Shown here: positions 1-30,810 of the stretch, one piece after another
Layout of the letters: every line of letters starts with the position of its first letter
Numbering within the stretch: the stretch's first letter is position 1
Virus record (IMG/VR): IMGVR_UViG_3300021246_000048
Coordinates: 1-30,810 of that record
Origin: a virus
Direction: 5' to 3' (one strand)
DNA: 30,810 bases
Program-made: the position numbers and the translations under genes
The notes under the pieces: generated by a model
Database searches by the model: none
What the model was told of the DNA's origin: nothing
The model's input: only the letters and a program-made list of their open reading frames with translations

Positions 1-21
1 AACTAAATTAAATAAACAAAA

Positions 22-888
22 ATGAGCGCAATTGGAGGAAGTAAAAGAGAAAGTACAGGATCAAGTGACTTTGCAAAGAAAGTGGGATTATTTGAGGCTA
101 AAGTGATAGCCATTAATCCAACCATTGAACAATTTAAAGATGTTCTAGGTATGGATATTAAAGAAGACAGCAAAGCTGCAGAATATCTCAATGAAAGAGA
201 TGGCAACACTGTCTTAAGAATTGATTTTTGGCTTGAAGAAGTTAAGAATCAAGACAAATTTAAAGTGTCGTTCTTCTTAGAGAATAAAGAACGTGAGAAT
301 AAAGATGGTACAAAGCAACAGTACATCAATGAAATTGGTACATGTTCTTGGGCTGATGATCCTAGTAATTTACCAGAATGGTTTATTGGAAGAGATTATA
401 GACAAGCATATGTAGGTGAAGAAGATCTTTATAATTTCATGCGTGGTTGGTTAAGTGAACTTGACTATCGTCATGCTGATACAACATTACAACTTGATTG
501 GAAGAAACTAATGAAGGGTAATGTTAAAGATCTTAAAGATCAAATCAATGGAGAATGGTGTGGTAATGTTGGTGCTATGGCTATTGTTATAGTTAAAGAG
601 AAAGATGGTGAGTCTAAAGAATACCAAGGTGTTTACAACAAAGCATTCTTTCCTGCATATTCTTTGAAGAATTTTAGATTGATTGATTATTCTAACAAAG
701 ATGTGTTGAAACAATTGACTAACAAAAAGTCTAAAGATTTGAAACCACATGAAAGATTTGTTGTTAATGTAGTTGGAGAATATGGTTGTAAAGACTATTA
801 TACATTCAAAGACATACAGGATTATAATCCAGATGACAACTTAGTTGCATCAGACAAATTCATTTCAGAAGATGGTGATGATTATTAA
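22..888 (+). CDS. Candidate phage single-stranded DNA-binding protein
   Basis: This 288-aa protein has a Ser/Gly-rich N-terminus, a mixed alpha/beta body, and an acidic, aromatic-ended tail (SEDGDDY). Such a tail is typical of ssDNA-binding proteins, where it recruits replication partners. The body has many aromatic and basic residues (for example FWLEEV, around residue 70, and WFIGRDYRQAY). I see no clear signature that fixes the family. The SSB call rests on the acidic tail, the size and the position directly before a primase-like gene, so it is inference. The start is the first ATG after an A-rich leader. A strong terminator follows, which suggests an abundant, separately terminated transcript, as expected for an SSB. 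It could instead be another early DNA-binding protein. Confidence 0.5.
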   Translation: MSAIGGSKRESTGSSDFAKKVGLFEAKVIAINPTIEQFKDVLGMDIKEDSKAAEYLNERDGNTVLRIDFWLEEVKNQDKFKVSFFLENKERENKDGTKQQYINEIGTCSWADDPSNLPEWFIGRDYRQAYVGEEDLYNFMRGWLSELDYRHADTTLQLDWKKLMKGNVKDLKDQINGEWCGNVGAMAIVIVKEKDGESKEYQGVYNKAFFPAYSLKNFRLIDYSNKDVLKQLTNKKSKDLKPHERFVVNVVGEYGCKDYYTFKDIQDYNPDDNLVASDKFISEDGDDY

Positions 889-911
889 TTGTTAATATTA
901 ATTAAAGAAAG

Positions 912-938
912 CCCTCTGCAGAAATGTAGAGGGTTTTT
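912..938 (+). terminator. Intrinsic terminator with GAAA loop
   Basis: A 9-bp stem (CCCTCTGCA pairing with TGTAGAGGG, one G-T wobble) closes a GAAA tetraloop and is followed by five T. It lies 24 nt after the stop of the SSB-like gene and should end that transcript before the primase-like gene. Confidence 0.85.
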
Positions 939-948
939 AATTTAAATT

Positions 949-1950
949 ATGGCTATACAAGGAGAAAGAAAAGTAAAATTAAGTACAGAAGCTATTCTTA
1001 GTAAAATATCAGAATATGACATATTTAGGTTTTATATGAGTAATAGAAAATGGAAATTGAATGTAGCTACTAATAGCCCTTTTAGAAAAGATGACAATCC
1101 TTCTTTCATTATAGGAACTAAACATGGCAATGTAAGTTTTATAGATTTTGCAGATGCAACTAAAAGAGGTAACTGTTTTAATTTCGTACAGATGTTATAT
1201 AACATATCCAATTTTGGTGATGTCTTAAAAATGATTGATAGAGACTTTGGTCTTGGTATATCAACAGGAGTGGTTGGTAATTACAAGGTGATTACAGAAT
1301 CATATAAACAGCCTGAAGAAATTGGTAAGAAGTATTCACTAATTCAAGTGTCAACAAGAAAGTTTAACAATGATGAACTTGCATATTGGAATCTATATCA
1401 TCAGGACATACAAGATCTTAAAGATAACAATATATATGCTATTAAAGATGTTTATTTAAACAAGCAGAAGTTTAGTCTTAAAGACTCTGATCTTAGATTT
1501 GGTTATCTATATGATGGCCATTGGAAGATATATAGACCTTTTGTTGAAGCTAAATGGAAATGGGTTCCTAACAATGTTCCTATTACAGCTATTGATGGAA
1601 ACATTAGTCCTTCAGACACTCCATTAATCATTAATAAGAGTAAGAAGGATTATATGGTGATGAAGAAACTATATCCAAACTGTACATCAGTTCAGAATGA
1701 AGGAATAGCATGCTTCTCTCAAGAGAATGTAGAATTATTTAAAACACATTCCCCAAGACAGATATTAGCATTTGATTCTGATCCAACAGGTGTAAAGAAC
1801 TCACAGGAGATAACAAAACTATTTGGATTTGAATATCTAAATGTACCTAGAACATATCTATCAGATGGTATTAAGGATTTTGCAGACCTTGCAAAAGATT
1901 ATGGAATGAATAAACTAGAACAAATATTAAAAAAGAAAAAACTATTATGA
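949..1950 (+). CDS. DNA primase-like protein, degenerate CHC2 finger plus Toprim domain
   Basis: This 333-aa protein has the architecture of a short DnaG-type primase. Residues about 30-90 follow the CHC2 zinc-finger pattern (SPFRKDDNPSF, then a FIDFADATKRGNCFNFV segment), but the metal-binding Cys/His positions are mostly lost: the usual CPFH reads SPFR. Residues about 225-330 look like a Toprim domain with an intact DxD (D276-S-D278, in AFDSDPTG). The usual glutamate of the VEGxxD motif is Lys230 in INKSKKD. In known primases this Glu and the DxD bind catalytic metal ions, so activity may be altered. It sits between the SSB-like gene and a set of small genes, consistent with replication. 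The gene starts ten bases after a terminator and ends with an ATGA overlap into the next frame. The fold is fairly sure; enzymatic activity is uncertain. Confidence 0.65.
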   Translation: MAIQGERKVKLSTEAILSKISEYDIFRFYMSNRKWKLNVATNSPFRKDDNPSFIIGTKHGNVSFIDFADATKRGNCFNFVQMLYNISNFGDVLKMIDRDFGLGISTGVVGNYKVITESYKQPEEIGKKYSLIQVSTRKFNNDELAYWNLYHQDIQDLKDNNIYAIKDVYLNKQKFSLKDSDLRFGYLYDGHWKIYRPFVEAKWKWVPNNVPITAIDGNISPSDTPLIINKSKKDYMVMKKLYPNCTSVQNEGIACFSQENVELFKTHSPRQILAFDSDPTGVKNSQEITKLFGFEYLNVPRTYLSDGIKDFADLAKDYGMNKLEQILKKKKLL

Positions 1951-2165
1951 ACTTAGACAAACACATTTGGGAAGGTTGGACAGTTAAAGATTTTGTTGCT
2001 GACTTACAACCAGTATGTAATATGATTATGGCAGGTAATTCTTGGCAAAAACCATTTACAAACAAAAAACAATTAAAAGAGTGGTGTATGGATAACCAAT
2101 CAGGTTATAAAAAACATATACCAGAAGTAGTAAATTATTTAGCTAATTATTACAATATTAAATAA
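1947..2165 (+). CDS. Small conserved-looking protein, unknown function
   Basis: This 72-aa protein is not recognised. It is rich in Trp, Lys and Asn (HIWEGWTVKDFVADLQP, then GNSWQKPFTNKKQLKEWC), looks soluble and mostly helical, and has no membrane segment. It starts inside the stop of the primase-like gene (ATGA overlap), so the two are probably translationally coupled. That makes a replication-accessory role possible, but nothing in the sequence shows one. Confidence 0.65.
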   Translation: MNLDKHIWEGWTVKDFVADLQPVCNMIMAGNSWQKPFTNKKQLKEWCMDNQSGYKKHIPEVVNYLANYYNIK

Positions 2166-2166
2166 T

Positions 2167-2337
2167 ATGAGAACAACAGATGATGAGTTAGAAAGACTCG
2201 AAGAACAGATTAAAGAAAACATTGAATTTTTAGAAACTACAGATTTTAGTTTAGAAGTGGAATGCATAAGCATTGAAAACTTAGAAGGAATATTAACAAA
2301 ATTCTTTGGAAGAAGAATATCATTAACATTAAACTAG
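2167..2337 (+). CDS. 56-aa acidic small protein, unknown
   Basis: The reading frame starts at the ATG two bases after the previous stop codon and ends three bases before the next gene. The translation begins MRTTDDELERLEEQIKE and ends RRISLTLN. The N-terminal half is an acidic helix with heptad-like Leu/Ile spacing, compatible with a short coiled coil. The tight fit between neighbours and the similar base composition support it as a real gene. I do not recognise a family. Confidence 0.6.
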   Translation: MRTTDDELERLEEQIKENIEFLETTDFSLEVECISIENLEGILTKFFGRRISLTLN

Positions 2338-2340
2338 ACT

Positions 2341-2556
2341 ATGTCAAATATTGTAGATGAATTAGAAGAAAGAGCCCAAGAGTTAATTGATTTTGGTAAC
2401 TCTAAAGAACAACACGAAGGATATGGTATTCAAATAGCTACTGAAAAGCTTAGAAAATACTATTATGGATTCAATGAACTAATGGAATATTTTGACAGTA
2501 TTTCAGATGAAGAAAAACCAATATTACACGAAAAACTTTTAAAATTAGGATTATAA
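2341..2556 (+). CDS. 71-aa acidic helical protein, unknown
   Basis: This small soluble protein (start MSNIVDELEERAQELIDFG, end ILHEKLLKLGL) is predicted to be almost all helix, with no Cys clusters or membrane segment. It follows the 56-aa gene by three bases and precedes the DUF932-like gene by three bases, so it belongs to the same transcript. No family is recognised. Confidence 0.65.
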   Translation: MSNIVDELEERAQELIDFGNSKEQHEGYGIQIATEKLRKYYYGFNELMEYFDSISDEEKPILHEKLLKLGL

Positions 2557-2559
2557 ATT

Positions 2560-3330
2560 ATGGAAACAACTTATGGAACAACAAAAGGAATGTTGCTAGC
2601 TGCACCACTTCCTGAACAAACACGCACTTACAAACCAGTGAGTCATGCACAACTAATGGACCTAACACTTGAGAGTATTCATCAAGCAGGTTTTGAATTA
2701 CAAACAGAAATATATTCATCTGCAAGAAATGGCAATGTTGCTAATGGTAAATTTGCTATTAGAAATGTAGCTGATAATGAGATGCAATTGCAAATAGGAT
2801 GGCAGAATAGCTATGATAAATCATTATCGCTAAAATTTGCTATTGGAACTAGAATATTTATATGTGAGAATGGTTGTGTGAGTGGTGATTATGGTGCTTT
2901 CAAAAAGAAACATCAAGGAGAAATCCAAACATTCACACCACAAGCTATTACAGAGTATATTAAAAGAGCAGGAGAAGCATTTCAAAATATGCAGAAAGAA
3001 AGAGAGGTTATGAAAACTATTGAATTAGATAGAAGAGTTCAGGCTGAGTTAATTGGACGTATGATTATTGAAGAACAGTTCATTGAATCTACACAATTGA
3101 ACATTATCAAAAGAGAATTGGAGAAACCAACACATGATTATGGAGCAGCTAATAGCTTATGGGAACTATATCAATTCACTACATTTAGTATGAAAGAAGT
3201 GCACCCAAGCTTATGGATGAATAATCATATAGATGCACATAGTTTCTTTGTTGAAGCTTCTGGTATTGTTAGCAAGAAACAAGAAATTGTTTTGCAACCT
3301 GTTAATCAATTAGAATTATTCCCTGTATAA
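2560..3330 (+). CDS. DUF932-like phage/plasmid protein with C-terminal clamp-type motif
   Basis: This 256-aa protein resembles the DUF932 family of phage and plasmid proteins of unknown function. The best-marked stretch is around residues 85-110 (NSYDKSLSLKFAIG, then FICENGCVSGD), matching the family's SYD...S...G.R.F.C.NG pattern. A long helical region follows (about 125-190). The last residues are NQLELFPV: QLELF closely matches the QL(S/D)LF consensus with which bacterial polymerases and repair proteins dock on the beta sliding clamp. A terminal placement is typical for that motif. The family call is fairly secure; clamp binding is inference. The stop overlaps the next start by one base (TAATG). 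Confidence 0.7.
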   Translation: METTYGTTKGMLLAAPLPEQTRTYKPVSHAQLMDLTLESIHQAGFELQTEIYSSARNGNVANGKFAIRNVADNEMQLQIGWQNSYDKSLSLKFAIGTRIFICENGCVSGDYGAFKKKHQGEIQTFTPQAITEYIKRAGEAFQNMQKEREVMKTIELDRRVQAELIGRMIIEEQFIESTQLNIIKRELEKPTHDYGAANSLWELYQFTTFSMKEVHPSLWMNNHIDAHSFFVEASGIVSKKQEIVLQPVNQLELFPV

Positions 3331-3500
3331 TGGAAGAGCTTGTACAATGGGCTAGAGGATTAAAAAATTCTCATCCAGATAAGTTTGAAGAGATATGGGA
3401 CTTTGTTTCTCTATGTCATAGTGAGATAGAAGAAGGAGGATCACCTACACACGAAATAGAATTATGTAAACAATCAATTAATGACTTATTAGAAGAATGA
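3330..3500 (+). CDS. 56-aa acidic protein, unknown
   Basis: The frame starts in a TAATG overlap with the DUF932-like gene and ends in an ATGA overlap with the UDG-like gene. The translation begins MEELVQWARGLKNSHPDKFE and ends QSINDLLEE. It looks like a small helical soluble protein with two separated Cys. The double overlap strongly suggests translational coupling and a genuine gene. No family is recognised. Confidence 0.65.
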   Translation: MEELVQWARGLKNSHPDKFEEIWDFVSLCHSEIEEGGSPTHEIELCKQSINDLLEE

Positions 3501-4213
3501 AATGGGAATCGTTTAAAGACAAGATTCATGAAAGCTGGCATGATAAACTCAGGCCATTCATAGAAAGTGAAGATTGTGATAAAATATATGAACGATTGAA
3601 ATTTGATAGTAAGAGGGGCAAGACAATTGCTCCTCTTTCTCCAAATGTCTGGAGATGTTTTAAAGAAACTCCTCTAGATGAATTGAAAGTTGTTCTTATG
3701 GGCCTATGTCCTTATCACAATCTATATAATGGAAGTCCTGTAGCTGATGGCTTATTAATGGGCTGTTCTGTAACAGGAAAACTACAACCAACATTAGATC
3801 AATTCTATTATGGAATAGAAACAGAACTATATAATGGATTAAACCTTGATTGGTGGAGAAATCCAAATGTGGAATATCTAGCTCATCAAGGCGTATTGAT
3901 GCTTAATGCAGCTCTTACAACAGAAATAAACAAAGCAGGCAGTCATTTAGATGTCTGGGAACCATTTATTAAATATTTATATGAAAATGTAATTAATGAA
4001 ACAAATGTTCCAACAGTTTATTTTGGTAAAGAAGCAGCTAAGTATAAGAAGTATTGTGCTCCTTTTACGTGGCAATTTATTGTCAGTCATCCAGCCTCTG
4101 CAAGTTATAGAGGAATGGATTGGGATACAGAAGGAACATTTGGTAAATTAAATAAAATAATATGGGAAAATCATAATGACACAATTGCGTGGCTTGATGG
4201 TATGCCCTTTTAA
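3497..4213 (+). CDS. Uracil-DNA glycosylase family 1 homologue with altered catalytic motif
   Basis: This 238-aa protein follows the Ung fold from end to end. It has the water-activating motif region VVLMGLCPYHN (residues 65-75, family GQDPYH), the LMLNAALTTEINKAGSH stretch matching the family's LLLNAxLTVxxxxxxSH, and SHPASAS (His198, matching the HPSPLS leucine loop). Ung removes uracil from DNA. Here the catalytic Asp of GQDPYH is Cys71 (GLCPYH), while Tyr73, His74 and the HP motif remain. In characterised enzymes, replacing this Asp greatly lowers activity. The protein may therefore be weak, changed in specificity, or used for binding. It overlaps the preceding 56-aa gene by four bases. 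Confidence 0.8.
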   Translation: MKWESFKDKIHESWHDKLRPFIESEDCDKIYERLKFDSKRGKTIAPLSPNVWRCFKETPLDELKVVLMGLCPYHNLYNGSPVADGLLMGCSVTGKLQPTLDQFYYGIETELYNGLNLDWWRNPNVEYLAHQGVLMLNAALTTEINKAGSHLDVWEPFIKYLYENVINETNVPTVYFGKEAAKYKKYCAPFTWQFIVSHPASASYRGMDWDTEGTFGKLNKIIWENHNDTIAWLDGMPF

Positions 4214-4225
4214 CAATTAAAAACA

Positions 4226-4567
4226 ATGGAAAATAGAGAAATTACAATTGAAGAATTACAACCAGGAGATGAAATCCTAACACTTACACAACAAGGTAAA
4301 TACTTAAAAGTGATGGAGACTCCTAGAAAGAGTAAAGTGGGATATTCATGGATGCAAGGAGTGGATAGATATGTATCTGTAAGATGTCAAGTGAATATAA
4401 CATCCACTCCTAAACAAGGAACTAAGTATGATCGTAAAACAGGTAAATATATTCCATATACATATGATATTAAGGAATATAATATAAAAGCTCCTGAAGA
4501 CAATAGTCCTGTTGAGAAATTTGATTTGAATTTTAAAAAGATATGGTTAGTTAAAAGAGAGATATAA
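4226..4567 (+). CDS. 113-aa protein, paralogue of the next gene
   Basis: Family not recognised. It begins MENREITIEELQPGDEILTL and ends IWLVKREI. The same frame pattern (MENR, a GDEI motif, KYLKV, and a final LVKRE) occurs in the 92-aa protein directly downstream, so the two look like a tandem duplication. The 'PGDEI' start followed by beta-strand-like segments suggests a small beta-barrel. It is a soluble protein rich in Lys, Tyr and Thr. The stop overlaps the next ATG by one base. Confidence 0.7.
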   Translation: MENREITIEELQPGDEILTLTQQGKYLKVMETPRKSKVGYSWMQGVDRYVSVRCQVNITSTPKQGTKYDRKTGKYIPYTYDIKEYNIKAPEDNSPVEKFDLNFKKIWLVKREI

Positions 4568-4845
4568 TGGAAAATAGATTAATACAATTTAGTGAAGTAG
4601 AAGTGGGAGATGAAATCATCATCTCAGCACACAGTGATTTGAAATATTTAAAAGTGTTAACTGTTCCTAAAAAAGTGGACAGCACTACATTCAAAGTGAG
4701 TCTTAGAAGAGACCAGAGAGGTAAGGGTAATTGGTCTTGGTTAGTCAATAGCTTTGAGCAAGATGTTACAAAACATAATGATGTAATGTATCAGAATTTA
4801 GCAGGTAGAGATATATTTTTAGTAAAAAGAGAAAATAACAATTAA
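4567..4845 (+). CDS. 92-aa protein, paralogue of the preceding gene
   Basis: It begins MENRLIQFSEVEVGDEIII and ends IFLVKRENNN. It shares with the upstream gene the MENR start, the GDEI motif at the same distance, YLKV followed by a P-K/R-K segment, and the LVKRE end. The middle has diverged and is shorter. It overlaps its neighbour by one base. Function unknown. Of the two copies this one has an Asn-rich tail. Confidence 0.7.
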   Translation: MENRLIQFSEVEVGDEIIISAHSDLKYLKVLTVPKKVDSTTFKVSLRRDQRGKGNWSWLVNSFEQDVTKHNDVMYQNLAGRDIFLVKRENNN

Positions 4846-4856
4846 AACTTAGAACA

Positions 4857-7169
4857 ATGATTTTAGAAAAACAAAAAGAAGCAAACATTTTACAACAAGG
4901 AGAATCACAAGATTCAATTGGAATGTCACTAGACTTAGATTCTGCACAAATATTGATGCAGATGTTAAGTAAGAATCTATATTCAGATTCAATAGGCTCA
5001 ACTATTAGAGAATGCGCAAGTAATGCTCTAGATAGTCATAGAAGAGTTGGTGTAGATAAACCCATAGTAGTATCATTTAGTAGAAACGATAGTGATAACT
5101 ATGAGTTTTCAGTAGAAGATTTTGGTATTGGCCTTGATGCTGATGATGTAAAGAACATCATTAGTAAATATGGTAAGTCTACCAAGCGAGATAGTAACAC
5201 AGAATTAGGTATGATGGGTCTTGGTTTCAAGGCCCCTCTTGCTTATTCATCTAGTTTCTATTTTGTATGTAGAAAAGATGGAATAGAACGTAAGTATATG
5301 ATGTATGAAGGAGAAGATGTAAATACAATTGATCTATTATATGAACAATCAACAACAGAGAGTAATGGTGTTAAAGTGATTGTTCCTGTTAAATGGCAAG
5401 ATAGAAGTGATTTCATCAATAAGATAAATGAGCAGCTTGCTTATTTTGAGAATGTTTATTTCAATGTAGAAGGAATCAATAATGATTTCCTAATCCATAG
5501 AAATGATATATTCCAATTCTCAGAACTATCTAAAGAAAATGAATTACATATCTGTCTAGACAATGTTTACTATCCTTTAGATTTTATTAAGCTTGGTATA
5601 GATAGAATAAAGATTCCTATTGGTCTTAAGTTTTCTTTAACTGATGGGTTGTTTCCTACGCCTAATAGAGAATCTTTGCGTTATACACAAGAATCTAAAC
5701 AAATCATTCTTGATAAAATAGCAAAGCTTGCAGATTATATGATTGAGAAATACAATGATTCAATTACAAGTTCTGCAGACATCAACACTGTATTTGATTA
5801 TTATTCTAATTATACTAAAACAGTTAACATTATTGGTAATGGTAATTGGGAAATAGAGAATCTTTTGAAATTCTCTGTGTTGAAAATTAAAGAACCAAAG
5901 GTTGATGGAATTGAACTTCTTGATTTGAAACTTCTACATAAGAATAGAGATTATATTTTTGGAGAATACGAGGTTATGTATTTTCTAGAAAGAGATAAGA
6001 TGAGAGAAGCTAAGAACTATTGGAATAAGAAACTTACAGCTTCTAATGCTGGAGATAAATGTTATTTGTTTACAGGAGTTCTTGGATCAAACAAGCGTGT
6101 ATACATGAGAGAAACTCTTGCTACAAAATCTTGGGGAAGTCCTACATACAATTTTGTTAAGAAAAAGGCAGAATACAAACTAGGAGATAGATCTTCTACA
6201 GGAATGACTACATATTTTGAGATTCTTAATCTTGGCTTACATCCAAAGACTGAATGGAGACAGAGAATTACAGAGTTTCAATCTATTCAAAACATGTTTA
6301 TTAGTAAGATGCAAAATCTTGATGATGTTGTTATTCCTAAATCTTGGCTTGATGCTCGTAAGACTGTGAGAACCAAAGGAATGTCAACTACAAGAGTGGA
6401 TGATAATGGTAAGCGTATCATTAAACTACAAGGAGAAATTGTAGGTAAGATAGGTGTAGATCTAGAAAGATACAATGATGGTAGAAAATGTAAGTTTGTT
6501 CCTGTAACAAAGAAATTGAATGAAGTTCCTAGAGAAAAGAATTTGATTATATATGCTCATCATGATGACTATCTAAAATTAGATCCATTGTATGAAATCA
6601 TGGCTAAACAACCAGTTAAAATCATGACTTTCTCATCTAGAGAAATGAACATACTAAAAGACTTAGAGATTCACAATTTAATTACTTATGACAAATTTAT
6701 GGAAGGAGAGACTAAAACATTTAAAAGAATAATTACAGCTCATTTAATTTACAATCTTGTATACAAATACAAAAATACATTTAACAACATGCATAAATTG
6801 AAAGGTGTATGTACAAATCTTTATGATAAACTTGAATTATTAGATGTATATCAAAAACGTAACTATACACATTCTAGTTATGAAGTGTTTGCAGCAATGC
6901 TAACTGTTGCTGAAGAGCACAACTTGTTTGATCATGAAATTTATCATGTATATAATGAAATGAAAGATGTATTTGAAAAACTTCCTTTCTTAAATGCACT
7001 AATGGCTTATACAGGAGGTTATGCTAGTAATATAGAAGTGATTGATTCTATTGTAGATCTTATGAAGTATTACAAGTTTAAAGTAGATCTTGATAGATAT
7101 AACTTAAAGCTTGATGAAGAAATAGCATCAGAATTAACAGAAGAGCTAATCGATGAATTGGCAAATTAA
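4857..7169 (+). CDS. rIIA: rIIA-like protein with GHKL ATPase domain
   Basis: The N-terminal ~250 residues form a GHKL (Hsp90/histidine kinase/MutL) ATP-binding domain. The N box is IRECASNALDS (Glu52, Asn56, Asp59), the G1 box DFGIG (residues 88-92), and the G2 region LGMMGLGFKAP (118-127). Phage T4 rIIA and its relatives carry this domain and act in lysis timing and exclusion of other phages. The remaining ~500 residues are a large alpha/beta region without motifs I recognise. Length (770 aa) is close to T4 rIIA. The following gene is rIIB-like, which supports the assignment. A strong terminator follows the stop. Confidence 0.8.
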   Translation: MILEKQKEANILQQGESQDSIGMSLDLDSAQILMQMLSKNLYSDSIGSTIRECASNALDSHRRVGVDKPIVVSFSRNDSDNYEFSVEDFGIGLDADDVKNIISKYGKSTKRDSNTELGMMGLGFKAPLAYSSSFYFVCRKDGIERKYMMYEGEDVNTIDLLYEQSTTESNGVKVIVPVKWQDRSDFINKINEQLAYFENVYFNVEGINNDFLIHRNDIFQFSELSKENELHICLDNVYYPLDFIKLGIDRIKIPIGLKFSLTDGLFPTPNRESLRYTQESKQIILDKIAKLADYMIEKYNDSITSSADINTVFDYYSNYTKTVNIIGNGNWEIENLLKFSVLKIKEPKVDGIELLDLKLLHKNRDYIFGEYEVMYFLERDKMREAKNYWNKKLTASNAGDKCYLFTGVLGSNKRVYMRETLATKSWGSPTYNFVKKKAEYKLGDRSSTGMTTYFEILNLGLHPKTEWRQRITEFQSIQNMFISKMQNLDDVVIPKSWLDARKTVRTKGMSTTRVDDNGKRIIKLQGEIVGKIGVDLERYNDGRKCKFVPVTKKLNEVPREKNLIIYAHHDDYLKLDPLYEIMAKQPVKIMTFSSREMNILKDLEIHNLITYDKFMEGETKTFKRIITAHLIYNLVYKYKNTFNNMHKLKGVCTNLYDKLELLDVYQKRNYTHSSYEVFAAMLTVAEEHNLFDHEIYHVYNEMKDVFEKLPFLNALMAYTGGYASNIEVIDSIVDLMKYYKFKVDLDRYNLKLDEEIASELTEELIDELAN

Positions 7170-7176
7170 TTTAACA

Positions 7177-7207
7177 CAGGGAGATTTGGTAGTCTCCCTG
7201 TTTTTTT
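7177..7207 (+). terminator. Intrinsic terminator after rIIA-like gene
   Basis: An 8-bp perfect stem (CAGGGAGA with TCTCCCTG) encloses an 8-nt loop and is followed by seven T. It lies seven bases after the stop of the rIIA-like gene and separates it from the rIIB-like gene. Confidence 0.88.
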
Positions 7208-7243
7208 GTAACTTAACATATTAACAATTAAATAAATAGAAAA

Positions 7244-8764
7244 ATGAAAAACAAATTTATGTCCTTAGAATGGTTCAAAAACTCTGCAGAAAGAGCAATT
7301 GAAAATGTAATTTCCAAAAAGTTGGAAAGTTTAATAGAAGAAGAAACAAATGTTCAACAAGAAGGTCCATTATACAAAAACCTTAAATTAGTAAATGATA
7401 CTCTCACTGTTGTTATGAGCAATGGTAATGTATTGAGTAAATCAGAAGCTACAGAAGAAGATTATTATGCAATACTTGATGCTAAATCATTTGATGACAT
7501 CTTCACTGTTATTTCAACAGCTAAAGTGTCTGAAGAAAGAATAGCACATGATGCTGAAATTAAGAAGATGCAAGCTCTAAAGAAAGGAATTAAACTACTT
7601 GCAGATCTTCCAGACTTTGATGTAAAAGGAAGTTCTGTATATCTAGCAGGAACATCTAGAACTCTTCCTCAATTACTTGTTGAGAAGTTTATTGAAGTGG
7701 TAGATAGAGTTAAAACTAACACTACAGAAGATGACTTTTTATTTATTTTAGATAGAGATGAAGAGTATATATCTCTTAAGAGATTCTTTATGTGGTGTTG
7801 TTTAAATCCAAGAGCTGAAGTGGCTAATGAATTGTATAGATTCTTAAGTGAGAATAGCTTTAAGATTACTAAACAAGGATTCTTTGTAGCTCTTCGTAAT
7901 GTTGTAACGCTTCATGGTTCTCCTGAGCTTGTATATTTTGTGAGCAATGCTTACAACAAGGTGAAAGCTGTATGGAAAAAGAATCCAGATGATTACACTG
8001 TATTCTTAGAAGATGGAGAATACAAACTTGTACATGCTGACAAACTAACTAGAACAGAAACTCATACATCTACAACATGTCCTGATTGTTTAGGTGATGG
8101 TGGATGGTATGATGAAGAATGGGAAGATGATAATAACTGGATAGATTGTGCAAATTGTAATGCTACAGGTGAAGTGGAAGAGTATACCACAACTGAAGAA
8201 TGGCCTGTAAATCATGGTCAAAGAATAGGTGGCTTGACAGAGTTATATCTAGATCTTCCTAATAGAGAAGAGAATAGATTCACTGACAACTGGACTAAAA
8301 CATTTGACATTCGTATTGGACAAGTTGTAAATATGCCTATGGAAGATTGTAACTGGAGTACACAAGATTGTGCTACAGCTGGTCTTCACTTTGCAGGTTA
8401 TACAGCTCCTTATGTTCTTTGTGGTGATACCACTGTTATGACTCTTCATAATCCTATGAAGGTTGTGGGTATTGGTACAGAGAAAGGTAGATGTTGGGAA
8501 TATCTTCCATTCATGCTAACCACTGTTGAAGAAGCAGATCAGATCATGAATGACAGAAGCTTTGATTTCTTGCAGCTAGATGAGCAATATGCAATTCGCG
8601 AATTGCAATCTCTAACAGAAAAAGCTCAATTAGGATTTGTATCTGAAGCTAGCAAACATGAATTTAATCTTCCAACATTATCTTCTGAAGAATTGAAAAA
8701 GATAGTTGGTTCATTAGAAGAAATGAAGAAAGAGATTAGCAATCGTATTGTTACAATTGACTAA
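7244..8764 (+). CDS. rIIB: rIIB-like protein with DnaJ-type zinc-finger insertion
   Basis: This 506-aa protein has an rIIB-type body: a segment around residues 145-235 (FIEVVDRV, LKRFFMWCC, FLSENSFKITKQGFFVALRNV) resembles T4 rIIB and relatives. Inserted around residues 279-310 are two CxxCxxxG units, CPDCLGDGG (Cys279, Cys282) and CANCNATGE (Cys302, Cys305). They form a DnaJ-like zinc-binding hairpin with an acidic Trp-rich linker. After it, a stretch around residues 350-430 (DNWTKTFDIRIGQVVNMP, then GLHFAGYTAPYVLCGD) continues the family. It follows the rIIA-like gene, its usual partner, but with a terminator between them. The C-terminus is a charged helix. Confidence 0.78.
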   Translation: MKNKFMSLEWFKNSAERAIENVISKKLESLIEEETNVQQEGPLYKNLKLVNDTLTVVMSNGNVLSKSEATEEDYYAILDAKSFDDIFTVISTAKVSEERIAHDAEIKKMQALKKGIKLLADLPDFDVKGSSVYLAGTSRTLPQLLVEKFIEVVDRVKTNTTEDDFLFILDRDEEYISLKRFFMWCCLNPRAEVANELYRFLSENSFKITKQGFFVALRNVVTLHGSPELVYFVSNAYNKVKAVWKKNPDDYTVFLEDGEYKLVHADKLTRTETHTSTTCPDCLGDGGWYDEEWEDDNNWIDCANCNATGEVEEYTTTEEWPVNHGQRIGGLTELYLDLPNREENRFTDNWTKTFDIRIGQVVNMPMEDCNWSTQDCATAGLHFAGYTAPYVLCGDTTVMTLHNPMKVVGIGTEKGRCWEYLPFMLTTVEEADQIMNDRSFDFLQLDEQYAIRELQSLTEKAQLGFVSEASKHEFNLPTLSSEELKKIVGSLEEMKKEISNRIVTID

Positions 8765-8771
8765 CTAAATT

Positions 8772-8812
8772 AATTATTAGCCCTGAATTTATTATATTTG
8801 GGGCTAATAATT
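8772..8812 (+). terminator. Hairpin after rIIB-like gene, weak terminator
   Basis: A long AT-rich stem (ATTATTAGCCC with GGGCTAATAAT, extendable by one A-T pair) encloses a 17-nt loop. The bases after the stem are AT-rich but lack a clean T run, so termination may be weak. The loop contains a TATATTTG box (8793-8800). Confidence 0.55.
8793..8800 (+). promoter_or_regulatory. Candidate Bacteroidota -7 box (TATATTTG)
   Basis: TATATTTG is an exact match to the Bacteroidota -7 consensus TAnnTTTG. It lies 26 nt before the HNH gene start, which would leave a short leader. No good TTG-type -33 element is seen at the expected distance. An exact match arises by chance often in such AT-rich DNA; the spacer position is what makes it notable. 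Confidence 0.4.
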
Positions 8813-8826
8813 TAATTAAAATAATT

Positions 8827-9225
8827 ATGGCAAAGAAAGTGATAAAAAAATCTAGAGTAGAAAAAACAAGAAATGCTGGAACATTAAGTGAAAGCGCGTT
8901 CTGGTCATTCATAAGAAGTTCTCTAAGAAGACGTACTATGGTGTGGTTGCCTATAAGACAATGTAAATTAAATGCTAAAAGACCTTATAAAGGAATTAAC
9001 AAACGTCAGAAGTTTGAGTATAAATGTAATATATGTAAAGGATATTTTCCTGAAAAAGAAGTTAGTGTAGATCATATAAATCCTGTGGGAACTCTTACTT
9101 GTGCAAATGATTTACCATTATTTGTAGAAAATCTTTTTTGTGAAGAAAATAATTTACAATGCATTTGCTCTAAATGTCATGATGCAAAAACATTAAAAGA
9201 AAAACAATCTAAAAAGAAAATATGA
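8827..9225 (+). CDS. HNH-family zinc-binding nuclease
   Basis: This 132-aa protein has a basic N-terminal half (Lys/Arg-rich, including SLRRRTM) and a C-terminal HNH module. The module comprises a CNIC zinc knuckle near residue 68, the VDHINP core around residues 82-87 (Asp-His as catalytic pair), then the LQCICSKCHDAKT zinc/second-metal strand. HNH proteins of this type are common in phages of Bacteroidota, often beside DNA-metabolism genes rather than as invasive homing elements. Its place as first gene of a unit ending in dNMP kinase and exonuclease genes suggests a role in processing phage or host DNA. The stop overlaps the next start by four bases. Confidence 0.75.
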   Translation: MAKKVIKKSRVEKTRNAGTLSESAFWSFIRSSLRRRTMVWLPIRQCKLNAKRPYKGINKRQKFEYKCNICKGYFPEKEVSVDHINPVGTLTCANDLPLFVENLFCEENNLQCICSKCHDAKTLKEKQSKKKI

Positions 9226-9959
9226 TAATAGGTATAAATGGCAAAATAGGTTCTGGAAAGGACACTATTGGTAAAATCATTCAGTATTTAACAGCTAATG
9301 AAGAAGTTAAAAAAATTACAACATTAGAAGAATGGTTAGATAGTGATGATTTAAATGGAAGAGATTTTAATTGGAAAATTAAAAAGTTTGCAGGGAAGCT
9401 AAAACAAATAGCTTCTTTACTTACAGGTATTCCTGTAGAGAAATTTGAAGACCAAGAGTTTAAGAAAACATTTTTAAGTAAAGAGTGGAACTCTCCTTAT
9501 AATATTCCTTTCTCTGGTCCAGACTTTGTAAAACATGATGGAGAAAACACTGTAAGAGAGTTTCTTCAAAGACTTGGCACAGAAGCACTGCGTGATAACT
9601 TACATACTAATGTGTGGTGCAATGCCTTATTTTCAGATTATAAACCTATTTGTAACAAATTTGAATCTAAAATGTTACAAACAGGAGGCAATTATACTAG
9701 TTCTATATGTAGTGATTGTAACTGTTTTCCTAACTGGATTATTACAGACATGAGATTTGAGAATGAATTAAAAGCTGTTGTAGACAAAGGTGGTATCACC
9801 ATTAAAGTGGTAAGACCTGGAAGAACATTAACTGGAACACATCCTAGTGAAACAGCTCTTGATGGATTCATAATGCATTATGAAATAGTCAATGATGAAT
9901 CTATAGAAGATCTTGTAGAGAAAGTGAAAGAAATATTAATTAAAGAAAACATTATATGA
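9222..9959 (+). CDS. Deoxynucleoside monophosphate kinase
   Basis: This 245-aa P-loop kinase has Walker A GKIGSGKDT (residues 7-15), a lid/substrate region (TVREFLQRLGTEALRDNL) and the Walker-B-like strand WIITDMRFENE. The pattern matches the T4 gp1-type dNMP kinase family, which phosphorylates dNMPs to dNDPs for phage DNA synthesis. The REFLQRLGTE.LR motif is characteristic of that family. A small Cys-containing insertion (SICSDCNCFP) precedes the Walker B strand and may be a loop unique to this group. It overlaps both neighbours by four bases, within one operon with the HNH and phosphatase genes. Confidence 0.85.
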   Translation: MIIGINGKIGSGKDTIGKIIQYLTANEEVKKITTLEEWLDSDDLNGRDFNWKIKKFAGKLKQIASLLTGIPVEKFEDQEFKKTFLSKEWNSPYNIPFSGPDFVKHDGENTVREFLQRLGTEALRDNLHTNVWCNALFSDYKPICNKFESKMLQTGGNYTSSICSDCNCFPNWIITDMRFENELKAVVDKGGITIKVVRPGRTLTGTHPSETALDGFIMHYEIVNDESIEDLVEKVKEILIKENII

Positions 9960-10681
9960 AGAAGTTTGTAATTGGGGACATTCATGGATCCAATAAAGCT
10001 CTTCTCCAAGTGTTAGAGAAAAGTGGGTTTGACAAAGAGTCAGACCTACTCATCTCTCTAGGAGATATAGCTGATGGATGGGATGAAGTTCCTGAATGTG
10101 TAGACACATTGTTGTCTATAAAGAATCTGATTTCCATACGTGGTAATCATGATGTGTGGTGCTATGACTGGTTTAAATATGGAAGAACTCCAATTATTTG
10201 GGCAGAACAAGGTGGCAGAGCCACTATGAGTGCATATGTACGTACAGGACAACTAACTGAAGAGTCTCATAGAGAATTCTGGAACAATCAAATTGATTAT
10301 CACATTGATGATGAGAATCGTTTGTTCATCCATGGTGGTTGGGATTATATGGAAGGTTTTCCACGTGGTGCAGAACTACCTGTTAATGCAGGAAGCATTG
10401 CTAAAGAATGTCACTGGGATAGAAGCTTATTAGAAGGTGCTCGTTCAGCATTTGGTGATAAGAATCGACCAGGTAAGTTTAAAGCTCTTGAGCAATTCAA
10501 AGAGATCTATATTGGACATACAGCAATGAATGGAGAACCAAAGCAGTTTGGTAATCTATGGAACATGGATACAGGTGCTGGATGGAATGGACAATTAACT
10601 ATTATGGATATAGACAGTAAAGAATTCTGGCAATCAGACTTCACCACTGTATTACATCCAGGAGAGAGAGGAAGATTCTAA
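9956..10681 (+). CDS. Calcineurin-like metallophosphatase (lambda PP type)
   Basis: This 241-aa protein has all metallophosphoesterase motifs in order: GDIHG (residues 7-11), GDIADGWD (GDxxD-like), GNHD (about 62-65), FIHGGW, and IGHTAMNG near residue 181. It is the size and layout of lambda-type PP2A-like Ser/Thr phosphatases and of phage ApaH-like enzymes, which use two metal ions to hydrolyse phosphoesters. The physiological substrate cannot be told from sequence: protein phosphate, nucleotide or RNA ends are all possible. It overlaps the dNMP kinase by four bases and the next membrane protein gene by one base. Confidence 0.85.
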   Translation: MKKFVIGDIHGSNKALLQVLEKSGFDKESDLLISLGDIADGWDEVPECVDTLLSIKNLISIRGNHDVWCYDWFKYGRTPIIWAEQGGRATMSAYVRTGQLTEESHREFWNNQIDYHIDDENRLFIHGGWDYMEGFPRGAELPVNAGSIAKECHWDRSLLEGARSAFGDKNRPGKFKALEQFKEIYIGHTAMNGEPKQFGNLWNMDTGAGWNGQLTIMDIDSKEFWQSDFTTVLHPGERGRF

Positions 10682-10929
10682 TGAGAGATTCGATAAAGTT
10701 ATTTATAACAGGATTTATACAAGTGTTTTTTGTAGCAATCAACACTTACTTCCTCAGTAAGATATTCTATTTGGGTGTATTCTTTTGTGCCTTTATGATT
10801 TCATTTATATGGAGTTGGAATGTAAAGAAGGTGGCATTTGGAACACTGATAGATAGAATAACTTATGCAACTGGTGCTGCCTTTGGTAGTGCTATTGGAT
10901 TATTAGTATCAACATTAATATTAAAATAA
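10681..10929 (+). CDS. Small conserved phage membrane protein
   Basis: This 82-aa protein has about three hydrophobic segments: residues 8-26, 28-46, and a Gly/Ala-rich one near 64-80. A polar patch VKKVAFGTLIDRITYATGAAFG sits between the second and third. This patch resembles small phage membrane proteins of unknown function in which a DR.xYA.GA motif precedes a Gly-rich helix. The role is unknown; nothing marks it as a holin, and it lies among nucleotide-metabolism genes. It begins in a one-base overlap with the phosphatase stop. Confidence 0.7.
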   Translation: MRDSIKLFITGFIQVFFVAINTYFLSKIFYLGVFFCAFMISFIWSWNVKKVAFGTLIDRITYATGAAFGSAIGLLVSTLILK

Positions 10930-10930
10930 A

Positions 10931-11176
10931 ATGAGAAAAGAAATTAAAAGATTACACAATGGACATCTTGCATCAGTTCGTGATTATGAAGTGCAAGAAT
11001 GTATTAGAAAAAATGAAAACATGGATATTTTCTATGAAGGAGAAAAAATGACATTAACTCCTGAACAATTGAGAACTGAGCGTGTAGGAAATGTATCTCC
11101 AATACAAAAGAGTAAATATGGAAAAGACTATGTGTTGATAAATTATCTATGGAAACCTGAGCAAATAGAGTTATGA
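10931..11176 (+). CDS. 81-aa protein, unknown
   Basis: A small soluble protein with mixed charge (start MRKEIKRLHNGHLASVRDYE). No metal-binding clusters or membrane segments are seen, and no family is recognised. It lies one base after the membrane protein gene and overlaps the next gene by four bases, so it is part of the same operon. The ELRT-type middle (TPEQLRTERV) and the tail DYVLINYLWKPEQIEL are the only memorable parts. Confidence 0.65.
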   Translation: MRKEIKRLHNGHLASVRDYEVQECIRKNENMDIFYEGEKMTLTPEQLRTERVGNVSPIQKSKYGKDYVLINYLWKPEQIEL

Positions 11177-11460
11177 GAAAGATAACTGAAGAATCAATTA
11201 AAGCTTTTATGGATGGTAAAAGATTCAAAAAGCGTAACACAGAAGTATGTAAAGGAGAGTTTAGCACTCTCCTTATTCTTTTTAGTAACACTATAGCTAT
11301 TAAACATGATGATGGATCTATAGAAATAAAAACGTGTGGTTGGAATACACCTACAACAAGAGAAAGACTAAATGGTATTCCTGGTGTACATGTAAGAAGT
11401 TTAAAAAAACAATTATATCTCAATGATCAAAAATGGGATGGAACATTAATTAGAATTTAA
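11173..11460 (+). CDS. Conserved phage protein with RLNGIPGV motif
   Basis: This 95-aa protein's C-terminal half reads TTRERLNGIPGVHV followed by QLYLNDQKWDGTLIRI. I recall this pattern from many phage proteins of unknown function, where a T-x-R-LN-PGV segment is followed by a LNG.xWDG end. The N-terminus is basic (GKRFKKRNTEV). The coding sequence contains a terminator-like hairpin (11252-11274, then a T-rich run), listed separately. It overlaps the previous gene by four bases and precedes the next by three. Confidence 0.65.
   Translation: MRKITEESIKAFMDGKRFKKRNTEVCKGEFSTLLILFSNTIAIKHDDGSIEIKTCGWNTPTTRERLNGIPGVHVRSLKKQLYLNDQKWDGTLIRI
11252..11285 (+). promoter_or_regulatory. Terminator-like hairpin inside a coding gene
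   Basis: AAGGAGAGT pairs perfectly with ACTCTCCTT around a 5-nt loop (TTAGC) and is followed by ATTCTTTTT. By shape this is an intrinsic terminator or attenuator, yet it lies in the reading frame of the RLNGIPGV protein. Translating ribosomes would normally suppress it, so it could link transcription to translation (inference). Confidence 0.45.
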
Positions 11461-11463
11461 ACA

Positions 11464-11691
11464 ATGGGACAAATAACAATTAACAAAGAGCCAAGCTTTC
11501 AAGAAGTATGGCGTGAAGGGTTTGTGGAACACAATGAGAAGAAACATTACTTCTGGTTGATACATCCACAAGGACTAGACACTAATGGAGAAGAATATGA
11601 ATGTGAAGTGAGATGGTTCTTTAGCAGAGTACCAAGGGAGGTGAGGGCACTCTATCCTCAAATTATTGAAGCTTTTAAACAAACATTATGA
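11464..11691 (+). CDS. 75-aa protein, unknown
   Basis: A soluble small protein rich in Glu, Trp and Phe (FQEVWREGFVEHNEKKHYFWL, then ECEVRWFFSRVPREVRALYP). The middle looks like beta-strands and the last 15 residues like a helix. No family is recognised. It overlaps the exonuclease gene by four bases, so the two are probably co-translated and may function together. Confidence 0.65.
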   Translation: MGQITINKEPSFQEVWREGFVEHNEKKHYFWLIHPQGLDTNGEEYECEVRWFFSRVPREVRALYPQIIEAFKQTL

Positions 11692-12746
11692 TAACAGGAA
11701 AAACAAAAACAGAAGCAAATTATAGAGCTAAGATGATTGATAGCTCAAGTTCACTAAAAGACTTTAGTCTTGATAGAAAGAAATATTATAGAAAATATAT
11801 TCTTGGTGAAGATGTACAAGAAAAAGAGAATCAAGCTATTAATATGGGTAAGATTGTTGATTGCTTGTTATTGGAACCAGAAGAGTTTGATAATAAGTTT
11901 TATTTATCTGCATGTTCTAATCCACCAACAGCCATGATGCTAGATTTTGTTGAAGCATTATATAGATTCACAATGATGGCTACAGATGATTATGGTAATG
12001 TAAGCAGAACGTTTGAAGAAATCTCTAGAGATGCTCACGTAGAAAGTGGTTACAAGCTTAAATACGAAGCTGTACTAGGTAAATTTATAGGAAGTGATGC
12101 TGAAGTGTATTACAATGAAATAAAGACTATTAGAAGTAAAAACTTAACTGTTGTAACTGTTACTGACATTAGCTGGGCTGAGAAGATTGTAGAAGAATTA
12201 AAAATTAATTCTGTTACTAGTCAAATAGTTAATCAAGTAGATAGTCCTCGTTATACAGTGTTGAATCAATTAAAGATTGAAGGATTTAGTGTAGATGGTC
12301 ATTTGTTTAAGAGTATGTTAGATAAAGTGATAATTGATCATCAAGAAAGAAAAATTACACCAATTGATTTAAAATGTACTTGGACTGTTGAAAATTTCTA
12401 CGAAGAGTATTATCTTTACAGAAGAGCTTATATTCAAGCATTCCTTTATTATAGAGCAATTTTAACTCTAACTATGGGAGATAAGCAGAGTGAATTATAT
12501 GGATATCATGTAGAGAATATACAATTCTTGGTTTGTGACAGCACAAATTATATGAATCCATTAATATACACATTGTCTGATGAAGATATGAAAGAATGTT
12601 ATCTTGGATTTGAACACAAGGGTAGAACATATCCAGGTGTGAAACAAATCATAGAAGATCTTAAATGGGCTACAGAAAATAATGTTTGGAATATGAGCAG
12701 AAAGAATTATGAATCAAATGGTATAATTAATATTAAAGGAGTATAA
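11688..12746 (+). CDS. PD-(D/E)XK exonuclease (RecE/Exo VIII-like)
   Basis: This 352-aa protein has the layout of phage recombination exonucleases of the PD-(D/E)XK superfamily. An early MGKIVDCLLLEPEEFDNKFYL segment (about residues 52-72) matches the G..H/D..LLEPE.F signature of RecE and DUF3799-like nucleases. Later, GHLFKSMLDKVIID is followed by ITPIDLKCT (about residues 205-230), giving the D...(D/E)xK metal-binding triad (Asp in LDK, Asp-Leu-Lys in DLK). The following YRRAYIQAFLYYRA helix fits the Q..Y motif. Such enzymes resect DNA ends for strand annealing or RecA-mediated exchange. RecA and the SSB-like gene lie on the same strand, giving a coherent recombination set. Confidence 0.78.
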   Translation: MITGKTKTEANYRAKMIDSSSSLKDFSLDRKKYYRKYILGEDVQEKENQAINMGKIVDCLLLEPEEFDNKFYLSACSNPPTAMMLDFVEALYRFTMMATDDYGNVSRTFEEISRDAHVESGYKLKYEAVLGKFIGSDAEVYYNEIKTIRSKNLTVVTVTDISWAEKIVEELKINSVTSQIVNQVDSPRYTVLNQLKIEGFSVDGHLFKSMLDKVIIDHQERKITPIDLKCTWTVENFYEEYYLYRRAYIQAFLYYRAILTLTMGDKQSELYGYHVENIQFLVCDSTNYMNPLIYTLSDEDMKECYLGFEHKGRTYPGVKQIIEDLKWATENNVWNMSRKNYESNGIINIKGV

Positions 12747-13297
12747 TGGAAATAAAAAAGACCATAACATCTATATTTATGGTTCCCACATTAAAGGTTC
12801 CTAAAGATTGTCTAAAGAATAATGGATTCATCAATGGTTATATTAAAGATGAGAATCAAGATGTAGCATACAAAGACTGCATCTATCTCCTCTTTAAACC
12901 TGATAATCTAGATAGATTTAGAGAATTCTTAGATGACGAATATGAAAGAACTAAAGATGTAGTTGAAGACTATGATTATGAAGATGGATATGTTGTTGTA
13001 GTGTATAAACTCAACATAAGATTTAAATCTGATTTTATGTTAGTTAAAGCTGGTAAATATTCTAAGACATCAAAGTCGTTTCAAGACCTGTTCCCTAAAT
13101 CTGTAAAAATTAGTACACAGGGAAGACAAAGAGATGAAATATCTTTGCAGATTAGAATATTTAGAAAGACAAGTGATCTTGTAGAATTCTGGGAAGAAAA
13201 ACTTGGAGTTAGTTTTGACAAAGATCAAGAAGTTTGGGAAGGTTGGGATGAAGAAAGTGAAATATTAAACATTAATAAATTAAAAGAATATGTATAA
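12746..13297 (+). CDS. 183-aa protein, unknown, next to exonuclease
   Basis: Not recognised. It begins MEIKKTITSIFMVPTLKVPK and has an acidic middle (DDEYERTKDVVEDYDYEDGY) and a beta-rich second half (VVVVYKLNIRF, then VSLQIRIF-like strands). The C-terminus is acidic (EVWEGWDEESEIL). Its stop-start overlap of one base with the exonuclease suggests a partner role in recombination, but there is no motif evidence. The next gene overlaps its end by eight bases. Confidence 0.65.
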   Translation: MEIKKTITSIFMVPTLKVPKDCLKNNGFINGYIKDENQDVAYKDCIYLLFKPDNLDRFREFLDDEYERTKDVVEDYDYEDGYVVVVYKLNIRFKSDFMLVKAGKYSKTSKSFQDLFPKSVKISTQGRQRDEISLQIRIFRKTSDLVEFWEEKLGVSFDKDQEVWEGWDEESEILNINKLKEYV

Positions 13298-13490
13298 CGA
13301 AGATATATTAAATAAAATCTTAAATGAATTCAGTATGGAGAAGACAGCAACTTTTTGTGAGATTGCAAGCCTCATGTACGAGATTAAATATAATGCCACT
13401 AGAGACATAAATCTCCTTTCAGAATATGATTTTGAAAGAGATTGGTGGAGTAAGGCATATATAGAATTAACTAAAGAAATAAATTTATGA
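13290..13490 (+). CDS. 66-aa protein, unknown
   Basis: A small soluble, mostly helical protein (MYNEDILNKILNEFSMEKTA start; DFERDWWSKAYIELTKEINL end). No family is recognised. It overlaps its upstream neighbour by eight bases and the next gene by four, which supports it as a genuine, coupled gene. Confidence 0.6.
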   Translation: MYNEDILNKILNEFSMEKTATFCEIASLMYEIKYNATRDINLLSEYDFERDWWSKAYIELTKEINL

Positions 13491-13906
13491 AAACAAATGA
13501 ATTATTAGAAAAACATCCTCTTACAACAGAGGTGGTAAGAAGTTGGTTCTTTGAACAAATGATAAAGTCTTTTGATGATGAAACTGTTCCTGAAGAATTC
13601 AAAGACATGATGAAGCAGGAAGGTGTAACAAACGAAAGACTTGCTACATTAATAGATGTACAACCAAGAACATTGTTTGATGTGTTTGATGAGAATAATA
13701 TTATAATTTATTTTATGATATTCTCAAGTCCTGAAGGAGTTAGATTTTCAGCTGCAATTCATACAGGTAATGGTGAAGTTAAGCCAAATACTATTGGAGA
13801 TCAATATAAAACTAGAAAAGAAGCTGAATTAGTTGCTGTAGAAAAAGCTTTTGAGCTTTTAGAAGACAAGCTAAAGCCAATTGAATTACCAGCATTAGAA
13901 GAATAA
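13487..13906 (+). CDS. 139-aa conserved-looking protein, possible dsRNA-binding-like tail
   Basis: The N-terminal half is helical (VVRSWFFEQMIKSFDDETVP, EEFKDMM). It contains PRTLFDVFDENN, a segment I associate with uncharacterised phage proteins. The C-terminal ~55 residues run strand-strand then RKEAELVAVEKAFELLEDKL, a pattern resembling the end of a double-stranded RNA-binding motif (beta hairpin, then a KEA..A...AL.LL helix). This likeness is weak because the first helix of a dsRBM is not obvious, so RNA binding is only a suggestion. It overlaps the 66-aa gene by four bases. A hairpin follows the stop. Confidence 0.65.
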   Translation: MKTNELLEKHPLTTEVVRSWFFEQMIKSFDDETVPEEFKDMMKQEGVTNERLATLIDVQPRTLFDVFDENNIIIYFMIFSSPEGVRFSAAIHTGNGEVKPNTIGDQYKTRKEAELVAVEKAFELLEDKLKPIELPALEE

Positions 13907-13918
13907 TTAGGAATAATC

Positions 13919-13945
13919 AGGGAGATGAATTACATTTGTCTCCCT
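13919..13945 (+). other. Hairpin between genes, no T run
   Basis: AGGGAGA pairs with TCTCCCT; inner pairs including two G-T wobbles extend the stem to a 3-nt loop. An A-rich run, not a T run, follows on this strand, and no T run follows on the other, so it is not a normal terminator. The loop holds a TACATTTG box (13931-13938). The stem core repeats that of the rIIA terminator at 7177-7200. Confidence 0.6.
13931..13938 (+). promoter_or_regulatory. Candidate Bacteroidota -7 box (TACATTTG)
   Basis: An exact TAnnTTTG match in the 53-base spacer before the 105-aa gene, 21 nt from its start codon. It touches the 3' arm of the surrounding hairpin, the same arrangement seen at 8793-8800. No clear -33 element is seen. 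Confidence 0.4.
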
Positions 13946-13959
13946 AAAAAATAAAAATT

Positions 13960-14277
13960 ATGAAATCAAAAGAATTTAATGAAAAATACAAAGAGTATTT
14001 AGAAGAGGACCAAATTGGAATGACATTTGAAATTCCTGCAGTGCTACGTTATGTAGATGAAGTGTTTACAGATCTTGTTCAGATACCAGGATTTAAATAT
14101 TCTCAAATCTATACAAAGTTTGGGCTTGCTAAAGTGTATACCAATCTTGAAATACTTTTACCATTTGCTGGTAGAATTCTTAGTCAAGAGCTTGAAGAAA
14201 AGATTAATTTCATTCTTAAAGTGGAGTATGAAATAGAACGCAGACTAAAAATTATAGAAGATGCGCAGGTTATTTGA
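13960..14277 (+). CDS. 105-aa protein, unknown
   Basis: A soluble alpha/beta or all-helical protein (MKSKEFNEKYKEYLEEDQIG start; KVEYEIERRLKIIEDAQVI end) with no metal-binding or membrane features. No family is recognised. It is the first gene after the 13919-13945 hairpin and may begin a short transcript that ends at the 14880 terminator. The next gene overlaps its end by 17 bases. Confidence 0.65.
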   Translation: MKSKEFNEKYKEYLEEDQIGMTFEIPAVLRYVDEVFTDLVQIPGFKYSQIYTKFGLAKVYTNLEILLPFAGRILSQELEEKINFILKVEYEIERRLKIIEDAQVI

Positions 14278-14512
14278 TCAATATGAGAAGACACTAGTTG
14301 TACACCCTAATTATTCTGGTGTAGTTTGTGGATATGATGATAGCAGATTGATTCTAGCTGTAGAAACAAACAATGATAAAGGTATATTCTTTAGAAGACT
14401 TACTAAATATGATAATGCTTTTATACTAGATGAATACAAAGATTCTAAATATAGATATGTATATGAAGATGAAAGTACAATACTAAAACAAATTAGAAAT
14501 AATGACAACTAA
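14261..14512 (+). CDS. 83-aa protein, unknown
   Basis: A small protein with a strand-rich middle (VVCGYDDSRLILAVETNNDKG) and a Tyr/Asp/Lys-rich C-terminal half (DEYKDSKYRYVYEDESTIL). It could be a small beta-barrel. No family is recognised. The start ATG lies 17 bases inside the preceding gene; no later in-frame ATG gives a plausible full domain, so the early start is kept. The next gene overlaps its end by 11 bases. Confidence 0.6.
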   Translation: MRRLFDQYEKTLVVHPNYSGVVCGYDDSRLILAVETNNDKGIFFRRLTKYDNAFILDEYKDSKYRYVYEDESTILKQIRNNDN

Positions 14513-14675
14513 AACTAAACTTCTGATATTTGAATACAAAGAGAGATTCCCTACACTAACAGCTTTAGAAATCTCACAGATGTTTCATTTAAACATTACT
14601 AATGTTGAATATTTATTTAAAAAGGGAGAAATTGTTGTTGATTCTTCGATGAATAAAAAAAATTCTGTATATTAG
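14502..14675 (+). CDS. 57-aa protein, possible helix-turn-helix
   Basis: The frame opens at an ATG inside the end of the previous gene and stops four bases before the next. The translation begins MTTKTKLLIFEYKERFPTLT. Residues about 18-40 (TLTALEISQMFHLNITNVEYLF) have helix-turn-helix-like spacing (AxEIxxxFxLNxxxVxxL), suggesting a tiny DNA-binding protein. That reading is tentative: it rests on pattern alone, and the tail after residue 45 is short and polar. Confidence 0.5.
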   Translation: MTTKTKLLIFEYKERFPTLTALEISQMFHLNITNVEYLFKKGEIVVDSSMNKKNSVY

Positions 14676-14679
14676 CATT

Positions 14680-14850
14680 ATGAAAATCATAGATATTATG
14701 GCAGATAGAGATTATATAGAAGGTGTAGATTATTATCTAGAAGATGGTAGAGTTGTATTCACTTCAAAATATTTAACAGAACAAGGCAAATGTTGCAATA
14801 ATAATTGTATCAATTGTCCATATGGCAAAGATGTCATAGAACAAGAATAA
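14680..14850 (+). CDS. 56-aa Cys-cluster protein, DUF5522-like
   Basis: The translation runs MKIIDIMADRDYIEGVDYYL and so on, with GKCCNNNCINCPYG at residues 36-49. The pattern 'YY.E.G..VFT..Y....G.CC...C..CPYG' is that of DUF5522, a small protein family of bacteria with four invariant Cys and no known function. The four Cys (38, 39, 43, 46) could bind zinc or an iron-sulfur cluster (inference). Family length is usually 50-60 aa, so the copy is complete. It is the last gene before the terminator at 14880. Confidence 0.7.
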   Translation: MKIIDIMADRDYIEGVDYYLEDGRVVFTSKYLTEQGKCCNNNCINCPYGKDVIEQE

Positions 14851-14879
14851 ATTTTTTCTATTTTGTATTGTTTAAAATT

Positions 14880-14907
14880 CCCTAGGAGTATTCTCCTGGG
14901 GTTTTTT
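14880..14907 (+). terminator. Intrinsic terminator before recA
   Basis: A 9-bp stem (CCCTAGGAG with CTCCTGGGG, one T-G wobble), a TATT loop and six T. It closes the upstream operon 29 nt after the DUF5522-like gene. Confidence 0.88.
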
Positions 14908-15032
14908 ATCTCTAAAAATATTACAAATCATAGAAAGATAAACCCTAAGTTATGGGGTCTATCCTACCACAAAAGGTTAGGAAATAACAAAAAAAATTAG
15001 TATCTTTAAACAATAATTAAAACAATTAAACA
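14908..15032 (+). promoter_or_regulatory. recA leader with candidate promoter TATCTTTA
   Basis: This gene-free spacer holds a TATCTTTA box at 15001-15008, one base off TAnnTTTG and 24 nt before the recA ATG. A TTAG sits 20 bp upstream (14977-14980), resembling a poor TTTG -33 element. Just before that, TCCTACC and GGTTAGGA (14962-14982) can form an imperfect stem with one bulge, and ACCC/GGGT (around 14942-14957) another. I see no known riboswitch in it. Confidence 0.45.
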
Positions 15033-16115
15033 ATGGCAAAAAAGAAAGAAGAAAAGCAAGGTGTTGACTTAATCCTTGCTGAATTAGAGAAAAAGTATGG
15101 TATGGAGAGAGTTTCTCCTAACGAACTAACAATTGTAAACACAGGATCTTTACAATTAAACGAAGCTATGGGCACAGGTGGTACTGCACTTGGAAAGATT
15201 GTAGAAATCTTTGGTCCAGAGAGTAGTGGAAAATCTACAATTGTGCTACATCAAATTGCAGAATACCAAAAAGCTTTTCCAGAAAAGAGAGCAGCGTTAT
15301 TTGACTACGAGCATTCATTTGACAAAAAGTATGCAAGAGCATTAGGTGTTGATATAGATAAACTACTTATATATCAACCAGAAACACAAGAAGAAGGTTA
15401 TGATATGATCTTGGCTCTTATTGAGAAAGATATAACTTCTTGTATAGTTATAGACAGTCAATCAGCTGCAACACCAAAGGCAGTGTTACAAGGTGAAATG
15501 GGAGATGCTACAATTGGTCTTCAGGCTAGAATCAACAGCAAGTTTTGTATGAAGGTGAAGGGTATGTTAGATATACACAATTGTACATTATTTATCATTA
15601 GTCAATTAAGAGATGCTATTGGTTCTATGGGTGAACCTACAACCACTACAGGAGGAAAAGCTATTAAGTATTATGCTGATGTTAGATGGAAGGTATGGAA
15701 AATCAATGACAAAATCAATGAGCTTAACAAAACAACTGTAGACGTAATCAAAAACAAGTTAGCTTCTCCTTTTGGTCAAGCTAAGATTAATATTGTTTGG
15801 GGCCATGGCTTTGATAAGCTTGGAGAAATCATTGAATATGGTGTAGAATTTGACTTTATCAAAAAAGGAGGAGCATGGTTCACTTATAAAGAAGAGAAGT
15901 TTCAAGGAATGGATAAGATGAAAGACTATCTTGAAGAAAACTTTGAAGAACTATTAGAACTAGAAACTAAAGTGATAAATAAACTAAAGGGGATAGTAGA
16001 GGAAGAAGAAGAGGAAGATGATGTTGCACCCACACCAGAAACTCATGTTGAATTAGTAAATGAGAACATTAAAGAATTAGATGAACAATTAAAAAATTTA
16101 GCAAATGAATATTAA
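15033..16115 (+). CDS. recA: RecA recombinase
   Basis: This 360-aa RecA-type ATPase catalyses homologous pairing and strand exchange. Walker A is GPESSGKST (residues 61-69), the catalytic Glu is in FDYEHSFD (Glu93), Walker B is IVIDSQSA (138-145), and the L1-L2 region with the conserved Gln (SQLRDAIGSMGEP, then TTTTGGKAIKYYADVR) is intact. It resembles bacterial RecA more than T4 UvsX. The C-terminal tail has the acidic run EEEEEDD typical of RecA autoregulation. It follows its own candidate promoter and terminator-bounded leader. The exonuclease and SSB-like gene upstream would complete a recombination set. Confidence 0.93.
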   Translation: MAKKKEEKQGVDLILAELEKKYGMERVSPNELTIVNTGSLQLNEAMGTGGTALGKIVEIFGPESSGKSTIVLHQIAEYQKAFPEKRAALFDYEHSFDKKYARALGVDIDKLLIYQPETQEEGYDMILALIEKDITSCIVIDSQSAATPKAVLQGEMGDATIGLQARINSKFCMKVKGMLDIHNCTLFIISQLRDAIGSMGEPTTTTGGKAIKYYADVRWKVWKINDKINELNKTTVDVIKNKLASPFGQAKINIVWGHGFDKLGEIIEYGVEFDFIKKGGAWFTYKEEKFQGMDKMKDYLEENFEELLELETKVINKLKGIVEEEEEEDDVAPTPETHVELVNENIKELDEQLKNLANEY

Positions 16116-16524
16116 TGATTATCAACAGAAAGCAGCACGTACATGTGTTAAGATAGATGGTGCAATACTAGATGATCTTCACATGGTGTTAGGTATGCAA
16201 ACAGAAGCTGCAGAAATAGCTGATGTATATAAGAAGACAATTGCATATAAGAAACCTTTAGACTTTGTAAACATCAAAGAAGAGATAGGGGATATTATGT
16301 GGTATATAGCTAACTTATGTAATATGAATGGATGGGACTTAAGAGAAATTCTTGATGTGAACATTGCTAAACTAGAAGCACGTTATCCAGAGAAGTTTAC
16401 AGAAGAGAATGCTATTAATAGAAACCTTGAAAAGGAAAGAGAAATATTAGAGCAAACACCTACAGGTTTTAGAACTATCACTAGCCATGTAAAGTTTGCT
16501 ATAACAGATCAATCAAATACGTAA
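16105..16524 (+). CDS. MazG-like nucleotide pyrophosphohydrolase
   Basis: This 139-aa protein has the MazG/dUTPase-2-type all-alpha signature: EAAEIADVYKK (ExxE-type motif) followed by KEEIGDIMWYIANLC (ExxD motif), about 30 residues apart. These acidic residues bind Mg and hydrolyse NTPs or dNTPs to monophosphates and pyrophosphate. Phage MazG proteins are thought to adjust nucleotide pools or (p)ppGpp. It starts 11 bases inside the end of recA, so it is translated from the recA message. The C-terminal ~35 residues are family-variable. Confidence 0.82.
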   Translation: MNINDYQQKAARTCVKIDGAILDDLHMVLGMQTEAAEIADVYKKTIAYKKPLDFVNIKEEIGDIMWYIANLCNMNGWDLREILDVNIAKLEARYPEKFTEENAINRNLEKEREILEQTPTGFRTITSHVKFAITDQSNT

Positions 16525-16952
16525 TGAAGTGTAAAACATGTGGAAAGAATGCAAATTCTGAATATTGTTTTAAATGTAAGCCTAGAAAACCCTTATCATC
16601 TGGTAAGGGTTTAACTAGTAAAATGTCTGTTATTTCCAGCAAAAAGTCAAAATTTGACCATAATGATGGACATAACCAACAACCATCTGAAATGAAGCAG
16701 TTTTTTATGCGTTATTGGAGAGAGAACAAACAACATACTTGTGAGGCTTGTAGAGTGTGGTTAGGATCCACTCCTCTTACGTACATGTTTGATCATGTGC
16801 TAGAGAAATCAAAATACCCTCACCTAGCTTTTGAAGAAGAAAATATTATGTATCTTTGCTTACAATGTCATGATAAAAAGACAAGAGGTCATTATGATGA
16901 TATTATGAAAGAAAGAATAGCATATTTAAAAACCAAATTTAATTTATTATGA
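16524..16952 (+). CDS. HNH-like zinc-binding nuclease, second type
   Basis: This 142-aa protein has an N-terminal zinc knuckle pair (CKTCGK, CFKC), a basic Ser/Lys linker, then an HNH-like module. The module has CEACRVW (CxxC), the core FDHVLEKSKYP with Asp-His, an asparagine-bearing EENIMYL segment, and LQCHDKKTRGHYD. The layout suggests a compact DNA nuclease rather than a homing endonuclease, since no NUMOD or HTH module is present. It differs clearly from the HNH protein at 8827-9225. It overlaps MazG-like by one base and the next gene by four. Confidence 0.72.
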   Translation: MKCKTCGKNANSEYCFKCKPRKPLSSGKGLTSKMSVISSKKSKFDHNDGHNQQPSEMKQFFMRYWRENKQHTCEACRVWLGSTPLTYMFDHVLEKSKYPHLAFEEENIMYLCLQCHDKKTRGHYDDIMKERIAYLKTKFNLL

Positions 16953-17227
16953 GAAACCAATTTTTTTACACCAGAAAGGTGGAAGACAAAGAGTTTAGAG
17001 ACTCTTTTAACATTGATATGGTCATTAGAACTGTATCTATTGAATCAGGAGAGACTATTGTCTTATTAGATGATCTTCATGAACTAACTAAAGAAGTTCC
17101 AGAAATCAATCCTAAAACCAACAAAGTAACTAGACTTAAAAGAGTTACAGAGAATGTGCAATCAGAAATCTATCTTAACAAAGAAGATGCTGAAAGATTT
17201 TATAAACTAACAGAACACAAAGACTAA
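16949..17227 (+). CDS. 92-aa protein, unknown
   Basis: A soluble, charged protein with beta-strand-like first half (RTVSIESGETIVLLDDL) and a Lys/Asn-rich loop (KTNKVTRLKRVTENVQSE). It ends in a helix (EDAERFYKLTEHKD). No family is recognised. It overlaps the HNH gene by four bases and the GroES-like gene by one base, placing it in the recA operon. Confidence 0.65.
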   Translation: MRNQFFYTRKVEDKEFRDSFNIDMVIRTVSIESGETIVLLDDLHELTKEVPEINPKTNKVTRLKRVTENVQSEIYLNKEDAERFYKLTEHKD

Positions 17228-17508
17228 TGGGAAATTTAATTGGAAATAGAATATTCTTAGAACTACCTAAGAAAGAAGAAAGTAAACTTATTGTAGATGA
17301 AAATACAAAAGAAGCTTTAGAAAAAGAAATGTTAAAGAAAATGAATAAACTAACTATTCATAGTGTAGGTGATACAGTGACAGTTCTTAAAAAAGGAGAT
17401 GTTGTATTAGTGGATCCAGCAGTGTTACAAAGAGCACCACTAGTTCCTCTATCAGAAGAAGAAACAGTTATGTTAGTTTCTCCTTTTGATGTTATATATA
17501 AATGGTAA
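17227..17508 (+). CDS. GroES-like co-chaperonin candidate
   Basis: This 93-aa protein has the size and strand order of GroES. Near the N-terminus, NRIFLELPKKEESKLIVDENT corresponds to the first strands and the start of the mobile loop. HSVGDTVTVLKKGDVVLVDP corresponds to the GxGDxVxxGDxV core, and VMLVSPFDVIYKW to the closing strand (family: ILREDDILA). GroES caps GroEL and aids folding; T4 encodes its own (gp31) to fold its capsid protein. Sequence identity is low, so this is a moderately sure fold call. It lies just before the glycan cassette. Confidence 0.6.
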   Translation: MGNLIGNRIFLELPKKEESKLIVDENTKEALEKEMLKKMNKLTIHSVGDTVTVLKKGDVVLVDPAVLQRAPLVPLSEEETVMLVSPFDVIYKW

Positions 17509-17509
17509 C

Positions 17510-18271
17510 ATGGAACAAAAAAAAGTAGGTATTGTAATTCTTGCAACCAATGCATATTTTGTATTAGGTGTGAATTTTATGAGAAAGTTTTTGCATCATT
17601 ATAAAGGTGATGCAAAAATTACTTTTTACTTCTTCTCAGATGAAGATCCTTCTGCATATATATCAGAAGATGCAAATGTTGAATACCATCCTGCTCAACA
17701 TAACAATTGGGTAGATGCTACAAATGATAAATTTAGAAACATAATAAATCTTGCAGATTGCGATAGTGATTATCTCTACTATTTTGATGCAGATACTAAT
17801 GTATCTAAAGACTTCACTGAAGAATGGTTCATTGGAGATTTGGTAGGTGGAGAACACTTTGGTAATAAAGGTTGGTTAGCTAATGGAGCTGGTTTTGATA
17901 AAAATCCTAAGTCTAAAGCTTATGTACCAGCAGACACTAACTTACCTTGCACATATCATTATGGTGCATTCTTTGGTGGCAAGAAAGAAAAGGTGATAGA
18001 CTTTTGTAAGACACTTAGAGAATGGCAATTGGAAGATAAAAAAATTCCTTATGAGCCAGGAGTGAACGATGAAAGTTATATCAATGCTTATTTTCATTAT
18101 AATCCTCCTATGACAGTGTCATGTGCAAATTTTGCTTTTGATATTAGCCATAAAGGTGGAATAGGTGAAACTAGAAACACTAAATTAAACGTTTCTCATC
18201 TCAAAGAAGAAATGCTTAAACATAAAAATGATGTCTATAATATAAATGGAGGTAAAGTATGTCTAATTTAA
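17510..18271 (+). CDS. GT6-family (ABO-type) glycosyltransferase
   Basis: This 253-aa protein matches GT6, the family of mammalian ABO and alpha-1,3-galactosyltransferases and some bacterial and phage enzymes. The metal-binding DxD is FDADTNV (residues 93-95), and HYGAFFGGKKEKVIDF (150-165) is the family's YxGxFFGG motif. NDESYINAYF (186-195) matches HDESHLNKYF, which carries a key catalytic Glu. It transfers a sugar from a nucleotide sugar, retaining anomeric configuration. The start at 17510 directly follows the upstream stop; a TTG or ATG slightly upstream would overlap and is less likely. The downstream acyltransferase overlaps by 13 bases. Likely substrates are host surface glycans or phage virion sugars (inference). 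Confidence 0.85.
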   Translation: MEQKKVGIVILATNAYFVLGVNFMRKFLHHYKGDAKITFYFFSDEDPSAYISEDANVEYHPAQHNNWVDATNDKFRNIINLADCDSDYLYYFDADTNVSKDFTEEWFIGDLVGGEHFGNKGWLANGAGFDKNPKSKAYVPADTNLPCTYHYGAFFGGKKEKVIDFCKTLREWQLEDKKIPYEPGVNDESYINAYFHYNPPMTVSCANFAFDISHKGGIGETRNTKLNVSHLKEEMLKHKNDVYNINGGKVCLI

Positions 18272-18744
18272 TTCATCCCACAGCTGTTATTGGTTCAAAT
18301 GTCATTATAGAAGATGATGTTTATATAGGTCCTTATTGTATAATAGGAATGCCTCCTGAATGGAAAGGTAAAGAAGATCAAGATTTTGGTGTATTAATCA
18401 AAAGAGGAAGTAGAATTACTGGAATGGTAACTATTGATTCAGGTGCTGAAAAACAAACAGTAATTGGTGAAAATTGTTATCTTATGAAACATTCTCATGT
18501 TGGTCATGATGCACAACTTAAAGACAATGTAACATTAAGTTGTGGTGCAAAAATAGGTGGTCATAGTATTATTGGTGAAAAAACTAATATAGGATTAAAT
18601 GCAGTTATACATCAGAAAGTAACAGTACCTGAAGGTTGTATGATAGGAGCATCTGCTTTTGTAGGTAAGAAATCTGTTCTTAAACCATTTTATAAATATG
18701 CTGGAGTTCCAGTTAAAGAACTAGGCCCAAATGAAAGACGTTAG
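18259..18744 (+). CDS. LpxA-like left-handed beta-helix acyltransferase
   Basis: This 161-aa protein is made of hexapeptide repeats ([LIV]-G-x-x repeats: VIGSNVIIEDDVYIGPYCIIG and later copies), folding as a left-handed beta-helix trimer. MKHSHVGHDAQLKDNV (residues 76-91) corresponds to the LpxA segment with the catalytic His (AHIAHDC in E. coli), with His80 and His83 kept. It is shorter than LpxA (about 260 aa), lacking the C-terminal helical domain. It is probably an O- or N-acetyltransferase of a nucleotide sugar or glycan. It sits between two glycosyltransferases, with overlaps of 13 and 14 bases, so the three form a cassette. Confidence 0.78.
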   Translation: MSNLIHPTAVIGSNVIIEDDVYIGPYCIIGMPPEWKGKEDQDFGVLIKRGSRITGMVTIDSGAEKQTVIGENCYLMKHSHVGHDAQLKDNVTLSCGAKIGGHSIIGEKTNIGLNAVIHQKVTVPEGCMIGASAFVGKKSVLKPFYKYAGVPVKELGPNERR

Positions 18745-19369
18745 AATAACCATAAGTATTCCATGTTATGGTAGACCTGAAAGAACTAAGAGATCTATTC
18801 AGTGTATACTTGATCAAGATATGAATGGATGGGAAGCATTTATAATGGGAGACGCATGTCCTGATTTTCAAAAACTAATAGATAGTGGTTATCTACAATC
18901 TATAAAAGAAGAACAAGAAAAGAAAGGAAACATAATTCATTATTTTAATGCTGAAACCAATGGTGGAGGATGTGGATATAAACTAACTAATTATGCTATT
19001 GAAAATGCTACAGGTAAATATTTAGTATTTTTTGCTAATGATGATATAATCTTACCTAATCATTTTAGTCATTATCTATCTGAAATAGAGAATACAAAAT
19101 ACGATTTAGTTTATTACAATTCAAACCTTGCTCCATTAAATGCTGATAGAGATACTATAATGCAAATATCTTGTATAGGTCATTGTGATATTATTATAAA
19201 AACTGAATTGATTAAACAATTAAAACCTCACAGTGAAAGATATACACACGATTGGGATTTTATATATGAAGCAGCATTATATGGTAATTATAAAAAAGCT
19301 AATTCTAAACTAGCCACATATCGTGTAATGAGATTGGGCAGTCAACCAAAAATTGAAGACATTGATTAA
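18731..19369 (+). CDS. GT2-type (GT-A) glycosyltransferase
   Basis: This 212-aa GT-A enzyme has the family start ITISIPCYGRPERTKRSIQ (residues 5-23) and a nucleotide-binding MGDACPD motif near residue 42. The metal-binding NDD is in FFANDDIILP (residues about 97-106). The family adds sugars from UDP- or GDP-sugars to glycans. It is short: only the GT-A core is present, with no membrane segment or C-terminal domain. With the GT6 and LpxA-like genes it likely builds a modified glycan. A strong two-way terminator follows. Confidence 0.82.
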   Translation: MKDVRITISIPCYGRPERTKRSIQCILDQDMNGWEAFIMGDACPDFQKLIDSGYLQSIKEEQEKKGNIIHYFNAETNGGGCGYKLTNYAIENATGKYLVFFANDDIILPNHFSHYLSEIENTKYDLVYYNSNLAPLNADRDTIMQISCIGHCDIIIKTELIKQLKPHSERYTHDWDFIYEAALYGNYKKANSKLATYRVMRLGSQPKIEDID

Positions 19370-19372
19370 ATC

Positions 19373-19404
19373 AAAAAAGCCTTTCCATTACAGAAAGGCT
19401 TTTT
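19373..19404 (+). terminator. Bidirectional terminator between convergent blocks
   Basis: GCCTTTC and GAAAGGC form a perfect stem around a 7-nt loop, with six A on the left and five T on the right. It therefore can terminate both the plus-strand glycan operon and the minus-strand late operon, and it marks the strand switch. Confidence 0.88.
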
Positions 19405-19436
19405 CTTTAGAAAAAAAGAAAGAAAAACAAAGAATA

Positions 19437-19613
19437 TTATTTTGACAATCTCTTTTGCTTCATAGGAAGCATAGGAGATTTACGTTGTGATTTTGTATCA
19501 GATTCTTTCATCCACATAGGATTCTTTTTGCTAGGGATAGCAACTTTAGGAGCCATTCTTGGTGCTCCACTCTTCTTAGCTTTACCAGCTGTCATGGATT
19601 TACTTGCAGCCAT
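19437..19613 (-). CDS. 58-aa lysine-rich protein, unknown
   Basis: The frame starts at an ATG on the minus strand (19613) and runs to 19437; the translation begins MAASKSMTAGKAKKSGAPRM and ends MLPMKQKRLSK. It is very rich in Lys, Ser, Met and Pro. It is the last gene of the minus-strand block before the terminator and overlaps its upstream neighbour by 14 bases. It belongs to the cluster of basic proteins that follows. It is probably DNA- or RNA-binding or a virion component; no family is recognised. Confidence 0.6.
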   Translation of the reverse strand: MAASKSMTAGKAKKSGAPRMAPKVAIPSKKNPMWMKESDTKSQRKSPMLPMKQKRLSK

Positions 19614-20124
19614 AACGACATTTTTTCATTGAAGCTCCAGACTTAGCTTTATTAAGATTACCAATGTTTTTTGATACACTGTTCTTTTTAGGAACACTAG
19701 TTCCAGTTTTAGCTTTTTTTGTAGCAGCTGTAATAATATCAGCTCTTGTTACACCTGGGTTTTTATCAAATCCAGCTTTAACAGATTTCATTCCTAATGA
19801 TGTTCCATTTTTAGCTTTACTGATAGTTTTTCCAGATTTAGATTTAGGATAGTTTTTATTAGTTTTAGGATCTAACATTTTTTTATATTTAGGAGAATCC
19901 ATTAAATATTGAAAATCTTGAGGATGTTTCCTAACATCTTCATCAGAAATTATAACACCAAATGCACGACCCTTATTTTTTTTTTCTAATCTTATATCTT
20001 CTGGAGTTTTTTTAAATCCAGATGATTTAGGTTTTTTAGTAGTTTCTGTAGTGGTAGTCATCGATCCACCCATTGCATATTTTTTTGGAGCTTTTTTAGC
20101 TACCATTTTTTTCATTGTTGCCAT
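19600..20124 (-). CDS. Lysine-rich basic protein, likely virion or DNA-binding
   Basis: This 174-aa protein starts at the ATG of MATMKKMVAKKAPKKYAMGG. An upstream in-frame ATG (20235) would overlap the neighbouring gene by about 90 bases and is unlikely. It is rich in Lys, Thr and Gly. The stretch KNGTSLGMKSVKAGFDKN, followed by a helical VTRADIITAATKKA, resembles a stretch in the 21843-22352 protein (NGGSLTGLKASNKRVGPVDP then AYTAVQKKA). These proteins may share a basic fold used in packaging or capsid interior. The C-terminus has a KKCRYGCK cysteine pair. Confidence 0.6.
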   Translation of the reverse strand: MATMKKMVAKKAPKKYAMGGSMTTTTETTKKPKSSGFKKTPEDIRLEKKNKGRAFGVIISDEDVRKHPQDFQYLMDSPKYKKMLDPKTNKNYPKSKSGKTISKAKNGTSLGMKSVKAGFDKNPGVTRADIITAATKKAKTGTSVPKKNSVSKNIGNLNKAKSGASMKKCRYGCK

Positions 20125-20143
20125 GATATATGTTTTTAATTGT

Positions 20144-20413
20144 TTAACAATTCCACTTGCGAAGTGCAAGAGTTTTTCTTGTAGGTTCTCCATTAGGTTT
20201 CTTAGCAGGACCTTTAACTCCTGACATTCTAGCACAGAATGATTTTCTTCTATTAGCTGCTTTACTTCCAGGTTTTAACTTAGAAGGTTTTGTTGTAACA
20301 GCAGTTTTAAGTTTGCTTCCAGGATTAGCTTTTCTATATGAAGCCACTCCTTTAGCGTTGAGACCACCAGAAGGATTCTTTCCTTCTTTTCTTTGCCATG
20401 CTGGTGTTGCCAT
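20144..20413 (-). CDS. DUF6321-like small basic protein
   Basis: This 89-aa protein closely fits the DUF6321 pattern: WQRKEGKNPSGGLNAKGVASY at the start, a Lys/Pro/Ala-rich middle, RRKSFCARMSGVKGPAK, and the LALRKWNC end with a terminal Cys. DUF6321 proteins occur in marine and freshwater phages near structural genes; I know of no proven function. The high Lys/Arg and the conserved Cys positions suggest nucleic-acid binding (inference). It ends 19 bases before the next gene in this transcript. Confidence 0.8.
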   Translation of the reverse strand: MATPAWQRKEGKNPSGGLNAKGVASYRKANPGSKLKTAVTTKPSKLKPGSKAANRRKSFCARMSGVKGPAKKPNGEPTRKTLALRKWNC

Positions 20414-20425
20414 TATTTCTTAGAT

Positions 20426-21049
20426 TTAAATGTTTATATTTTTCCAAGTCTTTCCTCTATGAATATCTTTTATAGAGTAGTAACTAAGTTCAAGTTTATC
20501 TGCTACCTGTTTAGGAAGAAGACCACTTGCTAATTGTTTTTTAATTTCAATTACTTGTTCTTCTGTAAGCTTGGCCATTTTGTGAGAAGCTCCACTTTTC
20601 CAATTCTTTGATAAATTTTCTAAATGTTTACTTCTATAGTCATCATCTTTCCAATTTTCTTTTTGGGATATAGATTTTTTAAGTCTGACTTCTTCTGTTC
20701 TTTTGATTCCAAGATTACTTCCAGCAATTTTAGCAATGTTATAAGTAGGATTTAAACTATCTATATAACTTTGCTCAGTCTTTAGTATTTCTTCAGTAGA
20801 ACATTCACATAAAATTTCAAATGTAAAGTTATCTTCTCCATGTTTATTAACTGCTCTAATTAGTTTTACACAAGTATTTCTAACAGAACGTATATCATGA
20901 ATATGAGTATAATATCTTTTTATCAAATTGTTTGTACTTCCTATGTAGAATTTACCATCAATCTGATTAGTAATTTTATAAACAACTCCTCCTTTCTTTT
21001 TTTGAGAAAAGTATTTTTGTTTATGTTCATTACTAATATCTAATATCAT
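20426..21049 (-). CDS. GIY-YIG homing endonuclease
   Basis: This 207-aa protein has an N-terminal GIY-YIG nuclease domain: VVYKITNQ and KFYIGSTNNLIKRYYTH (residues 22-50, with Arg45), then the family Glu in TEEILKTEQSYIDSLNPTYN. A basic linker (KKSISQKENWKDDDY) resembles NUMOD repeats, and the last ~40 residues (QVIEIKKQLASGLLPKQVAD, then YYSIKDIHRG) form an HTH DNA-binding end. It is a free-standing mobile endonuclease of the Seg type. Its start overlaps the stop of the upstream small basic gene by four bases, and it is followed by the DUF6321-like gene. Confidence 0.87.
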   Translation of the reverse strand: MILDISNEHKQKYFSQKKKGGVVYKITNQIDGKFYIGSTNNLIKRYYTHIHDIRSVRNTCVKLIRAVNKHGEDNFTFEILCECSTEEILKTEQSYIDSLNPTYNIAKIAGSNLGIKRTEEVRLKKSISQKENWKDDDYRSKHLENLSKNWKSGASHKMAKLTEEQVIEIKKQLASGLLPKQVADKLELSYYSIKDIHRGKTWKNINI

Positions 21050-21285
21050 TTTCCTTTAGATTTTATTTTTTTCTCCTGAGTTAACATTGCTTTGGTAGGA
21101 GATTTAGGCTTTGCACCAGTCTTTTTGTTTTGAGCAGCTTTGCTTCTCAAATTATCCCATAACCCTCTTCTTGACATAGAACCATCAGCACGTTTGATCA
21201 TGCCTCCAGCTTTCAATGTACTTCCTTTAAAGGGGCCCTTCTTCTTAATAAGAGGACCATTAGGAACTTTAGTTATTTTAGCCAT
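21046..21285 (-). CDS. 79-aa lysine-rich protein, unknown
   Basis: The translation begins MAKITKVPNGPLIKKKGPFK and includes GGMIKRADGSMSRRGLWDNLRSKAA. It is strongly basic, with Gly and Pro, and has no membrane segment. It is one of the five basic small proteins in this block and probably contacts nucleic acid or packages with it. It lies three bases from the 183-aa basic gene and overlaps the GIY-YIG gene by four bases. Confidence 0.65.
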   Translation of the reverse strand: MAKITKVPNGPLIKKKGPFKGSTLKAGGMIKRADGSMSRRGLWDNLRSKAAQNKKTGAKPKSPTKAMLTQEKKIKSKGK

Positions 21286-21287
21286 GA

Positions 21288-21839
21288 TTATTTCTTCTTA
21301 TTAGATTTAGCAATCTTCTTAAATGTTTTTGCAAGGGTACGAGCTTTGCCTGTACAACCAGGTTTAGTGATTGGTGTACATTTACCTTCAGTTCCTCTAC
21401 GTTTTATAGAAGCTGCAGCTTTCTGCATCCATTTACCATCTTTAGCTTTTGTTACTTTACCACCATTTTTTAATGCTGGTTTGTATTTAGGATTTTTAAT
21501 AGACTCTTTTGCTTTTTTACTATAAACAGTTGATAAACTATCTTTTGTCTTTGCTTCTTTATTTGCAAATTTAGAAAGATCCTGACTTCTTTCAGGTGTT
21601 CTGCCCATTGCATCACCCATTTGTTGTTCATACCTAAAATCAAAAGAAGCTTGTTTAAGCTTTTTAGATTCATTTTTATAATCTGTAGATTGTTTATTAT
21701 ATGAATTTGTAATAGCTTTATTTTTATTAGCTACAGTAGTTCTTTCAGCTTTAATATCTTTAGCTACATTTCTCTTAGGACCTGTAGAAGTTTTATCTTT
21801 TACTGTAGTACCAGATTGAGCTTTTTTAATAGCTTTCAT
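21288..21839 (-). CDS. 183-aa lysine-rich protein with conserved-looking C-terminal motif
   Basis: It begins MKAIKKAQSGTTVKDKTSTG. Around residues 125-185 it reads LKNGGKVTKAKDGKWMQ, IKRRGTEGKCTPITKPGCTG and LAKTFKKIAK. The CTPxTKPxCTxxxxxLAxxFKK pattern resembles a short motif I associate with phage proteins of unknown function. Two Cys, many Lys and an unstructured-looking Asn/Lys/Thr middle fit an internal virion or DNA-associated protein. It stands four bases from the upstream basic gene. The motif likeness is from memory and should be searched. Confidence 0.6.
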   Translation of the reverse strand: MKAIKKAQSGTTVKDKTSTGPKRNVAKDIKAERTTVANKNKAITNSYNKQSTDYKNESKKLKQASFDFRYEQQMGDAMGRTPERSQDLSKFANKEAKTKDSLSTVYSKKAKESIKNPKYKPALKNGGKVTKAKDGKWMQKAAASIKRRGTEGKCTPITKPGCTGKARTLAKTFKKIAKSNKKK

Positions 21840-21842
21840 GAC

Positions 21843-22352
21843 TTACTTCTTTTTAACAGACATTCCTCTCTTAGCCATTTTTGTAGCTCCAAGTTGTTTG
21901 TCTTTAGTAAGAGAAGCTTTTCCTTTAGCACCAGCTAATGCTTTCTTTTGAACAGCTGTATATGCTCCTTTAGGATCTACAGGACCAACTCTTTTGTTTG
22001 ATGCTTTAAGTCCAGTTAGACTTCCACCATTTCTCATTTTCTTTTTAACAGGACCACCATTCTTTTTAGCCATAGCAGATAATACTTTGTCTGCTTTTTT
22101 AGTAGGTTTTCTATCAGGATCATATCCAGTAAGAAATGAACCTGCAGCTTTAGCAGCTTCTCCTACAGTAGTATTTTTTACTTTATTAATAGTATTACTA
22201 ACTGCATCTTCTCCTGATTTAAGTAATTTTTTACCTAAATTTTTTGCTTTCTCAGGAACATCTTTAAGTTTTGTACTAGAGATTTTTTCCATTGTTGATT
22301 TAGGTGCTTGTTTAAGCATTGCTCCTTTTTGAGCCTTTTTAATTGTTGCCAT
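21843..22352 (-). CDS. 169-aa lysine-rich protein, unknown
   Basis: It begins MATIKKAQKGAMLKQAPKST, sharing an 'IKKAQ.G' start with the 183-aa neighbour. The C-terminal part has KKNGGPVKKKMRNGGSLTGL, then KRVGPVDPKGAYTAVQKKALAG and a basic tail KRGMSVKKK. The Gly-Lys repeats and few hydrophobic residues suggest a flexible, basic virion-associated protein. It follows the NUMOD-type endonuclease on the minus strand by 23 bases. Confidence 0.6.
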   Translation of the reverse strand: MATIKKAQKGAMLKQAPKSTMEKISSTKLKDVPEKAKNLGKKLLKSGEDAVSNTINKVKNTTVGEAAKAAGSFLTGYDPDRKPTKKADKVLSAMAKKNGGPVKKKMRNGGSLTGLKASNKRVGPVDPKGAYTAVQKKALAGAKGKASLTKDKQLGATKMAKRGMSVKKK

Positions 22353-22375
22353 AGCGTTTAAATGTTATATTGGGT

Positions 22376-23011
22376 TTAACAATAATGTCTTATAGGTGTA
22401 TTATTCTTTCTTTGTCCAGAAAGTTTTTCATATAATTTTTTGTAGCCTGTATTTTTTATACAATCAGCAATAGATTCATATATTATATTAGTATCTGTAT
22501 CTATTACTTTTTTACTTACAGGAGTAGGTTTACCAAACCAAGGATTTCTAGTTCCTGTTGAAGTCAGTCTTAATTTTTCTCTAGTTTCTTGAGAAGGTGA
22601 TTTACCTTTTTTAACATCACTCATCTTTTGTATTGTTTCTTTTGAGTGATTTTTTCCAAACCAATAACCTTTTTCACCTTTTTGTCTTTCAGACATTTTT
22701 AATATATAATCTTCTGATCTTTTTATACCAGGAGTACCTTCTCCACCATCAGTAAAGTTTATAAGAGTTCCTTTTCCTAAATCTTTTCTACCATATAGAG
22801 CGATAAACTCTTTCTCTTTTAAACAAGCATCTTCCCAAGTTAAATCATCTAAAATTATTTCTACTTCATAAGAAGTTTTATTTACAATATTTTTCCAATA
22901 AGTACTTCTATTAGCTTTTATTTTACATCTCTTATAAGTATCATCATTAGCTATTCCAATGTAAAAAACTTCATTTTTATCAAGTCTTATATGTCTATAA
23001 AGATATGCCAT
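22376..23011 (-). CDS. GIY-YIG homing endonuclease with NUMOD3 modules
   Basis: This 211-aa protein has an N-terminal YLYRHIRLD/FYIGIAND pair (residues 3-23), a GIY-YIG variant. Next come two NUMOD3-like units (KMSERQKGEKGYWFGKNHS, then KMSDVKKGKSPSQETREKLR) and a NUMOD1-like HTH near the C-terminus (YESIADCIKNTGYKKLYEKL). This modular order is that of free-standing homing endonucleases. The first residues differ from the enzyme at 20426-21049, so they are separate arrivals rather than a recent duplication. It overlaps the preceding 67-aa gene by one base. Confidence 0.82.
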   Translation of the reverse strand: MAYLYRHIRLDKNEVFYIGIANDDTYKRCKIKANRSTYWKNIVNKTSYEVEIILDDLTWEDACLKEKEFIALYGRKDLGKGTLINFTDGGEGTPGIKRSEDYILKMSERQKGEKGYWFGKNHSKETIQKMSDVKKGKSPSQETREKLRLTSTGTRNPWFGKPTPVSKKVIDTDTNIIYESIADCIKNTGYKKLYEKLSGQRKNNTPIRHYC

Positions 23012-23214
23012 TATTTTTCAATATGTCTTCCAAATGTAATATTTGATTTAACCTTTATGTCACGATGACAATATTGCCACATCTCACCTGTAGTGTTTAT
23101 TATAATTGTATAGATGGTATCAGTCTCATGACCATAATCTGTCACTAACCATATTACCCCATCTCCCTTGGGTGTTGTAACATCTATCCTATTTTTAGGC
23201 TCGTATATTCTCAT
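23011..23214 (-). CDS. 67-aa small phage protein, unknown
   Basis: A compact beta-rich protein (start [39 protein letters not shown]). It has the look of small SH3-like phage proteins, but I cannot name a family. It is squeezed between two homing endonucleases with overlaps of one and four bases, so its neighbours may have inserted around it. Two His and one Cys are scattered with no metal-site pattern. Confidence 0.6.
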
Positions 23215-23783
23215 AGAGAAGTGCTTAGATTATCTACATCTGGTTCTTGGTATTTATTTGATTTTTTTAAATTATCAATTTTCCAAAGAGGTTGTAGATT
23301 TGTATAATGACATAATTTTAATATGTCTTCTTCTGTTTTAGCAAAAGATATTGGTATTATATGATCTATATGCCATTCTCCATGATTTTCTAAAGTCATT
23401 CCTTTGTCAAATTTAGATTTTAAATAATCCATAAAATCAATTATTGAACATCCTAAAATAATCTCTGATTTTTTACTTTTAATTTTAGATCCTTCACATG
23501 CTCTTTTAAAAGAAGCATATATCAGATGTTTTGTAATATGTGAAAATTTAAAAACTTTATCTTTTTTGAATCTGTCGTTAAAATAATTTTTAGCATACTC
23601 AGATCTTTTTAATCTATTTATTTGATTATATTCTTTATCATAATTAGATTTTTGCTCTTTAGTTTCAAGTCTGTATTTTTTATCACAAGATTTACACTGA
23701 AATTGCAAACCATCTTTTTTACGTTTATCTTTCACAAAACAAGATAATTCTTTTTCTATTAAACATTTTGAGCAAGTTTTCAT
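23211..23783 (-). CDS. HNH homing endonuclease
   Basis: This 190-aa protein has an N-terminal zinc ribbon ([13 protein letters not shown]) and a basic helical middle. The C-terminal HNH core reads [14 protein letters not shown], followed by [16 protein letters not shown]. The HH/N/N-K positions of the HNH fold are present (His-Ile-Asp-His, Asn in NLQPL, Asn-Lys). The zinc ribbon plus HNH order is common in phage mobile endonucleases. It is the third such gene in about 3.4 kb. It overlaps the 67-aa gene by four bases. Confidence 0.82.
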
Positions 23784-23812
23784 AAAAAGATGGTTTACAA
23801 CCAGACTTTGTT

Positions 23813-24052
23813 TTAAAGATCTTTAGAAGAAACTTCTTCTACAGCTTCTTTAACAATGTCTAATTCAACACCTTTTGCCATAACTGATTCAATTGCAGCA
23901 TTAGCTTGTTGAGCTAATAAGATCTTTGTAGCTTCTTCTGTATTAAGAATAGCTCTTAAAGAATTAAGAATTAGACCAAATTCTCTTCCATTGAATTCGA
24001 ATTTGTCTTCAGGTCCCCAACTGTAACGCTTGTTAGGATCATACTGTGCCAT
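23813..24052 (-). CDS. 79-aa protein, unknown
   Basis: It begins [20 protein letters not shown] and is helical after residue 25, with [20 protein letters not shown]. It has no Cys, membrane or metal features. I have a general impression that 'Y.W.PEDKFE..G.EFG' starts occur in phage proteins, but can give no name or function. Its leader (CCAATTACATTATG) is nearly the same as that before the glycosyltransferase at 26455. Confidence 0.6.
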
Positions 24053-24098
24053 AATGTAATTGGTTTTAAAATTAATTGTAAATATATAAAAATATTTT

Positions 24099-24386
24099 TT
24101 AACTCTCTAAATTAATTTCAAATGTTATTACACTTGATGTTTTTATACTCTTACTCATATCTATTCTTATTTTGAACATATTGCAGAACTTAAGAATTTC
24201 TTCTATAAGCATATTGTTATACTTAGGAAGACTTGCTGCTATTCTAAAATGATAGGCATGTGGCTTCTTTGTTATTTCTATAGAGCATAATTCATCAACA
24301 GATTCTATCACACCTAATAAAGAAGCAATGAATAATTCATCATTGTCTTGCATTCTATTAGGAAAGAATCTTTTGTTTACTTGCAT
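24099..24386 (-). CDS. 95-aa protein, unknown
   Basis: An alpha/beta protein (MQVNKRFFPNRMQDNDELFI start; ITKKPHAYHFRIAASLPKY middle; SVITFEINLES end). The beta-strand and helix alternation could be a small ferredoxin-like fold. No family is recognised. It abuts the ferritin-like gene without a gap, so it is in the same transcript and possibly translationally coupled. Confidence 0.6.
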   Translation of the reverse strand: MQVNKRFFPNRMQDNDELFIASLLGVIESVDELCSIEITKKPHAYHFRIAASLPKYNNMLIEEILKFCNMFKIRIDMSKSIKTSSVITFEINLES

Positions 24387-24815
24387 TTATGACAATGTTA
24401 ATAAATATAATGTTTTTGCTGCATCTCCAGAAAGACCTTGTGCTATATTTTCTATATCAGGCATATTGTTTGCCTCTGCATATTCTTCAAGTTCTTTAGC
24501 AAAAGATTTTAGATCTAATACAACAGATTTAGGAAGACCTATAGAATAATCTCTGAGCATGTCATGCTTTGTAGCTTTAGGACGTGTGCCTGTATAACCC
24601 ATAATCTTCTCTACAATATCATCTTTGTAATCAAACACTTTATCATATAGTCCACCAAGAGCTTGGTGTTCTGCATAACTAGTAGTTTGCCAATGTATTA
24701 AATGTAATTGATCTACAAAATGTGTAAGCTTAGCAGCTATGCTATCTAAGTTTAATGAATTTCCCATTGATGATGAATTCAACATATCTTGAGGAAATAA
24801 TGATTTAATTGCCAT
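24387..24815 (-). CDS. Dps/ferritin-like protein (DUF5856-like)
   Basis: This 142-aa four-helix protein resembles Dps. LIHWQTTSYAEHQALGGLYD (residues 39-58) carries His41-Trp42 and His50, and DIVEKIMG follows with Asp65 and Glu69. In Dps the ferroxidase ligands are His, His, Asp, Asp and Glu. His50, Asp65 and Glu69 keep the spacing of E. coli His63, Asp78 and Glu82, but the Asp four residues after the second His is Gly54, and the first loop is shorter. It may therefore not be an iron oxidase. I associate the pattern with DUF5856, found in Bacteroidota phages. The role in the virion or host is unknown. Confidence 0.7.
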   Translation of the reverse strand: MAIKSLFPQDMLNSSSMGNSLNLDSIAAKLTHFVDQLHLIHWQTTSYAEHQALGGLYDKVFDYKDDIVEKIMGYTGTRPKATKHDMLRDYSIGLPKSVVLDLKSFAKELEEYAEANNMPDIENIAQGLSGDAAKTLYLLTLS

Positions 24816-24832
24816 GTTGTTTAGTTTTTAAA

Positions 24833-25009
24833 TTAAGGAGCAGCAGTTGTTGTACTAGTGGTAGTAGGATTACAGCACTCGTATGCTGGAACCTCTTGCC
24901 ATTTACCCACTTTAGGTTTGTTTTTACGTAATATAAGACTACTAGGTACAATTCTACCTGTACCATCAAATCTAACATATGCTTTTAGTGGTCTGTTATT
25001 AGTTGCCAT
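24833..25009 (-). CDS. Short paralogue of the next gene with Thr-rich tail
   Basis: The frame starts at the minus-strand ATG (25009). The translation begins MATNNRPLKAYVRFDGTGRI and ends AYECCNPTTTSTTTAAP. Residues 7-47 closely match the N-terminus of the 136-aa gene just upstream in transcription (LKAYxRFDGTGRIVP, LRxNKPKxGxWxE, AYECCN), then diverge into a Thr/Ala/Pro tail. It looks like a tandem duplicate that lost its C-terminal domain. The Thr run could be a flexible linker or an O-glycosylation site (inference). It is probably structural. Confidence 0.7.
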   Translation of the reverse strand: MATNNRPLKAYVRFDGTGRIVPSSLILRKNKPKVGKWQEVPAYECCNPTTTSTTTAAP

Positions 25010-25022
25010 GTTGTATATTTAT

Positions 25023-25433
25023 TTAATCTGCAACAACATCAAAAGTTAATGTTCCTACAGGACATAATGCAGTTTTTTGTGCACCACTCATTACTAATTG
25101 AATAATTTGAGCACTAGGATTAGAGAAAACACCTAATGCGTTAAATGTATCATTTAATATATTAACTACATCTGTAGCATTAGCTGAATCCCTTGGTGTA
25201 TACATATAGTTTATCTGTGTACCATTGCAAAATAGACGCAGTGTAACATCATTAATTGATACATCAGGCATGTTAAATGTTAATGTTACATCATTACAAC
25301 ATTCATATGCTTGAGTTTCTTTCCAATTACCATTCTTAGGTTTATTACGTCTAAGTACAGTACTTCCTGGTACGATTCTACCAGTTCCATCAAAGCGAGA
25401 ATACGCTTTTAAGTCACGTTTGTTTGGTGTCAT
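25023..25433 (-). CDS. 136-aa virion protein candidate, long paralogue
   Basis: The N-terminal ~47 residues (LKAYSRFDGTGRIVPG, KTVLRRNKPKNGNW-like and AYECCND) match the short gene downstream. The remaining ~90 residues are a beta-rich domain (VTLTFNMPDVSINDVTLRLF and PVGTLTFDVVAD). The strand-heavy C-terminus suggests a structural or host-interaction domain. The N-terminal module may be an attachment unit shared by both copies. It lies between a glycosyltransferase gene and its short copy. Confidence 0.6.
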   Translation of the reverse strand: MTPNKRDLKAYSRFDGTGRIVPGSTVLRRNKPKNGNWKETQAYECCNDVTLTFNMPDVSINDVTLRLFCNGTQINYMYTPRDSANATDVVNILNDTFNALGVFSNPSAQIIQLVMSGAQKTALCPVGTLTFDVVAD

Positions 25434-25438
25434 TTTAT

Positions 25439-26455
25439 TTAATAATTAAGTTTATATTTATTTTTTAGTTCATTTAGTTTACTTGCATAGAACCATGTGC
25501 AATATTTTTTTGATTGTTCATTATTAAGAATCATATCTAAGTTAGGATCTTTTGTTGGATCACTTCCCATGTGATATTTACCTTTATAGAAAGCTGGATA
25601 TCCATTACCTGTCTCAGACACTATTCCTGCATTATGAAGAATTGTATGTGTTTCTAGTTTTTTAATTGGGTCTGTGCTCCAAGCAAATGCTAGTTCAGGA
25701 ACCACCCTTGTTTCTTGATCTCTTAACCATAAGTTCCAAAGAACAGCCCACATATCTGCGCACCAACTTTGAAACCCTGAGTTTTCATCTTTAAAGAATT
25801 CTCTATTCACTTTTTGTAAATAGGTTCTAATAAGAATACAATCGTTCATCACCTTGCTCCAGTAATAAGCATCTACATTTTTTAATAAATATTGAGCTCC
25901 TCCTGAATGATCATTGTTAGCTTCAGCTATTTCTCTGCTTATTCCAACAACACTTGCTATCTCTCCAAGAATATCTCTTGTTTTATATTCTTCTAGTTTT
26001 TCTGGTAGCACTTGATGTATTTTACTATCAAAATACTTAGCGTTAATATAACTGTTTGTATCTGATAGGTAGTTTATATCATCTTCTAAAAACTGATCAA
26101 GGTTAAACTCTTTTGTAAAGAGAATATCTGAATCACAATAGAACATTGCATTTGCGCTCATCATTGGATTTTCTTTAAAGAACCTCCAAAGAACATATGG
26201 TCTGAGAACTGGTATATATATACCTAATAGTTTTGATACATCATCTTCGTCTTCATAGAAGTGAAACTCAGCTTCTGGATATAGATCAACTACCTGTTTC
26301 CATTTTTCATTCTTAGCTCTTCCTTTAGGGCTAAAGATTAAACTAATTGCTTTATCACTGTGCCCTATTTCTTTAAGACTCTCAAGCCATAAATGAACTT
26401 GCCATGTGTAATAAACATCATCAGGACAAGCCTGAATAAATTTCAATTCTTTCAT
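25439..26455 (-). CDS. Glycosyltransferase, GT-A type, candidate virion modifier
   Basis: This 338-aa protein has a GT-A layout. After an early alpha/beta region (DKAISLIFSPKGRAKN), MFYCDSDILF (around residue 105) gives the metal-binding DxD. HSGGAQYLLKN and HNAGIV are further motif-like segments of GT-A enzymes that modify proteins or glycans. The exact family is uncertain; GT77- or GT8-like and Ser/hydroxyproline galactosyltransferases share this layout. It lies between structural genes, two of which carry Thr-rich tails, so a virion-glycosylating role is attractive but unproven. The start follows a CCAACTACATT leader. Confidence 0.65.
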   Translation of the reverse strand: MKELKFIQACPDDVYYTWQVHLWLESLKEIGHSDKAISLIFSPKGRAKNEKWKQVVDLYPEAEFHFYEDEDDVSKLLGIYIPVLRPYVLWRFFKENPMMSANAMFYCDSDILFTKEFNLDQFLEDDINYLSDTNSYINAKYFDSKIHQVLPEKLEEYKTRDILGEIASVVGISREIAEANNDHSGGAQYLLKNVDAYYWSKVMNDCILIRTYLQKVNREFFKDENSGFQSWCADMWAVLWNLWLRDQETRVVPELAFAWSTDPIKKLETHTILHNAGIVSETGNGYPAFYKGKYHMGSDPTKDPNLDMILNNEQSKKYCTWFYASKLNELKNKYKLNY

Positions 26456-26499
26456 AATGTAGTTGGTTTATTATATTATACTTTTGTGTACTTATTAGT

Positions 26500-26646
26500 T
26501 TATGGTGCTAAAGTAGTAGTAGTAGTTGTAGTAGTAGGACAGCTTCCTGTACACATTTGAGTATTTAACCTATCAAGTTGTCTTGATATCTCCCATAAAA
26601 GATTAGACTCTTGAGACCAACCTATTTGTTTGTTTGGTATTGCCAT
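26500..26646 (-). CDS. 48-aa short paralogue ending in an eight-Thr run
   Basis: The minus-strand frame starts at 26646. The translation begins MAIPNKQIGWSQESNLLWEI and ends MCTGSCP, eight Thr, LAP. The first ~28 residues match the start of the upstream 221-aa gene (xRQIGWSxESNLLxxIxxQLxxL). It then lacks that protein's body and ends in the Thr run, much as the 24833-25009 gene does. The Thr codons are a trinucleotide repeat at DNA level, so length may vary between relatives. It could be a minor virion protein or a decoy or attachment peptide. Confidence 0.65.
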   Translation of the reverse strand: MAIPNKQIGWSQESNLLWEISRQLDRLNTQMCTGSCPTTTTTTTTLAP

Positions 26647-26661
26647 TGTTCTTTTATATTA

Positions 26662-27327
26662 TTAGTTATAAACTCTTATTTCAAATGTTACAGCATATTG
26701 TAAATCAGTACTACTAGTTATTATGTCATCTTCATAAGACCCACTGGCTGTTCCTGTATATATCTCTAAAAAAGTTGGTTGTGCCTTTGTATCAAGAGAA
26801 CAAAGCACTCTCATTGTTAAAAGATCTACACTATTATTTGATTTAGTATTAACTGTATCACTTATAAAAACAGTGGTTTTGTTTATTGTAAATAAATCAT
26901 CAGAATAACATCTATATTTACCTGCTGATTTATATGCAAACCATATATTCCCAATAGTGTTTTCTAACACTGTAACTATTGGTGCACCTTCATTCCATAC
27001 TAAAGATATACTCCCAGTTACTGGTAGTGTACCAGCATTTGTACAAACAAAATAAGTTCCTACATTACTGTTAGGTGCACCAAAAATTGTTAAATCAGCA
27101 TTTTCAGAGTTAACATTTATTAAGTATGTAATACCTAAATCTAGAGAATCTCCTTGAGTTTTCTCGTTAAATACATCCCCACCAGTCTGTGTTAATAAAG
27201 CTGTATACACTTTATATTTAGGTTTTAACCCAAACATGATTGATGTTAATTTGTTAAGCTGTTTTAATATTTGATATAATAAGTTTGATTCATTAGACCA
27301 ACCTATCTGTCTTGAAACTTGTGCCAT
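26662..27327 (-). CDS. 221-aa virion protein candidate, long paralogue
   Basis: The N-terminal ~30 residues (RQIGWSNESNLLYQILKQLN) match the 48-aa gene downstream. The rest (YKVYTALLTQTGGDVFNEKT, then beta-rich Asn/Gly/Thr/Val segments to the TFEIRVYN end) is a Thr- and strand-rich domain of the kind found in phage tail or baseplate fibres. No catalytic motif is seen. It is probably a structural protein of the tail or head surface. It is the first gene downstream of the membrane protein gene on this strand. Confidence 0.6.
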   Translation of the reverse strand: MAQVSRQIGWSNESNLLYQILKQLNKLTSIMFGLKPKYKVYTALLTQTGGDVFNEKTQGDSLDLGITYLINVNSENADLTIFGAPNSNVGTYFVCTNAGTLPVTGSISLVWNEGAPIVTVLENTIGNIWFAYKSAGKYRCYSDDLFTINKTTVFISDTVNTKSNNSVDLLTMRVLCSLDTKAQPTFLEIYTGTASGSYEDDIITSSTDLQYAVTFEIRVYN

Positions 27328-27338
27328 TTTATGTTTTG

Positions 27339-27686
27339 TTATATTATTAGTAAATAAATTATCGATGCTACTATTCCTCCATATGCTCCTGCATATATAT
27401 CTAAATAGTCAAATGGTATCTCATATTTAGATTTGTAATTGTAATACCATTCTCTTGACCAGTTAATAGCATATGCTTCAAACCATCCTATTAATATATA
27501 AACCCAAACAGGTCCTCCATCAAAGTACATGAAATAGTATGCAAATATAAAAGAAGCTAATACAATAACTAATGATAAAGAAAAATGTAGGTATCTGCGT
27601 TGTTTAAAGAAATCTTTGAAGAATATCTGTGGAAAACTTGTAAAGAAAGTTGACATAGTTTTCAATAACGCTATAAATGTACTCAT
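27339..27686 (-). CDS. Small membrane protein, candidate lysis or entry factor
   Basis: This 115-aa protein has a basic N-terminus and three hydrophobic segments: LVIVLASFIFAYYFMY around 36-51, WVYILIGWFEAYAI around 59-72, and AYGGIVASIIYLLII at the end. Between the second and third is WSREWYYNYKSKYEIPFDYLDIYAG, resembling a 'DxxDIYAGxxG' pattern of small phage and bacterial membrane proteins. A lysis role (holin or similar) is possible. It is preceded by a TATCTTTG box, so it may head its own transcript. Confidence 0.5.
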   Translation of the reverse strand: MSTFIALLKTMSTFFTSFPQIFFKDFFKQRRYLHFSLSLVIVLASFIFAYYFMYFDGGPVWVYILIGWFEAYAINWSREWYYNYKSKYEIPFDYLDIYAGAYGGIVASIIYLLII

Positions 27687-27704
27687 ATTTTTTTATTTTA
27701 ATTA

Positions 27705-27712
27705 CAAAGATA
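27705..27712 (-). promoter_or_regulatory. Candidate Bacteroidota -7 box (TATCTTTG)
   Basis: On the minus strand TATCTTTG exactly matches TAnnTTTG, lying 18 nt before the membrane protein start in the only non-coding gap of this part. No clear -33 element is visible upstream. Chance matches are common in AT-rich DNA. Confidence 0.45.
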
Positions 27713-27729
27713 TTAATTTATTTTCATAT

Positions 27730-29448
27730 TTATATATTATAACTTGCTATTTGTCCACCAGTTGTAGCTACAGTGCTTGCATTCTGTAATCTATCTCCAA
27801 TACTATTTGCTGTAAAACCACTTGATATTAAATAGTTCCAGAAGTCTGCAGGTGTCATTAATAAAGTTCCCACTGTAGCATCTGTTCCAACTCCCTGTAA
27901 TACATTAGAAGGAGATGGTACAATCAACGTTCCTGTAAGTTCACTTGAAGCACCATAAACAGTTCCAAGTCTTACATTATTTGTTGCAGGGTTTCCTAAA
28001 GCCACACCTGCTGCATATAAAGTTCTATTTCCACCTGTACTAATTTGAAATAACCAACTTGATGTATTTGTATCAATAGTTACTCTTGGTGCTACGATAG
28101 CCATATTGTTTGTTGAATTAACTACGTTTCCACTTACTTTAACATAAGTACCTGATGAATATCCACTTGTTAAAGCAAATGAAGAATATATTGCTGGTGC
28201 TCCTGTACTTGCTGTAATTATTCCTGTCACTGAAATTGTTGCAGCAGCAGTTGAATTAAATATAGCTGGTTGAGCAGTTGATCCATTTACGTTGCCTATT
28301 TGAGTATAAGTAACTGCTCCTGGCAAATAAATAGCTGATGTTGTATTAGCAGTAGTATTTCCTGTAATATTTAAAGTTCCTGAACTTACAGCTATAGGTG
28401 ATGATGTTAAAGCAGTACTTGTTCCCACTGTAACATTACCAGTTATATTTATAGTCCCTGCAGTAGCCATAGATACAGTATTGAGATTATTTAAACCTCC
28501 ATTATATGTAGATGAAATATCTCCAACAATATTAAGAGTACCTGTTGATATTACTGATATTATAGTCCTAGCTCCTGTACCATCTATACTATAATTTCCA
28601 TTCAAATTTAGAGTGCCTGTACTTGAATGTCTAATAGCTATATAACTTACAGTTGAAGTCATTGTTAAAACAGAACCACTAAAAGTACCTGTATTTGGAC
28701 TTGCTAAAGTCATTTCTAAAACAGGTGTTGATGCTGCTCCTACAACAATAGCAGGAGAAGAAGTACAAGTTAGATTACCACCATTTGCATATATGAATTG
28801 TCCACCTGCAGTACCCCCTAATACAGTTCCTGTAGATTCTGTCATTTCAAATTCTGAAATAGTTGGGAGCTGTCCTGCTGTGTTCACAGCTGTTATATTT
28901 ATCCTATAATATGTATAAGATGTTGTATTTGCTAAAATACCACTTATGTAACTACTTCCTATAGATATTACGTTTCCTGTAACTGTTTCTAATGTTGTAT
29001 AAGTAGTCCCATCATTTGAACCTTGAAATGTCCAAGTTGTTGGATATGTTTGAACACCTAACGTGTTCATTCTAATAGAATATCTCTTTATAATTTTACC
29101 ACTTGTAAATTGATAACCTAATATTCCAGTGTTATTAGTTCCACTTTGCCAATATGTAGCTGAAGGACCATCTTGATTAAAAGCAATCCAAGGGAGATTA
29201 GCTCCATTTGTAGAACTTGCAAAAGCCACGCCACTTGGAGTGGTATTTGATGTCATTATAGGTGTTGCAATATTGGGTACTATAATAGGAGGAAGTGTAT
29301 TCCTTATTGTTTGAACTGTATATGTTCCATCAATAGTAACAGTACGCCCATTTGCATATAGATCATCAGCACTTGTTGGAACAGCACCATTGTCCCAAGT
29401 TGCTCCACTACTAAAATTCCCTGTTGCTACTGCAAATCTTGTTGCCAT
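27730..29448 (-). CDS. Large tail-fibre or adhesin-like structural protein
   Basis: This 572-aa protein starts with a G8-like segment (GNFSSGATWDNGAVPTSADD, TVTIDGTYTVQTI), followed by a discoidin (F5/8C)-like region (WIAFNQDGPSATYWQSG, YYRINITAVN; about residues 80-205). A long Thr/Ser/Gly-rich beta-helix-like region follows, with repeated 'GTLNITGNxT' units. The C-terminal TPADFWNYLISSGFTANSIG is typical of phage fibre and adhesin tails. It has no signal peptide, as expected for a virion protein. F5/8C domains bind glycans, so it may be a receptor-binding protein. Confidence 0.75.
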   Translation of the reverse strand: MATRFAVATGNFSSGATWDNGAVPTSADDLYANGRTVTIDGTYTVQTIRNTLPPIIVPNIATPIMTSNTTPSGVAFASSTNGANLPWIAFNQDGPSATYWQSGTNNTGILGYQFTSGKIIKRYSIRMNTLGVQTYPTTWTFQGSNDGTTYTTLETVTGNVISIGSSYISGILANTTSYTYYRINITAVNTAGQLPTISEFEMTESTGTVLGGTAGGQFIYANGGNLTCTSSPAIVVGAASTPVLEMTLASPNTGTFSGSVLTMTSTVSYIAIRHSSTGTLNLNGNYSIDGTGARTIISVISTGTLNIVGDISSTYNGGLNNLNTVSMATAGTINITGNVTVGTSTALTSSPIAVSSGTLNITGNTTANTTSAIYLPGAVTYTQIGNVNGSTAQPAIFNSTAAATISVTGIITASTGAPAIYSSFALTSGYSSGTYVKVSGNVVNSTNNMAIVAPRVTIDTNTSSWLFQISTGGNRTLYAAGVALGNPATNNVRLGTVYGASSELTGTLIVPSPSNVLQGVGTDATVGTLLMTPADFWNYLISSGFTANSIGDRLQNASTVATTGGQIASYNI

Positions 29449-29451
29449 CTA

Positions 29452-29742
29452 TTATAGACTTTTATCATTAATGAATGTCTGCAATGCTCCCATAATTGTA
29501 ACTGCTGCGTTTATAGCATCTGCATCCCCACTTTCAAAAACATCCATGTAAGTTATAGGAATAGAATTATCAGGAAGGCTTTCACTACTACCATCAGGAA
29601 GCACTCTATAAGGTGTTAACCTCATAGCTACACTACCACCTATATCAGTTGGTTTAACTAATGGTGATATGGCTAAATTTACCATAAAATATGGGTAAAC
29701 ATTCCCATCTACTTCTATTGGATTTGTACTTGTAATTGGCAT
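29452..29742 (-). CDS. 96-aa structural protein candidate
   Basis: The translation begins MPITSTNPIEVDGNVYPYFM and ends VTIMGALQTFINDKSL. It is a beta-rich N-terminal half followed by a helix. It lies between the two large tail genes, three and four bases from them. The VDGNVYPYFMVNLAISP stretch has an extended-strand look. A tail or baseplate accessory role is inferred only from position. Confidence 0.6.
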   Translation of the reverse strand: MPITSTNPIEVDGNVYPYFMVNLAISPLVKPTDIGGSVAMRLTPYRVLPDGSSESLPDNSIPITYMDVFESGDADAINAAVTIMGALQTFINDKSL

Positions 29743-29746
29743 AATC

Positions 29747-30810
29747 TTATATATAAATTGCTGATTCTCTATTTGTCCAAGCTACGTTTGTAGCAGTTGC
29801 AATGGTTATTGCTCCACTATATGATATTGTTAATCTTGTTATTGTCCATACTGCTGAGCTTTCACTCACTCCAGTTCCTAAAGCTACACCACAATAATTA
29901 ATATTGTTGTTTGTAGAGTTGTTTGCGTTTCTTCTTGTAGAAGCACTCATATACTGAGGTATATTTAATGCTCCTGTACCTGAGTTATAAGTAGCAGGAC
30001 CACTAAAACCTGTAGTGGTTAAAGAGGTCATTCCTGTTCCTGCCATTATACCACTCTGCTGTGTTACTGTTAGCACCACAGAAGCAGTAGATGGAGGAGG
30101 ACTACCTGCAGGTTCAAAATTTATATATACAGATGTATCTTTTGTACTCCATACAAATTCATAATAATCTCCTGCAATAGGATCAAGTAAAAAATTCCAA
30201 GAAGGAAGGGTGTGTCCATCAGCAGATCCATGTTTTTTAGGAACTGATACAACACCTGCAGATCCAGGTACATCTACACCATTCTTTCTAAGCCATATTG
30301 TTACATCTTGCTCTGATGATGTTGGATTAGTAAACTGTGCAGACCATTGAATATTATATATTCCTGTATTTGCTATTGTAACTCTTGAACCACTAACTAC
30401 TGTAACTCCATTAGATAAATCAGTTACACCTAATAACATTGGGTAACCTGTATTAATTACAGCAGCAAACTGATCTGTTACATCAGAGAATGCTCCATAA
30501 TAACCTGTAGGTGTTGCAGCAGTATTTGTTCCCCATTTTAATCCTGTGCTTGTAGAGCTATCTGCTAAAAGAACTTGTGTATCAAGTCCTATAGGAAGTC
30601 TTGTGTCTACAGTAGCATTTCTAACAAATATATCTCCTTTAGTTGTAAGAGGAGATGTATATGTAGCTGTGTTTGTTAATGTTCCTCCTGATAAACTTAA
30701 TCCTGTCCCTATAGTTATCTCTTCCATCACTCCTGTACCTGCTGTACTTCTACCAATAAGTTTATTAGTAGACATAGATGTAGAAATTACAGGTGTTGTT
30801 CCTCCTGAAG
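29747..30810 (-). CDS. Tail-fibre-like protein, 5' end beyond window
   Basis: The frame runs open through the window edge: upstream of the first ATG (30775) the reading continues as SGGTTPVISTS before MSTNKLIGRSTAGTGVMEEI. The true start is thus outside the window, and the visible part is about 354 residues. The GRSTAGTGVMEEITIGTGLS stretch is typical of phage fibre repeat or linker regions. Residues about 90-240 (counted from the ATG at 30775) resemble a C1q/TNF-like jelly-roll (YYGAFSDVTDQFAA to VVLTVTQQSG), often a receptor-binding head. It heads the visible minus-strand structural block. Confidence 0.75.
   Translation of the reverse strand, partial: SGGTTPVISTSMSTNKLIGRSTAGTGVMEEITIGTGLSLSGGTLTNTATYTSPLTTKGDIFVRNATVDTRLPIGLDTQVLLADSSTSTGLKWGTNTAATPTGYYGAFSDVTDQFAAVINTGYPMLLGVTDLSNGVTVVSGSRVTIANTGIYNIQWSAQFTNPTSSEQDVTIWLRKNGVDVPGSAGVVSVPKKHGSADGHTLPSWNFLLDPIAGDYYEFVWSTKDTSVYINFEPAGSPPPSTASVVLTVTQQSGIMAGTGMTSLTTTGFSGPATYNSGTGALNIPQYMSASTRRNANNSTNNNINYCGVALGTGVSESSAVWTITRLTISYSGAITIATATNVAWTNRESAIYI

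Follow-up and report, generated by a model that had tools for sequence, protein, structure and literature searches.

Poly-threonine tails and a predicted glycosyltransferase occur together in phage gene clusters: a probable phage-encoded O-glycosylation system

Genes for proteins with poly-Thr tails lie beside the gene for a predicted glycosyltransferase in a 30.8-kb viral record (IMG/VR record IMGVR_UViG_3300021246_000048; the whole of the analysed 30,810-nucleotide stretch is called the window here). The co-occurrence of this enzyme family and poly-Thr is near-perfect across phages of two bacterial phyla, the Bacteroidota and the Firmicutes, and we think it very probable that the locus is a phage-encoded O-glycosylation system for the phage's own surface proteins, with poly-Thr as its acceptor tag.

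Results

The window and its poly-Thr-tailed proteins

The window is probably a piece of a large tailed phage, since it contains UvsX-like, RIIA/RIIB-like and DNA primase genes; records related to it are up to 110-117 kb long. The four genes that the original prediction had named, encoding proteins of 221, 48, 136 and 58 aa, are all present on the minus strand (Table 1). They fall into two families according to their N-terminal "heads", A (47 aa) and B (~30 aa), and each family has one long member and one short poly-Thr member. The short genes had been thought to begin with copies of the N-termini of the long ones. Their similarity is indeed far above chance (33 of 47 residues identical, or 70%, E=1e-24, between the 136- and 58-aa proteins, and 17 of 31, or 55%, E=9e-11, between the 221- and 48-aa proteins), and from these alignments the heads within each family are paralogues and not exact copies.

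The 136-aa protein (predicted model pLDDT 84) has a weak match to phrog_9983 (tail protein) over residues 43-121; a PDB fold search with it gave no confident match, and a BFVD search gave only uncharacterised phage proteins. A Pfam search with the 221-aa protein gave no match and a PHROG search only a weak one, to phrog_15243; the IRVYN-ending C-terminal domain of this protein is found again behind other heads in relatives. The DUF5856 neighbour keeps its position in nearly all relatives.

Table 1. Features of the window discussed in the text (positions are those of the window).
Feature	Positions	Strand	Remarks
115-aa hydrophobic conserved neighbour, upstream of head-B cluster	27339..27686	-	position kept in loci L006, L008 and L019
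Head-B long protein, 221 aa	26662..27327	-	~30-aa head (RQIGWSNESNLLYQILKQLNKL) and C-terminal domain ending IRVYN
Head-B short protein, 48 aa	26500..26646	-	head and CP-T8-LAP tail; end ...CPTTTTTTTTLAP
Eight consecutive Thr codons (ACT/ACA mixed) of the 48-aa gene	26512..26535	-	predicted glycosylation acceptor tail
Predicted glycosyltransferase, 338 aa, phrog_4417 (unknown function), GT-A/GT8-like fold	25439..26455	-	
DxD motif codons, D108-S-D110 of the enzyme	26126..26134	-	
Head-A long protein, 136 aa	25023..25433	-	47-aa head and beta-rich C-terminal domain, without Thr run
Head-A short protein, 58 aa	24833..25009	-	head and CCNP-TTTSTTT-AAP tail; end ...CCNPTTTSTTTAAP
TTTSTTT codons of the 58-aa gene	24845..24865	-	predicted acceptor tail
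DUF5856 protein, 142 aa, downstream of head-A cluster	24387..24815	-	marks cluster end; PF19174, E=4.5e-13

Are the Thr runs genuine protein features, or could they be unstable microsatellites or non-translated artefacts? Runs of ACN codons do resemble triplet repeats at first sight. However, the codons of 309 Thr runs (852 ACA, 817 ACT, 409 ACC and 31 ACG) are randomly mixed: the fraction of adjacent identical Thr codons is 0.3506 against a random expectation of 0.3511, and not one of the 309 runs is built from a single codon, which indicates selection on the amino acid and argues against a slippage artefact. Strings of six ACN codons, (ACN)6, of which the window has only one, inside the 48-aa gene, are moreover confined to the coding strand; they occur in each of the 22 enzyme-positive records examined (5-50 overlapping matches each), and the reversed control pattern gave 0-4 matches per direction in the same records. 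The 47 codons of the 58-aa protein's head differ from those of four relatives (L009, L016, L018 and L022) by 16-22 synonymous and 3-9 non-synonymous changes; the differences are mainly synonymous, and this head is therefore under purifying selection as a protein. The corresponding values for the 48-aa protein's head, 6-11 synonymous and 8-11 non-synonymous, are a weaker signal, so that the expected conservation of the short copies as proteins is best seen in the 58-aa gene. We thus give the artefact explanation almost no weight, and the original view of the tails as real, which their presence in relatives also favours, stands.

Heads A and B in relatives of the window

IMG/VR searches in which the 136- and 221-aa proteins were the queries yielded 34 loci. 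Each head is present there in several paralogous genes per locus, and their C-termini differ widely: some are Thr tails, for instance (TTTTTTTxAP)n, some are Thr linkers with a domain behind them (Fib_succ_major and BspA-type LRR domains among them), and others are unrelated domains free of Thr runs. The short Thr-tailed copies that the original prediction proposed to look for are present: in 70 non-redundant loci the Thr run is terminal in 69, internal in 22 and absent in 32 head-A proteins, and terminal in 49, internal in 24 and absent in 49 head-B proteins. As judged from these sequences, the heads are N-terminal modules that can be exchanged, with the Thr run forming either a tail or a linker ahead of adhesin-like domains. 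Neither head was found in any of the 50,697 phage records searched. Because adhesin-type domains stand behind the same heads and tail-type PHROG matches lie nearby, we infer that the headed proteins of the window are virion components.

The design common to the two families had been taken to be the pair of a long gene followed by a short one. Among 70 non-redundant relatives, adjacent head-B genes show this order in 29 of 50 pairs, but for head A it is seen in only 8 of 45; the number and order of headed genes vary among loci, some of which have short forms only (L043 and L049) or longer forms only (L102 and L103). In 44 of 65 relatives, the head-B gene that comes last ahead of the enzyme ends in a Thr tail. 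By this comparison the window's layout is one of many and follows no design rule. The idea that two unrelated heads share a selected design nonetheless survives in another form, since the Thr stretch is common to both and goes with the presence of the predicted glycosyltransferase (below).

A further suggestion was that in assembly the short forms might cap the long ones or compete with them; in such a model the Thr tail would be a spacer or stop. Long and short proteins with the same head, encoded near each other, may use the same type of site and coexist in one structure. Loci with only one of the two forms, the variation in order and number and the use of the Thr run as an internal linker all speak against this suggestion, and it accounts neither for the genome-wide loss of Thr runs with loss of the glycosyltransferase nor for the same tails on unrelated major tail and head proteins (both below); we regard it as quite unlikely. 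Poly-Thr might instead be a recombination seam that serves mainly to shuffle C-terminal domains between heads, and IRVYN-ending domains are in fact present behind head B both with and without a Thr linker, and a Thr linker also joins such a domain to a third head. Many tails are terminal, however, with nothing behind them, the codons are scrambled and not repeated, and a seam does not predict coupling to a glycosyltransferase. Such a role may be a secondary consequence of the runs, and as their main reason it is very improbable.

The 338-aa protein is a predicted GT-A-fold glycosyltransferase

The PHROG 4417 HMM matches the 338-aa protein over residues 5-320 (E=1.9e-57) and also matches 15 of 15 diverse members of its family, which is represented in 74 records of sequenced phages as well as in hundreds of viral contigs; the enzymes of relatives of the window are 52-86% identical. 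The original prediction is silent on this gene, which lies between the two pairs. The solved structures closest to an AlphaFold2 model of the protein (mean pLDDT 91.4) are GT8-type enzymes, with VIA-align Z scores of 14.9 for glycogenin-1 (230 residues at rmsd 3.5), 14.3 for LgtC and 13.1 for GlyE; Foldseek matched the model to glycogenin with E 9e-7. In GT8 enzymes a DxD motif and an HxxG...K motif make up the metal and nucleotide-sugar site. D108 and D110 are invariant in 22 close and 15 diverse homologues, and in the alignment of the 15 diverse members the invariant residues include these two as well as H274, G277 and K291, a pattern that appears to fit such a site as expected, with H274 as a candidate third metal ligand.

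The protein has in common with GT8-type enzymes (glycogenin, LgtC and GlyE) a nearly full-length predicted fold and the DxD motif, its invariant His-x-x-Gly and Lys near the C-terminus may correspond to theirs, and it differs from them in its ~8-12% identity in structural alignment and in its phage structural-gene neighbourhood. The model predicts that it is a GT-A-fold glycosyltransferase. Pfam and NCBIfam glycosyltransferase models gave no convincing match to the 15 members, with no GT8 hit up to E=1, and for this reason we call the enzyme GT8-like by fold only and do not file it as GT8; a PDB sequence search with the enzyme gave no match that would name it.

The enzyme and poly-Thr occur together

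All 70 non-redundant loci of the window's clade contain the enzyme and at least one headed poly-Thr gene, usually in the order head B upstream, enzyme, head A downstream. Outside this clade the proteins beside the enzyme are different ones. In Chryseobacterium phage MA9V-3 the enzyme adjoins a third head family, an unrelated one with long T/S linkers, and in distant IMG/VR loci (L125-L132 and L139) a T-rich protein is encoded directly upstream of it. Enzyme-positive phages of Enterococcus (phiFL1A, vipetofem), Lactococcus (1706), Lactobacillus (iLp84, Semele) and Arcanobacterium (TPWB06) have poly-Thr C-tails on the major tail and/or head proteins or on an adjacent small upstream protein; the C-terminus of the Lactococcus phage 1706 major tail protein, for example, is TTTTTTTTTTHHD. 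In Lactobacillus brevis phages, of which 521B is one, spaced PTTVKPTT repeats stand in place of long Thr runs, and the acceptor would therefore not be strictly poly-Thr.

Bacterial genomes contributed 46 loci with the enzyme family. Of the Firmicutes prophage loci, 31 have an enzyme ORF that can be read, and every one of these has a Thr-tailed protein, in 30 cases 0-70 bp upstream of the enzyme; Thr tails are also present in the 32nd locus (L195), which makes 32/32. The enzyme adjoins major tail or head genes in Firmicutes phages, and prophage bIL285 of laboratory strain IL1403 encodes a homologue too. Long cellular homologues of the Chitinophagaceae and Sphingobacteriaceae (Chitinophaga, Sphingobacterium and Mucilaginibacter) among the bacterial-genome loci have no poly-Thr neighbours. 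Tail ends on unrelated proteins of the same genome are identical in 15 of 42 pairs versus 6% between genomes, a suggestive difference that may come from tail copying or from a preference of the enzyme.

Several loci that seemed to have no poly-Thr neighbour were examined. In L121 a Thr-rich sequence lies directly upstream in another frame. In L122-L124 and L134 poly-Thr is encoded elsewhere in the record, not adjoining the enzyme, and the genomes of L339 and L367 likewise have it at another place.

Joint gain and loss of the enzyme and the tails

Homologues of the major tail protein (MTP) were gathered with a profile that excludes the tail and is blind to the enzyme, and non-redundant loci with enough downstream sequence were counted. 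The MTP has a poly-Thr tail in 17 of 17 enzyme-positive and 0 of 50 enzyme-negative loci (Fisher p=3e-16, a value inflated by relatedness). Because of this inflation a tree was also used, on which the enzyme and tail labels switch 9 times, always jointly; its starred branches contain only 4 independent pairs, below sign-test significance, so the tree is read as repeated concordance with no p-value attached. Other proteins encoded in the MTP loci have a poly-Thr tail in 18/18 enzyme-positive and 1/56 enzyme-negative cases, the lone exception (L217) being a small 105-aa protein. Among named phages, phiFL1A and R3.3 have both the enzyme and the tails, and 11 relatives (six Javan/315.6-type streptococcal phages, P9, Bassarid, phiJL-1, ATCC8014 and 049ML001) have neither at the MTP locus.

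Two records of the window's own clade, L020 (114,968 bp) and L335 (70,521 bp), have kept heads A and B and lack the enzyme. Neither contains a single (ACN)6 string record-wide, a result to be read with the possible incompleteness of these records and with their being the only two enzyme-negative ones in the clade. The short head-B protein of L020 is reduced to 36 residues without a tail. The head-B protein of L335 has GPAPGPPPPPPPA at the position of its relatives' poly-Thr, ahead of the same kind of domain, which suggests another stiff linker in place of a glycosylated one. In L346 and L363 another member of the family, 30% identical, occupies the enzyme slot, and Thr tails are still present. 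The enzyme and poly-Thr have thus been gained and lost jointly and repeatedly.

Could the enzyme act elsewhere, on phage DNA or on a host surface glycan, with poly-Thr kept for an independent structural reason? Phage glycosyltransferases that act on DNA or alter host serotype are known (PMC12619734), and the cellular homologues lack poly-Thr (above). Independent functions do not explain why the enzyme and the tail are gained and lost jointly, both in the MTP homologues and in the window's clade, or why the enzyme adjoins a tailed gene across unrelated gene contexts, and we consider this alternative unlikely.

Discussion

If the locus is an O-glycosylation system, the GT-A-fold enzyme would move a sugar from a nucleotide-sugar onto Thr residues, the presumed acceptors, of the poly-Thr tails and linkers, and it would do so in the cytoplasm before or during assembly. 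Heads A and B would anchor the proteins on the virion, where the short proteins, which consist of a head and a Thr tail, would be minimal glycosylated decorations. In the longer relatives the Thr run may be a sugar-coated stalk that presents an adhesin-like domain (Fib_succ_major or BspA-type LRR). The benefit could be shielding, stalk rigidity or adhesion. Observations that weigh against such a system are the poly-Thr tail in enzyme-negative L217, the loci whose poly-Thr is not beside the enzyme (L122-L124 and L134), the cellular homologues without poly-Thr neighbours, the spaced repeats of phages such as 521B and the absence of a convincing match to Pfam or NCBIfam glycosyltransferase models. 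We give about even chances to the broader proposal that this is a portable glyco-tag, in which ~7 terminal Thr residues suffice for glycosylation by the phrog_4417 family, which is found across phyla and whose distant members can replace one another.

How does such a system compare with known ones? Serine-rich repeat adhesins of Gram-positive bacteria have a low-complexity stalk of hydroxy-amino acids with an adhesin domain at one end, and a dedicated glycosyltransferase adjoins the acceptor. The phage loci resemble them in the Thr stalk, the adhesin-like domain and the predicted glycosyltransferase encoded beside the candidate acceptor; unlike them they are phage-encoded, have short Thr tails (7-8 residues or a few repeats) and have no dedicated secretion genes that we noticed. 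In phage tail-fibre families the N-terminal anchor is conserved and the C-terminal domains vary; heads A and B are likewise conserved, with exchangeable C-terminal domains and several paralogues per genome, but here many members are an anchor and a Thr tail only.

Virion glycosylation is known in mycobacteriophages, where glycans at the C-termini of capsid and tail-tube subunits have been proposed to be a shield against anti-phage responses (Freeman et al. 2023, cited in PMC12619734). The Thr C-tails of phage proteins, for which glycosylation is predicted here, resemble them in position, and the differences, as far as the available description of that system goes, are the unannotated GT-A/GT8-like phrog_4417 enzyme, the poly-Thr tag on unrelated proteins and the Firmicutes and Bacteroidota hosts. 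A search of mycobacteriophage records with the phrog_4417 family gave no significant match. A full-text literature search found no paper on poly-Thr tails with a phrog_4417 enzyme; a prior description is possible, as subscription papers and preprints were thinly covered. The kind of system is thus known; what is new, as far as the literature searched shows, is the enzyme family, its poly-Thr tag and the range of hosts.

An O-glycosylation role gives an unannotated protein family a testable function and accounts for the presence of poly-Thr tails on the major tail, head and decoration proteins of phages. From it one can predict which phages bear glycosylated virions, which would bear on phage stability, immune recognition and adhesion. 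If true, the tail and its enzyme would be a minimal natural O-glycosylation tag and enzyme for proteins made in the bacterial cytoplasm.

Poly-Thr sequences and the predicted glycosyltransferase

Cellular homologues of the predicted glycosyltransferase of the cluster (phrog_4417) are found in Chitinophaga, Sphingobacterium and Mucilaginibacter (L152, L157, L160 and L162); they are longer, at 480-590 aa, and poly-Thr neighbours are absent beside them. A phage locus that lacks the enzyme encodes a 105-aa protein with a poly-Thr tail (L217:1992-2309), possibly a relic of recent enzyme loss. A head-B protein of a genome without the enzyme (L335:4342-4983) has a poly-proline linker within it (GPAPGPPPPPPPA), and a domain similar to that of this protein is preceded by poly-Thr in enzyme-positive relatives.

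Other genes in the window

The second predicted glycosyltransferase is possibly responsible for an additional step in the pathway of the first. The small Lys-rich proteins encoded in arrays past the DUF5856 region are candidates for basic proteins that belong to the virion or bind DNA; the arrays have equivalents downstream of the cluster in four relatives (L335, L339, L346 and L367).

Additional predicted genes in the window
Feature	Position	Strand	Remarks
Second predicted glycosyltransferase	17486-18271	+	phrog_3317; away from the cluster
Homing-endonuclease-like gene	20426-21049	-	PHROG match
Homing-endonuclease-like gene	22376-23011	-	Appearance only
Homing-endonuclease-like gene	23211-23783	-	Appearance only
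Small Lys-rich protein(s), e.g. 169 aa, MATIKKAQKG...KKK	21843-22352		Past the DUF5856 region

Thr-rich proteins in other phages

Semele gp075 (NC_047926, L145) and iLp84 gp8 (NC_028783, L148) are 115-125 aa long and mostly poly-Thr; their database annotation, "major tail protein", is probably an error that arose from low-complexity matches. At one enzyme-positive locus (L121:5153-5900) the Thr-rich sequence that lies upstream of the enzyme is out of frame with the ORF ahead of this sequence; the cause is a frameshift or else an error in sequencing. L140, L141 and L142 are further loci in enzyme-positive phages and encode additional, distinct Thr/Ser-rich proteins with longer stalks, so that the predicted acceptor set would be genome-wide.
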